From Halorussus aquaticus (lineage in GTDB: Archaea; Halobacteriota; Halobacteria; Halobacteriales; Haladaptataceae), in the NCBI RefSeq assembly GCF_024218795.1, contig NZ_CP100400.1:1116001-1180000 (forward strand): 64,000 nt of DNA, given 5' to 3'. The first letter of the stretch is position 1. The number at the start of each line of letters is the position of its first letter. The position numbers and the translations under genes are program-made. Of this stretch, positions 1 through 64,000 are shown in pieces. The notes beneath the pieces were generated by a model, which was not told the DNA's origin, ran no database searches, and saw only the letters and a list, made by a program, of their open reading frames with translations.

Positions 1-504
1 CTCCTCCTCGCGGTTCAGGATAACCGGCATCCGGTGGTGTATCGGTTCGACCGTGGCGTTCGGTTCTGTCGTGACGACGGTGAACGTGGCGTCGGTTCCG
101 CTCCCGTCGCTCCGGGGTTCCCACAGGCCCGCGAAGGCGAACGGGTCACGGTCGGCGCGCTCGATGCGGTAGGGTTGCGTGCCGGTCGGAGTCTCCTTCC
201 AGTCGTAGAACCCGTCCGCGAGGACGAGACACCGGCGCTCGGCGAACGCCTCGCGGAAACTCGGCTTCTCGGCCAGCGTCTCGGCGCGGGCGTTCATGTG
301 GCCCGAGGACGGCGACCCGTCGGCCCACTCGGGAACTAACCCCCACGTCGGAAACCGGATGGCGTCGGTGTCGTCGTTTCGGACGACGGGATGTCGCTGT
401 CCGGGAGCGACGTTGTACCTCGGTTCTAGCGGTCGGACCGGTTCGGCGCCGAACCGGTCGGCGACGAGGTCCGGCGGAGCGAACAGGGAGGTTCTGCCGC
501 ACAT
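1..504 (-). CDS. SOS response-associated peptidase (SRAP/HMCES/YedK family), 3' end outside window
   Basis: The reading frame starts at 504 with Met-Cys-Gly-Arg; Cys2 is the invariant nucleophile of the family once the Met is removed. Further family blocks are WGLVPEW, NARAET, CLVLADGFYDW and HHRMPV. Known members form a covalent thiazolidine link to abasic sites in single-stranded DNA and so protect them during replication. The 168 visible codons contain the asparagine and histidine active-site blocks, but the C-terminus is cut off by the window edge. It stands about 50 bp downstream of, and on the same strand as, a protease gene with no functional link. Confidence 0.93.
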   Translation of the reverse strand, partial: MCGRTSLFAPPDLVADRFGAEPVRPLEPRYNVAPGQRHPVVRNDDTDAIRFPTWGLVPEWADGSPSSGHMNARAETLAEKPSFREAFAERRCLVLADGFYDWKETPTGTQPYRIERADRDPFAFAGLWEPRSDGSGTDATFTVVTTEPNATVEPIHHRMPVILNREEE

Positions 505-556
505 GGTGACCACTGAGTTCGTCGCGGGGATAAAGTTCCCTCCCGAGGCGAATCGC

Positions 557-5533
<4,977 letters not shown>

Positions 5534-5553
<20 letters not shown>

Positions 5554-6070
5554 TTCCGGGGGTCTCCTGAGAAGGGGCTTCGGTCACCGGCTGGCGGGGC
5601 GGGCGGACGTAACTCACGTTCGCGTGGTCGGCGAGCGAGCGGAGCGTCGAGGCGGGGACGCTGGCCTGAACGAGGCGGCCGTGCCGCGTTCGCACGTCCT
5701 CGGTGAACCCGGCGGGTAGCGTCCGATTCTGACGGAGTTCGACGATAACGAGGACACTCCCGTTCCTGAACGTCAGGCCGTTACGCGCCGCGTACGCGCT
5801 CCTGTCGGTCGCGTTCAGGAGTCTGACGAGTCGGGAGTCGAGGGAGGGGTGTCTCTTCGTCGCGTTCTCGCCGTCGTCCGTCGGTGGTCCGTCCGGGGCC
5901 GTACTCGTCGCGGTCGCCGAGTCCGCAGTTGGCGGGGCCGTACTCGTCGAGGTCGCCGACGGACCCGCAGTGCACCCGGCGGTCAGTAGCAACAACGCCG
6001 CTACGATGCTGGTCAATCGCCACGAGCGGTCGCCTCGCTCGCGACGTGTCTCACCGGGCGTATCAGTCAC
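5534..6070 (-). CDS. Lipoprotein with a protease-propeptide-like C-terminal domain
   Basis: 178 residues with a GTG start. A hydrophobic leader ends in LLLLTAGC (lipobox), followed by a Thr/Ser/Pro-rich spacer, so it should be a membrane-anchored extracellular lipoprotein. The C-terminal 80 residues (VLVIVEL... VRTRHGRLVQASVPASTLRSLAD... VSYVRPPRQP) resemble the pre-catalytic region of the downstream S8 protease (VTVVLEA... VEQRYENLVRARLPAPAVKAVAN... IQFVRTPRRP). The two genes overlap by 20 nt and share a promoter. I infer a partner of the protease, either a trans-acting inhibitor/foldase or a duplicated propeptide. No family name was recognised. Confidence 0.75.
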
Positions 6071-6090
6071 AGCGGGTGGCTTTCTACCGA

Positions 6091-6105
6091 GGTTATATAA
6101 AATTT
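6091..6105 (-). promoter_or_regulatory. TATA promoter of the lipoprotein-S8 protease operon
   Basis: On the minus strand this AT island reads as an AAATTTTATATAACC-like element centred about 26 nt before the GTG start at 6070. That is the usual TATA distance for a leaderless haloarchaeal transcript. The surrounding 100 bp (6090-6190) are markedly AT-rich against the GC-rich background. Confidence 0.6.
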
Positions 6106-6238
6106 CCTAGGTAGGTTTCTTACTCGCCCCTAATTATCGGAACCATAAATGTAATAAAACTACTATAAATTGGGAAGATGTTAAGAAAAGAATACGATTC
6201 CGAATCTCTGGCCCGTGCTGTTCGTGATGCCGCGTCGG

Positions 6239-7426
6239 CTACTGCGAAGGCTGTTCGCGCTCGGTAACGGGCTGGTCACTCGGCGTGATGCGGTCGGCCC
6301 GACCGCTCTTCTGGATGATGTCGAAGGCGGTCATGAGGTCGGTTCTGGATATCAGTCCCGCGAGTTCGCCGTCGGCGTCGATGACCAGCAGGCGACCGAT
6401 GCCGTGTTCCTGAATCCGCTCGAACGCCGACATCGCGTCGTCCGAGGCCGGAATCGTCTTCAGGTCGGTGGACATCACGTCCTCGACGGTGAAGGCGTCG
6501 CGCTCGACTTCCGGCACCTCCCGGGCGTCTTCGAGCGTGACCATCCCGACGAGTTCGCCGTTCTCGACGACCGGGTAGCCGGTGTGGCGCTGGCGGAACA
6601 TCGTCTCCATCAGGTCGGCGACGGAGGTGTCGGGTTCGACCGTCCGCAGGTCGTCCGCGTCGGTCATCACGTCCCGGACGCGCACGTCCCGAAACGCCGC
6701 GTTCATCACGGTCTGCTGGGCCTCGCTAGTCGCGCCGATGTAGATGAAGAACGCGATGCCGATGAGGACCCAGTTACCGCCGAACAGGCCGACGAGTCCG
6801 AGCAGGATGGCGAACAGTTTCCCCACCTCGGCGGCGGTCTGGGTCGCGTCGGAGAACCCCCGGTTGCGAGCGAGGAGCGCGCGGAGGACCCGGCCGCCGT
6901 CCATCGGGAACCCCGGGAGGAGGTTGAACGCCGCCAGCGTGAAGTTCATCAGCGCGAGGTAGCCGAAGAGGAATCGGACGGTCGAGAACCCGCCGGGAGT
7001 CACGAGGACCGCGAGGTACGAGACGACGCCCAGCGCGATGCTGACCGCGGGACCCGCGATGGCGATGAGGAGTTCCTCCCGCCAGTCCTCTGGTTGCTCC
7101 GTGAGTTTGGCGATACCACCGAATATCCACAGCGTGATGGACTCGATGGGGAAGCCGTAGCGCATGGCGACCAGCGAGTGGCCGAGTTCGTGGAGAACCA
7201 CCCCGACGAACAGGCCGACGGCGGCCACGGCCCCGAGTATCCACTCCAGATTCCCCGCGGTGAGCGTCTCGCTGCTGAGACTCGGGTCGAGAAATAGGTT
7301 CAGGTTTTCCACCCAGAGTCCGACCTGCGAGCCGATGAGCCACGCGAACACCGGCAGGATGAGGAGAAACGTCAGGTCGAGTTTGATGGGGATGCCGAAC
7401 GCCCGACCGACGGTGAAACTTCTCAT
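6239..7426 (-). CDS. Site-2 protease family (M50) intramembrane metalloprotease with paired CBS domains
   Basis: 395 residues; the ATG at 7424-7426 is chosen because sequence upstream of it is an open antisense frame of tnpB. Residues 79-83 give HELGH, the zinc motif HExxH, within a transmembrane helix. LLPGFPMDGGRVL supplies the third zinc ligand (Asp). About five further hydrophobic segments follow. Residues about 250-375 form two CBS domains (VRDVMT..., VEDVMS...), which usually bind adenine nucleotides and gate activity. Known relatives cleave membrane-anchored regulators; the substrate here is unknown. Confidence 0.93.
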   Translation of the reverse strand: MRSFTVGRAFGIPIKLDLTFLLILPVFAWLIGSQVGLWVENLNLFLDPSLSSETLTAGNLEWILGAVAAVGLFVGVVLHELGHSLVAMRYGFPIESITLWIFGGIAKLTEQPEDWREELLIAIAGPAVSIALGVVSYLAVLVTPGGFSTVRFLFGYLALMNFTLAAFNLLPGFPMDGGRVLRALLARNRGFSDATQTAAEVGKLFAILLGLVGLFGGNWVLIGIAFFIYIGATSEAQQTVMNAAFRDVRVRDVMTDADDLRTVEPDTSVADLMETMFRQRHTGYPVVENGELVGMVTLEDAREVPEVERDAFTVEDVMSTDLKTIPASDDAMSAFERIQEHGIGRLLVIDADGELAGLISRTDLMTAFDIIQKSGRADRITPSDQPVTEREQPSQ

Positions 7427-7570
7427 ACGTGTGAGTACCCGTGGCAGACTATTAACAGTGGGGCCGGAGGACTCTCCCCGCCGGATTTCGGAAGCCATCA
7501 ACGCGTTTAACTTAGGCTTTACGGCCAAGCCAAAGTATTCAAGAGGCCCCCTGAGACACTGACGTACAAC

Positions 7571-8782
7571 GTGGCAGACACCGAGTATTGTAGACGGACG
7601 GCAGTCACCGGACTTTCCGTGTCTCCGACGGACGCCACACGGCTTCGGGAGTTGGTCGCGGAGTGGAAACGCGGTTGTCAACTCGCAGTCAACGAGGCGT
7701 GGGGTGTCTGTCACACGAGAAGCGAAGTCCAACAGCTCACGTACGACCGCCTGCGCGAGGAGACCGCCCTCGGCAGTCAACACGCGGTACTGGCGACCCA
7801 CCGCGCGGCCGAGGCCATCAAGCGCGCCCGGAAGCGCGAGGGCCAGAAGCCCGAGTTCACGACGCCGACCGTGGCGTTCGACACCCGGACGATGACGGTG
7901 TTCGACGACCGGACGGTCAGCCTCACCACGACCGGCGAGCGCGTCCGGTGCGACCTGAAACTCCCTGCAGACGGCGGGTATCAGTCGCAGTATCTCGACG
8001 ACGAGGAGTGGGAACCGGCGAAGAGCACGCTCCACTACCGCGACGGGGAGTTCGACTTCCACGTCGGGTTCCGGACGCCCAAGCCCGCCATCGACCCGCC
8101 GACGGAGGGCGCGACGGTCCTCGGCGTGGACCTCGGCGTCGAAAACCTCGCGGTCACCAGCACCGCCCAGTTCTTCGACGCGGGCGAACTGAACCACCGC
8201 CGCGAGGAGTTCGAGCGCGTGCAGGCGTCGCTGGAGGCGACCGGCACGAGGAGCGCGGCCCGGACCCTGCGACAGACGGGCAACCGCCTCGACAGGTTCG
8301 TCCGTCAGCGCCTCCACGAGGTGGCGAACGGCATCGTCGCCGAGGCCGAACGGTACGACTGCGAACTCGTCGCGTTCGGCGAACGGAACGAGGTCGTCGA
8401 GATGCTCCCCGAGGCCGGGCCGTTTCAGGAGTGGCTGTTCGAGCGACTCCTCTCGTTCGTGGAGTACCGGGCGGCCGAGCGCGGCATCGCAGTCGTGGAA
8501 GTGAACCCGGAGTACACCAGCCAGCGGTGCATGGAGTGCGGGTTCACGCATCCGCAGAACCGGAATCTCGACGAGAACCAGTTCGAGTGCCTGAAGTGCG
8601 AGGCGTCGGCCCACGACGACTACAACGCGGCCAAGAACATCGCGTTCCGGTGCGTGCGCCGCGGGCCGCTTTCGTCGCGAGGTCTCGGGGCGGCGGCGTG
8701 CGCGCTCCAGTCGGGACTTGTGACTCCCGACGACGGGTTCACGCCGTACGCGGAACTGTCGGAAGCGCCGCGGTCGGACTGA
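7571..8782 (+). mobile_element. tnpB: IS1341-type (IS200/IS605) TnpB-like RNA-guided nuclease homologue with altered RuvC-II Glu, no tnpA
   Basis: 403 residues, GTG start. It has the typical haloarchaeal TnpB order: N-terminal EWKRGCQ and HTRSEVQ blocks, RuvC-I GVDLGVENLAV (Asp187), a RuvC-II region, a zinc finger (CMEC...CLKC) and RuvC-III DYNAAKN (Asp350). In family members RuvC-II reads roughly AFEDL, where the Glu is catalytic. Here the corresponding stretch is AFGERNEV, so Gly270 sits at the Glu position and a Glu lies one residue later. The frame is otherwise intact and full length. No tnpA is nearby, so the element cannot move by itself. Nuclease activity may be lost or shifted. Confidence 0.88.
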
Positions 8783-8869
8783 TAGACTCTCGTTCGACTC
8801 CGTGAAAATCCCTCATCTCGGATAGCAGTCGCCACCGTGCGTGTCCTCACATCGCCATCGAAATTTCTG

Positions 8870-8882
8870 CGGGGACCCCGCT
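8870..8882 (-). terminator. Short GC hairpin just after the GNAT gene
   Basis: GCGGGGTCCCCGC on the minus strand is a perfect 6-bp inverted repeat with a one-base centre, beginning 2 nt beyond the GNAT stop codon and followed by AGAAATTTC. It could act as a transcription end. It also lies within the 100 bp following tnpB and could instead belong to the element's right end. Confidence 0.3.
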
Positions 8883-8884
8883 GA

Positions 8885-9334
8885 TCACCGATTCAACGTC
8901 TGTTTGAAGACGTAGCTGGACTTCTCCATGTTCGCGTTCTCGTAGAATCGGTGCGCGTTCTCCCTGTCGAGCCCGGAGGCAAGAGCTATGGTCTCACACT
9001 GCCGGTTCTCCGCCCAGCGTTTCAGGTGCGAGAGGAGCTGTTTTCCGTAGCCGCGCGAGCGATGGTCCGCGTCCGTCACGAGGTCGTATACCCACAGGTA
9101 CCGCCCGTACCACGCACTCATGCGGAGAGACGCGCCAGCGAGGGCGACGATGGTCTCGTCGACGAACAGGCCGAACAATCGGTACCCTTCTATCTCCGTT
9201 AACTCGTGGAGGAGTTCGACGAACGAATCACGCGTGAACTCGTGACTCGTGTCTTTCCAGAGCTGTCGCATTACCGGAAACGCCTCTTTCCACTCGTCTT
9301 CCGTCTCCAGTTCGTCGATGCGCACGTCCAACAT
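8885..9334 (-). CDS. GNAT family N-acetyltransferase
   Basis: 149 residues. The acetyl-CoA binding motif A is seen as DADHRSRGYGKQLLSHL (Q/RxxGxG/A type), preceded by a beta strand LWVYDLVTD and followed by IALASGLDRENAHRFYE, as in GCN5-related acetyltransferases. The substrate cannot be told from sequence. It stands alone, convergent with tnpB, and its start is separated by about 110 bp from the divergent cupin gene. Confidence 0.9.
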   Translation of the reverse strand: MLDVRIDELETEDEWKEAFPVMRQLWKDTSHEFTRDSFVELLHELTEIEGYRLFGLFVDETIVALAGASLRMSAWYGRYLWVYDLVTDADHRSRGYGKQLLSHLKRWAENRQCETIALASGLDRENAHRFYENANMEKSSYVFKQTLNR

Positions 9335-9445
9335 CGTGTCGAATACGTATCGCTCGAAAAGTAAAATAATACCAACGGAAGTCCGCCTACTTCTCGTCTC
9401 GCCTTTCGACGCAACCTTTTACCACTCGCCCGCGTAGCCTCGGAC

Positions 9446-9820
9446 ATGAGCCAGCAACCCAAGCCACTGATTCGCCGAAGCGAGGACGTCGAGTACGAAG
9501 CGGTCGGCGCGGCCGACGGTATGCGGAAGGGCGTCCTCATCGACGAGAGTCGCGGCGCGCCCAACTTCGCCATCCGGCGGTTCGAACTCGACCCCGGCGC
9601 GGAGGTACCCGAACACACGAACGAGGTCGAACACGAGCAGTACGTCCTCTCGGGCGAGTACACGGTCGGAATCGGGGACGAAGAACATACCGTCAGCGAA
9701 GGCGATTCGCTGCTCATCCCCGCGGGCGTCGTCCACTGGTACCGCAACGAGGGCGACGAACCGGGCGCGTTCATCTGCGCCGTGCCGAACGGCGACGACG
9801 AGATAGAACTGGTAGAGTGA
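9446..9820 (+). CDS. Cupin domain protein
   Basis: 124 residues covering one cupin barrel. Motif 1 is PGAEVPEHTNEVEHEQYVLSG, with His, His and Glu as likely metal ligands. Motif 2 is GDSLLIPAGVVHWYRN, with the fourth ligand His. Such single-domain cupins bind a divalent metal and small molecules; no substrate can be assigned. The ATG follows a short AT-rich stretch and fits a leaderless or near-leaderless transcript. Confidence 0.9.
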   Translation: MSQQPKPLIRRSEDVEYEAVGAADGMRKGVLIDESRGAPNFAIRRFELDPGAEVPEHTNEVEHEQYVLSGEYTVGIGDEEHTVSEGDSLLIPAGVVHWYRNEGDEPGAFICAVPNGDDEIELVE

Positions 9821-9837
9821 GCGCCACCGTTTAGAAG

Positions 9838-10008
9838 CTATTCGTACTCCGGAAGCGAGACGAGGGCCTGAATGTCAGCGGAAATCCACGCGTCGGCGGC
9901 CGACTCGTCCTGCATTCGGACCGTCGGCGTGCCGTCCGCGTCGTCTATCTCAAGCGTCACTTGCTCGTCGAACCGCTCAGGTAACCGCGTGTTGTGTCTC
10001 CCCCTCAT
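9838..10008 (-). CDS. Small conserved haloarchaeal protein (56 aa, DUF7331-like)
   Basis: A 56-codon frame on the minus strand begins MRGRHNTRLPERFDEQV and ends DAWISADIQALVSLPEYE. It is acidic and codon-biased like its neighbours. The AWI.SD segment resembles the small haloarchaeal proteins grouped as DUF7331, where a similar AWVQSD motif occurs; this match is from memory. It is convergent with the cupin gene, with only 17 bp between their stop codons. Confidence 0.6.
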   Translation of the reverse strand: MRGRHNTRLPERFDEQVTLEIDDADGTPTVRMQDESAADAWISADIQALVSLPEYE

Positions 10009-10278
10009 AGTTAGTCCATCTGGTCGCGGTCGGGGCTTACCACGATGGAGTCTTTGTTATTTGCCGGTTGCCGCGGAGTATCGCGAGAATAACGGCCACG
10101 TCCCGTCCGTTATTGCGAGCTTAACCACCGGTATGGCCGCGTTTCCTCGCCTTTCCCCCGCCACGGTCGAACTCCCGTCGCGAACTACAGTCCCGACACG
10201 AGTCGCGGACGGCGCGCGAGGGACGACCGAATCCGCGGTTCCGAACTGCTCAAATACCGCGAGCTATTACCGGATAAC

Positions 10279-12333
10279 GTGTCGAAGCAGGTCCCACAGG
10301 TGGACGCGCTGTTCCTCCACGAGTCGTCCGGTCACTACACCGCGGTCGTGAACCGGGACGGCGAACGCGTCTTCCGAGCCAAACTCGAACTGCAGGAGAC
10401 GAGCGCCGGGCCGCGGCCCGGCCGGTTCCGCATCAAGCGCGGGACGAGCGAGGAACCGCGAAGCCCCGACGAGTTCGTGGAAATCGCACGCAGAGCCGAC
10501 CGCATCCGCATCTCTCAGCAGACCTCCGCGGCGGGCCGCGAGGAGCTACAGGAGATGCTCGACGCCTACCAACTTGACGCCAAGGCCGTCCGAACGTGCC
10601 GATTCTGCGCGTCGAGCGGCCACTACTCGCCCATCACGAGCGAGACGGCTATCGACGCGGGCAGCGAGTACATCTGTCCCGACTGCGCGAAAGAGGAGTT
10701 GGAGCGCGAACTCTCGTTCCGCGGCGACATGACCCGCGAAGCGCAGGACCGCCTCGAAGACCTCCTGCTGGACGTGCAGGACCTCGAACGCATCACGAAC
10801 CTGCTGAAGGGACAACTCGACCCCGACCTCACCAAGTTCGACGAGATAAGCGCCAACGTCGAGGACGTGGACAACATCCGCGTCGATTCGCTGAACCTCC
10901 ATCCGGGCATCCAAGACCTGCTGGAACCCCGGTTCGAGGAACTGCTTCCCGTCCAGAGCCTCGCGGTCCAGAACGGCCTGCTCGACGGCGATGACCAACT
11001 CGTCGTGAGCGCCACCGCGACCGGGAAGACGCTGGTCGGCGAGATGACCGGCATCGACCGCGTGCTGAACGGGAAGGGGAAGATGCTCTTTCTGGTTCCG
11101 CTCGTCGCGCTCGCCAACCAGAAGCACGAGGACTTCGAGGAGGAGTACGGCGACCTCGTGGACGTGACCATCCGCGTGGGCGCGAGCCGAGTCCGGGACG
11201 ACGGCCACGCCTTCGACCCGAGCGCCGACGTCATCGTCGGCACCTACGAGGGCGTCGACCACGCGCTCCGGACCGGCCGGGACCTCGGCGACATCGGGAC
11301 CGTCGTCATCGACGAGGTCCACACCCTCAAGGAACAGGAGCGCGGCCACCGCCTCGACGGTCTCATCGCGCGCCTCAAGCACTACGCCGAGACGCGCGCC
11401 AGTCGGCGCGACGACTACGGCGGCGCGCAGTGGGTCTACCTCTCTGCGACGGTCGGCAACCCGTCGAGTCTCGCGGCGTCGCTGGAGGCCAACCTCGTGG
11501 AGTACGAGGAGCGTCCGGTTCCGCTCGAACGCCACGTCACCTTCGCCGACGGCAAGGAGAAACCCGACATCGAGAACAAACTGGTCAAGCGCGAGTACGA
11601 CACCAAGTCCTCGCAGGGCTACCGGGGCCAGACCATCATCTTCACCAACTCCCGGCGGCGGTGTCACGAGATGTCCCGCCAGTTGGAGTACAGTTCCGCG
11701 CCCTACCACGCCGGTCTCGACTACGGTCGCCGGAAGAAGGTCGAGCGGATGTTCGCCGACCAAGACCTCGCGGCGGTCGTGACGACGGCGGCGCTCGCGG
11801 CCGGGGTGGACTTCCCCGCTTCGCAGGTCATCTTCGACACGCTCGCCATGGGCATCGAGTGGCTCTCCGTGCAGGAGTTCCACCAGATGCTCGGGCGCGC
11901 GGGTCGTCCGGACTACCACGACCGCGGGAGGGTGTACGTCCTCGTCGAACCCGACGCGGCGTACCACAACAGCATGGAGATGAGCGAGGACGAAGTGGCG
12001 TTCAAACTCCTGAAAGGCGAGATGGAGGACGTCCAGACCCTCTACGACGAGAGCGCCGCGGTCGAGGAGACGCTGGCGAACATCACGGTCGCCGGGAACC
12101 AGGCCAAGCGACTCGGCGACCGAATGATCGGCGAAATCCCGACCAAGCACGCCCTCGGCAAACTGCTGGAGTACGGGTTCATCGACGGACTGGAACCCAC
12201 CGACCTCGGCCGGGTCGTCACCAGCCACTTCCTCGCGCCCGACGAGGCGTTCAAGATTCTCGACGGGATTCGCAAGGACAGCCATCCCTTCGAAATCGTG
12301 GCCGAACTCGAACTCCACGGCGAAGAGGAGTGA
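10279..12333 (+). CDS. DEAD/DEAH-box superfamily 2 helicase (haloarchaeal DUF5814 type)
   Basis: 684 residues, GTG start. Residues 1-90 form the haloarchaeal N-terminal domain (FLHESSGHYTAVVNRDGE). Residues about 106-135 hold a zinc-ribbon-like pair CRFC and CPDC. The helicase core follows: ATATGKT (Walker A), VIDEVHTLK (DEVH box), YLSATVG (motif III) and QMLGRAGRPDY (motif VI, as in Ski2-like enzymes). It most likely unwinds RNA or DNA in an ATP-dependent way. The 270 bp upstream (10009-10278) show no other gene. Confidence 0.92.
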   Translation: MSKQVPQVDALFLHESSGHYTAVVNRDGERVFRAKLELQETSAGPRPGRFRIKRGTSEEPRSPDEFVEIARRADRIRISQQTSAAGREELQEMLDAYQLDAKAVRTCRFCASSGHYSPITSETAIDAGSEYICPDCAKEELERELSFRGDMTREAQDRLEDLLLDVQDLERITNLLKGQLDPDLTKFDEISANVEDVDNIRVDSLNLHPGIQDLLEPRFEELLPVQSLAVQNGLLDGDDQLVVSATATGKTLVGEMTGIDRVLNGKGKMLFLVPLVALANQKHEDFEEEYGDLVDVTIRVGASRVRDDGHAFDPSADVIVGTYEGVDHALRTGRDLGDIGTVVIDEVHTLKEQERGHRLDGLIARLKHYAETRASRRDDYGGAQWVYLSATVGNPSSLAASLEANLVEYEERPVPLERHVTFADGKEKPDIENKLVKREYDTKSSQGYRGQTIIFTNSRRRCHEMSRQLEYSSAPYHAGLDYGRRKKVERMFADQDLAAVVTTAALAAGVDFPASQVIFDTLAMGIEWLSVQEFHQMLGRAGRPDYHDRGRVYVLVEPDAAYHNSMEMSEDEVAFKLLKGEMEDVQTLYDESAAVEETLANITVAGNQAKRLGDRMIGEIPTKHALGKLLEYGFIDGLEPTDLGRVVTSHFLAPDEAFKILDGIRKDSHPFEIVAELELHGEEE

Positions 12334-12450
12334 CCCCTCCCGGTGACGCGTGACGACCGTCTCGGACGCGAACCTCCGACTTCGGACCTCGACTCCTATC
12401 GCTCGACGCGTCGCCCCTTTTACCGTCAGCGTCTGACGCCAGTCTGACGG

Positions 12451-12460
12451 GTTTTAATGT
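12451..12460 (+). promoter_or_regulatory. TATA element of the HalOD1 gene
   Basis: GTTTTAATGT is centred about 29 nt before the ATG at 12485, matching the usual spacing for a leaderless transcript in haloarchaea. Confidence 0.5.
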
Positions 12461-12484
12461 ACCGGAACATGCAACTTCGTACCG

Positions 12485-12784
12485 ATGGCGACAGCACACG
12501 ACGACCGGTCGCGTCGCGAACGGTCCGCGGCGTACGAGACGACCCACGACGCAGACGGGTCGGCGGCACTCAGCGAGACGGTAATCGACGCGGTGGCCAC
12601 CGCTCACGGCGTGGACCCGACCGACTGTGACCTCGAACTCTACGACGCGGTGGACCTCGAAGCCCTCGACGCGCTGTTCGAGCGCCGGTCGTCGGACGGC
12701 CACTGGCAGTTCGAGTTCTCCATCGACGACTATCTAGTCGTTGTCACGGGCGACGGTCGCGTCACGGTGTGGGAAAACCGGTAG
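12485..12784 (+). CDS. HalOD1 output domain-containing protein
   Basis: 99 residues. The conserved HalOD1 pattern is visible: LSETVIDAVATAHGVDPTDCD, then LYDAVDLEALDALFE, then FEFSIDDYLVVVTGDGRVTV. HalOD1 proteins are small haloarchaeal output modules linked by family knowledge to signalling, with no proven biochemical role. It has its own TATA box and is followed within 60 bp by the SLC13 carrier. Confidence 0.9.
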   Translation: MATAHDDRSRRERSAAYETTHDADGSAALSETVIDAVATAHGVDPTDCDLELYDAVDLEALDALFERRSSDGHWQFEFSIDDYLVVVTGDGRVTVWENR

Positions 12785-12808
12785 CGAAGGCCGCGGTCGG
12801 CGGTCGTA

Positions 12809-12817
12809 TCTTTTTTG
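12809..12817 (+). terminator. T-run after the HalOD1 gene
   Basis: ATCTTTTTTG lies 25-33 nt after the HalOD1 stop codon. Short T-runs end transcripts in archaea. The same stretch may serve as the AT-rich promoter element for the SLC13 gene, whose chosen start lies about 30 nt further on, so the two readings compete. Confidence 0.3.
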
Positions 12818-12842
12818 ACCTCGCCGCGACTTGTACTCCGAC

Positions 12843-14684
12843 GTGGTACTCTCGCTGACGCCGGGCATCGCTGTCGTCTTTCTCGTCATCCTCGTAGCGC
12901 TGGTGCTGTTCGCCACCGAACCCGTCCCCATCGACATCACCGCTATCGGCATCATGGTGGCGCTGATGGTGCTGGAACCGTGGACGCGGGTCTCGCCCGC
13001 GGAAGGCGTCTCGGGGTTCGCCAGTTCCGCGACTATCACCGTCCTCGCGATGTTCATCTTGAGTTACGGCGTCCAACGGACCGGGGTCGTCCAGATTCTG
13101 GGCCGGAAGATAGCGGCGTTCACGAAAGACGACGAGACCCGGCAACTCGGCGCGACCATCGGCGTCGTCGGTTCCATCTCGGGGTTCATCAACAACACCG
13201 CGGCGGTCGCCATCCTCATGCCGATGGTGACTGACCTCGCCCACGAGGGCAACACCTCTCCCTCGAAACTGCTGCTCCCGCTCTCGTACGCCTCGATGTT
13301 CGGCGGGACGCTCACGCTCATCGGGACTTCGACCAACATCCTCGCCAGCGACCTCGCGGCCCGCCTCGGCGAGCAGAACCCGGCGGCGTTCGGCGATCTC
13401 CACGCCTTCTCGATGTTCGAGTTCACCTCGCTCGGCGTCCTCGTCTCGATAGTCGGCACGGCGTACCTGATGACCCTCGGTCGGTGGCTCACGCCCGCTC
13501 GCATCCCGCCGGAGGACGACCTCACCGAGGAGTTCGAGTTGGAGGAGTACCTGACCGAAGTGGTCGTCCGCGGCGACTCGCCGCTGGTCGGTCGGACCGT
13601 CGGGGACGCGCTCGCCGACATCGACTTCGACGTGGACCTCGTCCAACTCGTCCGCGGCGGGCAGTCGTTCGCCGAACCGCTCGGTCCCAAGGAGATTCAG
13701 GCCGACGACATCTTCGCGGTCCGGACCGACCGCGACACGCTCCTCGACCTCATCGACGCCGAGGGGTTGGCGCTGGTCCCGAACGTCGACGTGACCGAGG
13801 AGGAACTCGAAACCGCGAACGAGGAACGGAATCTGGTGGAGGTAGTCGTCGCGCCCCGGTCGTCGCTGATGGGTAAGACGCTCGCGACTGCGAACTTCCG
13901 CGAGCGCTACGACGCGACGGTCCTCGCGCTCCGGCGCGGTCCCGAGTTCATCCGCAAGCGCATGGACCACGCCGAGTTGCAGGTCGGCGACACCCTGCTC
14001 GTCTACGCGACGCCCGACAGCATCTCGCGTCTGAACGTCAACCGCGACTTCATCGTGGCCCAAGAGGTCGAACGACCCGATTACCGGGAATCGAAGATTC
14101 CGCTCGCGGTGGGTATCGTCGCGGCCGTGGTCGCGCTGGCCGCCCTCGACGTGCTCCCCATCATGGTCTCGGCGCTCGCGGGCGCGCTGGTGATGGTCGT
14201 GACGGGCGTCCTCGAACCGCCGGAGGTCTACGACGCCGTGGAGTGGGAGGTCATCTTCCTGCTCGCGGGCGTCATCCCGCTCGGCATCGCCATGGAGGAG
14301 ACCGGCGCGGCCAACCTGATCGCCGACCTGCTCGTGCTGTCGGCCGACTTCTTCCCGCCGATAGCGGTCCTCGGCCTGTTCTACGTCGTGACGGCGGTGT
14401 TGACGAACATCGTCAGCAACAACGCCAGCGTCGTGCTGATGATTCCGGTGGCCGCGGAGGCGGCCGTCCAACTCGACGCCAACGCCTTCGCGTTCGTCCT
14501 CGCGGTCACGTTCGCGGCTTCGACGGCGTTCATGACGCCGGTCGGCTACCAGACGAATCTCTTCGTCTACGGGCCGGGCGGGTACAAGTTCACCGACTAC
14601 GTTCGGGTGGGCGCACCCCTCCAAATCCTGTTCGCTATCACCACGACGCTCGGTATCGCCGCGATATGGGGCGTGACGCCGTGA
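12843..14684 (+). CDS. SLC13 family permease with two central RCK_C (TrkA-C) domains
   Basis: 613 residues from the GTG at 12843; a TTG four codons upstream at 12831 is the alternative. About 5 membrane segments precede and 6 follow a soluble middle section (residues about 230-400) holding two RCK_C-like domains: LVGRTVGDALADIDFDVDL and LMGKTLATANFRERYDATV. The permease repeats carry FINNTAAVAILMP with LIGTSTN, and IVSNNASVVLMIP with MTPVGYQTN, typical of DASS/SLC13 carriers for dicarboxylates, sulfate or similar anions. The soluble domains probably bind a ligand that regulates transport. The substrate is unknown. Confidence 0.92.
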   Translation: MVLSLTPGIAVVFLVILVALVLFATEPVPIDITAIGIMVALMVLEPWTRVSPAEGVSGFASSATITVLAMFILSYGVQRTGVVQILGRKIAAFTKDDETRQLGATIGVVGSISGFINNTAAVAILMPMVTDLAHEGNTSPSKLLLPLSYASMFGGTLTLIGTSTNILASDLAARLGEQNPAAFGDLHAFSMFEFTSLGVLVSIVGTAYLMTLGRWLTPARIPPEDDLTEEFELEEYLTEVVVRGDSPLVGRTVGDALADIDFDVDLVQLVRGGQSFAEPLGPKEIQADDIFAVRTDRDTLLDLIDAEGLALVPNVDVTEEELETANEERNLVEVVVAPRSSLMGKTLATANFRERYDATVLALRRGPEFIRKRMDHAELQVGDTLLVYATPDSISRLNVNRDFIVAQEVERPDYRESKIPLAVGIVAAVVALAALDVLPIMVSALAGALVMVVTGVLEPPEVYDAVEWEVIFLLAGVIPLGIAMEETGAANLIADLLVLSADFFPPIAVLGLFYVVTAVLTNIVSNNASVVLMIPVAAEAAVQLDANAFAFVLAVTFAASTAFMTPVGYQTNLFVYGPGGYKFTDYVRVGAPLQILFAITTTLGIAAIWGVTP

Positions 14685-14716
14685 CGTATCTGGGACGACA
14701 CGCCACAAACGAAATC

Positions 14717-14725
14717 CTTTACATA
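14717..14725 (+). promoter_or_regulatory. TATA element of tRNA-Pro
   Basis: CTTTACATA centred about 29 nt upstream of the first base of the tRNA, at the expected distance for an archaeal TATA box. Confidence 0.5.
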
Positions 14726-14749
14726 CACTGGCGCGCTACTAACTGGTGC

Positions 14750-14822
14750 GGGACCGTGGGGTAGCTTGGTATCCTTTCGGCCTTGGGTGCCGATAACCCC
14801 GGTTCAAATCCGGGCGGTCCCA
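14750..14822 (+). tRNA. tRNA-Pro (anticodon UGG)
   Basis: 73 nt fold as a cloverleaf. The acceptor stem GGGACCG pairs with CGGTCCC, with discriminator A. The D arm contains GGGGTAGCTTGGTATCC. The anticodon stem TCGGC/GCCGA holds the loop CTTGGGT, giving anticodon TGG. The T arm is CCCGG-TTCAAAT-CCGGG. CCA is not encoded. The stretch 14823-15088 after it shows no convincing gene. Confidence 0.96.
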
Positions 14823-15088
14823 TGCCGTCTAAACACGACTGTTTTGCGGAAATTTCGATACTGTGAACACCTGATGCTGGCAGTGTGGAGTACTCCGGAT
14901 AGAGCAATAGCCGCCGCTCGTGGTCTTTCAACAGACGGAGTAGGTCAGTCAGCGGTGACCACACGTGGAAACCACGCGGGCTGAAAGGTACTGCTGACCG
15001 TGCCGTCTACGTGTCCATTTCGCGTATCGACACAAAACACCTCCGATCCGCGGATTCGGAGTCGGGCCGCGGCCGCGACTACTCCGCT

Positions 15089-15217
15089 TCAGTCGGCACC
15101 CTGCACCCGAACCCATCCGCACTGCTCGCAGGTCTCGATTCCGGTGCGGAATCGGACCGCGGCGTCGCACTGCGGGCAGGGCGGCCGAGACCCGTCGGCG
15201 GACTCACTCGTCGTCAT
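15089..15217 (-). CDS. Zinc-ribbon micro-protein (42 aa, HVO_2753-like)
   Basis: Frame MTTSESADGSRPPCPQCDAA... ending CEQCGWVRVQGAD. The two CxxC pairs (CPQC and CEQC, separated by 12 residues) form a likely zinc knuckle, as in the small haloarchaeal two-CPxCG-motif proteins. Its start lies inside the last codons of the aldehyde dehydrogenase gene (14-nt overlap, same strand), so it is probably translated from the same transcript. Confidence 0.75.
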   Translation of the reverse strand: MTTSESADGSRPPCPQCDAAVRFRTGIETCEQCGWVRVQGAD

Positions 15218-16727
15218 CGGTCGTGACCTCGGCCGAGAGACCTTGCGCCATCTCGATGTCCGTGCTGTTGTTCAGCGTCCACGCGGTCCGGTCGGTGACG
15301 GCTTCGATGACCTCGCGGGCGCTGGGGTAGCCGTTGCCGGACTTCTTGACGCCGCCGAACGGCAGTTGGACCTCCGCGCCGATGCACGGCAGGTTGCCGT
15401 ACGCGAGACCGACTTCGGCGTGGTCGCGGTAGTAGTTTATCTGCCGGTAGTTCTCCGAGATGACCGCCCCCGCCAGTCCGTACTCCGTGTCGTTCTGGAT
15501 TTCGACGGCGCGTTCGATACCGCCCTCGTACTCGAGGAGCGCGACGTGCGGGCCGAACACCTCCTCGTGGGTGCAACGCAGGTCGGCGTCGGGGTCCGCC
15601 TCGTAGACGAACGGACCGACCCAGTGGCCGTCCTCGTGGCCGTCGGGAATCTCGTCGGCGTCGAGGTCCGTCCTATCGACGAGGACGTTCACGCCCTCCT
15701 CTCTCGCGAGTTCGTTGTAGTTCGCCACCTTCTGGCGGTGGGCCGCCTCGACCAGCGGCCCCATGAAGGTGTCCTCGTCTAGCGGGTCGCCGACCGCGAC
15801 TCGGGAGGCGGCCTCGACGAAACGGTCCTTGAACTCGTCGTACACGTCCGTGTGGACGACGAGGCGCTCGCTGGAGACGCAGCGCTGGCCCGTCGTCTTG
15901 AACGAGGACATCACCGCGCTGTGGACTGCGACGTCGAGGTCCGCCTCGTCGGTGACGACGACGGCGTTCTTCCCGCCCATCTCGCACGCCACCCGCTTGC
16001 CGGGGTCGGCGGCGACCGACTCCCCGATGCTGTGGCCGACCTCCGCCGACCCGGTGAACAGCACCGTGTCCACGTCGTCGGACTCGACGATGGCGTTGCC
16101 GACGTCGCCGAAGCCCTGTACCATGTTGAAGACGCCGTCCGGGAGACCCGCCTCGGCGAACAGTTCCGCGACGACGTGGGCGCACTCGGGCGTCTGCTCG
16201 GCGGGTTTGAACACGACGGTGTTGCCCTCGACCAGCGCGACCGCCATGTGCCAGTACGGAATCGCGACCGGGAAGTTCCACGGCGTGATGCACCCCGTGA
16301 CGCCGCGGGGCTTCCGGCGCATGTAGGCGTCCTTCGCGGCGATTTCCGACGGGACGATGTCGCCCTTGGGGTGGCGGGCGTCGCCCGCGGCCCACTCGAC
16401 CATGTGGGCGGCCTCGACCACGTCGGCGCGCCCCTCCGAAATCTCCTTGCCGCACTCTTGGCTCACGATTCTGCCGAGTTCGTCCGTTCGCTCCTTGAGC
16501 GCGTGATACACGTCCCAGAGGTACTCCGCGCGGTCGATGCGGGAGAGTTCGCGCCACTCCTCGAACGCCTCGTCGGCGGCCTCGACGGCGCGTTCTACGT
16601 CCCCGGGCGTTCCGTGGTAGAACTCGCCGAGCGCTTCGCCGGTCGCGGGGTTCTGACTCGTGAACGTGTCGGAACTCTCGCCGGTGACCCATTCGCCGTC
16701 GATGTAGTGTCGGTGTGCGTCTGCCAT
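15204..16727 (-). CDS. Aldehyde dehydrogenase family protein, probable 1-pyrroline-5-carboxylate dehydrogenase
   Basis: 507 residues from the ATG at 16725-16727. The NAD fold segment is ITPWNFPVAIP, the catalytic Glu lies in CEMGGKN and the catalytic Cys in GQRCVSSER; a second glutamate block is EEVFGPHVAL. The family oxidises aldehydes to acids with NAD(P). With the proline dehydrogenase gene only about 1 kb away, and an HTH regulator between them, the likely step is glutamate semialdehyde to glutamate, which completes proline breakdown. Other aldehydes cannot be excluded from sequence alone. Confidence 0.9.
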   Translation of the reverse strand: MADAHRHYIDGEWVTGESSDTFTSQNPATGEALGEFYHGTPGDVERAVEAADEAFEEWRELSRIDRAEYLWDVYHALKERTDELGRIVSQECGKEISEGRADVVEAAHMVEWAAGDARHPKGDIVPSEIAAKDAYMRRKPRGVTGCITPWNFPVAIPYWHMAVALVEGNTVVFKPAEQTPECAHVVAELFAEAGLPDGVFNMVQGFGDVGNAIVESDDVDTVLFTGSAEVGHSIGESVAADPGKRVACEMGGKNAVVVTDEADLDVAVHSAVMSSFKTTGQRCVSSERLVVHTDVYDEFKDRFVEAASRVAVGDPLDEDTFMGPLVEAAHRQKVANYNELAREEGVNVLVDRTDLDADEIPDGHEDGHWVGPFVYEADPDADLRCTHEEVFGPHVALLEYEGGIERAVEIQNDTEYGLAGAVISENYRQINYYRDHAEVGLAYGNLPCIGAEVQLPFGGVKKSGNGYPSAREVIEAVTDRTAWTLNNSTDIEMAQGLSAEVTTDDDE

Positions 16728-16772
16728 CGGTGTTCGTGGTGTTCGTCTGGTGGGAGAGCGCCAAATTCCCCC

Positions 16773-16788
16773 GCCGACCATGGACGGG
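16773..16788. promoter_or_regulatory. Operator-like site A (degenerate copy)
   Basis: GCCGACCATGGACGGG matches 14 of 16 positions of the perfect palindrome found at 16846 and 18626. It lies 46-61 bp before the aldehyde dehydrogenase ATG, directly upstream of the AT-rich AAATTCC that probably serves as the promoter of that minus-strand gene. Confidence 0.6.
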
Positions 16789-16845
16789 CGAGGCGTCCGG
16801 ACCCGTCGCGTCGCGAGTCCGGTCGACAGTCCCGTCCGACGCGTC

Positions 16846-16861
16846 CCCGACCATGGTCGGG
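16846..16861. promoter_or_regulatory. Operator-like palindrome B
   Basis: Perfect 16-bp palindrome CCCGACCATGGTCGGG, 53-68 bp upstream of the HTH_10 regulator start. The identical 16-mer recurs at 18626-18641 ahead of the ABC transporter. It is a probable binding site for the regulator encoded next to it. Confidence 0.7.
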
Positions 16862-16913
16862 CGCATCCTCGTTGGACCGACACACGCAATAGTGCGTGAG
16901 GCCTATATCAGGG

Positions 16914-17633
16914 ATGACTATCGCGGAACAGATACCGGGAACGAGACTGACGCTCGACTTGTGGCATCCGAACTGCTGGGCCATCGAGGCGACCGAACGG
17001 ACCGGCGGCGGCGTGTTGGCGCACGCGATTTACAACTCCCCGACGACCGAGGACCGACCGTCGTCGGTCAACGGTCTCTTCACGGCCTTCGGCGAGACGG
17101 AGGCAGAGGTCGAACGCCTCTTCGACGCCATCCGCGCGTCCGACCGCGCCGGGGAACTGCTGGAACTGCAGGAGCGCTTCGGCCGCGCGCGCAACGCGCC
17201 GGGCAACGTGGTCCGGGAGTTCTTCTTGGAGTACGACCCCGACGACATGGTCTGTCCCACGTTACTGGAGAACGGATTCGTCCACAGCGCGCCGGTCCGA
17301 ATCGAGAACGGCAGGGAGGAGTGGCACGTCGGGTTCGCGGGCGAACGGTCCGGCATCGAGGACGCGCTGCAGACCGTCCGCGAGCAGGCGGGCGCCGAGG
17401 TGAGCATCGACTCCATCACGGCCGCCGACGCCAACGGCCGGTCCCCGCGCGACCAGCGACTCGACACGCTCACGACTACCCAGCGGAAGGTCTTCGAGCA
17501 CGCCCGCGAGACGGGGTACTACGAGTGGCCCCGCGGGACCTCGACCCGCGAACTGGCCGACGACCTCGACGTCTCGAAGACGACGCTGCTCGAACACCTC
17601 CGGAAAGCCGAGTCGAAACTTCTCGACCCGTAG
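16914..17633 (+). CDS. HTH_10 (bacterio-opsin activator-type) regulator, probable proline-utilisation regulator
   Basis: 239 residues from the ATG at 16914; an in-frame GTG lies at 16896. Residues 1-170 form an effector/sensor region of the Bat type. The C-terminal 50 residues (LTTTQRKVFEHARETGYYEWPRGTSTRELADDLDVSKTTLLEHLRKAESKLL) are the HTH_10 DNA-binding domain. The gene sits between the aldehyde dehydrogenase (divergent) and proline dehydrogenase (convergent). By position it should control proline catabolism. A 6-bp inverted repeat CACGCA-ATAG-TGCGTG (16883-16898) just before the start may be an extra site. Confidence 0.88.
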   Translation: MTIAEQIPGTRLTLDLWHPNCWAIEATERTGGGVLAHAIYNSPTTEDRPSSVNGLFTAFGETEAEVERLFDAIRASDRAGELLELQERFGRARNAPGNVVREFFLEYDPDDMVCPTLLENGFVHSAPVRIENGREEWHVGFAGERSGIEDALQTVREQAGAEVSIDSITAADANGRSPRDQRLDTLTTTQRKVFEHARETGYYEWPRGTSTRELADDLDVSKTTLLEHLRKAESKLLDP

Positions 17634-17660
17634 CCTCCTCTAGATACCCCCGACCACAGT

Positions 17661-18488
17661 TCAGCGCCCGACGATGGCCCGCAGCGCGAACAGCGCGTTC
17701 GATTTCCGCTCGCGGATGCGGCGGTAGAAGTAGGAGAACCACTTGCTCCCGTAGGGGACGTACTGGTAGACCTCGACGTCCTCGGCGAGGTCGAACTGCG
17801 CCCGCTCGCGGACGCCCATCAGCATCTGCACCTCGTAGGGCGTCCCGTGTTCGTCGTGGAGTTCTCGCGCGAGGTCTATCATCGCGGGGTCGTGACTGCC
17901 GACGGCGACGCCGTCGTCGAACTCGCGGAACATGAACGAGAGGAGGTCTCGGTACGACTCGTCCACGCGCGCTTTCTTCTTGTAGGCGATTTCCGCCGAC
18001 TCGTCGTACGCGCCCTTGACGAGGCGCACCTTGCCCGGCACGTCGGCGAGTCGTTCGAGGTCGTCGCGGGTCCGCTTCAGATTCGCCTGCACGCAGACGC
18101 CGACGCGGCCGTCCGTCTCGCGGGCGTGTCGTTCGAAAGCGTCCAGCGTCACGTCCGTCGTCTCGTGGTCCTCCATGTCTATCCAGACGAAGCAGTCGGC
18201 GGCGTCCACGATTCGCGCGAGGTTCTCCCGGAAGACGGAGTCGCCGACGCCGAGTCCGATCTGGCTCGGCTTGACGGAGATGCAGGCGTCGGACCCCCGG
18301 TCGGCGATGGCCGCCGCGAGTTCGACGTACGCGTCGGCGTCGGCGTCCGCGGGCGGGCGGTCCTCGTAGTGTTCGCCGAGCAGATTCAGGATGGCCGCCA
18401 CGCCTCGGTCGTTCACGCCGTCCACGTGGGTCAGCGCCGACTCGGGCGTCTCGCCTGCGACGAAGTCGTTGGCAATCGGTGGTATCAC
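17661..18488 (-). CDS. Proline dehydrogenase family protein
   Basis: 275 residues from the GTG at 18486-18488, chosen because family members begin MIPPIA..FVAGET. The PRODH barrel blocks are present: ISVKPSQIGLG, FVWIDMEDHETTDVTLD, VRLVKGAYDE, GSHDPAMI, YEVQMLMGV, then VPYG..WFSYFYRRIRER, which carries the substrate-binding RRxxER motif. The enzyme oxidises proline to pyrroline-5-carboxylate using FAD and feeds the aldehyde dehydrogenase encoded nearby. Confidence 0.93.
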   Translation of the reverse strand: MIPPIANDFVAGETPESALTHVDGVNDRGVAAILNLLGEHYEDRPPADADADAYVELAAAIADRGSDACISVKPSQIGLGVGDSVFRENLARIVDAADCFVWIDMEDHETTDVTLDAFERHARETDGRVGVCVQANLKRTRDDLERLADVPGKVRLVKGAYDESAEIAYKKKARVDESYRDLLSFMFREFDDGVAVGSHDPAMIDLARELHDEHGTPYEVQMLMGVRERAQFDLAEDVEVYQYVPYGSKWFSYFYRRIRERKSNALFALRAIVGR

Positions 18489-18524
18489 GACGCACACTAG
18501 AGACGCGACCCACCTATACGGGAA

Positions 18525-18533
18525 CCCGACCAT
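18525..18533. promoter_or_regulatory. Operator half-site upstream of proline dehydrogenase
   Basis: CCCGACCAT, one complete half of the 16-bp palindrome including its centre, lies 37-45 bp before the GTG start of the proline dehydrogenase gene. The second half is not conserved here (AAGTTAC follows). Confidence 0.45.
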
Positions 18534-18624
18534 AAGTTACAGCGAACGGCCGGTGAGTATAAGTGCTAGTCCCGTGAATACACGAAAACAGCGTTTTCGC
18601 GACTTTCAGTTGCTCTACCGGGAT

Positions 18625-18642
18625 GCCCGACCATGGTCGGGC
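18625..18642. promoter_or_regulatory. Operator-like palindrome C ahead of the ABC transporter
   Basis: GCCCGACCATGGTCGGGC is a perfect 18-bp palindrome with the same 16-bp core as site B. It lies 41-58 bp upstream of the substrate-binding protein start, tying the transporter operon to the proline genes. Confidence 0.7.
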
Positions 18643-18682
18643 CGGGGTTAACCCCCTCGTGGTACAACTCCACATAGACGTA

Positions 18683-19981
18683 ATGTCACGAAACATCGTG
18701 GATATCATCGACCGGCGGACGCTGCTGAAGGCCGCGGGCGGCGCGGGCGTCACCGCGTTGGCCGGTTGCGTGAGTTCGACGGACGACGGGTCCGAGGAGA
18801 CGACGGAGACCGAAACCGACGGGACGACCGAAACCGACGGGACGACCGAAAGCGGAAGCAACGGCGGCCCCTACGCCATCGGGATGGTGGATTCGCTCAC
18901 CGGTTCGCTGTCGGCGTTCGGCGAGCGCAATCAGCGCGGGAAGGACCTCGCACTGAAGCGAGTGAACGACGTGGGCATCAACGGACGAGACCTCAAGATA
19001 ATCGTCGAGGACTCCGAGTCGGAGAGTCAGGGCGGCGTCTCGGCCGCCCAGAAGCTGGTGAACCAGAATCAGGTCCCCTTCCTCATCGGGTCCGTCGGGT
19101 CCGGCGTCTCGCTGGCCATCTACGAGAGCGTCGTTCAGGGCACCGACGTCGTCCAACTGAGCCAGAACTCCACGGGACTGAGTCTCACCGACTTCCCCGG
19201 TCTGCTCCGGATGTCGCCGACCGGTCGCACCCAATCGACCGCGCTGTCGAACATCATCGCGGACGACGGCTACGACGAAGTCGCCGTCACCTACGTCAAC
19301 AACGACTACGGGCAGAGCCTCGCCGACGCGTTCGAGCAGTCCTACGACGGCGAGATAGCCTACAAGAACCCCCACGACCAGAAGCAGCAGTCCTACTCGG
19401 GCGTCGTCTCGGAGATGAACAGTTCCGGTGCCGACGCGTGGCTGTTCATCACCTATCAGGCGGAGTTCGCCACGATGGTGAACGAGGCCTACTCCAGCGG
19501 CTACGAGGCGCAGTTCTACGGTGCCGACTCCGTCTCGGGCGACAACGTCCTCGAGAACACCCCGAAAGGGAGCATGGACGGCATGAAAATCGTGGTGCCG
19601 TCGGCCCCGGTTGACCAGGACAACTACAAGGAGTTCGCCAGCGCGTTCAAAGAGGAGTACGGCGAGGAACCGACCGCGTGGTCGGCCTACGCCTACGACT
19701 GCGTCGTCACGGCAGCCCTGTCGATTCAGGCCGCCGACGAGTTCACCGGCAAGGCGCTCCAGAAGACCGTCCGCGAGGTGACTCGGCCGGAGGGCCAGAA
19801 GGTGACCTCCTTCGAGGCCGCGAGCAAGATTCTCTCCGACGGCGGTGGCGTGGATGACGTGGACTATCAGGGCGTCAGCGGTCCCATCGACTTCGACGAG
19901 AACGGCGACCCCGTGGGCTATCTCCAGATTCTCACCGTCGAGAACCACGACTACGTCGGAACCGGCTTCATCGAGTCGTAA
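18683..19981 (+). CDS. ABC transporter substrate-binding lipoprotein (branched-chain amino acid/amide type)
   Basis: 432 residues. The N-terminus has the Tat signature DRRTLLKAAGG and a lipobox ALAGC, followed by an acidic Thr/Glu spacer, so the protein is exported folded and lipid-anchored. The rest is a periplasmic-binding type I fold (YAIGMVDSLTGSLSAFGERNQRGKDLAL...), as in LivJ. It is the first gene of a five-gene operon. Controlled with the proline genes by the shared palindrome, it may bind proline or another amino acid. Confidence 0.92.
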   Translation: MSRNIVDIIDRRTLLKAAGGAGVTALAGCVSSTDDGSEETTETETDGTTETDGTTESGSNGGPYAIGMVDSLTGSLSAFGERNQRGKDLALKRVNDVGINGRDLKIIVEDSESESQGGVSAAQKLVNQNQVPFLIGSVGSGVSLAIYESVVQGTDVVQLSQNSTGLSLTDFPGLLRMSPTGRTQSTALSNIIADDGYDEVAVTYVNNDYGQSLADAFEQSYDGEIAYKNPHDQKQQSYSGVVSEMNSSGADAWLFITYQAEFATMVNEAYSSGYEAQFYGADSVSGDNVLENTPKGSMDGMKIVVPSAPVDQDNYKEFASAFKEEYGEEPTAWSAYAYDCVVTAALSIQAADEFTGKALQKTVREVTRPEGQKVTSFEAASKILSDGGGVDDVDYQGVSGPIDFDENGDPVGYLQILTVENHDYVGTGFIES

Positions 19982-19988
19982 GCACCCA

Positions 19989-20885
19989 ATGGCCCTTCTA
20001 GAACACTTCGTCAACGGGCTGATATTCAGCAGCATCATCGTCCTCGGGAGTATCGGGCTGTCGCTCGTCTACAGCATCGCCGACTTCGCGAACTTCGCCC
20101 ACGGCGACACGATGACCATCGGGGCGTACTCGGCGCTGGTCACCTTCGGGGCCGTCGGCGGCCTCGGCGGAGCCGTGTTCGGACTTCCGCTGGGCTTCTT
20201 CGTCGCGCTGCTGGTCGGTATCGCCGTGGCGGCAGTCGTCGCCGTCGTCACCGAGAAGGTCGTCTACGAACCGCTCGACGTCGGCTCCATCGGACTGCTG
20301 ATAACGTCCATCGGCGTCGCCTTCGTCTACCGCGCGGTGATTCAGATGGGGTTCGGCGCGGACTTCACCCGGTACGACATCCGACCGCTCCGGCCCATCG
20401 AGTGGCTCGTCCCCTACGGAATCCGCGTCACCCAACACGACGTGGCAATCGCCGTCTCGGCGCTCGTGCTGGTGAGCGGGCTTCACGTCCTGCTCCAGCA
20501 CAGCGACCTCGGTCGGAAGATGCGCGCGATGGCGGACAACCCCGACCTCGCCCGCGTGAGCGGTATCCGCACCGACCGCATCAAACTGTGGACGTGGATT
20601 ATCGGCGCCGGACTAGCCGGTGCTGGCGGCGTGTTCCTCGGTCTCTACAACCAGCTCGCGCCGCGGATGGGGTTCGACCTGCTGCTGCTCATCTTCGCGG
20701 CAGTCATCCTCGGCGGTATCGGCTCCGTCTACGGGGCGATGCTCGGCGGACTCCTCATCGGCATGATAAACCAGTTGACGCCGGTGCTTCCCGTCGGCAT
20801 CGAGTACGCCAACGCCATCGCGTTCGTCATCATGGTGGCCGTGCTGCTCGTCCGTCCCAACGGAATCGCACAGGAGGCGACCTGA
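19989..20885 (+). CDS. Branched-chain amino acid-type ABC permease, LivH family
   Basis: 298 residues, ATG 7 nt after the preceding stop. Eight or so hydrophobic helices and the LivH blocks ADFANFAHGDTMTIGAY, GLLITSIGVAFVYRA and the cytoplasmic loop RAMADNPDLARVSGI, which contacts the ATPases, are visible. It forms the membrane channel with the LivM-type partner that follows one base later. Confidence 0.92.
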   Translation: MALLEHFVNGLIFSSIIVLGSIGLSLVYSIADFANFAHGDTMTIGAYSALVTFGAVGGLGGAVFGLPLGFFVALLVGIAVAAVVAVVTEKVVYEPLDVGSIGLLITSIGVAFVYRAVIQMGFGADFTRYDIRPLRPIEWLVPYGIRVTQHDVAIAVSALVLVSGLHVLLQHSDLGRKMRAMADNPDLARVSGIRTDRIKLWTWIIGAGLAGAGGVFLGLYNQLAPRMGFDLLLLIFAAVILGGIGSVYGAMLGGLLIGMINQLTPVLPVGIEYANAIAFVIMVAVLLVRPNGIAQEAT

Positions 20886-20886
20886 G

Positions 20887-22098
20887 ATGGGCGCACTCAC
20901 CGACCCGACCGAGTACTGGGCGGACCTCACGCGACCCGAACAGGGCGTCCTCGCCTTCGTCGTCGGGTTCGCAGCGCTGCTGCTGTTCGGCCTGCTCTCG
21001 GGCGGACTCGCGCCGACGTACTTCCTGTATCTCGTCGGTCTCGCGGGGATGTACTCGCTGCTGTCGTTCGGACTGAACTCCCAGTGGGGGTTCTCCGGAC
21101 TGATCAACTTCAGCGTCGCGGCGTTCTTCGGTATCGGCGCGTACGGCACCGCGCTCATGAGCGCGAGTACGTCCCCCATCGCCGGGGGGTACAGCCCGCT
21201 CGTCGGACTCGTGGTCGCGCTCGTCGTCGCGGGCCTGCTGGCGGTCCTCATCGGCGTGCCGACGCTCCGTCTCCGCGCGGACTACCTCGCCATCGCGTCG
21301 CTCGGACTGGCCGAGGTCGTCCGACTCGTCGTCCTCAACGAACGCCAGTGGACCAACGGGAGCGCGGGCGTCCGCGGCATCCCGAGTTTCTTCGAGGGGT
21401 GGCCGCTGCTGGACACGTTCCCGAGCGCGATGCCCGGACTGGAGGTCGCGCTCCCCGGCGCTCGAATCGTCCTCGAAACGCCGTTCTGGAACGCGCTGTT
21501 GAACGTCGCGCTCGTCGTGACGTTCGTCAGCGTCACCTACGCGGTCCTCAAGCGCGCCCACCGCTCGCCGTGGGGTCGCGTCCTGCGGACGATTCGGTCC
21601 GACGAGGACCTCGCGCGGGCGCTGGGGAAGAACACCTACTCGTTCAAGATGCAGTCGTTCGTCCTCGGCAGTCTGATAATGGCGCTGGCGGGCGTCTTCT
21701 ACGCCCACCTGAACCTGTTCGTCAGCCCCGGCGACCTCGACCCCGTGACGACGTTCTACGTCTGGGTCGCGGTCATCCTCGGCGGCAGCGGTTCGAACCG
21801 CGGCGCGCTGTTCGGCGGGTTCGTCATCGTCGCCATCCGCGAGGGCACCCGGTTCCTCAACGAACTCGAACTGATGTTCGAACTCGGCGGATATCTCGTT
21901 CATCTTCAGGTTCCCTTCGACCCCGCGCCGCTGCGGCTACTGATAATCGGCGTCCTCATCATCGCGCTGATGCGGGTCCGACCGGAGGGCATCCTGCCGC
22001 CCCAGCGCGAACTCATCTGGCCCGACGCCGTCGACGGCGCGCCGTCCCGGCCAGACTCCGGCGTCCGCGACGCCAAGGGAGGTGGCGACGGTGAGTGA
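20887..22098 (+). CDS. Branched-chain amino acid-type ABC permease, LivM family
   Basis: 403 residues. LivM-type blocks: FGLNSQWGFSGLINFSVAAFFGIGAY, LRADYLAIASLGLAEVVR, and the ATPase-contact loop RTIRSDEDLARALGKNTYSFK. About nine transmembrane helices are followed by a short hydrophilic tail (DAVDGAPSRPDSGVRDAKGGG) that overlaps the start of the next gene. Confidence 0.92.
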   Translation: MGALTDPTEYWADLTRPEQGVLAFVVGFAALLLFGLLSGGLAPTYFLYLVGLAGMYSLLSFGLNSQWGFSGLINFSVAAFFGIGAYGTALMSASTSPIAGGYSPLVGLVVALVVAGLLAVLIGVPTLRLRADYLAIASLGLAEVVRLVVLNERQWTNGSAGVRGIPSFFEGWPLLDTFPSAMPGLEVALPGARIVLETPFWNALLNVALVVTFVSVTYAVLKRAHRSPWGRVLRTIRSDEDLARALGKNTYSFKMQSFVLGSLIMALAGVFYAHLNLFVSPGDLDPVTTFYVWVAVILGGSGSNRGALFGGFVIVAIREGTRFLNELELMFELGGYLVHLQVPFDPAPLRLLIIGVLIIALMRVRPEGILPPQRELIWPDAVDGAPSRPDSGVRDAKGGGDGE

Positions 22099-22909
22099 CC
22101 TCGAATCCGCGACCGACCCGCGTCTGGGCGCGAACCTCTCGAAGGAGAACGTCGTCCTGCGCGTGGACGACCTCCAGAAGTCGTTCGGCGGACTGGTCGC
22201 CACCGACCACGCCACCTTCGAGGTCGAACGCGGGACCATCACCGGTCTCATCGGTCCGAACGGTGCCGGTAAGTCCACGATATTCAACCTCATCTCGGGA
22301 TTCTACGAACCCGACGCCGGGCGCGTCGAGGTCAACGGGACCGACGTCACCGGCGCGGAACCGTACGAAGTGGCCGACCACGGACTGATTCGGACGTTCC
22401 AGACCCCCCGGAAACTGGAGGGAATGACGGTCCGCGAGGCGATGCTGGTGGGACCGCGAAAGCAACCCGGCGAGTCGTTCGTGAAACTGTTCACCTCGCC
22501 GGGCGAAGTCGCCGAGAGCGAGTCGCGCAACCTCGCCGACGCCCAGCGAATCTTGGAGGAGTTCGAGATCGATCACCTCGCCACGCAACCGGCGACGGAC
22601 CTCTCGGGCGGGCAGATGAAACTGGTCGAACTGGCCCGCGCGATGCTGGCCGAACCGGAGGTCCTCCTGCTGGACGAACCGGTCGCGGGCGTCAACCCGA
22701 CGCTCCGGAACAAACTCGCCGAGCAGGTTCGCCGACTCAACGAGCAGGGGACGACGTTCCTGCTCATCGAACACGACATGGAGTTCGTCATGAATCTCGC
22801 AGACCCGGTGGTGGTGTTAGACCGCGGGAGCGTTCTCATGGAGGGAACCCCCGACGAGGTGCAGTCCGACGACCGCGTCGTCGAGGCGTATCTGGGAGGT
22901 GGCACGTGA
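22091..22909 (+). CDS. ABC transporter ATP-binding protein, LivG type
   Basis: 272 residues from the GTG at 22091, which overlaps the LivM stop (GTGAGTGA); a GTG at 22082 is the alternative. Walker A GPNGAGKST, the signature LSGGQMK, Walker B VLLLDEP and the switch His in LIEHDMEFV are all present. With the LivF-type protein it forms the ATPase dimer of the transporter. Confidence 0.93.
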   Translation: MSDLESATDPRLGANLSKENVVLRVDDLQKSFGGLVATDHATFEVERGTITGLIGPNGAGKSTIFNLISGFYEPDAGRVEVNGTDVTGAEPYEVADHGLIRTFQTPRKLEGMTVREAMLVGPRKQPGESFVKLFTSPGEVAESESRNLADAQRILEEFEIDHLATQPATDLSGGQMKLVELARAMLAEPEVLLLDEPVAGVNPTLRNKLAEQVRRLNEQGTTFLLIEHDMEFVMNLADPVVVLDRGSVLMEGTPDEVQSDDRVVEAYLGGGT

Positions 22910-23616
22910 GCGACCACGTTCTCGAACTGTCGGGCGTGGACAGCGGCTACGGCGAGGTGCAGGTGCTCGACGACTGCTCGATACACCTCGACGCCGACGA
23001 AATCGTCTGTCTCATCGGTCCGAACGGCGCTGGCAAATCGACCGTCCTCAAGACGGCCTTCGGCATGCTGACGCCGTGGGCGGGAACCGTCGAGTATCAC
23101 GGCCGCGAAATCGGCGGGATGGCCCCCGAAGACATCGTCCGGGAGGGCATCGGCTACGTGCCCCAGACCGACAACGTGTTCGGGTCGCTCACCATCGACG
23201 AGAACCTCCGAATGGGCGGCGTCGCCCGCGAGGACGGTCTCTCGGAGGTCATCGCGGACCTGTACGACCGCTTCGACATCCTCGACCAGAAGCGGTCGGC
23301 GAAGGCCAACACCCTCTCGGGCGGACAGCGACAGGTGCTGGCGTTCGCTCGGGCGCTCGTGATGGAACCGGACGTCCTCCTCATCGACGAACCGTCGGCC
23401 GGACTCGCGCCGAACACCGCCGACGACGTGTTCGGACACGTGCAGGCCGTCAACGAGATGGACACCGCGATTCTCATGGTCGAGCAGAACGCCACGAAGG
23501 GTCTCGGTATCTCCGACCGCGGCTACGTCCTCGACCAAGGTTCGGTCCGCTTCGAGAACGCCGCGGCCGACCTCATCGACAACGAGGAAGTGTCGCAGCT
23601 CTATCTCGGCGGGTAA
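22906..23616 (+). CDS. ABC transporter ATP-binding protein, LivF type
   Basis: 236 residues, GTG start overlapping the previous stop by 4 nt. Walker A GPNGAGKST, signature LSGGQRQ, Walker B VLLIDEPSAGLAP and MVEQNA in the switch region are LivF hallmarks. It ends the five-gene operon; about 110 bp separate it from mcm. Confidence 0.93.
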   Translation: MSDHVLELSGVDSGYGEVQVLDDCSIHLDADEIVCLIGPNGAGKSTVLKTAFGMLTPWAGTVEYHGREIGGMAPEDIVREGIGYVPQTDNVFGSLTIDENLRMGGVAREDGLSEVIADLYDRFDILDQKRSAKANTLSGGQRQVLAFARALVMEPDVLLIDEPSAGLAPNTADDVFGHVQAVNEMDTAILMVEQNATKGLGISDRGYVLDQGSVRFENAAADLIDNEEVSQLYLGG

Positions 23617-23725
23617 CGTCGTCCTCTCCGGCGGGTAGCGCCGCCCTCCGTGGGAGAGACGGCGGCTTCACTTCCGCTCTGCTTTACGAAGGTTCTTATC
23701 GAAGGAGGAACTACGAGTTCTTTGA

Positions 23726-25822
23726 ATGGCTCGCGCGGAGAACACGGAGCTGATTGATAACTTCGAGCAGTTCTACCGGCGGTACTACAGCGACGAAATC
23801 GGCGAACTCGCCCAGAACTATCCGAACGAACAGCGCTCGCTCCACGTCGATTGGACCGAACTCTATCGGTACGACTCCGACCTCGCAGACGACTTCGTCT
23901 CGAAACCCGAACAGTTGCGCGAGTACGCCGAGGAAGCGCTCCGCCTCTACGACCTCCCGGTGGACGTGAGTCTGGGGCAGGCCCACGTCCGAATCGAGAA
24001 TCTGGACCAGCAGACCGACATCCGCGAGATTCGCGCCCGGCACGTCAACACGCTGGTCAGCGTGCAGGGCATCGTCCGGAAGGCGACCGACGTGCGACCC
24101 AAGATTCAGGAGGCCGCCTTCGAGTGCCAGCGCTGCGGCACGCTGACGTACATCCCCCAGAGCAGCGGCGACTTCCAGGAACCCCACGAGTGTCAGGGCT
24201 GTGAGCGACAGGGACCGTTCCAGATAAACTTCGACCAGTCCGAGTTCGTGGACTCCCAGAAACTCCGCATTCAGGAGAGTCCCGAGGGACTCCGCGGCGG
24301 CGAGACGCCGAAGAGTCTCGACGTTCACATCGAGGACGACATCACCGGCGATGTGACCCCCGGCGACCACGTGAAGGTCACGGGCATCCTCCACCTCGAA
24401 CAGCAGGGGAGCGAGCAGGACAAGTCCGCGGTGTTCGACGTGTACATGGACGGCATCTCGGTGACCATCGAGGACGAGGAGTTCGAGGAGATGGACATCA
24501 CCGACGAGGACAAGAAGGAAATCGTCGAACTCTCGCAGGAAGAGGGCATCTACGAGCAGATGGTCGATTCGATGGCCCCGGCCATCTACGGCTACGACGA
24601 GGAGAAACTGGCGATGATTCTCCAACTGTTCTCGGGTGTGACCAAGCATCTGCCCGACGAGTCCCGGATTCGGGGTGACCTCCACATGCTGTTGATAGGT
24701 GACCCCGGTACGGGTAAGAGCCAGATGATTTCGTACGTCCAGAACATCGCGCCGCGGTCGGTGTACACCTCCGGCAAGGGGTCCTCGTCCGCCGGTCTCA
24801 CCGCCGCCGCGGTCCGCGACGACTTCGGCGACGGCCAGCAGTGGACCCTCGAAGCGGGCGCGCTCGTCCTCGCGGACAAGGGCATCGCCGCGGTGGACGA
24901 ACTCGACAAGATGGCCCCGGACGACAGGAGCGCGATGCACGAGGCGCTCGAACAGCAGAAGATTTCGGTGTCGAAGGCCGGAATCAACGCCACCCTCAAG
25001 TCCCGATGCTCGCTGCTCGGGGCCGCGAACCCCAAGTACGGCCGGTTCGACCAGTACGAACCCATCGGCGAGCAGATAGACCTCGAACCCGCGCTCATCT
25101 CCCGGTTCGACCTCATCTTCACCGTCACCGACCAACCCGACGAGGAGGAGGACAAGCGACTGGCCGAACACATCCTGCAGACGAACTACGCGGGGCAGTT
25201 GAACACCCAGCGCACGGAGATGAGCGCGCCGAACATCTCGCAGGCGGAGGTGGACAACGAGACCCAAGAGGTCGCGCCCGCCATCGAACCCGACCTCCTC
25301 CGGAAGTACATCGCCTACTCGAAGCGCAACTGCTTCCCGACGATGACCGACGAGGCGATGGAGCGCATCCGGGACTTCTACGTGGACCTCCGGACGAAGG
25401 GGGCCGACGAGGACGCGCCCGTCCCCGTGACAGCCCGGAAACTGGAGGCGCTGGTACGACTCGCGGAGGCCAGCGCCCGCGTCCGCCTCTCGGACGAGGT
25501 GAAAATCGAGGACGCCGAACGCTCCGTGCGAATCACTCGCTCGTGCCTCCAAGACATCGGCGTGGACCCCGAGACCGGTCAGTTCGACGCCGACGTGGTC
25601 GAGACCGGCCAGTCGAAGTCCCAGCGCGACCGCATCAAGAACCTGAAACAACTCATCGGCGAAATCGAGGAGGACTACGAGGAGGGCGCGCCGGTGGACG
25701 AGGTGATGGCTCGCGCCGACGAGATCGGCATGGAGCAGTCGAAGGCCGAACACGAGATAGACAAACTCAAACAGAAGGGCGAGGTGTACGAACCCTCGAC
25801 CGACCACCTGCGGACGACCTGA
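23726..25822 (+). CDS. mcm: Minichromosome maintenance protein MCM, replicative DNA helicase
   Basis: 698 residues without intein. N-terminal domain A is followed by the OB fold with a zinc site (CQRC...CQGC), a double beta-hairpin region, and the AAA+ core: GDPGTGKSQ (Walker A), AAVDELDKM (Walker B), LGAANPKYGRF (sensor 1) and ISRFDLIF (arginine finger). A C-terminal winged helix closes the protein (QLIGEIEEDYEEGAPVDEVMARADEIG). It unwinds DNA at forks as a hexamer. The following 92-residue gene begins 5 bp after its stop. Confidence 0.98.
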   Translation: MARAENTELIDNFEQFYRRYYSDEIGELAQNYPNEQRSLHVDWTELYRYDSDLADDFVSKPEQLREYAEEALRLYDLPVDVSLGQAHVRIENLDQQTDIREIRARHVNTLVSVQGIVRKATDVRPKIQEAAFECQRCGTLTYIPQSSGDFQEPHECQGCERQGPFQINFDQSEFVDSQKLRIQESPEGLRGGETPKSLDVHIEDDITGDVTPGDHVKVTGILHLEQQGSEQDKSAVFDVYMDGISVTIEDEEFEEMDITDEDKKEIVELSQEEGIYEQMVDSMAPAIYGYDEEKLAMILQLFSGVTKHLPDESRIRGDLHMLLIGDPGTGKSQMISYVQNIAPRSVYTSGKGSSSAGLTAAAVRDDFGDGQQWTLEAGALVLADKGIAAVDELDKMAPDDRSAMHEALEQQKISVSKAGINATLKSRCSLLGAANPKYGRFDQYEPIGEQIDLEPALISRFDLIFTVTDQPDEEEDKRLAEHILQTNYAGQLNTQRTEMSAPNISQAEVDNETQEVAPAIEPDLLRKYIAYSKRNCFPTMTDEAMERIRDFYVDLRTKGADEDAPVPVTARKLEALVRLAEASARVRLSDEVKIEDAERSVRITRSCLQDIGVDPETGQFDADVVETGQSKSQRDRIKNLKQLIGEIEEDYEEGAPVDEVMARADEIGMEQSKAEHEIDKLKQKGEVYEPSTDHLRTT

Positions 25823-25827
25823 GGACC

Positions 25828-26106
25828 ATGGACCGAATCTCCGCCCTCCGGAACGTCGAGGACGCGCTGGCCGACTTCGAGTCGGGCGAGGCCGACCTCG
25901 GCGCGACCGAGCGTCGCGTCGTGAACGTGCTGCGGACCTACGCCACCGAGTTCGAGGACGGGGACCTGTCAGCCTATCGCGCCTCGGGTGCCGAGCGCGC
26001 CGACGGACTCGTGGTCGTCGCCGAATCGCCCGCTCAGGCCCGAGAGCGCGTGAACGAGCGGATCGACGCGGCCGACGTGACGTTCGAAGTCGAGCAACTC
26101 GGCTGA
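25828..26106 (+). CDS. Conserved haloarchaeal protein downstream of mcm (92 aa)
   Basis: MDRISALRNVEDALADFESGEADLGATERRVVNVLRTYATEFE..., ending FEVEQLG. It is acidic, predicted helical at the N-terminus, with a beta strand near DGLVVVAESPAQARERV. It starts 5 bp after the mcm stop, so it is probably co-transcribed and possibly translationally coupled. I believe it is one of the DUF78xx haloarchaeal families (DUF7854), with no known function. Confidence 0.75.
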   Translation: MDRISALRNVEDALADFESGEADLGATERRVVNVLRTYATEFEDGDLSAYRASGAERADGLVVVAESPAQARERVNERIDAADVTFEVEQLG

Positions 26107-26132
26107 TAGGTCACTAATCGGGTAATTCAGAG

Positions 26133-26150
26133 GGGAAAATAAATAAACTA
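26133..26150 (+). promoter_or_regulatory. AT-rich promoter region after the mcm pair
   Basis: AAAATAAATAAACTA is the most AT-rich stretch of the 118-bp gap between the mcm pair and the next gene. It lies about 80 nt before the ATG at 26225, implying a leader of about 50 nt, unless a weaker nearer element is used. Confidence 0.35.
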
Positions 26151-26224
26151 GGTTCCCTTAGAAAAACTCGTTCAGACGGACCGCTACGTCGCGGTCGAAA
26201 CGGAGCAAACCAACGGGAATACTG

Positions 26225-26860
26225 ATGCAAACGAAGGGCCACGACGAAGACGAGTCGTTCGAATCCGACGTCGAGCAGGGAGACTGCGTCCTGCTACTCG
26301 CACCGTCGATTCACTCGGCGACCGAGGACGCGTGTCTCGACCTCCTCGCCTTCGACGACACTTCGGAAGAGAACGTCCTGTGGGTCACGTACACCCGGTC
26401 GCCGGACACGTGTATCCGCGATTGGCTCACACGCACGGGAGAGCGTCCCCGGAACATGCGGTTAGTCAGTGTCGGCGATACGACTCGCTCGGCGACGGCC
26501 CACGCCGGTAGCGACACCACTTCGGAGACGGGCGACGAGGTCGTCGAGACGCTGTCGAATCCGAGCGACCTGACGGGTCTCGGAATCAAACTGAGCGAGA
26601 TTCTCCAAGGATGGGACACGTTCGACGGGCGGACCGTCGCTTGCTTCGACTCGCTGACCGCCCTGCTCCAGTACGCCGACCTCCAGACCGTCTACAAGTT
26701 CCTTCACGTGCTGACGGGCCGGTTCGCCGCGGCCGACGTGACCGCGCACTTCCACCTCGACCCCGACGCGTGCGACACCCAGACCGTCAGTACGCTCACG
26801 TCCCTGTTCGACACCGTCGTCGAGTTCGACGACGGCGAGTGGAGCGTCCGAAGTCGATAA
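26225..26860 (+). CDS. RecA/KaiC-fold-like protein without a P-loop (DUF7504-like)
   Basis: 211 residues. The pattern VLLLAPSIHSATEDACLDLL, VLWVTYTRSPDTCIRDWL, RLVSVGDTTRS and VACFDSLTALLQYADLQTVYKFLHVLTGRF follows KaiC/RecA-like strand order with a Walker-B-like FDSLT. The first loop has no GxxxxGK, so ATP hydrolysis is unlikely. Many haloarchaea carry several such proteins (DUF7504 by memory), often next to signal-transduction genes. It is set apart from its neighbours by AT-rich gaps and probably transcribed alone. Confidence 0.7.
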   Translation: MQTKGHDEDESFESDVEQGDCVLLLAPSIHSATEDACLDLLAFDDTSEENVLWVTYTRSPDTCIRDWLTRTGERPRNMRLVSVGDTTRSATAHAGSDTTSETGDEVVETLSNPSDLTGLGIKLSEILQGWDTFDGRTVACFDSLTALLQYADLQTVYKFLHVLTGRFAAADVTAHFHLDPDACDTQTVSTLTSLFDTVVEFDDGEWSVRSR

Positions 26861-26890
26861 CTGTCGGTTGATACTCGAAGACGGATAGCG

Positions 26891-26900
26891 TAATTTTATA
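26891..26900 (+). promoter_or_regulatory. TATA element of the DUF7855/7856-like pair
   Basis: TAATTTTATA is centred about 30 nt before the GTG at 26926, a good fit to a leaderless haloarchaeal promoter. Confidence 0.6.
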
Positions 26901-26925
26901 CCGAGTCGGGGGACAATCTATTGCC

Positions 26926-27264
26926 GTGTTGTTGGTCGTCACGTACTCGCAGGCCGCGCGACAGACCCTCCGAAACGTCTGCAACGGCCACGAGGAGACC
27001 GTCGTCCAGCGGTTCGGCCGAGCGGCGCTGTTGGAAGCGACCGAACTGGGTGCGTTCTTAGCGCTCCGACTCCGGGCCAAACACGCCGAGGACGTACAGG
27101 TCGAACGGACCGCGCCGTTCAACGAGTTCGAGGCCGTCTCCGAGCGAGTTCGGAACGCGGCCGCCGCCTACGAGGACCGCGAGCATCCGAGCACGTCGTA
27201 CGCCAAGTTCGCGGTCGGAACCGACTATCCGGACCCCGACTCGATGCGCGACGCCGAGCTATGA
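26926..27264 (+). CDS. Conserved haloarchaeal protein of unknown function (112 aa, DUF7855-like)
   Basis: MLLVVTYSQAARQTLRNVCNGHEETVVQRFGRAALLEATELGAFLALRLRAKHAEDVQVERTAPFNEF... The GTG start follows a clear TATA box. The protein looks like a small alpha/beta fold with a helical middle. Its stop overlaps the next start (ATGA), so the two are coupled. The family label is recalled, not verified; no biochemical function is known to me. Confidence 0.72.
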   Translation: MLLVVTYSQAARQTLRNVCNGHEETVVQRFGRAALLEATELGAFLALRLRAKHAEDVQVERTAPFNEFEAVSERVRNAAAAYEDREHPSTSYAKFAVGTDYPDPDSMRDAEL

Positions 27265-28166
27265 AGGTGCGCGTCGCCGGAGCAGTTCGGACCGGTCGGG
27301 CGGTCGACCTCCGACGCGTCTCCGACTGTCGAGCGGAGGGCGTCGGCGAACCGCTGTCCGACGCCCTCTCTTTGCGCGACGTGGCCGGTGTGATTCGCGG
27401 CGATGGCGGCGGAGATTTCGACCGTGACTGTACCGTCGAGAGCGACTGCGGTGGCGAGCGAGATAGCGCGCTCGCTATCGACTGCCCGGACCCCGGTCCC
27501 GTCCACGACCACGTCGGCGTGATTCGCGCCGACATGGACCTCTCGGTCCGGTCCGCGCTCGCGGCGGCCGCCCGAACCCGGGGCTACACTGCTCCGCAGG
27601 CCGACGAACTCGCCGCGGTTCGGGAGCGTCGTGACGCGCTCGACGTGCCGGAAACCGACCTCGAACGCGCCCGCCGCCGGGTCGCGGACGCCAGCGACGC
27701 CACCGAGGAGATGCGCGAGCGCGTCGCTACCCTCCGCGGTCGGGTGCAGGCGCTCCGCGACGCCGACGCGGACCCCGCCGACGCCGAGACCGAACTCGCC
27801 GACGCGACTCGCCGCCTCTCGGAGGTCCGGACCGAGCGCATCGCGGCCGAACAGGCACTGACCGAGGCCCGCGACCGAGCGCGGGCCAACCGCCAGCGCA
27901 GACGCGAGCGCCTCCGACTCGCCGACCGCGCGGACAACCTCCGGCGGGCCGCCCGCGAACACCTCGCCGACGAGGTGCGGGACGCGTTCGCCGACGCCCG
28001 CGACGCTGTTCCGGACGACGACCTCGGGGAGGTGGTCGAAGCGGCGCTCGCCGTCGCCCGCGTGGCGGCGTACGACGCCCCGGTCGTGCTGGCCCGCGAG
28101 ACCGACCCCTTCGAGAGCGCGGCCGAGGTCGCCGAGTGGCTGGACGGCCCCGTGATTCGGCTTTAG
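27261..28166 (+). CDS. Coiled-coil protein of unknown function (301 aa, DUF7856-like)
   Basis: Residues 1-100 form a globular N-terminus with the motif DCPDPGPVHDHVGVIRADM. Residues about 110-230 are a long Arg/Glu/Ala-rich coiled coil (heptads such as LERARRRVADASDATEEMRERVATLRGR). A C-terminal globular tail DAPVVLARETDPFESAAEVAEWL follows. It is coupled to the preceding gene by a 4-nt overlap. A coiled coil beside a MinD-type ATPase gene would suit a structural partner, but that is inference from position only. Confidence 0.72.
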   Translation: MKVRVAGAVRTGRAVDLRRVSDCRAEGVGEPLSDALSLRDVAGVIRGDGGGDFDRDCTVESDCGGERDSALAIDCPDPGPVHDHVGVIRADMDLSVRSALAAAARTRGYTAPQADELAAVRERRDALDVPETDLERARRRVADASDATEEMRERVATLRGRVQALRDADADPADAETELADATRRLSEVRTERIAAEQALTEARDRARANRQRRRERLRLADRADNLRRAAREHLADEVRDAFADARDAVPDDDLGEVVEAALAVARVAAYDAPVVLARETDPFESAAEVAEWLDGPVIRL

Positions 28167-28181
28167 CATGCTCCCCCGCCC

Positions 28182-28190
28182 AACTTTATC
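28182..28190 (+). promoter_or_regulatory. Internal TATA element ahead of the DUF7857-minD-like pair
   Basis: AACTTTATC lies about 30 nt before the ATG at 28216 and just after the previous stop, suggesting a second promoter inside the cluster. Confidence 0.45.
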
Positions 28191-28215
28191 ACCGAAGACG
28201 CGACGAACCCCGGCC

Positions 28216-28866
28216 ATGGTCGAACTCGACTGTCGCGCCGAGTCGCACGCCGGAGTCACGCTCGTGGAACTCGTCGTCCGGAACCCGTCGACCACCGCCC
28301 GCCGGGTCAGGGTCGGGAACCGCCTCGACGGGCCGGTCTGGCCGCCACGCCGCGAAGGCGTCCCCGCCGCGGGGTGGGACGACGGCGGTTTCGAGGGCGT
28401 CGTCGCGGCCGAGGACCGGCGCGCGCTGGGATACGCGACTCCTGCGTCCGCCGAGTCAGCGGTCGAAGTCGAACCCCCGACCGAGGTCGAACGTCCGGCC
28501 GAAGACCGTCCCCCGGCCGAACTCGTCTGGACCGAGCGCGCCGGAGAATCCGAGGGCGAGGCCGACTCCGACACCTTCGGGGACGACGCGACTCCCGAGG
28601 GCGTCGTCCGTGCGCTCGGAGACCCCCGGCCGCCCGCCGACGCCGTGCCCGCCGCGGAGTCGAACCCCGAGCGTGAGACGGCGACTCCGGAATCGCCGAT
28701 ACCCGGCGCGGTCGAAGCGTGGCTCTCGGCCGTCGAGGCGCGGGCCGAGGGCGAGACCGACTCGGTCGTGCCCTCGCAACCGACGCCCGAGCACGTGGCC
28801 GCGCTCGCGGCCGTCGCTCGTCGCGTCGAGCGTCTTCGCGCCCGGCGCTCGCGGAGGTCGCCGTGA
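28216..28866 (+). CDS. Conserved haloarchaeal protein with disordered middle (216 aa, DUF7857-like)
   Basis: MVELDCRAESHAGVTLVELVVRNPSTTARRVRVGNRLDGPVWPPRREGVPAAGWDDGGFEGVVAAEDRRALGYA is a compact beta-rich N-terminal domain. It is followed by a Pro/Glu-rich linker of about 90 residues and a C-terminal helix VEAWLSAVEAR... HVAALAAVARRVERLRA. The ATG at 28216 is preferred to 28168 because of the TATA spacing. Its stop overlaps the GTG of the MinD-like gene, so both are translated together. Confidence 0.75.
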   Translation: MVELDCRAESHAGVTLVELVVRNPSTTARRVRVGNRLDGPVWPPRREGVPAAGWDDGGFEGVVAAEDRRALGYATPASAESAVEVEPPTEVERPAEDRPPAELVWTERAGESEGEADSDTFGDDATPEGVVRALGDPRPPADAVPAAESNPERETATPESPIPGAVEAWLSAVEARAEGETDSVVPSQPTPEHVAALAAVARRVERLRARRSRRSP

Positions 28867-29543
28867 TACTGGCCGTCGCGGGCGGGAAAGGCGGCGTCGG
28901 CAAGTCCACCGTCGCGCTCAATCTCGGCGCGGAACTGGACGCCGTGGTCGTGGACGCCGACCTCGCTATGGCCGACCTCGCCGCGCGTCGCGGTCCGGAC
29001 CTCCACGACGTGCTGGCCGACCGGGCCGACCCGCTCGAAGCGGTCCGCGAGGGCGGTCCCGTGCGCCTGCTCCCGTGCGGTCGCACGCTCGCCGGAGCGC
29101 GCGCCGGAGACGTGACCGGTCTCGTCGCGGCGGTCCAGACAGTCGAAGACGCTTACGGGACCGTCGTCATCGACTGTCCCGCGGGGATGGCCGCCGACGC
29201 GGGGATGCCCCTGCTCGCGGCAGCGGCGACCGTCCTCGTCACGTCGCCCCGCGAGTTCGCGCTGGCCGACGCCCTCCGGACGCGCGAACTCGCCCGCGAA
29301 CTCGACGCGGGACTGGCCGCCGTCGCGCTGAACCGAACCGGCGACCGGCCGCCGACCGACTGCGTCCGCCGGGCGCTTGGTGCGCCGGTCGTGCCGATTC
29401 CCGACGACGACCGCGTTCGCCGGGCACAGCGCAACTGCTCGCCGGTGTCGGCGTTTTCTCCCGGGTGCCGCGTCGCTAAGTGCTTCGCTGACCTCGCAGA
29501 ACAGACGCGTCTCGCGACCGAGGAACCGTCGTCAGTCCCGTAG
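28863..29543 (+). CDS. MinD/ParA-like P-loop ATPase
   Basis: 226 residues, GTG start overlapping the previous stop (GTGA). The deviant Walker A is complete: GGKGGVGKST, with both lysines. Then VVVDADLAMADLAARR (switch I region), VVIDCPAGMAADA (Walker B, with Cys in place of the common Ala) and VALNRTGDRPP follow. There is no evident amphipathic membrane-targeting helix at the C-terminus. The last 12 nt overlap the convergent TFB gene. Haloarchaea have several MinD paralogues acting in positioning; the cargo here is unknown. Confidence 0.9.
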   Translation: MILAVAGGKGGVGKSTVALNLGAELDAVVVDADLAMADLAARRGPDLHDVLADRADPLEAVREGGPVRLLPCGRTLAGARAGDVTGLVAAVQTVEDAYGTVVIDCPAGMAADAGMPLLAAAATVLVTSPREFALADALRTRELARELDAGLAAVALNRTGDRPPTDCVRRALGAPVVPIPDDDRVRRAQRNCSPVSAFSPGCRVAKCFADLAEQTRLATEEPSSVP

Positions 29544-30407
29544 GTCTCGGTACGACGACCGGAGCGTCACGGCGGTCACGTCGGCCACCTCGGCGGCCTC
29601 CTTCTGGGTCATTCGGTGGCGCGTCCCGCGAGCCACGGTGTACAGACACGCCGCGGCGAATCCGCCGGGGTTCCGGCCCGAGACCAGATTCTCCTCGTAA
29701 CCGCGTTCGACCAGTTCGGCCGCCTCGCGCTCGATGTCGGTCGGCAGGTCGAGTCTGCTGGCGAACCGCGGCAGGTACTCCTTCGGGTCGATGGGACCGG
29801 TCGGCAGTCCGAGTTCGCGGTTCATCGCGCCGTACGCCGCCTTGAGTTCGTCCCGTCTCGCTCGCGCCACGTCCAGCACCTCGTCGAGCGTGCGCGAGAC
29901 CGAGGCGGTCCGGCAGGTCGCGTACACCGCGGCGGCCGTGAAGCCCTCCAGCGACCGCCCCCGGAGCAGGTCTTCCGACTGGGCCGACTCGAACAGGACG
30001 CAGGCCCGGTCCCGGACGTTCCGCGAGAGGTCGAGCGCGCTCACGAGTCGCCGAATCTCGGTGAACGCGTACACCTGATTCCGCTCCGTCTTCGACCCGA
30101 TTCGGGAGCGCTCGTGGTGCTTACGCATCCGCGCGACTCGCCGTCGCTTGCGCCCCGTCAACCGCAAGTCGCCGTCGTGGCCGATTTCGGTCGTCAGTCC
30201 GCGGTCGTGGCGCGACCGGGTGAGCGGCGCGCCGGTGCGCTTCTCGGAGGTGTCGTCGTCCTCGAACGACCGCCACTCCGGGCCGCGGTCGATACGGTCC
30301 TCCGAGACGACGAGACCGCAGTCCGCACAGACCGTCTCGTCGCTGTCGGGAGTCAGTCGGCCGTTGCATTCGGGACAGGTTCGTGCCGTCGCGTGTGCTT
30401 CGCTCAT
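29532..30407 (-). CDS. tfb: Transcription initiation factor IIB (TFB)
   Basis: 291 residues from the ATG at 30405-30407. The N-terminal zinc ribbon is CPECNGRL...CADCGLVV, followed by a B-reader/linker (GPEWRSFEDDD... RTGAPLTRSRHDRGLTTEIG). Two cyclin folds follow, around residues 110-195 and 205-285, and the C-terminal fold carries the BRE-contacting helix (TQKEAAEVADVTAVTLRSSYRDL). Haloarchaea keep several TFBs that choose promoter sets; this one sits between two ParA-like genes, the usual context of a specialised paralogue. Confidence 0.95.
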   Translation of the reverse strand: MSEAHATARTCPECNGRLTPDSDETVCADCGLVVSEDRIDRGPEWRSFEDDDTSEKRTGAPLTRSRHDRGLTTEIGHDGDLRLTGRKRRRVARMRKHHERSRIGSKTERNQVYAFTEIRRLVSALDLSRNVRDRACVLFESAQSEDLLRGRSLEGFTAAAVYATCRTASVSRTLDEVLDVARARRDELKAAYGAMNRELGLPTGPIDPKEYLPRFASRLDLPTDIEREAAELVERGYEENLVSGRNPGGFAAACLYTVARGTRHRMTQKEAAEVADVTAVTLRSSYRDLRD

Positions 30408-30432
30408 CACAGTCGAAACTTCGCCCGATATC

Positions 30433-30443
30433 CTATTTAAAGG
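30433..30443 (-). promoter_or_regulatory. TATA element of the tfb gene
   Basis: On the minus strand CCTTTAAATAG lies about 31 nt before the tfb start, an almost ideal archaeal TATA box. Confidence 0.6.
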
Positions 30444-30579
30444 AAAGCCGATGCACCGCGAAACGCCCCGAACCCCGCCGAAGAACGTACCGGTAATCGG
30501 TAGGCTCTGCCGACCGCGACGGTCTCGATTCCGGTTTCCAACGACCGAATTTAAGTCGATGACGTGACAATCTACTCGC

Positions 30580-31104
30580 ATGCCGCTCTCGGACATCGCC
30601 GACGGACTGGAAGTCACCACCGAGCAGCGCGATCGCGGCGTCGCGTCGGTGGACGCCACCGCGAACGGCGACGCCGACCTCCGGGAGCGACTCACCGAGT
30701 TCGCCGACGACCTGCCCTGCGACGCCGCCTCCGCGGCCGCGATAGTCGAGGGTCACACCTCCGGCCGGTCGGTCGGCGATAGCGCCCACGAGGCCGGGGT
30801 CGCTCCGATGACCGCGGCCAAGACGCTCCACCTACTCGGATGCGAGGGCGTCTCGCCGCTGACTCCGGAGGCCCACCGTATCATCGGCGACTGGCTCTCG
30901 GCCGACCTCTCGCGGACCGAGGCACGCGAACTTGCGGGCGCGAACGAGACGGAGTTCGCGCTGGCGACGTTCGTCGAGACGCACGACCCGATTCCGGGCG
31001 CGAGCGACCTCGTGGAAGGGGCGTTCGCCCGCGACGGGGACGCCGCGGTCCGAAAGCGGGACGCGCTGGCCGGGACGATGAGTTCCGCGACCGACCTGCT
31101 GTAG
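30580..31104 (+). CDS. Conserved haloarchaeal protein (174 aa, DUF7858-like)
   Basis: MPLSDIADGLEVTTEQRDRGVASVDATANGDADLRERLTEFADDLPC... is acidic and mostly helical, with an HTH-like stretch SAAAIVEGHTSGRSVGDSAHEAGVAPMTAAKTLHLLGCEG. A TATA-like AATTTAAG lies about 30 nt before its ATG. It is divergent from tfb. The helix pattern (two helices joined by a tight turn, then a recognition-like helix) suggests DNA binding, but I cannot name a known family with certainty. Confidence 0.75.
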   Translation: MPLSDIADGLEVTTEQRDRGVASVDATANGDADLRERLTEFADDLPCDAASAAAIVEGHTSGRSVGDSAHEAGVAPMTAAKTLHLLGCEGVSPLTPEAHRIIGDWLSADLSRTEARELAGANETEFALATFVETHDPIPGASDLVEGAFARDGDAAVRKRDALAGTMSSATDLL

Positions 31105-31224
31105 GGGGTATCGACGAATCGTCGGTCGCGGAACGAGAGAGTCCGCGAGCGACCTGCTGTAGGGGGTATCGACGAATCGTCGGTCGCGGAACGAGAGAGT
31201 CCACGACCGACCTGCTGTAGGGGT
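31091..31224. repeat. 58-bp tandem repeat copied from the 3' end of the preceding gene
   Basis: The segment beginning GACCTGCTGTAGGGGGTATC starts at 31093 and again at 31151 (period 58), with a third partial copy of about 16 bp at 31209. Each copy starts with the codons for Asp-Leu-Leu-stop of the upstream protein. Each full copy carries the 13-nt inverted repeat CGACGAATCGTCG (31112-31124 and 31170-31182), so the duplication multiplies a possible hairpin after the gene. Confidence 0.9.
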
Positions 31225-31308
31225 CTCGGTCGGGCCGTCGTCGAACCCTCGCCGTAGAACGAGCGAGTTCGTCCGGCAATCCTGTGCAATCAGTTCCCGC
31301 GTCCGGAA

Positions 31309-32118
31309 TCAGTCGAGCGCGTCCGGCACCAGTTCGTTCGCGTCGAAGTCGAACAGTCCGTTGTCCTCGAACTCCAGTCCCAACTCGTCGTCGAAGACGA
31401 CCTCCGCGGCGCGAGCGACGGCGGGCGCGAAGGCCGTTTCCGGGTCCGGCGCGCTGGCCGGAACTCCCTCGACGGTCCGCGCGTCGCTCTCCGGAACCGC
31501 GGCGTCCGCGCTCCGGACCGGATGCTCGGGTTCGGCGCGGTTGGCCACTACGGCGTCCACGTCCGCACCCACGTCGGCGACCCGGCCGCGAGCGCGCTGG
31601 AGCGCGTCCACCCCGCGCTCGCTCGCGGGCGCGACGACAGTGACTCGTTCGGCCGCGGTAACCGCGGCGACGGCCTGATTCGCCGCGACGGGCGGCGCGT
31701 CCACCAACACGTGGTCGAACGCCGCCGCGGCCTCGCCGAGTAGGGTCTCGAACCGCCGGGCGGCGTCGGGGGTCTTCGCGCGAGCCAGTCGCTCGAAGGG
31801 CGCGTGGGCCGGACAGAGCGCGAGTCTGCCCGCGAGGTCGGCGGTCGCGGGATGTTCCCGGAGACCTTCCGAGAGCAGTCGGTCCGCTTCGAGCGACTCG
31901 TCCTCGGTCAGGAGCGCGGTCACGTCGGTGTCGATGCGGCCCGAGACGTGGCGGGCCAGTCCCTCGGTGGCGAACGCGGCGTCGAGAATCGCCACCTCGC
32001 GGCCGTCGCGGGCGAGGGTCGCGCCGAGTTCGACGGCGAGCCGAGTCGCGCCCGCGCCGCCGGTCGCACCGACGAGCGCGGCAGTCGAGTAGGTCATTGA
32101 TTCGGAGTTGTCCGTCAT
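31309..32118 (-). CDS. ParA/MinD-like protein with degenerate Walker A
   Basis: 269 residues. The fold follows ParA/MinD (AALVGATGGAGATRLAVELGATLARDGREVAILDAAFATEGLARHV..., VLVDAPPVAANQAVAAV, VVANRAEPEHPV). The P-loop reads GATGGAGATRLA where active relatives read GKGGVGKST.A, so both the signature lysine and the phosphate-binding lysine are missing. A C-terminal acidic tail (FDDELGLEFEDNGLFDFDANELVPDALD) follows. It should bind nucleotide poorly or not at all and may act as a partner or decoy of the MinD-like protein encoded 2.5 kb away. Confidence 0.85.
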   Translation of the reverse strand: MTDNSESMTYSTAALVGATGGAGATRLAVELGATLARDGREVAILDAAFATEGLARHVSGRIDTDVTALLTEDESLEADRLLSEGLREHPATADLAGRLALCPAHAPFERLARAKTPDAARRFETLLGEAAAAFDHVLVDAPPVAANQAVAAVTAAERVTVVAPASERGVDALQRARGRVADVGADVDAVVANRAEPEHPVRSADAAVPESDARTVEGVPASAPDPETAFAPAVARAAEVVFDDELGLEFEDNGLFDFDANELVPDALD

Positions 32119-32189
32119 GATACAAAAGGCTGCGCTTCGGTCGGGTACTCCGGACGGACGGTTCGTTCGGACCGGGCTACTCGCGTCTC

Positions 32190-32618
32190 TCAGTCGCGCT
32201 GCGTGTGAATCTCGTCGGCGATTTCGTCCAACTCCTCGTCGGTGAGGTCCGGACGCTGGCCCGCGACGGCGTGGATGGGGTTCCCGCCGTCGCCCTCGAA
32301 CCGCGGGATGATGTGGCCGTGGACGTGCGGAACTTCCTGCCCGGCGGCCTCGCCGTTGTTGAACGCGACGTTGGTCCCGTCGGCGTCCACGGCGTGTTCG
32401 ACCGCGGTGTTGAGGCGGTGGAGCACGCCGAAGACGTGGGCGGCCACGTCTTCGGGCGTCTCTTCGAGCGTCTCGTGGTGTTCCTTCGGAATGACCAGCG
32501 TGTGGCCCGGCGCGAGCGGATTCGCGTCGAGGAAGGCCATCGCGGTGTCGTCCTCGAACACGGTTCGACTCGGGATGTCGCCCTCGACTATCTGGCAGAA
32601 GATGCAGTCGTCGCTCAT
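32190..32618 (-). CDS. HIT family protein (histidine triad nucleotide hydrolase)
   Basis: 142 residues. It starts MSDDCIFCQIVEGDIPS and carries the triad VPHVHGHIIPR (HxHxH) near residue 98, typical of HINT/HIT proteins that hydrolyse AMP-lysine-type or dinucleoside substrates. It stands alone on the minus strand, 70 bp upstream of the pseudo-ParA gene. Confidence 0.95.
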   Translation of the reverse strand: MSDDCIFCQIVEGDIPSRTVFEDDTAMAFLDANPLAPGHTLVIPKEHHETLEETPEDVAAHVFGVLHRLNTAVEHAVDADGTNVAFNNGEAAGQEVPHVHGHIIPRFEGDGGNPIHAVAGQRPDLTDEELDEIADEIHTQRD

Positions 32619-32751
32619 GGGTCTGTCTGAGGGTTCGTGAGCGCAGGGTAAGAAGATTGAGGCTTCCCTACTCGACGGGTGAACTGCGCTCTCGCCGAGC
32701 GCATCGCTTCGGACAGGGTTTTATGCCCCGGCGCGATTCCATCGAATCACG

Positions 32752-33402
32752 ATGACCTACGACGCGGTACTGTTCGATTGTGACGGCGTCATCGCGGAGA
32801 TGCCCGACCGAGAGACCATGACGGCCGCGATGCGCCGCGTCCAGCGACGATTCGAACTGTCCGCACCGCCGGAGAACGTCGTCGCCGACTTCTTCGGGGG
32901 GAACCTCTCGGCCATCACCGACCGCTGTCGTGCGGCCGGAATCGAGCGCGACACCTTCTGCGCGGAGGCCGCGCGGGAGGCGATTCGAGCGCAACTGTCC
33001 GAGATTCGGTCGGGAGTCCGGTCGCGCTACGACGACGTCACCGCGATTCGCGACCTGAACTACTCGCTCGGTATCGTCAGCGACAACCACCCCCGCGTGC
33101 TCTCGTTTCTGCTGCGCCAGTTCGACCTGACGGACTTCTTCGAGACGGTTCGGGGCTGTCGGTTCACGCCGTCGGGACTCGAACGCCGCAAACCCGACCC
33201 GCAGAACATCGAGGCCGCGATGGAGACGCTCGACGCCGAGACGGCCCTGTACGTCGGCGACCGTTCGGTGGACGTCGAGGCGGCCGACAACGCCGGTATC
33301 GACTCGGCGCTCTTGCGGCGGACCGACCGATTCGAGAGCGAGGCGCACGTCACTCCGACGTACGAGGTATCTACGCTCTGGCAACTCGACGACGTTCTCT
33401 GA
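32752..33402 (+). CDS. HAD family hydrolase (phosphoglycolate phosphatase-like)
   Basis: 216 residues. Motif I is LFDCDGVIAEM (Asp nucleophile and acid/base Asp), motif II lies in GIVSDNHP, motif III is the lysine in ERRKPDP, and motif IV is VGDRSVDVEAADNAG. A helical cap sits after motif I (residues about 20-80). Such enzymes remove phosphate from small molecules; the substrate is open. Confidence 0.92.
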   Translation: MTYDAVLFDCDGVIAEMPDRETMTAAMRRVQRRFELSAPPENVVADFFGGNLSAITDRCRAAGIERDTFCAEAAREAIRAQLSEIRSGVRSRYDDVTAIRDLNYSLGIVSDNHPRVLSFLLRQFDLTDFFETVRGCRFTPSGLERRKPDPQNIEAAMETLDAETALYVGDRSVDVEAADNAGIDSALLRRTDRFESEAHVTPTYEVSTLWQLDDVL

Positions 33403-33463
33403 ACCGAGACTGAACCGTCGTCTCTCGTGGGACCGAACCGAGACCGCCTGTCCACGAGGACCG

Positions 33464-33688
33464 CTAGACGGAGTTGGTCTCTTCTTCGCGGACCCGGGCG
33501 CGGTCTTCGACGTCCTCCAGCGACTCCGTATCGAGGAGTCGCTCCACCTTTCGTTCGAACTGCTCGTCGGTGAGTTCGCCCCGGGCGTATCGCTCTCGCA
33601 GCGTCTCCAGCGCGCCGCGATTGTCCGACTCCGCGGACTCGTCGGCTTCGGCGTCGCCCGCCGACCGGTCTTCGCTTCGGTCGCCCAA
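33464..33688 (-). CDS. SHOCT domain protein, N-terminus uncertain (possible frameshift)
   Basis: The C-terminal part LETLRERYARGELTDEQFERKVERLLDTE is a clear SHOCT (short C-terminal) domain. The only start in frame is a TTG at 33688, although the reading frame stays open and protein-like for about 27 codons upstream (SGERDRLSNDVEEW) without any ATG or GTG. A GTG at 33754-33756 would enter the same sequence if 2 bases of the GAGAGAGAG run near 33720-33730 were removed. The gene may therefore be broken by slippage or start at TTG. Confidence 0.6.
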   Translation of the reverse strand: MGDRSEDRSAGDAEADESAESDNRGALETLRERYARGELTDEQFERKVERLLDTESLEDVEDRARVREEETNSV

Positions 33689-33796
33689 CCACTCCTCGAC
33701 GTCGTTCGAGAGTCGGTCTCTCTCTCCACTGCGGGCGGGGGCAGACCGAACTGCACAACCGAACCCGATTTAACTTCGGGGGAGCACAGAACAGGT

Positions 33797-36700
33797 ATGA
33801 GCAGGTTCGGCGAAGTCGCGGACCAGTACGAACCCCAAACGGTCGAAGACCGGGTGTTCGACTACTGGGACGACGTGGACGCCTACCGAAAGGCAAAGGA
33901 GCATCGCGCCGACGAGGAGCCGTACTTCTTCGTGGACGGGCCGCCGTACACCTCCGGCGCGGCCCACATGGGAACGACGTGGAACAAGACGCTGAAGGAC
34001 GCGTACATCCGCTACCTGCGGATGCAGGGCCACGACGTGACCGACCGGCCGGGCTACGACATGCACGGTCTCCCCATCGAGACGAAAGTCGAGGAGCGAC
34101 TCGGCTTCGAGAACAAGAAGGACATCGAGGAGTTCGGCGAGGAGAACTTCATCCAAGAGTGCAAGCAGTTCGCCGAGGAACAGTTGGAGGGCCTTCAGGA
34201 GGACTTCAAGTCCTTCGGCGTCTGGATGGACTGGGACGACCCCTACAAGACGGTCAACCCCGAGTACATGGAGGCCGCGTGGTGGGGCTTCGAGCAGGCC
34301 CACGAGCGCGGACTGGTCGAACAGGGCCAGCGCTCCATCTCCCAGTGCCCGCGCTGTGAGACCGCCATCGCCAACAACGAGGTTGAGTACGAGGACGTGG
34401 AGGACCCCTCCATCTACGTCAAGTTCCCCCTCCGCGAGCGAGAGGGGCACCTCGTCATCTGGACCACGACCCCGTGGACCATCCCCGCCAACACCTTCGT
34501 CGCGGTGGACGGCGACGTGACCTACCAGCAGGTCCGCGCAACCAGAGACGGCGAAGAGGAAGTTCTCTACCTTGCGGACGGGTGCGTCGAGGAGGTCCTG
34601 AAGAAGGGCCGCTACGACGACTACGAGGTCGAAGACGAGTTCACCGGCGAGGAGATGGTCGGCTGGGAGTACGACCACCCGCTCGACGAGGAGGTCCCCG
34701 ACCACGCCACCGGCGAGGACGCGCTACAGGTGTACACGGCCGACTACGTGGAGGTCGACCGCACCGGTCTCGTCCACTCCGCGCCGGGCCACGGTGAGGA
34801 GGACTTCGAGCGCGGCACGGAACTCGGTCTCGACATCTTCTGTCCGGTCGGGAGCGACGGGGTCTACGGCGACGCCGCCGGGAAGTACGCCGGGCAGTAC
34901 GTCAAGGACGCCGACGAGGAGATTATCAGTGACCTCGAAGACGCGGGCCTGATGCTCTCGTCGGACACCGTGACCCACAGTTACGGCCACTGTTGGCGCT
35001 GTGACACCGGCATCATCCAGATAGTCACCGACCAGTGGTTCATCACTATCACCGACATCAAGGACGAACTGCTCGACAACGTCGAGGACAGCCAGTGGCA
35101 CCCCGACTGGGCGCGGGACAACCGCTTCCGCGACTTCGTGGAGGACGCGCCCGACTGGAACGTCTCGCGTCAGCGCTACTGGGGCATCCCCATCCCCATC
35201 TGGACGCCCGAGAACTGGGACGGCGGGATGGACGACGTGGTCGTCGTGGGCACCCGCGAGGAGTTGGCCGAGCGCGTCGACCAGGACGTGGACCCCGAGG
35301 ACGTGGACCTCCACAAGGGGACGGTAGACGACCTCACCATCACCGAGGACGGCACGACCTACACCCGCGTCGACGACGTGTTCGACGTGTGGCTCGACTC
35401 CTCGGTGGCCTCGTGGGGCACCCTCAACTACCCGAGCGAGCAGGAGCAGTTCGAGGAACTCTGGCCCGCCGACCTCATCATGGAGGCCCACGACCAGACC
35501 CGCGGGTGGTTCTGGTCACAACTCGGCATGGGCACCGCCGCCGTCGGCGAAGTCCCCTACGACGACGTCGTGATGCACGGGTGGGCGCTCGCCGAGGACG
35601 GTCGGAAGATGTCCAAGTCCATCGGCAACATCGTCGCGCCCGACGAGGCCATCGAGCGCCACGGCGCGGACCCGATGCGAACGTTCCTGCTCTACCAGAA
35701 CCCGCAGGGCGACGACATGCGGTTCTCGTGGGACGAGATGCAGAACATGCAGCGGGACCTCAACATCTTCTGGAACGTGTTCCGGTTCCCGCTCCCGTAC
35801 ATGCGCCTCGACGAGTTCGACCCGGACGAGACGACCCTCGACGCGGTGGACGAGGACCTCGAACTCGTGGACGAGTGGGTACTGGCGCGCCTCCAGTCGG
35901 TCGTCGGCGAGATGACCGACCACTGGGAGGAGTTCCGACAGGACAAGGCGCTGGAGGTCCTGCTGGAGTTCGTCGTCGAGGACGTGTCGCGGTTCTACAT
36001 TCAGGTCGTCCGCGAGCGCATGTGGGAGGAGGACGACAGCGCGAGCAAGCAGGCCGCGTACGCCACCTTCTACGAGGTGCTGTCGAACCTCGCCACGCTG
36101 TTCGCGCCCTACGCTCCCTTCGTCGCCGAGGAGGTCTACCAGAACCTCACCGGCGACTCGGGCTACGACACGGTCCACATGTGCGACTGGCCCGAGACCG
36201 ACGAGTACTGGGCCGACGAGCAGTTGGAGACCGACGTGGCGCTCCTGCGGGCCGTCGAGGAGGCCGGGTCGAACGCCCGCCAGCAGGCCGAACGCAAACT
36301 CCGCTGGCCGGTCACGCGCGTCGTGGTCAATGCCGACGACGAACGCACGGTCGAAGCCGTCGAGCGCCACCGCGACCTGCTCGCCGACCGCCTCAACGCC
36401 CGCGAGATTCAGGTCGTCGCGCCCGGGGACGACTGGGGCGAACTCCAGTACAGCGCCGAGGCCGACATGAGCGTCCTCGGCCCGGCGTTCGGCGACGACG
36501 CCGGACGCGTCATGCAGGCGCTCAACGCCGCCCGCGTCGATGACCCCAGCCTCGACGCGCTCGAAGCGGCGGTCGAGTCCGAGACCGGCATGGACGTGGA
36601 CCTGACCGACGAGATGGTCGAGTTCGTCACCCAGACGCCCGAGGGCGTCACCGGCGTCGGCTTCGACACCGACGGCGACCGGCGCGGCGTCGTCTACGTG

Positions 36701-36994
36701 GACACCGAACTCACCGAGGACATCGAGAGCGAGGGCTACGCCCGCGAGGTCATCCGGCGCGTCCAAGAGATGCGCAAGCAGATGGACCTCGACATCGAGG
36801 AGCGCGTCCGCGTCGAACTCGACGTAAGCGACGAGCGCGTGGCCGACCTCGTGGCCGAGCGCATGGACCTCGTGAAGGGCGAGGTCCGCGCCGACGAGGT
36901 GGGCGACGTGGAGGACGGCCACCGGAAGACGTGGGACGTGGAAGGCGTCGAGATGGAGATTGCCGTGGCTCCGCTGGCGGAAGCCGAGGCGTAG
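33797..36994 (+). CDS. ileS: Isoleucyl-tRNA synthetase
   Basis: 1,065 residues, class I synthetase. The HIGH motif appears as HMGT after VDGPPYTSGAA, followed by RPGYDMHGLPIE, the CP1 editing domain (about residues 200-410, including WTTTPWTIPANT), WFITITDIK, DVWLDSSVASWG, and KMSKS within GRKMSKSIGNI. The anticodon-binding helical domain and a C-terminal part without the bacterial zinc finger follow. It charges tRNA-Ile and is a single-copy housekeeping gene. Confidence 0.98.
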   Translation: MSRFGEVADQYEPQTVEDRVFDYWDDVDAYRKAKEHRADEEPYFFVDGPPYTSGAAHMGTTWNKTLKDAYIRYLRMQGHDVTDRPGYDMHGLPIETKVEERLGFENKKDIEEFGEENFIQECKQFAEEQLEGLQEDFKSFGVWMDWDDPYKTVNPEYMEAAWWGFEQAHERGLVEQGQRSISQCPRCETAIANNEVEYEDVEDPSIYVKFPLREREGHLVIWTTTPWTIPANTFVAVDGDVTYQQVRATRDGEEEVLYLADGCVEEVLKKGRYDDYEVEDEFTGEEMVGWEYDHPLDEEVPDHATGEDALQVYTADYVEVDRTGLVHSAPGHGEEDFERGTELGLDIFCPVGSDGVYGDAAGKYAGQYVKDADEEIISDLEDAGLMLSSDTVTHSYGHCWRCDTGIIQIVTDQWFITITDIKDELLDNVEDSQWHPDWARDNRFRDFVEDAPDWNVSRQRYWGIPIPIWTPENWDGGMDDVVVVGTREELAERVDQDVDPEDVDLHKGTVDDLTITEDGTTYTRVDDVFDVWLDSSVASWGTLNYPSEQEQFEELWPADLIMEAHDQTRGWFWSQLGMGTAAVGEVPYDDVVMHGWALAEDGRKMSKSIGNIVAPDEAIERHGADPMRTFLLYQNPQGDDMRFSWDEMQNMQRDLNIFWNVFRFPLPYMRLDEFDPDETTLDAVDEDLELVDEWVLARLQSVVGEMTDHWEEFRQDKALEVLLEFVVEDVSRFYIQVVRERMWEEDDSASKQAAYATFYEVLSNLATLFAPYAPFVAEEVYQNLTGDSGYDTVHMCDWPETDEYWADEQLETDVALLRAVEEAGSNARQQAERKLRWPVTRVVVNADDERTVEAVERHRDLLADRLNAREIQVVAPGDDWGELQYSAEADMSVLGPAFGDDAGRVMQALNAARVDDPSLDALEAAVESETGMDVDLTDEMVEFVTQTPEGVTGVGFDTDGDRRGVVYVDTELTEDIESEGYAREVIRRVQEMRKQMDLDIEERVRVELDVSDERVADLVAERMDLVKGEVRADEVGDVEDGHRKTWDVEGVEMEIAVAPLAEAEA

Positions 36995-37261
36995 GGGAGG
37001 AGCCGACGGAGTCCCGCCGTTTCGGCTCCGGCGGTTCTCGGAGGGGGTGAAGTTCGAGCAAGCGAGGGTGTGTTCACAGTTTTCGACACTCCACCAAGTG
37101 GTTCTCTAGAGCGGCGTGCTGAATACAGAGCGTTTCTTCAACAATAGTTGCTTCACGGCGCGCGAGATACGCACCACGCATCGTGCATCTCAATTACTGA
37201 CAGAGTGGAATAATTTCGATAGAGTCCGATGTCTAATTCCGGTTATGAGCGACCGACTTGC
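36995..37261. other. Intergenic region after ileS, start of a more AT-rich segment
   Basis: No convincing gene is seen. From about 37115 the composition becomes clearly more AT-rich (for example CAATTACTGACAGAGTGGAA near 37193-37212) than the flanking housekeeping genes. The plus-strand frame from 37116 (71 codons) has unusual composition and no family features. This could be the scarred border of an inserted segment reaching to about 38950. Confidence 0.4.
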
Positions 37262-37432
37262 TCACTCAGCCATCTCGTTCGCGCTGTCAGGGTCCACCGC
37301 AACCGCCTTGTCTGCAATGTGCAGGAGTTGAATTGCTTCTCGAATATGGAAGTTCTTCACGTCTCCGTCGTCTGCCCGTAGCGCCTCCTCCAACTGTTCG
37401 ACTGCCGCCATCCCCTCCTGGCCCGAGGTCAT
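37262..37432 (-). CDS. Small acidic protein coupled to the DUF7344 gene (56 aa)
   Basis: MTSGQEGMAAVEQLEEALRA... IREAIQLLHIADKAVAVDPDSANEMAE. The ATG at 37430-37432 overlaps the TGA of the upstream DUF7344 gene in the ATGA arrangement, which supports real translation. The sequence is predicted to be two amphipathic helices, a good shape for a protein-binding partner. No family was recognised. Confidence 0.72.
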   Translation of the reverse strand: MTSGQEGMAAVEQLEEALRADDGDVKNFHIREAIQLLHIADKAVAVDPDSANEMAE

Positions 37433-37806
37433 GAGACGTCTCCAACTCTCTCGTCAACGAGCGCAGTTTGTTGCCCGAGTTCTGTCTGACCGTGAGAACG
37501 GACGGGATTACTTCGAGAAGTAGAATCAATCGCTCCACTCGTAGCCAACTTCGGGAGACGAGTATGATGGAAGGAAATCTCCACGGCCTCCTGCTGATTG
37601 TCAGAGTCGTTGGTATCTCGCGCCAGCACCCAACCGGCGAGTTCGGCCAATTCACCCACGTCGTCGTCCTCGTCGTGACGGTATGTCAGAACGTTCCGGC
37701 GAACAGGGTGTGATAGTCTGTCGAGGAGGGCGTCTGTGCTTACGTTGGAGTCGTTCGATAGTGAAAAACCGGAATCACGTATCGGCTGATTACCTGCTTT
37801 TGGCAT
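37429..37806 (-). CDS. DUF7344 domain protein (winged-helix-like)
   Basis: 125 residues. The block VSTDALLDRLSHPVRRNVLTYRHDEDDDVGELAELAGWVLARD... VEISFHHTRLPKLATSGAID is typical of the haloarchaeal DUF7344/ArsR-like winged-helix fold: a helix, then RR.VL.Y, then ELAE.V, then the hallmark HHTRLPKL. These proteins are presumed transcription factors. Composition here is less GC-rich than in the neighbours. It is followed by the coupled 56-residue protein. Confidence 0.8.
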   Translation of the reverse strand: MPKAGNQPIRDSGFSLSNDSNVSTDALLDRLSHPVRRNVLTYRHDEDDDVGELAELAGWVLARDTNDSDNQQEAVEISFHHTRLPKLATSGAIDSTSRSNPVRSHGQTELGQQTALVDERVGDVS

Positions 37807-37881
37807 CGTTTACTGAAACGATCCGTGCAGGAATCAGCCGATAGTCTCACACGTAACGCCATTTAAGTACCGGCGGCTCGG

Positions 37882-38544
37882 TTACGTCTGCTCGGCGCCG
37901 TCGGGAATAGTCAACGTGGACCGAATCAGTGTCTCACAACCGCGTCGTATTCGCTGGGAGACGGCATTAGCGGAGATACCTAACGTCTCACCCACGTCCT
38001 CCACGGAGGCAGTTCGTGGGATGGTGAAGTAACCCTCGTTTACTGCTGCAACGAGGGCTTCGTACTGTTCTGCGGTCAGGCCGAACTCGCGTTGACGCGG
38101 TTGCGACGGGTGAGTGAGTTGATTGACCTCGAACCTGTGGCCTCTTTCCCGAAAGTGACTCTGGAACGAGGACACCATATCGTCCTTGGCAAACCGTAAC
38201 CGGAGACTCCATCGGTCGTCGCGTGCGGTCGCCTCCACGATTGCCGCGTGGTGGTCGATAATCTCGTGGACGAGGCCGCAAAAGGCGTCGGTCCATTCGA
38301 GTCGGTACAGCACTTCGTCGTCCGTCTCCTCGACGATCTCGGCCACCGTGACCGTCGGGTCGTTCTCCAGTGCACGAGAGAATCGGTCGAAATCACCACC
38401 TTTTGCCCAAATAAACGGGAACACCGCCTTCGGACTGTGCGACGCCAATCGGTCCGCCTCGATGGTCATCTCCGGAACAGTTGAGAGAGCCTCTTCTAAC
38501 GCAAATGCCTCGGTAGGGATGCTGAAACTGCCGATAATACTCAT
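37882..38544 (-). CDS. HTH_10 (bacterio-opsin activator-type) transcriptional regulator
   Basis: 220 residues from the ATG at 38542-38544, where the canonical MSIIGSFSIPTEAFALEEAL... begins. Residues 1-155 are the bacterio-opsin activator GAF/HTH-associated domain (VPEMTIEADRLASHS, FPFIWAKGGDFDRFSRAL). The C-terminal 55 residues are HTH_10 (LTAEQYEALVAAVNEGYFTIPRTASVEDVGETLGISANAVSQRIRRGCETLI). It is a solitary regulator on the AT-richer segment, upstream of the DUF7344 pair, and may control these genes. Confidence 0.9.
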   Translation of the reverse strand: MSIIGSFSIPTEAFALEEALSTVPEMTIEADRLASHSPKAVFPFIWAKGGDFDRFSRALENDPTVTVAEIVEETDDEVLYRLEWTDAFCGLVHEIIDHHAAIVEATARDDRWSLRLRFAKDDMVSSFQSHFRERGHRFEVNQLTHPSQPRQREFGLTAEQYEALVAAVNEGYFTIPRTASVEDVGETLGISANAVSQRIRRGCETLIRSTLTIPDGAEQT

Positions 38545-38744
38545 GTACGTACTCGGCCGTAGCGAGGCATAAGTCCGCCGCTGTCCTTGAACCGGATAGA
38601 ACAACGGTAGTTCTACTATCACCCGTAGGTAGTAACACGGTTTCCTAATTCAGAATCATCGGCATAGTTCTCGCTCAATTCAGAGCGTTCGTTCAGCAAC
38701 TGACGAGCTTTCAGGTGCATATTCGACGACGGCTGTTCCCTCGA

Positions 38745-38894
38745 TTACGCCCACTGAATCCACCAGACGATACCTAACAACATCAAACCGATACCGAGCG
38801 TTGAGGTCGCAGGCTCGGGAATCAGAAAGAGGACGAATCCGATTCCGATAAGTATCGTCGGTTCCACTTCCTCCAAGTTGTCCGAGATGCCCAT
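38745..38894 (-). CDS. Tiny membrane protein (49 aa, two helices)
   Basis: A 49-codon minus-strand frame begins MGISDNLEEVEPTILIGIGF and ends LLGIVWWIQWA. Two hydrophobic stretches (about residues 13-25 and 32-47) are joined by a PEPATST turn. It has an ATG start and no overlap with other genes. No family was recognised; the conserved look of the helices makes chance unlikely. Confidence 0.6.
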   Translation of the reverse strand: MGISDNLEEVEPTILIGIGFVLFLIPEPATSTLGIGLMLLGIVWWIQWA

Positions 38895-39061
38895 AGCTCC
38901 GTTACTCGGTCTACGAACAAGGAGTTGTTGACCCTACACGTCTCGCGCAACCCTCTGGACGACTGCTGAGTATCCGCACAACCGCACTCGAATCCCGTCA
39001 GAATCGAACACGCTATCCCGCCACGGTCCTCCGCATCTCCCAGACTGCCGCCGAATCGCTC

Positions 39062-39919
39062 CTACAACTTCTCCGCGATTGCAGACGCCACGGACACCTC
39101 GCTCACCGGTCGCTCGATGGTGTCGGTCCCGTAAATCGCCTCGACGCCCGCCTTCGAGAGCTTCGTCACCGCGTTCGACGCCAGCATCGGGTGGACGCAG
39201 GTCACGAACACCCGCGAGGCCCCCTTCTCCGCCAGAATCTCGACCGCACCGGACATAGTGGACCCGGTGGCGATGATGTCGTCGGTCACGACCACGTCGC
39301 GGCCCGACACGTCGGTGTCGCTCGGCGTGAGTTCCACCTCGGTGCCGGAGTGGCGCGTTTTCTCGAAGTAGTCGGTGTCCCCCGAACCGTAGGCGTCCCG
39401 CGCAGACTCGGCGATGCCCAGCGCGCCCTCGTCGGGCGAGAGGAACACTGGGTCCGAGAGGTCGGCCGGGAGCGGGTCGGCGAGTCGTCCGGCGGCGTCC
39501 ACGGGTTCGGCGGGTACCTCGAAGAAGTCACAGACCGCGTTCTCGTGGGGGTTGACCGTGAGCACGCGGTCGGTGCCAGAGGAGATGGCCCGCGCGACCG
39601 CCCGGGCCGAGACCGGGTGGCCCGACTCGAAGGCCTCGTCCTGTCGGGCGTAGCCCATGTACGGCAGGACGGTCACGACTTCCGACGCGCCCCACTCGCG
39701 GGCGGCGTCCTGCAGTTGGAGCAGTTCGACGTGGGCGTCCGCGGAGACGGTCGACGCGACGACGACGGCCCGGTCGTCGTCGGACTCGGCGAACCCGGGC
39801 GCGGCCGCCAGCAGTTCGCCGTCGGGGAATCGGTCGTACTCGACGCTGGCGAGGGGTTCGTCCGACTCGGCCGCGAGTTCGGCCGCGAGGACCTGCGAGG
39901 TTGACCCGCTGATAATCAT
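39062..39919 (-). CDS. prs: Ribose-phosphate pyrophosphokinase
   Basis: 285 residues from the ATG at 39917-39919. Known PRPP synthetase motifs are seen: RFPDGEL, YMGYARQDEAF, the flexible loop, NPHENAVCDFF, and the ribose-5-phosphate loop VVTDDIIATGSTMSGA. It makes PRPP from ribose 5-phosphate and ATP for nucleotide, histidine and tryptophan synthesis. The archaeal short form lacks the bacterial allosteric extension. Confidence 0.96.
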   Translation of the reverse strand: MIISGSTSQVLAAELAAESDEPLASVEYDRFPDGELLAAAPGFAESDDDRAVVVASTVSADAHVELLQLQDAAREWGASEVVTVLPYMGYARQDEAFESGHPVSARAVARAISSGTDRVLTVNPHENAVCDFFEVPAEPVDAAGRLADPLPADLSDPVFLSPDEGALGIAESARDAYGSGDTDYFEKTRHSGTEVELTPSDTDVSGRDVVVTDDIIATGSTMSGAVEILAEKGASRVFVTCVHPMLASNAVTKLSKAGVEAIYGTDTIERPVSEVSVASAIAEKL

Positions 39920-40026
39920 GTGCGAGGGGTGTACGTCGGCGGATAAATCGGTTTTCAATCCGAGACCGTTCCGCTCTCGTCGCCGGACACGGACGGAGCG
40001 TCCGCAGAAACCGACCGTCGCTCTCT

Positions 40027-40902
40027 CTACGGCGCGGCGACGGCCCGCACGCCGCGGAGGCCGAGTATCTGGTGTCGCCACCCGTCGCCGACCGACAGCA
40101 GGAACGTCCCGGTCGCGGTGACCGCGTAGGCCCCCTCGCCGTGGTCCACCGCGACCACGCGCTCCTCGACCGGCAGCGCCGCCTCGCTCCACTCGCCGTC
40201 CTCGCGGGCGAACAGACCGTCCTCGCCCGCGGCGTGTGCCCAGTCGAGCGGTCCAGTTCCGGCGTCCTCGATTTCGGTGTCCGCGGCGCTGACCGCCCGG
40301 AACTCGCCGTCGAGTTCGTCCAGCCACCCGTTCCCGAGTCGGTAGAGACCCTCGCCGGTCGCCGCCAGCGGGACCGCACCCGCGGCCACGTCCCGGGCGT
40401 CTTCGAGACCGACGTGACGCAGTTCGTCGCCGGTCGCCCGGTAGACGCCCGACGCCGCGGCGACGAACTCGCGGTCGATGGCCCGCACGTCGGCCAGTTC
40501 GCCGAGTTCGGTCCAGTCGCCTTCGCCGCCGCGGAGGACGCTCCCGTCGTCGCGGGCGACGAGCAGTCCGCCGTCCTCGACGAGTCCGACGGCCGCGGCC
40601 GGGCCGACGCCGAGACCGCGGAACTCCGCGCCGCCCCCGCGCTGGCTCTCGCTTCCGTCGTCGCCCGTAGTTCCGCTTTCGTCTCCGAACACGCCGACCA
40701 GCACGTCCTCGTCGGTCGCGACCGCGAGGCGACCGCCCGCCCCCGCGGCGTCGCGCGCCGAACACTGGTGGGCCAGTCCGAACTCGCCCACGAGGTCGTC
40801 AGAGGTGTCCACGCGGGCCACGCCGAACTCGCCGACGACGTACACCGGCGTCGGTCCCTCGCTGGCGTCGTACACCCGCTTCTCGTCGATGCTGATGCCC
40901 AT
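40027..40902 (-). CDS. HVO_0234-type beta-propeller protein
   Basis: 291 residues from the ATG at 40900-40902: MGISIDEKRVYDASEGPTPVYVVGEFGVARVDTSDDLVGEFGL... Repeats of the form VYRATGDEL, LYRLGNGWLDEL and LFAREDGEWSEA (one W near each end) mark blades of a beta-propeller. The family is haloarchaeal, named after a Haloferax gene, with no proven function. The gene is divergent from glmM across a 591-bp gap. Confidence 0.8.
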   Translation of the reverse strand: MGISIDEKRVYDASEGPTPVYVVGEFGVARVDTSDDLVGEFGLAHQCSARDAAGAGGRLAVATDEDVLVGVFGDESGTTGDDGSESQRGGGAEFRGLGVGPAAAVGLVEDGGLLVARDDGSVLRGGEGDWTELGELADVRAIDREFVAAASGVYRATGDELRHVGLEDARDVAAGAVPLAATGEGLYRLGNGWLDELDGEFRAVSAADTEIEDAGTGPLDWAHAAGEDGLFAREDGEWSEAALPVEERVVAVDHGEGAYAVTATGTFLLSVGDGWRHQILGLRGVRAVAAP

Positions 40903-41072
40903 GCTCGAAACAGGGTCGGAGAGGCGTGAAAACGTTCGGGTTCCGGGTCTCGTCTCGGCGTCGGTTTTGGGTCCTGCCTCGAGGGGAAGTCGGCGTGGAG
41001 TGGCGAACCGGCGGAGTGGGACGGCGACAAGTGGCCGGAGGAGTTGGCGGGAAGACCCGGAGTAGAACAACA

Positions 41073-41148
41073 GCGGGCGGTAGGGGGCACAGTGGGTGGT
41101 AGGGAGCGCAGTGGACGGTACGGAGCACAGTGGACGGTACGGAGCTAG
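41073..41148. repeat. Four-copy 19-bp tandem repeat (minisatellite)
   Basis: Units start at 41073, 41092, 41111 and 41130. The best pair reads GTGGACGGTACGGAGCACA (copy 3) and GTGGACGGTACGGAGCTAG (copy 4); copies 1 and 2 differ at a few positions. Confidence 0.85.
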
Positions 41149-41310
41149 CTTCGGGGCTTGAACCGAGGAGCCTCCCGCACTGCGACCGCACAGCACCGCT
41201 ACAGCAGACCTCTCAGACCTCCCCATCCTCGGCGGCCGCACGAACGCGGCCACCCCCTCGCGCGGTCGGACGCGGCACGGAGGCCGCGCCGCACGCGCCG
41301 GGTGGCCGTG
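41144..41310. repeat. GC-rich intergenic element, copy 1
   Basis: It begins GCTAGCTTCGGGGCTTGAAC and continues with ACTGCGACCGCACAGCACCG, a CTCCCCATCC block and a CCCTCGCGCGG block. The same order (GCTAGCT, GGCTTGA, ACTGC.CCG, CTCCCCA.CC, CCCTCGC.CGG) recurs at 51766-51940. The borders are approximate. Confidence 0.55.
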
Positions 41311-41459
41311 GCGTCAACGCGTCGGACAGTCGCCGTCAGTGACGCGTCAGCCGGTCGGTGTCATCGACGGCTCACTTCCTCGCTCGACTGTCCGCTCGCA
41401 CGGCCGACCCGTCAACAGTCTAACGTAGTGAACGACTCCCTCACCGCGGCGCGCTCCGG

Positions 41460-41469
41460 AATAACTTTT
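41460..41469 (+). promoter_or_regulatory. TATA element of glmM
   Basis: AATAACTTTT is centred about 29 nt before the glmM ATG at 41494, fitting a leaderless transcript. Confidence 0.5.
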
Positions 41470-41493
41470 GCCCGCGGGTCCTCACCCTCGGAC

Positions 41494-42858
41494 ATGAAAG
41501 TTTTCGGGTCGAGCGGAACTCGCGGGGTCGCCAACGAGGCGCTGACCCCCGAGTTCGTACTCAAAGTCGCCAAGGCCGCGGGGACGGTGTGGCGGGCCGA
41601 CCGAGTAGCGGTCGCACGCGACACTCGTGCCACCGGGAAGATGCTCTCGGACGCCGCCGCCAGTGGTCTCGCCAGCGTCGGTGCCGACGTGGACAGACTC
41701 GGAATCATCCCGACGCCGGGCGCGCAGGCGTACGCCGAGCGCGAGGAGACCCCGGTCGTGATGATAACCGCCTCGCACAACCCGCCGCAGTACAACGGCG
41801 TCAAGCTAATCGGGGCCGACGGGGTGGAACTCACGGTCGAGGAGCTAGAGCGCATCGAACAGAAGTTCCTCGCCGAGAAGTTCGACACCGCCCGCTGGAG
41901 CGAGACCGGCGAGAGCCGTGAGGTCGAGGGCGCTCGCCGAGCGTACGTCGACGGCCTGCTCGACGCGGTGGACCGCGAGAAGATAGCCGACGCCGACCTC
42001 ACGGTCGCGCTGGACCCCGGTCACGGCGCTGGCTCGCTCACCACCCCGGAGTTCTTCCGCAAACTCGGCTGTCGAGTCGTCACCGCCAACAGCCAACCCG
42101 ACGGCCACTTCCCCGGCCGGGACCCCGAACCCGTCCCCGAGAACCTCGGCGACCTCGGCCGACTCGTACAGGCGACCGACGCCGACGTGGGAATCGCCCA
42201 CGACGGCGACGCCGACCGCGCCATCTTCTACGACGAGAACGGCGAGTACGTCGAGGGCGACGCCACGCTCGCGGCGCTCGCCGCCGCGAAACTCGACGCT
42301 GGCGACTCGGTCGTCTCGGCGGTCAACGTCTCCCAGCGCCTCGTGGACGTGGCCGACGAGCGGGACGCCTACCTCGAACTCACGCCCATCGGTTCGACTA
42401 ACATCATCACCCGCATCCGCGAACTCCAGAATCAGGGCAAGTCGGTCCCGGTCGCGGGCGAGGGCAACGGCGGCATCTTCTTCCCGGACTACCGACTCGC
42501 GCGCGACGGCGCGTACACCGCCGCGCAGTTCTTGGAACTCCTCGCCGACCGCCCGGCCAGCGAAGTCGTCGCGCCGTACGGCGGCTACTACAACGTCCGC
42601 ATAAACATCGAATACGACGACGACGCCGAGCGCGAGGCCCTGCTGGACGCGGCCGAGCGCGAGGCCCGGAACTCGGAGGCCGAAACCACGACGCTCGACG
42701 GCTACCGCGTCGATTACGGCGACGCGTGGGTGCTGGCTCGCCCCAGCGGCACCGAACCGATGGTCCGCATCTACGCCGAGGCCCGCGACGAGGCCCGCGC
42801 CGAGGAACTGGCCGAGGAACTCGAAGGCCAGTTGCGGGCGGCGAAAGCAGAGGTCTGA
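41494..42858 (+). CDS. glmM: Phosphoglucosamine mutase
   Basis: 454 residues from the ATG at 41494. The alpha-D-phosphohexomutase motifs are present: the catalytic phosphoserine loop ITASHNPPQYNG, metal-binding HDGDADRAIF, sugar-binding GEGNGGI and phosphate-binding RPSGTEPMVRIY. The Asn in GEGNGG favours glucosamine/glucose-type substrates. It converts glucosamine 6-phosphate and 1-phosphate on the way to UDP-sugars for glycoproteins. Confidence 0.93.
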   Translation: MKVFGSSGTRGVANEALTPEFVLKVAKAAGTVWRADRVAVARDTRATGKMLSDAAASGLASVGADVDRLGIIPTPGAQAYAEREETPVVMITASHNPPQYNGVKLIGADGVELTVEELERIEQKFLAEKFDTARWSETGESREVEGARRAYVDGLLDAVDREKIADADLTVALDPGHGAGSLTTPEFFRKLGCRVVTANSQPDGHFPGRDPEPVPENLGDLGRLVQATDADVGIAHDGDADRAIFYDENGEYVEGDATLAALAAAKLDAGDSVVSAVNVSQRLVDVADERDAYLELTPIGSTNIITRIRELQNQGKSVPVAGEGNGGIFFPDYRLARDGAYTAAQFLELLADRPASEVVAPYGGYYNVRINIEYDDDAEREALLDAAEREARNSEAETTTLDGYRVDYGDAWVLARPSGTEPMVRIYAEARDEARAEELAEELEGQLRAAKAEV

Positions 42859-42860
42859 GG

Positions 42861-44009
42861 CTACCGCTCGGGATACTCCGCCAGCGCCTCTTCTAACCGC
42901 TCTTTCCGCTCGCGGAGGTCGGCCAGTTCGTCCTCCACCGCACCGCTTGCCACCTTCTCGCGCTCCGCGTCCGAGAGTTCGGTCTTCGCCTCCGCGGCGG
43001 TCCGCAGGCGCTCGAACCGCTCGGTGTCGTGGACCACCGACAGGACCTCGCGCAGGTCCGCGACGACGTCGTCGGGCGCGAACCGCGAGACGACCGACAC
43101 TAGTTCCTCGACGCGCCAGCGCAGTTCCGCGGCGGGCCGGGGCGGCCACTCCAGTTGCAGGGGTTCGGCGTCGAGTCGTTCGAGGTAGGTCTCGTTGGTC
43201 GCCACCGCGCGCTTCAGCGCGGCGGGACTCTCGACGTAGTGGTCGAGCTTCGAGTTCGAGTACCGGGCGTACTTCAACAGGTCCGAGATAGGTTCGGTCC
43301 CGGTCTCGTGGTTCTCGACGTACTCCCGCAGGCTCTCGGGCGGGTCCCGGAACTCGACCAGCGGGTAGTCGTCGGTCGTAGCCACGAACTCCAGCACCTC
43401 ACGGGCGCTGGCCGCCGACTTGAACGCCTCGAACGCCTCGTCCACGGACTCGTCGTAGCGCTCGATGGGGTCCCGAATCTCCTCGACCGGCGCGTCGAGG
43501 TCGGCGTCGCCGAGTTCCACCAGTCGTTCGCGCTCGGCGATTTCCTCTCGGAGGTCCGCGATGGCGTGGCCCACGTCGCGTCGGACCTCGTGGTAGCGTT
43601 CGAGGGCCGCTGCGCGCTCGGCGAGGAGTCCGGCGACCTCGCCCGCGGGTTCGAGGTCAGCGCGGGCGCGCTCGAAATCCTCGTCGCTGAGTCGGCGCTT
43701 GTCGAACCGGTCGTTGGCCGCCTCGAAGGCGCCGCGCTCGGGGAGGTCGTCGGGCAGGCCCTCGACCAGCGACGCGAACTGCTCCTGAAACTGGATGAAG
43801 TTCCGGAAGTTCTCCTTGCCCGTGCCGGTCGCCTGCCCTTCGTAGCGGTCGAGGAGGTCGGTCGCCCGGTCGTAGGCGTCGGCAACCGTTTCGACGGTCT
43901 CCTCGCCGTAGTCGGCGATTTCGGCGTCCACGTCGCGGTAGGCGGCGTCGGCGTCGGCGAACTCGGCGGGCAGGTCGGTCGTGGTCGTCGCGGTCTGTGA
44001 TTCGCTCAT
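42861..44009 (-). CDS. Coiled-coil protein of unknown function (382 aa, DUF7118-like)
   Basis: Very acidic and almost wholly helical: VETVADAYDRATDLLDRYEGQATGTGKENFRNFIQFQEQFASLVEGLPDDLPERGAFE... with conserved islands RRLSDEDFERARADLEPA and LLKYARYSNSKLDHYVESPAALKRAV. The protein ends in a basic-acidic coiled coil (LADLRERKERLEEALAEYPER). It overlaps no gene and lies tail to tail with glmM. The family label is from memory; function is unknown. Confidence 0.75.
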   Translation of the reverse strand: MSESQTATTTTDLPAEFADADAAYRDVDAEIADYGEETVETVADAYDRATDLLDRYEGQATGTGKENFRNFIQFQEQFASLVEGLPDDLPERGAFEAANDRFDKRRLSDEDFERARADLEPAGEVAGLLAERAAALERYHEVRRDVGHAIADLREEIAERERLVELGDADLDAPVEEIRDPIERYDESVDEAFEAFKSAASAREVLEFVATTDDYPLVEFRDPPESLREYVENHETGTEPISDLLKYARYSNSKLDHYVESPAALKRAVATNETYLERLDAEPLQLEWPPRPAAELRWRVEELVSVVSRFAPDDVVADLREVLSVVHDTERFERLRTAAEAKTELSDAEREKVASGAVEDELADLRERKERLEEALAEYPER

Positions 44010-44037
44010 CGTTGTCAGTTGTGCGCTCGTGAGTCCG

Positions 44038-44457
44038 TCATTCGTACACGTCGTCCGGGTCGAAGACCTTCTCGCCGACGACCTCGCCGTCGAGCGTCCG
44101 GTGGAAACACGACTCGTAGCCGGTGTGGCACGCGCCGCCCTCCTGTTCGACGAGATAGAGCAGCGCGTCGCCGTCGCAGTCGGCCCGGACTTCCCGGACG
44201 TGCTGGACGTGCCCGCTGGTCGCGCCCTTCTGCCACAACTCCTCGCGACTCCGGGAGTAGTAGTGAGCCAGTCCCGTCTCGCGGGTCTGCTCGACGGCCT
44301 CGGGGGTGACGTACGCGAGCATCAACACCTCGCCGGTGTCGGCGTCCTGTGCGATCGCGGGGATGCGACCGGTCTCGCCGAAGTCGAGTTCGACGGCGCT
44401 CGCCTCGGCTTCGGAGTCGTCGTCGGGTTCCGCCTCGGCGCTGTGAGCGTCGGTCAT
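44038..44457 (-). CDS. hisI: Phosphoribosyl-AMP cyclohydrolase
   Basis: 139 residues. After a short acidic N-terminus, the enzyme motifs [38 protein letters not shown], the metal site [13 protein letters not shown] and [10 protein letters not shown] are all present. It opens the purine ring of phosphoribosyl-AMP in histidine synthesis. It is the stand-alone archaeal form without HisE, and lies about 7.5 kb from hisB and hisA in this window. Confidence 0.96.
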
Positions 44458-44590
44458 GACGAGGTAGTTCGGCTTTCCCGGCGATATGTTTTGTGTGTCG
44501 GTCGGCGAGACGCAGGCGGACGACTCCGGCGCGCTCGCCGGACGCGTGTAGAACTTTTCAACGGACTCGTCTACGCGGACTCGAAGCTAC

Positions 44591-45934
44591 ATGAGGCTCC
44601 GCGTGGTAGAACGGCACATGTCACACTGGGGGGTCGGCGTCGGGGTGGCCGTAGTCGCGTTGCTCGTCGTGGTCGTCGCGAGTCCGGTCGCGCCCGCGCT
44701 GGCACAGGACGGACAGGCGAGCGACGCCGCGGACGGCGACGAGGGCGAGGGCGGCATCGAGGGACTCGTCGAGAGCGCCGTCGCGGGACACGGACTGGTC
44801 GGCGCGGTACTCGTGCTCGCGGCGGGCGGTCTCCTACTGACCGCCAGCGTCAACCGACTCATCAGCTACCTGATGCGCGCGGCGTTCGGCCTGCGGGTGT
44901 CGCTGTTCGGTCTCGCCATCCTGTTCACCGGGGTCGAACTCGACGACACGGTGCTGGCGCTCGTCCTCTCGGGCGGGAACCTCGAAGGCGCGGCGCTCGG
45001 AACCGCGCTCGGGACGGCGCTCGCCATCGTCGGCGTCACGCTCGCCGTCGCCGCCGTCGTGCGACCGTTCTCCGTCGACCTGCCGACCGACTACCTCGTG
45101 CTGTTCGCGCTCGCGCCGGTGTTCGTCGTGCCGTTCGTCTTCGCGGGCACGCTGACGTTCGTCCACGGACTCCTGCTCGTCGGCGCGTTCGCTCTGGCGT
45201 TCGGTTACATCCTCGTCCGGGAGTACCGGCGCGACACGCCCGTCTTCCGCACTACCGACCTCGGCGCGTCGATACGCTCCGACGGGGGTGAGCGCGAGCG
45301 AAGCGAGCGCGATACTCATCAGGAAGCAGAGCGGACTGATGGCGGTGAGCGCGAGCGAAGCGAGCGCGATTCTCGTCGGGAAGCGGAGCGGACCGACGGC
45401 GGGGTTTCCGTGCCCTCTTCGGTGGCGGAGATTCCGGAGGACCGCGTGGTCGCGGGTCGCACCGGGGCCGGGTGGCTCTGGGTGACGCTGGCCCTCGTGG
45501 CGCTCGGGGGAATCGTCTTCGCCTCGATGCTGTTGGAGACGGGGTCGGGCGTCGTCGTGGCGGAGACGGGCATCGCGGGCACCGTCTTCGGCGCGACCGT
45601 GTTGACCGCCATCCTGACCTTCGAGGACGTGTTGCTCACGCTGGAACCCGTCCGGCGCGGCGTCCCCGAAATCGGCGTCGGAAACGTCCTCGGGAGCGTC
45701 CTCTTCTCGCTGACCGGCAACGTCGGCGTCATCATGCTGGTGAGCGACCTCACCATCTCGCGGTCGGTGCTGACGTTCCACCTCCCCGCGGTCGTCGTCG
45801 TCACCGCGCTCGCGGCCTACTTCCTCCGCGGAGGTCGAATGAAGCGGTGGCACGGTCTCCTCCTCGCCGGGTGCTACGTCGCCTACTGGGCCGTCGCACT
45901 CGTCGTCTTCGGCGGGGTTCCGCTGGGCGGATAA
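44591..45934 (+). CDS. CaCA-type cation/Ca2+ exchanger with a duplicated hydrophilic linker
   Basis: 447 residues. A signal-like first segment is followed by two bundles of about five helices. The alpha-repeats are GLAILFTGVELDDTVLALVLSG and FGATVLTAILTFEDVLLTLEPVRRG... VGNVLGSVLFSLTGNVG, as in Na+/Ca2+ exchangers (G.S.PE replaced by GxExDD and TFED variants). The linker (residues about 233-270) is an exact-length 19-residue tandem duplication, GERERSERDTHQEAERTDG then a near copy. A TATA-like GAACTTTTCAA lies about 30 nt upstream. The transported ion is inferred from family only. Confidence 0.82.
   Translation: MRLRVVERHMSHWGVGVGVAVVALLVVVVASPVAPALAQDGQASDAADGDEGEGGIEGLVESAVAGHGLVGAVLVLAAGGLLLTASVNRLISYLMRAAFGLRVSLFGLAILFTGVELDDTVLALVLSGGNLEGAALGTALGTALAIVGVTLAVAAVVRPFSVDLPTDYLVLFALAPVFVVPFVFAGTLTFVHGLLLVGAFALAFGYILVREYRRDTPVFRTTDLGASIRSDGGERERSERDTHQEAERTDGGERERSERDSRREAERTDGGVSVPSSVAEIPEDRVVAGRTGAGWLWVTLALVALGGIVFASMLLETGSGVVVAETGIAGTVFGATVLTAILTFEDVLLTLEPVRRGVPEIGVGNVLGSVLFSLTGNVGVIMLVSDLTISRSVLTFHLPAVVVVTALAAYFLRGGRMKRWHGLLLAGCYVAYWAVALVVFGGVPLGG
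45287..45400. repeat. 57-bp in-frame tandem duplication inside the exchanger gene
   Basis: Copies at 45287-45343 and 45344-45400 each begin GGTGAGCGCGAGCGAAGCGA. The part AGCGCGAGCGAAGCGAGCGC is a mirror repeat (reads the same backwards on one strand). Both copies stay in frame and encode Arg/Glu/Ser-rich linker sequence. Confidence 0.9.
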
Positions 45935-45997
45935 ATCGGTCGGCCGCCGGTTCCGCTCCTCGGAGTCGGATTCCGAGCGCTCGGGTTCCGAACCCGG

Positions 45998-47200
45998 TTA
46001 CGACGACGATTCGAGACCGCACTGGTCTTCGTAAACCATGGTCTCTCCGCAGGTCGTCGCGTTCATCTGTTGGGGATACGCGGGGTCGGCGAACCCCTCC
46101 CGATTCAACTTTTCTGCCGCGACGTTCGAGAGGTGCGTGTCGTCGGTGTAGGAGAGGAACCCCTTGCAGGTGTGCATCTCGCCGTTGCAGTCCTGTCCGC
46201 CGACCCGCCGGACCATGTTGTGGAGCATCTCGTGGACGATGGTCCGGGCGTAGCTTCGCTCGCTGGAGCGGTCGGTACCCTGCCACGGCCGGACGATGGC
46301 GGTCTTCGTCCCGCCCGCGTTACCGCCGCCCCGCACCGGAACGTCCTCCCCCGGAATCACGACGAGGAAGTGACTCCCGGTGTTCTCCCCGATGGTCTCG
46401 CGGTTGTAAAACTCCCGCATCGCCATGAAGCCGCTGACGCCGTGTGTCGTGGAACCGTCGTCGTGAACCCACTCGTCGATGGAGCGGTCGGTTCGCTGCT
46501 CGTCCGCGAGGTGGACGCGAATCCCCGTCTCACCGTCGGGATTCTCCACCAGCATCCCGGCGTACCACTGTTTCACCTGTGAGACCACGGACGACGGGAG
46601 TTCCTCGTCGGCGCCCTGGAGATAGAGAACGTGGACGAAGGCGTCCTTGTGGCGCGGGTCGGCCTCCGCGATACTCGCCCCCTTCGGGGTCGTGCCGCGG
46701 ATTTCCCAGCCGTCCCGGAGATTGTCGCCGTCGGTGTCGCCCCTCGTCGGGTCCGTCGGGCCGTCTCGCTCTCTGGGGTCCGACAGACCGTCGCCGTCGC
46801 CGTCCTCGGCTGTCGGGTCCATCTTCGCTTCGGCCTCCGTCGCGTCCCCGATGCCGTCACCGTCGGTGTCCGGGCTGGTGGGGTCCGAGCGCTCCCATTC
46901 CACGGCGCTCTCCTCCGTGACCGCTCCGGTTTCACGTTCTCCCGCGCCTCGGTACTCCTCGTCGTCGGTTAGTCCGTCGCCGTCCGTGTCGGTCCGCGTC
47001 GGGTCCGACTCGAACGCTCCTTCCCGGTCGTCGTCGAGGCCGTCGCCGTCCGTGTCGGCCGCTAGTGGGTCAGTCTCGCCGAACTCCTCGTGGGTCGGAA
47101 CGCCATCTCGGTCGGCGTCGAAGCCGAGGACTGCCCCAGTTGCGACGGCACTCCCAAGTACGACGGCGAGGAGAACCTGCGATAGGCCGGGTGTTCTCAT
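45998..47200 (-). CDS. Secreted zinc metalloprotease with thrombospondin-type-3-like calcium repeats
   Basis: 400 residues from the ATG at 47198-47200. A Sec-like N-terminal helix (LSQVLLAVVLGSAVATGAVLGF) is followed by about six DxDxDG calcium loops (DADRDGV, DTDGDGL, DTDGDGLT, DTDGDGIG, DGDGDGLS, DTDGDNL). The C-terminal catalytic domain carries HEMLHN (HExxH). Cysteines near the C-terminus (CNGEMHTC, TTCGETMVYEDQC) probably form disulfides. The calcium loops should give salt- and calcium-dependent stability outside the cell. The substrate is unknown. Confidence 0.85.
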   Translation of the reverse strand: MRTPGLSQVLLAVVLGSAVATGAVLGFDADRDGVPTHEEFGETDPLAADTDGDGLDDDREGAFESDPTRTDTDGDGLTDDEEYRGAGERETGAVTEESAVEWERSDPTSPDTDGDGIGDATEAEAKMDPTAEDGDGDGLSDPRERDGPTDPTRGDTDGDNLRDGWEIRGTTPKGASIAEADPRHKDAFVHVLYLQGADEELPSSVVSQVKQWYAGMLVENPDGETGIRVHLADEQRTDRSIDEWVHDDGSTTHGVSGFMAMREFYNRETIGENTGSHFLVVIPGEDVPVRGGGNAGGTKTAIVRPWQGTDRSSERSYARTIVHEMLHNMVRRVGGQDCNGEMHTCKGFLSYTDDTHLSNVAAEKLNREGFADPAYPQQMNATTCGETMVYEDQCGLESSS

Positions 47201-47287
47201 GCGTGCGACCAGTAACCGTCTAAACAAAACGTTTCTGTCTCGATTCGGGTTCGAGACCGCCATGGATCTCGGGCCGGAAATTCTCGC

Positions 47288-47932
47288 TCACGCGTCGCCG
47301 TCGATGTCGGCCCGGCCGCTCGTCGCGCTCCGGATGCGGTCCCGGAGCGGTTCGGCCTCCTCGACCGGCACTCGGACCGCGAAGGCGACGCGCTCGGCGT
47401 AGTCGGCGTCGAACTCGGCACCGTCCGCGCTCTCCAGAATCCCGCGCACGGTCCCCGAGTCGTCGTACTCGACCGCGACCGAGAACCGCTCGTGGGGGCG
47501 CTCCTCGACGAGTCCGGCGTCCTCGATGGCGTCCTTGACGCCGCGGGAGTACGAGCGCGCGAGACCGCCGACGCCGAGGTTCGTCCCGCCGTAGTACCGG
47601 GTCACCACCGCGACGACGTTCTCGACGCCCTCCTGCTGGAGGACGTTGAGCGCGGGTTTGCCCGCCGACCCGGAGGGTTCGCCGTCGTCGTCGGCCCACT
47701 CCCGGAGCAGTCCGCCGCCGGACGCTCGCTCGCCGCCGTCGCCGGACTCACGCACCCGGTAGGCCGGGACGTTGTGGGTCGCGTCGTCGTACTCCGCTCG
47801 AACCTCGGCGACGAACGCCTCGGCCGCCTCGCGGTCCGCGGCGGGCGCGGCGTGGCCGACGAACTCCGACCCGCGAATCTCGAACGCCGCCCGGCCCCGG
47901 CCAGCGACCGTCCTGAACGTGTCTTCACCCAT
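47288..47932 (-). CDS. IMPACT/YigZ family protein
   Basis: 214 residues. The family signature is the sequence DDGEPSGSAGKPALNVLQQEGVENVVAVVTRYYGGTNLGVGGLARSYS, with the GGT.LG.GGL core. A C-terminal ferredoxin-like domain (FSVAVEYDDSGTVRGILESADGAEF) follows. Members are linked to translation control and possible nuclease activity. The 5' end overlaps the upstream permease by 8 nt, so the two are coupled. Confidence 0.93.
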   Translation of the reverse strand: MGEDTFRTVAGRGRAAFEIRGSEFVGHAAPAADREAAEAFVAEVRAEYDDATHNVPAYRVRESGDGGERASGGGLLREWADDDGEPSGSAGKPALNVLQQEGVENVVAVVTRYYGGTNLGVGGLARSYSRGVKDAIEDAGLVEERPHERFSVAVEYDDSGTVRGILESADGAEFDADYAERVAFAVRVPVEEAEPLRDRIRSATSGRADIDGDA

Positions 47933-49106
47933 TCGTCTCGCCGTCGGCTTCGGTCTCGTCCGACTTGCCTCCGTCGGTCGTCACGTCGTCGGACGCCGCG
48001 TTCTCGGGCGTCGTCCCGAGCGACTCGGCCGCCTCGACCTCCCGGGTGACCGGGTCGCCGTGAATCAGTTCCGGCACCACGATTCGCGCGAGTTGGACGC
48101 CGAGGACGACCAACAGTGGACCGAGGAACAGTCCGTACCAGCCGAACAGCATGGTGCCGCCGATGTAGGCGAACACCATGAGTCCGCCGTGGACGTTCCG
48201 CCCCGCGATTATCGGCCGGAGTATCGCCACCGGGAGCAGGTCGAGGGCGAGAAAGCAGACCGCGAAGAACAGCATCGGGAACCAGAGCGGTCCCGACCCC
48301 GGTCCTCTCGTCGCCTGATACGTCAGGAGGAGTCCGACCGGCACGTAGACTATCTTCCCCACGACGAGCGGAACCAGCGTCGCCAACCCGGTCAACAGCG
48401 CGACAAGCGCCGGGGCCGGAACCGCGAGGTCCGGCGGCGCGACGACGTTCAGGCCGTTGTAGACCACCAGACCCAGCACCGTGACCGCGAAGACGGTCAG
48501 GACGTTCCCGACGTAGACCGAGTGGAGGTCCCGGTCCACCGCCAGCGCGTAGGTGTAGGCCGCCGACCCCTCGGACCCGAACTGGTCGCGATACCACGCC
48601 GCGAGTCGGCCGTCCTCGCGCAGGAGGACGAACGCCAGCAGCAGCGACAGGAAGAAGTGCGCCAGCGCGGTCGCCGCCGTCGAGAGCCCCGACACGACCG
48701 CCGAGAGCAACTCCTGACTGTTGGTCTGGGCGGGTCCGGGACCGAGGACTTTCTGGAGGTCCTCGACCAACGCCGTCGGCTTCTCGGGCGACCACGGGAC
48801 GAACCGCGCGAACGACGAGGGGTCGCTCTCCGTCAGTTGACTCAGCTCCTGTATCCCGACCACGGCGGTGTAGCCGACCAGCAACACCACGGGCACCGTC
48901 ACCAGAACCATGGTCAGGTCCGCGGCGGTGTCCGAGGAGAGGCGGCGGCGCAACCGCCTGTCGAGCGGTCGCATCCCGTAGTAGAGGAAGACGCCGAACA
49001 CGACCGTCCCGACGAACGACCAGAGGACGAACGCGAGGAGTCCGAGCATCGCGGCGGTGAACGCCCACCACGCGAGGCGCTCTCGGTCCTCCGGGAGAAT
49101 CGCCAT
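47925..49106 (-). CDS. AI-2E family (TqsA/PerM-type) transporter
   Basis: 393 residues, about eight transmembrane segments. Family features: a LYYGMRPLDRRL loop, VGNVLTVFAVTVLGLVVYNGL, and the conserved C-terminal GTMLFGWYGLFLGPLLVVLG. The polar C-terminal tail (residues 355-393) is rich in Thr and Asp. Some members export autoinducer-2 and others act as Na+/H+ antiporters, so the solute is open. It heads a two-gene unit with the IMPACT protein. Confidence 0.93.
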   Translation of the reverse strand: MAILPEDRERLAWWAFTAAMLGLLAFVLWSFVGTVVFGVFLYYGMRPLDRRLRRRLSSDTAADLTMVLVTVPVVLLVGYTAVVGIQELSQLTESDPSSFARFVPWSPEKPTALVEDLQKVLGPGPAQTNSQELLSAVVSGLSTAATALAHFFLSLLLAFVLLREDGRLAAWYRDQFGSEGSAAYTYALAVDRDLHSVYVGNVLTVFAVTVLGLVVYNGLNVVAPPDLAVPAPALVALLTGLATLVPLVVGKIVYVPVGLLLTYQATRGPGSGPLWFPMLFFAVCFLALDLLPVAILRPIIAGRNVHGGLMVFAYIGGTMLFGWYGLFLGPLLVVLGVQLARIVVPELIHGDPVTREVEAAESLGTTPENAASDDVTTDGGKSDETEADGETNG

Positions 49107-49232
49107 GTGCTACTGTTGTCAGTCGAGCGGTAAAGGAGCGCGGGCCGACTCCCGGGTAGCGCGCCGAGCGTGGGGCGGTGGGCCGAGCACCCGGAACGGA
49201 CTCAGCGAACGTCACCGGTTCGGCGCGGTCCC

Positions 49233-50633
49233 TCACTCGGCGGGGACGACCCGGTGGAGTCCGCCGCCGTCGCTCCCGCTTCCGAGGACGTAGAGTTCGC
49301 CGTCGGGGGCGCGGCCGAACGAGTAGACCCGGCCGACCTTCTCGGCGTCGTCCCCGGCCACCGGCAGGACGCGGGTCGGCCAGAGACCGCCCTCGGTGGG
49401 CGTCGCGGCGAACAGTCGCCCGTCGGCCGACAGGTCGGCGAAGACGTACGCGCCGGTCAGGTCCGGGAGCGCCGACCCGCGGTAGACGTGGCCGCCGATG
49501 ACCGAGACGCCGCTGACGCCGTCGCCCGAGTGGGGATACTCGATGACGGGGTCGACGAGCGGTTCGCCGCCGCGGACGCCGTCGGGCGTGCGGTCCGGGC
49601 AGTCGTCGGCGGAGTAGCAGTGGGTGCCCTCTTTGACGTTCCAGCCGTAGTTACCGCCCTTCTCGACCAGACTCACCTCCTCGTAGCCGCTCTGGCCCAC
49701 GTCCGCGACGAGCAACCGCCCGCGGTCGAACGCCATCCGCCACGGGTTCCGGAACCCCCACGCGTAGTGTTCGGGGAGTCCAGCGCCGCCGCCCGCGAAG
49801 GGGTTGTCCTCGGGGATGGCGTAACTTCGGCTCCCCGACGCCTCGCCGTCTGCGGTTTCACCGCCTCCGTTTCGAGGCGTCTCCGACGCCTCGCTATCCA
49901 CGTCGAGTCGGAGGACGCTCCCGAGCAGGTTCTGGGTCACGTCCTGCCCGTTGCCGCCGGGGACGGCGTCGTACCAGTCCTCGACGTGACCCGCCCCTCG
50001 GTCGCCGCCGGACCCGCCGTCGCCGACGCCGACGTAGAGGTAGCCGTCCGGTCCGAAGAGGACGGACCCGGCGTTGTGGTTGCCCTGCGGTTCGGGAATC
50101 TCCAGAATCGTCCGCTCGGAGTCCGGGTCGGCCTGCGTCCCGTCGCCGGTCGCCTCGAACTCCGAGAGGACGAACGTGTGGTCGTAGTCGTCGGGCGTGC
50201 CCGAGCGCGGGGGCGCGCTGTAGCGCACGAACCCCCGGCGATTCTCGGCGAACTCCGGGTGGAGCGCGATACCGAGCAGACCGGTCTCGCTCCCGACCGT
50301 GACCGTCTCGCGCAGGTCGAGGAACGGGTCGTCGCGCAGGCCGTCCGACCCGTGGACGAAGACGCGGCCCCGCTGGTCGGCGACGTACCGCAAGTCGGCG
50401 TCGGGCGCGAACGCCACGTCGAGGGGCACCTCGAACCCGGTCGCCAGCGTTTCCAAACCGACCGACTCGGGGAGCGACTCGACTGCGGTCGTGGTTCCGC
50501 CCGCGCCCGAATCGGTCGTCGCCTGCCCGCTCCCTGCCGGTCCGTCGGCCGACTGCGAGCACCCGGCGAGTCCCGTCGCCGCGCTCCCGGCCGCCAGCGC
50601 GAGGAACTGTCGTCTGTTCGAATCGAAGGTCAT
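49233..50633 (-). CDS. PQQ-dependent sugar dehydrogenase-like lipoprotein (Tat-exported)
   Basis: 466 residues. NRRQFLALAAG is a Tat motif, and LAGC a lipobox; a Thr/Ser/Gly spacer follows. The rest is a six-bladed soluble glucose dehydrogenase-type propeller: LLGIALHPEFAENRRGFVRYS, NHNAGSVLFGPDGYLYVGVGDGG, FRNPWRMAFD and YGWNVKEGTHCYS. Members oxidise aldose sugars with PQQ. A 50-residue insertion (GNGQDVTQNLL... GETADGEASGSRSY) carries extra acidic residues. It is probably attached to the outer face of the membrane. Confidence 0.92.
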   Translation of the reverse strand: MTFDSNRRQFLALAAGSAATGLAGCSQSADGPAGSGQATTDSGAGGTTTAVESLPESVGLETLATGFEVPLDVAFAPDADLRYVADQRGRVFVHGSDGLRDDPFLDLRETVTVGSETGLLGIALHPEFAENRRGFVRYSAPPRSGTPDDYDHTFVLSEFEATGDGTQADPDSERTILEIPEPQGNHNAGSVLFGPDGYLYVGVGDGGSGGDRGAGHVEDWYDAVPGGNGQDVTQNLLGSVLRLDVDSEASETPRNGGGETADGEASGSRSYAIPEDNPFAGGGAGLPEHYAWGFRNPWRMAFDRGRLLVADVGQSGYEEVSLVEKGGNYGWNVKEGTHCYSADDCPDRTPDGVRGGEPLVDPVIEYPHSGDGVSGVSVIGGHVYRGSALPDLTGAYVFADLSADGRLFAATPTEGGLWPTRVLPVAGDDAEKVGRVYSFGRAPDGELYVLGSGSDGGGLHRVVPAE

Positions 50634-50639
50634 GCCAGT

Positions 50640-50867
50640 GGTCTAGGGACGAAAACGGAAATAGCTGGGCGCGCTGGGTGAGACACTGACTGCTCGAAAC
50701 GCTCAGTAGGACCCTCCGTTAGGCACATATCGGTGCGGTTTGGAGTCGCGGTACGGTTGCTGTCGCTCCTTGGAGTTGCCGATAGCTAGCGTCTTTGCGC
50801 CCGTCCTCTCCGCCGTGAAGTTGGTTCTCCCGTCCGAATATCGGTCCGACCTCGTGAACTGTGCGCC
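50640..50867. other. Gene-free stretch between the sugar dehydrogenase start and a broken small gene
   Basis: No convincing coding region, tRNA or clear repeat is visible in this stretch. Upstream elements for the divergently oriented sugar dehydrogenase gene (ATG at 50633) would lie at its left edge. Confidence 0.4.
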
Positions 50868-51055
50868 TCACCCCGAAACGAGCCACAGAAGGCCGGGGAT
50901 GACGAGCATCGCACTCCAGATGTATCGGAAAACCACACCTGACCGCTACTCGGCTCCGGGTCTTTGGCACCGACGTTCCGCATCTTTGCGAACGGTTCCG
51001 GATGCCGAACTGCTACTAGTCCGAGGACGATTACGGGGACGGCGAGCGGTTCCAT
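50868..51055 (-). pseudogene. Broken gene for a small two-helix membrane protein
   Basis: On the minus strand the ATG at 51055 gives MEPLAVPVIVLGLVAVRHPEPFAKMRNVGAKDPEPS, and a second frame gives RSGVVFRYIWSAMLVIPGLLWLVSG then a stop at 50868. Each half has one hydrophobic helix, and joined by one inserted base near 50945 they would form a 62-residue protein. The pattern resembles small haloarchaeal DUF6199-like membrane proteins. No full-length frame exists here, so it is disrupted or has a sequencing error. Confidence 0.6.
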
Positions 51056-51145
51056 CACCACTTTCTCGACATTCTCCTGATGAATATCTTTCCCTCGATG
51101 AGAAGCCCTGCAGTTAGAACCGCGGACGAGGAAGTACTGTCGGAA

Positions 51146-51649
51146 CTACTTCAGTTCGATTTTGTGAACGAAGTCGAGGTTCTTCAACTCGTTCAGCACG
51201 TCGCCGGGCACGTCGTCGTCGGTGACGATGTAGAGGCGGGGTTCGTCGGTGAACTCCGGGTCCTCGCTGACTGTCTGGCGAATCGAGATGTCGTTCTCGG
51301 CCAGCATGGTCGTGACCGTCGCGACGATGCCGGGTTGGTCGGCGTCGTTCACGTTGACGGTCAGGACGTTCAGGTCGAGGACGGGCGCGAGGTCCATCAG
51401 ACTCGGAATCGAGGAGATGTTCTGGAAGATGCGGCGCAACTCCTCGTCGGCGAGGATGGCGTCGGTGGTCGAGTCCACGACCCGGCGGTCCACGTCGATT
51501 TCGCGGGCGATTTGGGTGTTCGGAATCTCGATGGACCCGGAGACGACCCGCCCGTCGTCGTTGACCGAGAACCCGCGTTCGAGGAGCAGGCGGATGACCG
51601 CCTGCTGGGAGGGGCTTCCCTCGAACTTCTGCATTATCTCGTCGAACAT
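51146..51649 (-). CDS. Amino-acid metabolism regulator with ACT domain (COG2150 type)
   Basis: 167 residues. The N-terminal half is a winged-helix-like region (FEGSPSQQAVIRLLLERGFSVNDDGRVVSGSIEIPNTQIAREIDVDRRVVDSTTDAIL). The C-terminal half is an ACT domain (LTVNVNDADQPGIVATVTTMLAENDISIRQTVSED... LYIVTDDDVPG), which binds amino acids. It is a common archaeal regulator beside biosynthesis genes. Here it precedes hisB and hisA on the same strand, with which it may be functionally linked. Confidence 0.9.
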   Translation of the reverse strand: MFDEIMQKFEGSPSQQAVIRLLLERGFSVNDDGRVVSGSIEIPNTQIAREIDVDRRVVDSTTDAILADEELRRIFQNISSIPSLMDLAPVLDLNVLTVNVNDADQPGIVATVTTMLAENDISIRQTVSEDPEFTDEPRLYIVTDDDVPGDVLNELKNLDFVHKIELK

Positions 51650-51948
51650 CTATCTGGTAGGTATGGGGTAGGGAGGGGTTTAGTCGTTGTCTCTCGGAAC
51701 TGGGCTTGTGGGACGTACTCCACAGTAGCCTGACCGTCGCACAAGAAGTCGAGCGGTGAACGTAGGCTAGCTACAGGCTTGAGCCTATCATACCGCCAAC
51801 TGCACCGCCACCGCGGGCCACACCCTCCCCAACCGATTGCGGTCCTCGGTCTTCGCTCCGCTCCGACCTGCGGTCCTCATCCCTCGCACGGAATTGGCGC
51901 GACACGAGGTCGCGCCAGCGCGCGCCGGTTCGGAAACTCGATAGCGCG
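51650..51948. other. 299-bp intergenic region before hisB with a GC-rich element
   Basis: Between the ACT regulator start (51649, minus) and the hisB stop (51949, minus) there is no gene. It contains the second copy of the GCTAGCT element from 51766. Confidence 0.6.
51766..51940. repeat. GC-rich intergenic element, copy 2
   Basis: It begins GCTAGCTACAGGCTTGAGCC, then CAACTGCACCGCCACCGCGG, CACCCTCCCCAACCGATTGC and CCCTCGCACGG. The order of blocks matches the element at 41144. It lies directly downstream of hisB, between hisB and the ACT regulator gene. Confidence 0.55.
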
Positions 51949-52536
51949 CTACAACTTCCCCTTCGTACTCGCCACGTCGCTCCGCCTATCGTCGATGCGC
52001 GTCGCGTCGTCCAGCGCTCGCGCCAGCGACTTGAACATCGCTTCGATTTCGTGGTGGGCGTTCTCGCCCTCGACGCTCACGTGGAGCGTCAGTCCGGCGT
52101 TCGTGGCCAGCGAGCGCGCGAAGTGCTTGGCCATGTGGCTGGTCATGTCGCCCACGCTGGCCTGCGAGAACTCCCCGTCGAACTCGAACAGCGGGCGGCC
52201 GCTCACGTCCACGACGACGCCCGCGACGGCCTCGTCCAGCGGGACCTTCCGGTCGGCGAATCGCACGATGCCGCGCTTGTCGCCCAGCGCCTCTTCGAGG
52301 GCGTCGCCGAGCGTGATGGCCACGTCCTCGACGGTGTGGTGGTCGTCGATTTCGAGGTCACCGTCGCAGCGCACCGTCAGGTCGAACAGGCCGTGCTTGG
52401 CGAAGCTTTCGAGCATGTGGTCGAAGAAGCCGACGCCCGTCTCGACCGTGGCGTCGCCGTCGCCGTCCACGTCGAGGGTCACCTCGATGTCCGTCTCGGC
52501 GGTCTCGCGGGTCACCGCGGCGGTTCGGTCGCTCAT
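51949..52536 (-). CDS. hisB: Imidazoleglycerol-phosphate dehydratase
   Basis: 195 residues, single-domain archaeal form. The metal-binding motifs [52 protein letters not shown] and [11 protein letters not shown] (two HHxxE pairs that bind Mn2+) are complete. It performs the dehydration step of histidine synthesis. It lies on the same strand as hisA, with a small plus-strand gene in between. Confidence 0.97.
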
Positions 52537-52605
52537 ACCCGACAGTTAGCCCCCAGCCACAAGGTCGTTACCTTCGGGCGCGTCGGAGATGACGAACGTC
52601 TGACA

Positions 52606-52615
52606 AAGTTATATG
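52606..52615 (+). promoter_or_regulatory. TATA element of the 59-residue membrane protein
   Basis: AAGTTATATG is centred about 37 nt before the ATG at 52647, on the strand opposite hisB and hisA. Confidence 0.45.
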
Positions 52616-52646
52616 TGGCTGCTCACGGTACAGTTGTCCAGTAACG

Positions 52647-52826
52647 ATGCGAAAAATCGACGTACTGACGCTGCTCGGCCTACTGCAAGGGAGTCTGCTG
52701 TCGCTCGGCGACGGCGCGGTCGTGGGCGTTCCGCTGTTCGCCGCCAGCGCGTACATGTTGGCGAAGCGGCGAGCGCGACCGACTCGGGAGCGCGTGACGA
52801 GCGCCGCGGCCGCACTCTCGCGCTAA
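52647..52826 (+). CDS. Small hydrophobic protein between hisB and hisA (59 aa)
   Basis: MRKIDVLTLLGLLQGSLLSLGDGAVVGVPLFAASAYMLAKRRARP..., with a helical stretch at residues 7-45 and an Arg-rich tail. It has a TATA-like element upstream. It runs convergent to hisA and overlaps its end by 4 nt. The sequence looks like a one- or two-helix membrane protein; no family was recognised. Confidence 0.6.
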   Translation: MRKIDVLTLLGLLQGSLLSLGDGAVVGVPLFAASAYMLAKRRARPTRERVTSAAAALSR

Positions 52827-53551
52827 CTCGACTTCGCTTCTTCGAGCGTGAACTCGCCCTCGTAGAGCGCGGTCCCGACGACGACCGCCGCGGCCCCCGC
52901 GTCGCGGAGCGCGCGAACGTCCGCGAGCGTGGCGACGCCGCCCGACGCCACGACCGGGATATCGACCGCTTCGACCACCTCGCGTACCCGGTCGGTCTGG
53001 ACGCCAGCGAGTTGCCCCTCCACGTCCACGTCGGTGAACAGAATCGCGCCCGCGCCCAGTTCCTCGTAGCGCGCCGCGGCCTCTGCGGGGTCGAGACCCG
53101 TCCCCTCGGTCCACCCCGAGACGACGACTTCGCCGTCCTTGGCGTCGAGGCTGACCGTCACCGACCCGGGATACTCCGCGGAAATCTCCTCGACTATCTC
53201 CGGGTTCTCGACCGCCGCGGTGCCTAGAATCACGCGGTCCACGCCGCGTTCGAGCAAGTCCGTGGCGTCCGCGGCGGTCCGAATACCGCCGCCTAACTGC
53301 ACGTCGATATCTTCTCCGACGGCGTCGAGGACCGCCTCGACCGCGTCGGCGTTCGCTCGCTCGCCCTCGAACGCGCCGTCGAGGTCCACGAGGTGGAGCG
53401 TCTCCGCGCCCTGCTCGACCCACCGCCGGGCCGCCTCGACGGGGTCGCCGTAGGTCTTCTCGGTGCCGCGCTCGCCCTGCACCAACTGGACGACCTCGCC
53501 GTCCTGCATATCGACGGCGGGGACGACCTCGAACTCGGGGAAGTGTGTCAT
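52823..53551 (-). CDS. hisA: Phosphoribosylformimino-5-aminoimidazole carboxamide ribotide isomerase
   Basis: 242 residues, TIM barrel with two phosphate sites. Motifs: VVPAVDMQDGEVVQLVQGE, LHLVDLDGAFEG, VQLGGGIRTAADATDLLERGVDRVILGT, LDAKDGEVVVSGW, ILFTDVDVEGQLAG and PVVASGGVATLADV. The acid/base aspartates are those in AVDMQDG and FTDVDVEG. It makes the fourth intermediate of histidine synthesis and is not fused to HisF. Confidence 0.97.
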   Translation of the reverse strand: MTHFPEFEVVPAVDMQDGEVVQLVQGERGTEKTYGDPVEAARRWVEQGAETLHLVDLDGAFEGERANADAVEAVLDAVGEDIDVQLGGGIRTAADATDLLERGVDRVILGTAAVENPEIVEEISAEYPGSVTVSLDAKDGEVVVSGWTEGTGLDPAEAAARYEELGAGAILFTDVDVEGQLAGVQTDRVREVVEAVDIPVVASGGVATLADVRALRDAGAAAVVVGTALYEGEFTLEEAKSS

Positions 53552-53693
53552 GGGGGTCGATAGGCGGAGCGGCGGTTAAAGGCTCACCCTTCGCCCGTCG
53601 TCCTTCTTCCCGTGCTATTCGCCCGTCGTCTTCCGTCTCGCGCTACCTGCGCCTTCCGGTCGTTTCAAGCCCCCGGCAGACGAACCCCCGGCC

Positions 53694-54383
53694 ATGTCAC
53701 TGGTCGCGTTCGACTTCGACGGGACGCTGTCGGACTCGGAGATGACGGTCCTGCTCGGCGAACAGAAGGGAGTCGCCGACGAGATGGCCGACATCACCGA
53801 GCGAGCGATGAACGACGAAATCAGCTACGCCGAGAGCCTCCGCGACCGGGCCGCCCTGCTGGAGGGCCTCCCGGAAGCCGACGCCGAGGACGCCTTCGAG
53901 GAGGTGTACCTCCGGCCCGACGCTGGTACGGTCATCCGTGAGTTGAACGAGGCGGGCGTGACCACCGCCATCCTGACCGGCGGGTTCGAGCGCGGCGTCG
54001 AAGTCGCGCTGGAGCGCGAGGGCGTCTCGGTCGATACCATCGTCGCCAACCGCCTGCCGGTCGCGGACGGCGAAAGCGAGGCGGGAAGCGCCTCGGGCGA
54101 CGCGAGCGGGCAACGCCCGCGAGCACTCACCGGCGAGGTCGAAGGCCCGCTCATCGAGGGCACGAAGGACGACGCGCTCGAACGCCTCGCCGGAGAGCGC
54201 GAAATCGACATCCGCGACACCGTCGCGGTCGGCGACGGCGCGAACGACCTCCCGATGCTGGAGGTCGCGGGTCTCGCGGTCGGGTTCTCGCCCAAGCCCG
54301 CGGTTCGGCCCTCCTGCGACGTGACGGTCTCCACCATGGAGCGACTCCGAGAGGTGTTCGACGAGGAGGGACTGCTGGACTGA
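53694..54383 (+). CDS. serB: Phosphoserine phosphatase-like HAD hydrolase
   Basis: 229 residues. HAD motif I FDFDGTLSDSE, motif II TAILTGGF, motif III lysine in IEGTKDDALERL, motif IV VAVGDGANDLPML. The GDGANDLPML form and the cap position match SerB-type enzymes that release serine from phosphoserine. A hydrophilic insert (residues about 120-150) lies before motif III. It is 142 bp downstream of hisA on the opposite strand. Confidence 0.88.
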   Translation: MSLVAFDFDGTLSDSEMTVLLGEQKGVADEMADITERAMNDEISYAESLRDRAALLEGLPEADAEDAFEEVYLRPDAGTVIRELNEAGVTTAILTGGFERGVEVALEREGVSVDTIVANRLPVADGESEAGSASGDASGQRPRALTGEVEGPLIEGTKDDALERLAGEREIDIRDTVAVGDGANDLPMLEVAGLAVGFSPKPAVRPSCDVTVSTMERLREVFDEEGLLD

Positions 54384-54461
54384 CGCGCGGTCGATACGAA
54401 GTCCTCATCGCTCGTCGGGTTAGCGAGGTTACAAATATGGTCCGCCGATAACGTACCCGGA

Positions 54462-54836
54462 ATGCGATCTAGACGCGCATTTCTGATTTCCCTGCTGGCG
54501 GCGACTGTCAGCGCTGGCTGTTCCTCACGCCCGCGGCCGGACCCGATCGAACTCACCGTCCGTAACAGCGGAACGGACCCGTATCGAGTCCGTATCGTCC
54601 TCGACGAGGTAGAGAGTGACCGGACTTTTAGCGAGGAAATCACCGTCGCGGCGGGCGACGTCGCCGAACTCTCCGCGTTCCCGCGGTACCGCGGGGTACA
54701 CGCCAAGGTGTTCGTGAACGGTTCGATAGCGTTCGAGAGGACGTACACCTCCGGTCCGTCGTGTTCGTCCCGAGAGTTCTCCGTCGATGTCGGAACGGAC
54801 GGCTACGTCACCCTGTTAGACGGGACGTGTGTATAG
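54462..54836 (+). CDS. Small Tat lipoprotein of unknown function (124 aa)
   Basis: The N-terminus MRSRRAFLISLLAATVSAGCSS has the twin-arginine pair and a lipobox (VSAGC), so it is a membrane-attached extracellular protein. The remainder (TVRNSGTDPYRVRIVLDEVESDRTFSEEITVAAGDVAELSAFPRYRG) is beta-rich, like a small Ig-like or DUF-type ectodomain. No family was recognised. Confidence 0.75.
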   Translation: MRSRRAFLISLLAATVSAGCSSRPRPDPIELTVRNSGTDPYRVRIVLDEVESDRTFSEEITVAAGDVAELSAFPRYRGVHAKVFVNGSIAFERTYTSGPSCSSREFSVDVGTDGYVTLLDGTCV

Positions 54837-54975
54837 CGTTCGGTCCACGAACGACGCGCCACGTGGCCCTGATGCAAATCGGACGAGCATCTCACGGCAG
54901 GACCGACTCGGAACCGTCCGAGTTCGGCGCCGACAGACACGCAACTTTTCTTCGGTCGGGCCGAACCCACGATTC

Positions 54976-56022
54976 ATGACCCGAATCGCCGTCGTGGGCG
55001 CGGGCGTGGCCGGACTCGGGGTCGCGTACGCGCTCCGCGAGACCGACGCCGAGGTTACCGTCTTCGAGCGCCGCGAGTCGGTCGGCGGCCGGGCGGCGAC
55101 CCGCCGCCGCGACGACTGCGTCTACGACGTGGGGGCAAACTACTGCAAGGACGACGACGAGCGCGTCACCGGCCTGCTGGCCGGGGAACTCGCCGACGGA
55201 CTCGTCGAGACCGAGGGACCGGTTTGGACCTTCGACGCCGACGGCGAGATATCCGAGGGCCGAGGCGACGACGCCCCGAAGTGGACCTACCGCGAGGGAC
55301 TGGCCGCGCTGGGCGACCGACTCCGCGAAGCCAGCGGAGCGACTGTCAGGACGGGGACCGAGGTCGCGGCGCTCGCCCGCGAAAGCGCGGCCACCGGGTC
55401 GGAGAGCGACGGTTGGCGCGTCGAGACCGACTCCGGCGACGAACTCGCGGCCGACGGACTCGTCCTGACCCCGCCCGCGCCGACGACCGCTTACCTGCTC
55501 GACCGGGCCGACTGGAACGACCCGCTCCGCGGGGACCTCGTGGACGCCGCGGCGGACGTGCCCTACCGGACCCTGCTCTCGGTCGCGCTCCACTACCCAT
55601 ACCGCGCGGACCTGCCCTACTACGCTCTCGTGAACGCCGACAAGGACCACGACCTCGGCTGGGTTTCCCGCGAGGAGTGCAAGCCCGGTCACGTCCCCGG
55701 AGGCGAGAGTCTGCTCGTCGTCCAGCCCTCCCCCGAGTGGTCGCGGAACCGCTACGACGACGCCGACGACGAAATCGCGGTGGCGGCCGCCGACCGGGTC
55801 GCCGAACTGCTGGACGACCCCGACCGCTACCAGTTCGACTGGGCAGACGTGGTGCGGTGGCGCGACGCGCTCCCGGATTCGGGGGCCGACCGCGCGACCC
55901 TCGACCGCGGGGCCGACGCCGACCTCTTCTTCGCTGGCGACTGGGTAGTGGGCGAGGGTCGAGTTCACGCCGCGCTCCGGTCCGGACTGGAAACCGGCGA
56001 GCGAATCGCCGAGACGCTCTGA
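54976..56022 (+). CDS. NAD(P)/FAD-dependent oxidoreductase (renalase-like, amine oxidase fold)
   Basis: 348 residues from the ATG at 54976. FAD-binding GxGxxG motif IAVVGAGVAGLGVAYAL, then FERRESVGGRAATRR (second FAD motif) and, near the C-terminus, FFAGDWVVGEGRVHAALRSGLETGERIAETL, the typical FAD-contact motif of this group. It probably oxidises a reduced pyridine nucleotide isomer or another small substrate; the exact reaction is not clear. Confidence 0.88.
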   Translation: MTRIAVVGAGVAGLGVAYALRETDAEVTVFERRESVGGRAATRRRDDCVYDVGANYCKDDDERVTGLLAGELADGLVETEGPVWTFDADGEISEGRGDDAPKWTYREGLAALGDRLREASGATVRTGTEVAALARESAATGSESDGWRVETDSGDELAADGLVLTPPAPTTAYLLDRADWNDPLRGDLVDAAADVPYRTLLSVALHYPYRADLPYYALVNADKDHDLGWVSREECKPGHVPGGESLLVVQPSPEWSRNRYDDADDEIAVAAADRVAELLDDPDRYQFDWADVVRWRDALPDSGADRATLDRGADADLFFAGDWVVGEGRVHAALRSGLETGERIAETL

Positions 56023-56102
56023 ACGGCTCCTTTCAGTCTCGACTCCGCTCGGAACCGTTCGGAATGGCGGACCTTTTTGGGACGCCGCGTCAATCGACGG
56101 CC

Positions 56103-56384
56103 ATGTCCGAACCCGGCGTCTTGGAGTCGCTCCCCGACCGTTCGATGAAGCGGTCCGAAGTGGAGGAACTCGGCGAGAGCGACGCGGTCGATTGGGTCGC
56201 GGTTCTCCGGACCGGAAACGGTCCGCGACGAAACATGGTCAACGCGTGGATTATCGAGACCAGCGGGACCGCACACGTCCTGCTGTACGAACTCGACGGG
56301 TGGGTCTCGCAGGGGTCGTTCGACCCAGATGGGCTGACCGCCGACGAGAAACTCGAACGCGGCGAAGACGTGCTGGACTTCTGA
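56103..56384 (+). CDS. Conserved haloarchaeal protein (93 aa)
   Basis: MSEPGVLESLPDRSMKRSEVEELGESDAVDWVAVLRTGNGPRRNMVNAWIIETSGTAHVLLYELDGWVSQGSFDPDGLTADEKLERGEDVLDF. A compact alpha/beta domain with conserved-looking WVAVLRTGNGP and AWIIETSG blocks. It follows the FAD oxidoreductase by about 80 bp on the same strand. No function could be assigned. Confidence 0.75.
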   Translation: MSEPGVLESLPDRSMKRSEVEELGESDAVDWVAVLRTGNGPRRNMVNAWIIETSGTAHVLLYELDGWVSQGSFDPDGLTADEKLERGEDVLDF

Positions 56385-56417
56385 GTCCGTCGGCGGTTTC
56401 CGTTCTCACTCGGCGGT

Positions 56418-57746
56418 CTACGGTCCCGTGGCGTTCGTCCGCGCGGCGTCCGCCGCCGACGCGGGTTGGACGACGGTGGTGGTGGGCGTTTCGGTCGTGG
56501 TCTCGGTCGTCGTAGTCGTCTGCGTCGTGGTCGTCCCCGGCGTGGTCGTCCGCGGTTGCGCCGGAATCGACGGCCGTTCGCCGAGCGTCACCTGCACCGT
56601 CCGATTCGCGCCGTCCCGAAGCACTGTCAGGTTCACCGTCTCGCCCGGTCGCGTTTCGAGCAGCAGGAACGTCAGCAGGTCCTCCGTGTCCTCGATGGTC
56701 CGCCCGTCGGCCGCGAGGATGACGTCGCCGTCGTACGGCAGACCGGTCCGCTTGTCGATGGCCGGTGCCGGTCGCAGCACCTCGGCGGCCGGACTGTCCG
56801 GCACGACGTCGGCCACCATCACGCCCCGGACCACGCTGAGGTTGTTCACCTCGGCGAGCGTCGGCCCGACGGAGACGGGTCGAATCCCGAGGAACGAGTG
56901 ACGGTAGGTCCCGGTCTCGACGAGCGCCGGAACGACCTCCCGAACCACGCTGGCGTCGATGGCGAAGTTGATGCCCGCGTCGAGGGGACCGGCACCGGCG
57001 TAGTTCACGCCGACGACCCGCCCCTCGCAGTTGACCAGCGCCCCGCCGCTGTTCCCCGGATTCACGGCGGCGTCTACCTGTATCGTGTTCGGGATGACGC
57101 TGGTGAGGTTGTGCTGGTACTGGACCGTGACGGCCCGCTCGGTGCCGCTGACGACGCCGGTACTTATCGACTCTTCGAGGCCGAGCGGGTTCCCGAACAC
57201 CGCGACGGGTTGCCCGCGCTCGACCGATTGTCGCGCGAGTTCGAGCGCAGTGGCCGATTCGGGCGCGTTCTCGACGCTGAGTACCGCGAGGTCCGTCGAT
57301 AGGTCCGCCCCGACGAGTTCGGCCTCGCGCCACCGACCGCCGGCGAACTGCACGTCGTACTCGGTCGCGTTGAACGCGACGTGCCAGTTCGTGACGACGT
57401 ACGCCGTCGAGCCCTCGATTCGGTACACCCACCCCGACCCGCCACCGAGGACGCCCGTCTCGTTCGAGGCGTTGATGGCGACGGTCCCGTTCGACACCCT
57501 GTCGTACAACTGCCGGTAGTTACAGGTCGCTTGCCGCCGGTTTACCGCCGCGTCCGCACGGAACGCACCGGAAGATACCGCCGCGTCGCTCGCCGGTGCC
57601 TGCGATGCGACGTCCGCGCTCGCTCCCGCTCTCTCGGACGCGTCGCTCGGTTGCGCGTGCTGTGCTCCCGGACTCGTCACTCCGCCGACGGACCCCGCGC
57701 TCATCAGTGCGAGGACGAGAAGTCCCGCGAACAGTCGGTTCCCCAT
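56418..57746 (-). CDS. HtrA/DegP-like trypsin-fold serine protease with PDZ domain, secreted
   Basis: 442 residues with a signal peptide (AGLLVLALMSAGSVGG) and a Thr-rich C-terminal tail. Catalytic triad: His in TNWHVAF, Asp in STDLAVL, Ser in NPGNSGGALVN. A PDZ domain (RGVMVADVVPDSPAAEVLRPA... DVILAADGRTIEDTEDL) follows. The Thr/Pro-rich tail (residues about 395-442) suits a surface-exposed stalk; no anchor motif is seen, and the last residues are NATGP. Quality-control protease outside the cell is the family role. Confidence 0.92.
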   Translation of the reverse strand: MGNRLFAGLLVLALMSAGSVGGVTSPGAQHAQPSDASERAGASADVASQAPASDAAVSSGAFRADAAVNRRQATCNYRQLYDRVSNGTVAINASNETGVLGGGSGWVYRIEGSTAYVVTNWHVAFNATEYDVQFAGGRWREAELVGADLSTDLAVLSVENAPESATALELARQSVERGQPVAVFGNPLGLEESISTGVVSGTERAVTVQYQHNLTSVIPNTIQVDAAVNPGNSGGALVNCEGRVVGVNYAGAGPLDAGINFAIDASVVREVVPALVETGTYRHSFLGIRPVSVGPTLAEVNNLSVVRGVMVADVVPDSPAAEVLRPAPAIDKRTGLPYDGDVILAADGRTIEDTEDLLTFLLLETRPGETVNLTVLRDGANRTVQVTLGERPSIPAQPRTTTPGTTTTQTTTTTETTTETPTTTVVQPASAADAARTNATGP

Positions 57747-57800
57747 TCCCGACGAACGACGCGACGGCGACGGTAATGAAAGTACGGGACCCCGAACAGG

Positions 57801-59063
57801 TTAATCGCCGAACAGGCTGGCGTGGACCGGCGCGAACTCGCGCTCGTCGGCGTCGCTGACCGCCCGGCCCTCGACGCCCGCCGCGAGGAAGTCCCGAATC
57901 GGCGGGCCGACTTCCTCGGGTTCCACGAGGAAGGCGTCGTGGCCGTGGTCGCTCTCGACGACGTGGTTGGCGACGTCCACGCCCGCCGTCTCGAACGCCG
58001 CCGAGAGGCGCTCGGCCTGTTCGACCGTGAAGTGCCAGTCGCCGGTGAAGCTGACCACCAGCGCCTCGCCGGAGAACCCGGCGAGCGCGTCGGCGTCCGA
58101 GTCGTAGCCCGACGAGAGGTCGTAGTCGTCCATCGCCCGCGTCAGGTAGAGGTAGCTGTTGGCGTCGAACCGCTCGACGAACTTCTCGGCCTGATAGTCG
58201 AGGTACGACTCGACTTCGCGGTAGGGGAAGAAGTCGCCCGCGGGGTCGCCCGGCGCGAAGGCGTCGGCCATCGCGGCCCGGCCCGCCGACCGCCTGCCGA
58301 ACTTCCGGTCCATCGACTCCTTCGAGAGGTAGCTGACGTGGCCCAACTGGCGCGCGACGGCGAGGCCCTCGTCCGGTTCGCCCCGTTCCTCGGCCTCGGA
58401 CTCGCCCGAGGAGTCCCCGGTCGCTTCGTCTCCGGCGATGTCGTAGTAGTCGCCGCCGTTCCAGTTCGGGTCGGTCGTGATGGCCCGGCGCGCGACGGCG
58501 TCGATGGCGAGCATCTGGGGGTCGAGTCGCGCCGCGGTGGCGACCGGAATCACGCGGTCCACGCGCTCCGGGTAGCGCTTGGCCCACTCCAAGACGTTCA
58601 TGCCGCCGACGCTCCCGCCCACGACGGCGTGGAGCGGGCCGACCCCGAGGTGGTCGAGCAGGCGGGCCTGCGCGCGGGTCCAGTCGCCGACGGTCACGGC
58701 CGGGAAGTCGGTGCCGTAGGGTTCGCCGGTCTCGGGGTCGATGCTGGCGGGACCGGTCGTGCCGTAGCACGACCCCGGCACGTTCGCGCAGACGACGTAG
58801 TACTCGCGGGTGTCGATGGCCTTGCCCGGACCGACCACGTCGCTCCACCACGCCGCGGCCTGTCCGCCCGTGCCGTTTCCGTCCGCGGGGTCGCCCCGCT
58901 TCGGCCCGGTCACGTGGGCGCTCCCGGTCAGGGCGTGACAGACCAGCACCGCGTTGTCGCCGTCGTACTCGCCGTAGGTCTCGTAGGCGACTTCGAGCGG
59001 GACCGACCGGCCGCACTCGAACTCGAACGCCCCGAGGTCGGCGGTGTCGCGGGTGCGGTTCAT
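57801..59063 (-). CDS. metX: Homoserine O-acetyltransferase
   Basis: 420 residues from the ATG at 59061-59063, alpha/beta hydrolase fold. Features: [15 protein letters not shown], nucleophile Ser in [14 protein letters not shown] (GxSxGG), and the acid and base near FTGDWHFT and SDHGHDAFL. It activates homoserine for direct sulfhydrylation. A disordered 25-residue insertion ([19 protein letters not shown]) is added. It overlaps the upstream metY by 4 nt. Confidence 0.96.
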
Positions 59064-60385
59064 GTTCCGTCTGTCGCTCCTGTCGCGTCGCTCGTCGATT
59101 CCTCGATGGCGCGCTCCACGTCGGCCAGCAGGTCGGCGGGGTCCTCGATGCCGACCGAGAGCCGAATCAGGTCGGGCGAGACCCCGGCGTCGCGCTGTTC
59201 CTCGCGCGACAACTGGGCGTGGGTCGTGCTTGCGGGGTGGATGACGAGGGTCTTGGCGTCGCCGACGTTGGCGAGGAAACTGGCGAGTTCGACGTTCTCG
59301 CAGAACCGCTTGCCCGCCTCGAATCCTTCTTCGAGTCCGAACGCTATCATGCCGCCGTAGCCGCCCTCCAGATACTCGCTGGCGTTGTCGTGCGTTTCGT
59401 GGCTCTCTAGCCCGGGGTACGCGACCCACGCCACGTCGTCGCGGTCCGCGAGGTACTCCGCCAGAATCGCGGCGTTCTCGCAGTGGCGCGCCATCCGGAG
59501 CGGGAACGACTCGATGCCCTGTATGGTCTGCCACGCGTCGAACGGCGACTGCTGGTTGCCGAGGCTCCGGAGCGCGCGGAACCGGGCCGCGGCCGCGAGC
59601 GGCGCGTCCGGGAAGTCCGCCGAGAAGTCGGTGCCGTTGTAGGCCGGATTCTCTCCCGCGAGTTCGGGGTAGTCGTCGGCGTGGGCCTGCCAGTCGAAGC
59701 TTCCGCCGTCCACGAGGACGCCGCCGACCGTGGTACCGCTCCCGTGGAGCCACTTCGTGGTGGACTCCCAGACCGCGTCCGCGCCGTGTTCGAGGGGCCG
59801 ACAGAGCGCGGGCGTGGCGAAGGTGTTGTCCACGACAAGGGGCGCTCCGGCGTCGTGGGCGATGTCGGCGACGCGCTCGAAGTCCGGCGTCACCAGCGAG
59901 GGGTTGCCGATGGTCTCGACGTGGACGAACGCGGTGTCCTCGTCCACGGCCTCCTCGTAGGCCTCGTAGTCGAGGGTGTCCACGAACCGGGGTTCGACCC
60001 CGCGCTTGCTCGCGTTGTGGCTGAGGTGGGCAGTGGTCCCGCCGTAGGTGTCGGTCGAGCAGACCACGTTGTCGCCTTGCCCGGCGAGGACGAGGACCAG
60101 CGAGTCGAAGGCGGCCATCCCGCTCGCGGTGGCGACCGCCCCCGCGCCGCCCTCCAGCGAGGCGACGCGCTCTTCGAGGGCGCGAGTCGTCGGGTTCGAG
60201 ATGCGCGAGTAGACGTCGCCCTCGGCGTCGAGCGCGTAGAGGTCCGCGGCGCGGTCGGCGTCGCCGAACTGGTAGGAGGTCGTCTGGTAGATGGGCGGCG
60301 CTCGCGCCCCGGTCGCGGGGTCGGCCCCGTACCCCGCGTGGAGGCTTCGCGTGTCGAAGCGCGGCTGGTCGTCCTCGGAGGTCAT
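59060..60385 (-). CDS. metY: O-acetylhomoserine sulfhydrylase (Cys/Met metabolism PLP enzyme)
   Basis: 441 residues, PLP fold type I. The lysine binding PLP is in [45 protein letters not shown] and VVDNTFATP are family marks. It makes homocysteine from O-acetylhomoserine and sulfide. It forms an operon with metX through an ATGA overlap and has a TATA box about 30 nt upstream. Confidence 0.96.
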
Positions 60386-60410
60386 GTACTACACTCATAT
60401 TTCTACGGAG

Positions 60411-60420
60411 AGTTATAACC
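60411..60420 (-). promoter_or_regulatory. TATA element of the metY-metX operon
   Basis: On the minus strand GGTTATAACT is centred about 31 nt before the metY ATG at 60385, supporting a leaderless transcript. Confidence 0.6.
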
Positions 60421-60554
60421 GAGAGTTACGGCAAGGCTTGCAGAAGCGGGCGCAGTCTCCGACTCGGTCGTGTCTCAGTGGCGTCCGGGGACCGGCGAAC
60501 GAACGTCGCGAATCCATAACCGTATTGACGAACGGGGGTGAAGCGAACTCTCCC

Positions 60555-61085
60555 ATGGCCGACGTGACTATCGAAATCGTCGACTACGACCCGGCGTGGC
60601 CGGTCCGGTTCGAGCGAGAGGCCGACCGCATGGCCGAGATACTCGGCGACCGCGTCGTCAGCATCGAGCACATCGGGAGCACCGCCGTCCCGGGGCTGGC
60701 CGCCAAGCCCATCGTCGACATCGTCCCGGTCGTCGCCGACGTGGACGACGGCGAGGTCTGCGCGCGACGACTGGCGGAGGCCGGATACTACCGGAGCCAC
60801 AAGGACCGGGGCGACGACTGGATCGAACTCGGCCGGGAGGCTGACGACGGTCAGGAGTTCAACGTGCACATACGACCGCGCGACTCCGAACGTCTGCGGC
60901 GGAACCTCCTGCTGCGGGACTACCTCCGGGACCACCCGGACGCTCACGAGGAGTACGCACGGGTGAAGCGCGAGGCCGCGGCGAAGCACCCCGAAGACCC
61001 CGACGCGTACACCCGGGCGAAGTCCGCGGTCATCGAGTCCATCCTCGGGCGGGCGCGGGAAGCGGGGTACGAGCCGGACATCTGA
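60555..61085 (+). CDS. GrpB family protein (UPF0157, nucleotidyltransferase-like fold)
   Basis: 176 residues from the ATG at 60555. Typical blocks: VDYDPAWPVRFEREADRM, IEHIGSTAVPGLAAKPIVDIVPVV and FNVHIRPRDSERLRRNLLLRDYLR. The GSTAVPGLAAKPIVDI motif resembles the nucleotidyltransferase core. It may be a dephospho-CoA kinase-associated or stress-related enzyme; no substrate is established. Confidence 0.9.
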   Translation: MADVTIEIVDYDPAWPVRFEREADRMAEILGDRVVSIEHIGSTAVPGLAAKPIVDIVPVVADVDDGEVCARRLAEAGYYRSHKDRGDDWIELGREADDGQEFNVHIRPRDSERLRRNLLLRDYLRDHPDAHEEYARVKREAAAKHPEDPDAYTRAKSAVIESILGRAREAGYEPDI

Positions 61086-61145
61086 CGTATCTGCCCGCCT
61101 CCCGAGGGACCCAGCGCTTTAGCGACTCCCCGTTGTACCCCCGTC

Positions 61146-62198
61146 GTGGACCGACGCGACTTCATCTCGCGCGTGGGTGTTAGTGCGCTCGCGCCGGACC
61201 TCGCCCGCGGGACGAGGCTCCGACAGCGAACGCGGCGCAGGGAGGACCGACAGGACACCTACCGTAATCCCGTCTACGACTACGTCTTCCCGGACCCCGA
61301 CGTGCTTCGCGTCGATGGCACCTACTACGCCTACGGAACGTACCACCCGTGGAAACCGGGCGTCGGTCCCGACCGAGAACTCGTCCCCGTCCTGCGGTCG
61401 CCGAACCTCGTGGACTGGACGCCGGTCGGTCCCGCCTTCGAGGAGGAACCCCCGTGGTCGCAGTACCGCGGTCTCTGGGCACCCGGCGTGGGACGACTCG
61501 ACGGCCGGACGGCGCTCTACTACTCCGACTCCGAGTTCGGGGCCGACAACCCCGGAATCGGGGTCGCAACCGCGCCCGACCCCGCGGGACCCTTCGAACC
61601 GCGGGGCGGTCTCTTCCGGAGCGAGCGAATCGGGGTGCCCAACTCCATCGACCCGATGCTGTTCGTCCGCGACGGGACGCCGTACCTGTTCTGGGGGAGC
61701 CACCGCGGCATCTACGGCGTCCGACTCGCCGGGGACGGACTCTCCGTGGCGGGCGACACGTTCCAGATTGCGGGCCGGGGCGTCGAAGCGCCCTACGTCG
61801 TCGAGCGCGGCGGCTACTTCTACTTCTTCGGCTCTCGGGGCACCTGCTGTGCGGGCGCAGAGAGCACCTACTACGTCGTCGTCGGCCGGTCCGAGACCCT
61901 CCGGGGACCGTACCGCAACCGCGCCGGGAAACGACTCACGCTCGCAGACGCGACCGGGACCACGATACTGGAGGGCGGCGAGCGGTTCCTCGCGCCGGGC
62001 CACTGTGCGGTGGTTCGGGACGAGCGCGGCGGGTGGTGGATGCTCTACCACGCCTACGTCGCCGGGAACGCGTGGGTCGGCGACACCCCGCGCCGGGTCC
62101 TCATGCTCGACCGGATTCGGTGGGAGAACGGGTGGCCCGTGGTCGGCGAGGACGGCACGCCGAGCGCGACGGGGAGAGTCCCGCCGGTCGAGGGTTAG
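61146..62198 (+). CDS. Glycoside hydrolase family 43, probably Tat-exported
   Basis: 350 residues from the GTG at 61146 (MDRRDFISRVG, a short Tat-like signal). Five-bladed propeller motifs: NPVYDYVFPDPDVLRVDGTYYAYGT (catalytic base Asp), APGVGRLDGRTALYYS, NSIDPMLFVRDG (Asp) and RGVEAPYVVERGGYFYFFGS (acid Glu). These match arabinan/xylan-degrading GH43 enzymes. There are no other carbohydrate genes close by. A cluster of arginines (RLRQRTRRRED) sits between the signal and the propeller. Confidence 0.88.
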   Translation: MDRRDFISRVGVSALAPDLARGTRLRQRTRRREDRQDTYRNPVYDYVFPDPDVLRVDGTYYAYGTYHPWKPGVGPDRELVPVLRSPNLVDWTPVGPAFEEEPPWSQYRGLWAPGVGRLDGRTALYYSDSEFGADNPGIGVATAPDPAGPFEPRGGLFRSERIGVPNSIDPMLFVRDGTPYLFWGSHRGIYGVRLAGDGLSVAGDTFQIAGRGVEAPYVVERGGYFYFFGSRGTCCAGAESTYYVVVGRSETLRGPYRNRAGKRLTLADATGTTILEGGERFLAPGHCAVVRDERGGWWMLYHAYVAGNAWVGDTPRRVLMLDRIRWENGWPVVGEDGTPSATGRVPPVEG

Positions 62199-62404
62199 AA
62201 CGACCGGGCGACTCCGTACGCGACGAGGACGACGAACAGACCCACGAGTCCGAACAACCCGGCGAGGACGAGGCTGGTGACCTGTGCCTCACCGAGGACG
62301 TGGAACAGTTGGACCACCAGTAACACCACCAGCAGGGCCGTGACGCGGTCGAGTTTGCCTCCGAGTCGGTCTATCTCGGCCGCGAGGTCGTCCGAATCCG
62401 TCAT
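62195..62404 (-). CDS. Small membrane protein (69 aa)
   Basis: MTDSDDLAAEIDRLGGKLDRVTALLVVLLVVQLFHVLGEAQVTSLVLAGLFGLVGLFVVLVAYGVARSF. A polar N-terminal helix is followed by two hydrophobic helices. It is close to and on the same strand as the 79-residue membrane protein upstream (3 nt apart), a possible pair. It overlaps the GH43 end by 4 nt. Confidence 0.75.
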   Translation of the reverse strand: MTDSDDLAAEIDRLGGKLDRVTALLVVLLVVQLFHVLGEAQVTSLVLAGLFGLVGLFVVLVAYGVARSF

Positions 62405-62407
62405 CGG

Positions 62408-62647
62408 TCAGACGCCCTCCCCGGACAGCAGTCCGACGACCGACCTGCCCCAGAGGTACGCGAACCCGAAGACGAACACTGCGACACCGGCCAGCAGGGC
62501 GTCCACGTCTAGCAGTTTGAGCAGTTCGACCGCGAGGAGCGCGACGAGGAGGAGGAGGGCGATTCTGTCGAGGCGGGCGAGACGCGAAGCGTCTCGAAAC
62601 GCGAACGGTGAAACCGTGAGCGGGGCGAGCAGTTCGGGGTCGGCCAT
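62408..62647 (-). CDS. Small membrane protein (79 aa)
   Basis: From the ATG at 62645-62647: MADPELLAPLTVSPFAFRDASRLARLDRIALLLLVALLAVELLKLLDVDALLAGVAVFVFGFAYLWGRSVVGLLSGEGV. Two hydrophobic helices follow a polar N-terminus, mirroring the next gene downstream. The two lie 3 nt apart, so they are probably co-translated. Confidence 0.75.
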   Translation of the reverse strand: MADPELLAPLTVSPFAFRDASRLARLDRIALLLLVALLAVELLKLLDVDALLAGVAVFVFGFAYLWGRSVVGLLSGEGV

Positions 62648-62739
62648 GCGCGAGTGCTGGCAGCGACCCAACATCAACGTGTGGGGTTCGCTCTCTCCCC
62701 TCCGAAAATCATAGCATGCCCGACACCCAACTCCCAGTC

Positions 62740-63804
62740 ATGAACGACTTCGTCGTCCCGCCCGCGCTAGACCGCGGCGACAGGGTGGCAGTCGTCGCGC
62801 CCGGGTCCAACCGAGCCACCGAGTACCCGCACGTCTACGACCTCGGCCTGAAGCGCCTGCGGGAGGTGTTCGACCTCGAACCGGTCGAGTTCCCGACCGC
62901 GACGGAGGACAGCGACTACCTCTACGACCACCCCGAGGAGCGCGCCCGGGACGTGATGGACGCCTTCGCCGACCCCGAGATTTCGGGCGTCGTGACCGTC
63001 ATCGGCGGCTTCGAACAGGTTCGCATCCTGAAGCACCTCGACCCCGAAGTCCTCCGGGAGAACCCCACCAGATTCTACGGTATCAGCGACAACACCAACC
63101 TCGCGTGCTACCTCTGGAACCTCGGCGTCGTCTCGTTCTACGGCGGCACCGTGATGACCGACTTCGCCATGCAGGGGTCGATGCACGACTACACCGTCGA
63201 GTACCTCGAAACGGCGTTCTTCGCCGACGACCTCGACGCGTTCGGCGAGATTCGCCCCGCCGACGAGTTCACCGACGAGGACCTCGACTGGGCGGACCCC
63301 GACAATCTGGACGAGTACCGCGAGACGGAACCGAGTCCGGGGCGGACGTGGCGGGGCGGCGACCGCGCCGTCTCGGGCCGGACGTGGGGCGGGTGCGTCA
63401 GCACGCTCGACATGCAGTTGCGGACCGACCGCTACCTCCCTCCGGCCGAGGACCTCGACGGTCGAATCCTCCTGCTCGAAACCTCCGAGGAACTCCCCTC
63501 CGCGATGGACGTTCGGCAGTTCCTCATCGGAATGGGGGAGCGCGGCCTGCTGGAGCGGTTCGCGGGCGTCCTCGTCGGTCGCGCCAAGGCCCGCAACCTC
63601 TTCGAGGACCCCGGCCCGGAGGCCCGCGCCGAGTACCGCGAGCGACAGCGCGAGACCATCGCGGACGTGCTGGCGGAGTACAACCCGGACGCGCCCGTCG
63701 TCTTCGACGCGGAGTTCGGCCACACCGCACCGGTCGCGCCGGTTCCGGTCGGCGGGCGCGTCGAACTCGACCCGACCGAGGAGACCGTCGCGTTCGGCGG
63801 ATGA
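62740..63804 (+). CDS. S66 family peptidase (LD-carboxypeptidase/MccF-like)
   Basis: 354 residues from the ATG at 62740 (a Met 8 codons upstream, 62716, is the alternative; the TATA-like AAAATCATAG at 62704-62713 fits 62740 better). S66 marks are GDRVAVVAPGSNRAT, VVTVIGGFEQVRILKHLD, FYGISDNTNL (nucleophile Ser), LLLETSEELPS (catalytic Glu) and FDAEFGHTAPVAPVPVG (catalytic His). Relatives cleave microcin C-like or peptidoglycan-related substrates; archaea lack murein, so a detoxifying or peptide role is likely. Confidence 0.9.
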   Translation: MNDFVVPPALDRGDRVAVVAPGSNRATEYPHVYDLGLKRLREVFDLEPVEFPTATEDSDYLYDHPEERARDVMDAFADPEISGVVTVIGGFEQVRILKHLDPEVLRENPTRFYGISDNTNLACYLWNLGVVSFYGGTVMTDFAMQGSMHDYTVEYLETAFFADDLDAFGEIRPADEFTDEDLDWADPDNLDEYRETEPSPGRTWRGGDRAVSGRTWGGCVSTLDMQLRTDRYLPPAEDLDGRILLLETSEELPSAMDVRQFLIGMGERGLLERFAGVLVGRAKARNLFEDPGPEARAEYRERQRETIADVLAEYNPDAPVVFDAEFGHTAPVAPVPVGGRVELDPTEETVAFGG

Positions 63805-63820
63805 GTCCGGATTCACCGGC

Positions 63821-63827
63821 ATATAAG
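63821..63827 (+). promoter_or_regulatory. TATA element of the MFS transporter
   Basis: ATATAAG in a GC-rich context, about 36 nt before the GTG at 63860. Confidence 0.5.
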
Positions 63828-63859
63828 GCCGAGCGGTCCCCATCTCCGACCGTCTCACA

Positions 63860-64000
63860 GTGACCTCCGTCCGACGCGACCGACCGATACTCGCCGCCGT
63901 GGTGTTCGCCGTCCTGCTCGCGCAGGTACTCCTCTACCCCGGCGTCCCGGACCTCGTCGCGGCGGTCGGCGCGACCACCGCCCTCGACGCGAGCATGTGG
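63860..64000 (+). CDS. MFS transporter, N-terminal part (3' end outside window)
   Basis: The visible 47 codons (MTSVRRDRPILAAVVFAVLLAQVLLYPGVPDLVAAVGATTALDASMW) have a positively charged start and a first transmembrane helix, with the LYPGVPDLV block seen in haloarchaeal major facilitator transporters. The rest lies beyond the window, so the assignment is tentative. Confidence 0.6.
   Translation, partial: MTSVRRDRPILAAVVFAVLLAQVLLYPGVPDLVAAVGATTALDASMW

Follow-up and report, generated by a model that had tools for sequence, protein, structure and literature searches.

A conserved palindrome as candidate operator of an HTH_10 regulator shared by proline catabolism genes and an ABC transporter in Halorussus aquaticus

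The put locus and its palindromes

The window, by which we mean the whole 64,000-nt stretch of Halorussus aquaticus DNA analysed, carries genes for an aldehyde dehydrogenase (ALDH), an HTH_10 regulator and a proline dehydrogenase (PDH), followed by an ABC transporter operon (Table 1). The nearest PDB chains to PDH are proline dehydrogenases (1.2e-39), and the transporter genes have the composition of a HAAT/LIV-type importer, a Peripla_BP_6 substrate-binding protein (SBP), two BPD_transp_2 permeases and two ABC ATPases being encoded consecutively.

Table 1. Genes and putative regulatory elements of the put locus (window coordinates)
Feature	Position	Strand	Basis
Aldehyde dehydrogenase (ALDH), presumed P5C / glutamate-semialdehyde step	15204..16730	-	PF00171, 477.8 bits
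Putative operator, ALDH promoter, 2 mismatches	16773..16788	-	palindrome scan and relatives
Putative operator upstream of regulator, exact palindrome	16846..16861	.	palindrome scan and relatives
HTH_10 regulator (REG)	16914..17633	+	PF04967, 71.6 bits (cut-off 23.1); AlphaFold2 model
Proline dehydrogenase (PDH)	17661..18488	-	PF01619, 98.8 bits (cut-off 27)
PDH promoter element with half-site TGGTCGGG at 18525-18532	18525..18540	-	55/55 promoters
Putative operator of transporter operon, exact palindrome	18626..18641	+	palindrome scan and relatives
Substrate-binding protein (SBP; HAAT / Peripla_BP_6)	18683..19981	+	PF13458, 149.4 bits; PDB relatives
Permease 1 (BPD_transp_2)	19989..20885	+	PF02653
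Permease 2 (BPD_transp_2)	20887..22098	+	PF02653
ATPase 1 (LivG-like)	22082..22909	+	PF00005, PF12399
ATPase 2 (LivF/UrtE-like)	22906..23616	+	PF00005; NCBIfam scores under cut-off

A first-pass annotation had reported a palindrome in two perfect copies, a 14/16 copy before ALDH and a half-site before PDH. Our scan recovered all four: the 16-bp palindrome CCCGACCATGGTCGGG occurs exactly upstream of the regulator and of SBP, the ALDH copy carries two mismatches, and the half-site reads CCCGACCA(T). The start-codon distances of 37-70 bp given there hold for ALDH (42 nt), the regulator (52 nt) and SBP (41 nt), while the PDH half-site, at 36 nt from the GTG at 18488, falls slightly short. Likewise, the statement that the window holds no further copy stands at up to two mismatches and gives way at three, where a sole additional match appears at 28209. 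Taken alone, the raw count for the window stands out only slightly (four matches at up to three mismatches against 1.31 expected, a number reached by 4 of 100 shuffles), and such counts by themselves are not extreme enough to speak against chance.

Both exact copies in the 4.74-Mb genome are those of the put locus. Allowing two mismatches gives 14 places (two exact, one with one mismatch and 11 with two, the ALDH copy included), against one for the reversed control. Few of these are found elsewhere, and nearly all of those lie inside reading frames: of the 11 places outside the put locus, 10 overlap an ORF as called by a rough heuristic and one does not.

Conservation among relatives and co-occurrence with the regulator

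We compared the window with 80 orthologous loci, in which the sites proved conserved. All 46 SBP promoters scored have a site at up to three mismatches; 72 of 73 ALDH promoters have one at up to four (57 at up to three), as do 60 of 80 regulator promoters (50 at up to three), a site between ALDH and the regulator being scored for both genes where, as often, it is single. Since 20 of the 80 regulator promoters are without a site, autoregulation would not be universal. Placement is near-constant, with TATA-like bases ~7–10 bp past the site in the logos of all four promoters, clearest for SBP and PDH and weaker for ALDH and the regulator; the window's own regulator promoter shows no clear TATA at that distance. 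Across the 80 related loci (1.24 Mb, without the window), 94 of 95 matches at up to two mismatches have a put-gene start no more than 170 nt downstream. With the reversed control, none fell near put starts and one elsewhere, and 19 of 20 shuffled palindromes gave none near put starts and 0–8 elsewhere; the remaining one, with 94 near and one elsewhere, equals the motif and is taken as the motif redrawn by the shuffle. With 94 of 95 matches so placed, a chance origin of the sites is scarcely credible. The same holds for a transcribed RNA element, because the sites, standing ahead of the TATA-like stretch, should lie outside the transcript, and a tRNA was the only match in an Rfam scan of positions 14500-24000.

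At PDH the pattern differs in form. In all 55 promoters, that of the window among them, the half-site TGGTCGGG lies 35–39 nt upstream of the start, at exactly 36 nt in 39 of them, and it is exact in 41; the eight adjoining bases are GAAAnAnT-like in relatives and GTAACTTA in the window. In a sample of the PDH class, TGGT[CA]GGG at up to one mismatch was found in all 15 regulator-linked copies and in none of 20 copies that have no put genes linked to them and come from genomes lacking a close regulator match, and the exact half-site was found in none of 27 resident PDH copies of the window's family. The idea that activation might show itself in weak core promoters was considered and rejected: TATA rank did not differ between 79 distinct PDH promoters with the half-site and 67 without it (p = 0.85), perfect TATA boxes numbering 2/79 and 12/67, respectively.

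The sites travel with the regulator. Among 28 genomes of the window's family, three encode the regulator at ≥87% identity, and it is precisely these three that contain the exact 14-mer core. In regulator loci, 49 of 49 transporters show the SBP-promoter site at up to three mismatches, as against 0 of 13 orthologous transporters from genomes without a close regulator (no match at E <= 1e-60), a difference of p = 1.2e-13, uncorrected for relatedness. Locus L144 was excluded from the latter set because its contig ends ~650 bases past PDH and because it carries the site. Sites also accompany divergent regulators, in four loci at 48–50% identity and one at 43%; a 46% regulator (L134) goes with the half-site at PDH, and, beside another HAAT transporter whose SBP is 23% identical, a 61% regulator is accompanied by a four-mismatch ACCTCCCATGGTCGGC before a TATA. 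An apparent exception, a half-site without a close regulator match in L252, was resolved by an adjoining 43% regulator with a site. L146 runs counter to the pattern: again with no close regulator match, it has TTGGTCGGG 41 nt before SBP.

Across 16 other genomes with the regulator, the exact 13-mer matches 36 places, of which 18 lie in put loci (15 genomes). A further 16 lie in reading frames, as drawn by a rough ORF picker some of whose frames may be spurious (e.g., at L185), and two, L187 and L190, in no picked frame. Neither this search nor that of the window's own genome at up to two mismatches gave a convincing target beyond the put genes.

Palindromes are further seen away from the regulator. 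In five genomes, a PDH paralogue that belongs to a different clade and is encoded far away from the regulator has its own palindrome (2–5 mismatches) 34–37 nt upstream of its start. As this is the usual distance, the regulator probably acts in trans. Both elements are retained in two put-clade PDH-SBP units that are separated from the regulator. Fifteen regulator-bearing genomes have a sole detected PDH that is neither regulator-adjacent nor of the put clade, and a site is present in five and absent from ten. In one further genome, an SBP orthologue far from the regulator homologue is without a site (L153).

It could be argued that an unlinked factor binds the palindrome and that the HTH_10 gene is a mere neighbour, given that no sites are found around some HTH_10 paralogues whose HTH is almost identical. 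Five Haloarcula loci encoding 63% paralogues are indeed without a site at up to three mismatches, and in the three inspected the HTH is nearly identical while no site precedes the paralogue or the adjoining transporter. However, where the regulator is absent, so are the sites at SBP and PDH promoters, and sites occur alongside divergent regulators as well; we therefore regard an unlinked factor as highly improbable.

The regulator and a proposed mechanism

The HTH_10 match of the regulator (residues 186–237) is above the curated PF04967 cut-off and is one of 32 in the Halorussus aquaticus genome. The protein shows no AsnC-type DNA-binding domain as in Lrp-like PutR: HTH_10 is its only Pfam match, and when PDB chains were searched with a sequence profile there was no significant match, an AsnC-family chain reaching only E = 0.3. 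AlphaFold2 predicts two beta-alpha-beta-beta-alpha-beta units and a C-terminal HTH (best model pLDDT 81, pTM 0.63; five models span 56–81), on which basis the N-terminal part may be called ACT-like.

The first-pass annotation had proposed that the HTH_10 protein binds the palindrome and co-controls uptake and breakdown. The scarcity of copies elsewhere, the conserved sites and their association with the regulator support this, and we strongly infer that the HTH_10 protein is the palindrome binder. We consider it probable that a dimer of this protein, on the palindromes and the PDH half-site, activates proline catabolism and uptake on sensing proline or a catabolite. The palindrome would be the operator of a regulator encoded among the genes it controls. 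The dimer would bind a few bases upstream of BRE/TATA at the ALDH, regulator and transporter promoters and, at PDH, the half-site in the equivalent position. Sensing by the N-terminal domains would then most likely activate these promoters, so that HAAT-type uptake and oxidation to glutamate rise together.

Known members of HTH_10, to which Bat, NarO and DmsR belong, are transcription activators on a site upstream of TATA, Bat acting via the bop upstream activator sequence. Site placement in the promoter logos fits such an activator site. The same protein could act on the same sites as a repressor, blocking TFB access beside TATA until released by proline: the sites adjoin the expected TFB-binding region, and a site before the own gene is common for repressors. 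Yet, being placed upstream, they do not cover the TATA-like stretch or the start, and the related NarO and DmsR, in the accessible text of PMC11218638, are activators and provide a precedent for activation; we hold repression to be unlikely. Joint gain and loss of sites and regulator fits an activator and a repressor alike.

More tentatively, and with rather less confidence than in activation as such, the module may be extended to a single HTH_10 regulator that has two sensor units of ferredoxin/ACT-like type and acts through full palindromes at the uptake, ALDH and own promoters and through a half-site with a GAAA-type element at PDH, giving graded control. Such a module could be gained or lost as a unit and could capture a distant PDH of another clade by giving it the operator.

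Transporter cargo, enzyme roles and comparison with known systems

Given the site that the proline-breakdown and transporter promoters have in common, and given the arrangement of the genes, proline is a reasonable inference for the cargo of the transporter. Scores are under the NCBIfam cut-offs for the branched-chain (Liv) equivalogs LivG (230.9 vs 362), LivF (191.9 vs 441), LivH (114 vs 379) and LivM (123.4 vs 366) and for the SBP subfamily (85.4 vs 477). The sequence relatives of SBP in the PDB include binders of several amino acids; we take 4gnr and 4q6b to be general amino-acid binders, and 3ip5 and 3ipc are presumably Atu2422. This resemblance leaves some room, if less than an even chance, for the sites being those of the HTH_10 regulator while the cargo is another amino acid or several (glutamate, branched-chain), within a broader nitrogen response. 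Atu2422 itself takes GABA, proline, alanine and valine (PMC5924552, accessible part), and in Haloferax volcanii putA and aldH2 are up on alanine versus ammonium, where a proline rise is not predicted (PMC6801745, accessible part). Moreover, the 13 genomes without a close regulator hold orthologous transporters which, in the pieces read, adjoin ALDH only in L138 and PDH in none. Against a different cargo stands the retention of the transporter beside PDH under the same site across distant genera, including the inverted arrangement of L069 and L070. Neighbouring genes also hint at proline: an M24/prolidase-type peptidase adjoins the regulator in two Natrialbaceae loci, and an SNF symporter lies near it in genome G027.

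The P5C / glutamate-semialdehyde role of ALDH is presumed from context. In the PDB it matches betaine aldehyde dehydrogenases best, and all NCBIfam equivalogs among the 25 matches listed score under cut-off, including the P5C-dehydrogenase families TIGR01237 (330.7 vs 659.65) and NF002852 (339.5 vs 648). For haloarchaeal PutA, a role in proline synthesis has been both suggested and doubted (PMC3402447), and of seven genomes with proline dehydrogenase only one was credited with P5C dehydrogenase (PMC3102087), as far as the accessible parts of these papers go. Shared control with the transporter argues for a breakdown role and for ALDH as P5C dehydrogenase. If so, this self-contained module would put a name to the haloarchaeal P5C dehydrogenase that has been missing and to a proline ABC importer, and would provide an HTH_10 regulator with a defined operator for amino-acid catabolism. 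To our knowledge, few haloarchaeal HTH_10 proteins have known targets; one of many would now gain a name, a precise putative operator and a short target list. We found neither a haloarchaeal put regulator nor an HTH_10 regulator with a defined operator for amino-acid catabolism in the open-licence PMC literature; subscription papers were mostly outside this search, so that a put regulator has possibly been published.

A close haloarchaeal comparison is Haloferax volcanii, whose homologous aldH2 and putA (HVO_1189 / HVO_1191) both rise on alanine. Judged by position, HVO_1190, situated between these two genes, is probably the orthologue of the regulator. The accessible text of PMC6801745 gives no regulator or site for them, calls the signal behind putA induction unclear, and derives its motif AAAGACTAART from other promoters, aldH2 and putA not being marked as having it; the proposed regulator bears on this signal. 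Bat, NarO and DmsR are activators of the haloarchaeal bacterioopsin-activator type, and NarO and DmsR, like the regulator here, are without PAS and GAF domains; they serve light use and anaerobic respiration, as opposed to amino-acid catabolism (PMC11218638, PMC3184054, accessible parts). Agrobacterium Atu2422 with the Bra transporter belongs to the same SBP family and contributes to proline uptake, although it is bacterial, of low specificity and under other regulation (PMC5924552, accessible part). In its logic the proposed system is similar to that of Caulobacter, where PutR, a dedicated regulator of proline oxidation, activates putA in response to proline; PutR, however, is Lrp-like rather than HTH_10, and putA there is one bifunctional gene (PMC6168545, accessible part). 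Trifunctional bacterial PutA with an RHH domain likewise controls the put regulon, with the enzyme itself acting as autogenous repressor (PMC5293562, accessible part), whereas here enzyme and regulator are separate genes.

The palindrome in the Halorussus aquaticus genome

The first-pass annotation proposed that an HTH_10 protein binds a 16-bp palindrome and co-controls proline breakdown and an ABC transporter, and the sites from which it argued, two exact copies, a 14/16 copy and a half-site, were all recovered in the window. Across the whole genome the exact palindrome occurs at two places, both in this locus; one place has a single mismatch and 11 have two, the copy before the aldehyde dehydrogenase (ALDH) among them, and a reversed control pattern gave one place in the same search. 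Few copies (11) lie outside the locus, 10 of them overlapping open frames by a rough ORF heuristic.

Features of the put locus (bare positions, window) and of loci read in relatives (L numbers)
Feature	Position	Strand	Distance to start	Remark
ALDH		minus		first in gene order; Pfam above cut-off
HTH_10 regulator		plus		second; Pfam above cut-off
Proline dehydrogenase (PDH)		minus		third; Pfam above cut-off
HAAT/LIV-type ABC importer, five genes		plus		last; Pfam above cut-off
Exact palindrome before regulator	16846		52 nt	
Exact palindrome before substrate-binding protein (SBP)	18626		41 nt	
14/16 palindrome copy before ALDH	16773		42 nt	
Half-site before PDH	18525		36 nt	
ATPase 2 remnant, Halorussus salinisoli	L015 9705-10346; L131 5798-6439			
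Haloarcula 63% regulator paralogue	L079 4732-8696			downstream of SBP_bac_3-type amino-acid ABC operon

A tRNA-Pro(TGG) gene at 14750-14822 adjoins the locus, as one does at both other same-genus loci (L131/L015, L132) and at 0/7 scanned loci of other genera; it may mark where an accessory put module integrated. The window's genome carries a second, resident PDH (L128 5587-6420, G000:C1:1044586-1045419), 64-65% identical and without the half-site.

Conservation of the sites in orthologous put loci

From 93 relatives given by a regulator scan of named genomes, the best 80 (61-87% identical) were scored together with the window. The site precedes SBP in 46/46 scored promoters, every one at ≤3 mismatches, and ALDH in 72/73 at ≤4 (57 at ≤3). 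It is kept less often before the regulator (60/80 at ≤4, 50 at ≤3), a single site common to ALDH and regulator, as in most Halorubrum loci, being scored for both genes; two separate sites occur in the window and in Halorussus, Halosimplex and Haloarcula pellucida / Halomicroarcula relatives. Of the 95 matches at ≤2 mismatches in the 80 related loci (1.24 Mb), 94 lie no more than 170 nt ahead of the start of a put gene.

The PDH half-site is genuine, and is the most invariant element of the system: TGGTCGGG is present in 55/55 PDH promoters including the window's (41 exact, 13 with one mismatch, 1 with two), 35-39 nt from the start and exactly 36 nt in 39 of them. To its left there stands, instead of the missing palindrome half, a GAAAnAnT-type sequence that is conserved in part and reads GTAACTTA in the window. 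TATA-like bases follow the site by ~7-10 bp in four promoter logos, most clearly for SBP and PDH, so that the regulator would sit beside the BRE. The regulator promoter in the window illustrates this placement poorly.

The site pattern survives gene rearrangement. In two Natronomonas loci the transporter is inverted with a 3-mismatch site kept, and in eight Natrialbaceae-type loci, where the transporter is absent, divergent PDH and ALDH genes flank a site with 2 to 4 mismatches. At the Halorussus salinisoli locus no match to SBP, permease or ATPase 1 was found, an ATPase 2 beside PDH being the sole transporter remnant. In Halomarina oriensis, PDH is represented next to the regulator and transporter only by a short, incomplete match (L072 8699-8902); a site-less PDH of 58-59% lies elsewhere in its genome.

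Co-occurrence of the sites with the regulator

All 28 genomes of the window's family have a PDH, and three have the regulator at ≥87% identity; the exact 14-mer core is found in the same three and in 0/25 others. Scoring was possible for 27 of 28 resident PDH copies: the exact half-site occurs in none of them and a one-mismatch version in two, at 18 nt and 56 nt.

In a class sample of 292 genomes, the regulator (E ≤ 1e-60) was found in 115 and SBP (E ≤ 1e-120) in 92, and the SBP regions of all 14 genomes with SBP and no such regulator match were read. L144, which has the site, was excluded as a contig end cuts the locus. The site at ≤3 mismatches is present at SBP in 49/49 regulator loci vs 0/13 SBP regions from genomes without such a match (best 4-8 mismatches in 300 nt; Fisher p = 1.2e-13, uncorrected for relatedness), with more distant regulators possible in the 13. 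In L146, one of the 13, TTGGTCGGG followed by ATATATATA lies about 41 nt ahead of the SBP orthologue at 5241. The site is also missing at an SBP orthologue in G039 (L153), a genome in which the 61% regulator homologue is encoded a long way off.

The PDH sample comprised 47 promoters, from the 30 best PDH loci and 17 chosen from 14 genomes without close regulator match. The half-site is present in 15/15 regulator-linked copies, which include L237 (regulator ~2 kb off) and L252 (43% regulator), and in 0/20 copies without linked put genes from genomes without close regulator match, at least two of which (G051, G214) carry a divergent regulator next to a different PDH. It is also absent from the L251 PDH, which neighbours an ALDH and whose stretch as read contains no regulator, and occurs in 2/11 copies that regulator-bearing genomes carry at a distance from put genes. 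In genus g11 (probably Haloarcula), four loci with a regulator of only 48-50% identity have the site at ≤3 mismatches before ALDH (4/4) and SBP (3/4), and TGGTAGGG at PDH (4/4).

Control in trans was approached through 18 regulator-bearing genomes picked for having no intact PDH in the regulator locus as fetched; 17 have PDH elsewhere, at 19 places. Two put-clade PDHs beside SBP, ~14 kb from the regulator (L196, G219) or on a different contig (L197), have each retained the half-site along with a palindrome of two mismatches. Five PDHs of another clade (L200, L201, L208, L209, L212), 58-62% identical to the window's, have the palindrome with 3, 2, 2, 4 and 5 mismatches, respectively, 34-37 nt before the start; the L201 copy (G156) is about 72 kb away from the regulator, the L200 copy (G221) on a different contig. 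The remaining 12 of the 19 places lack the site, and in the 15 regulator-bearing genomes whose only PDH found is unlinked and of a non-put clade it is present in five and absent in 10. When 49 PDHs were placed in a tree, the put-linked copies grouped together (support 85/93) and the five site-bearing PDHs fell outside, with three label changes needed. An operator has thus been acquired, or retained, at a non-adjacent gene of another clade.

Regulator, transporter cargo and known systems

In the regulator's structure model (mean pLDDT 81) two beta-alpha-beta-beta-alpha-beta units precede a C-terminal HTH, and these units may sense an amino acid in a ferredoxin/ACT-like manner. The regulators compared differ little at the HTH end, which reads SKTTLLEHLRKAESKLLDP in the window. 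Activation is the preferred prediction over repression because the sites lie upstream of a TATA-like stretch and because NarO and DmsR, to which the regulator is related, act as activators in haloarchaea (PMC11218638); comparing TATA quality did not help to decide. The 63% regulator paralogues of Haloarcula are a counter-example: they have a near-identical HTH and lie beside an SBP_bac_3-type transporter, yet no site was seen there, so they may act in trans elsewhere or bind a different target. A 61% homologue adjoins a different HAAT importer (L154 5151-10754) with a 4-mismatch ACCTCCCATGGTCGGC before a TATA, and the family may thus control several amino-acid importers.

Proline is the predicted cargo of the importer. 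In its favour, the importer shares its sites with PDH and ALDH, an M24/prolidase-type peptidase gene adjoins the regulator in two Natrialbaceae (L030 6694-7872; L064 6646-7845), and an SNF symporter lies near the regulator-ALDH-PDH set in G027. PDB relatives of the SBP include the 3ip5 series, which we take to be Atu2422. Atu2422 contributes to proline uptake, as stated in the accessible part of PMC5924552. Against it, the SBP resembles general amino-acid binders and orthologous transporters exist without neighbouring put genes.

Bacteria have regulators devoted to proline catabolism (PMC6168545), and we found no report of a haloarchaeal one in the open-licence papers searched. In a Haloferax study putA and aldH2 were induced together; the accessible portion gives no regulator or site for them and does not mark the two genes as having the study's own motif (PMC6801745). 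The haloarchaeal system predicted here, with both a regulator and a site, is well supported by sequence comparison and should be easy to test.
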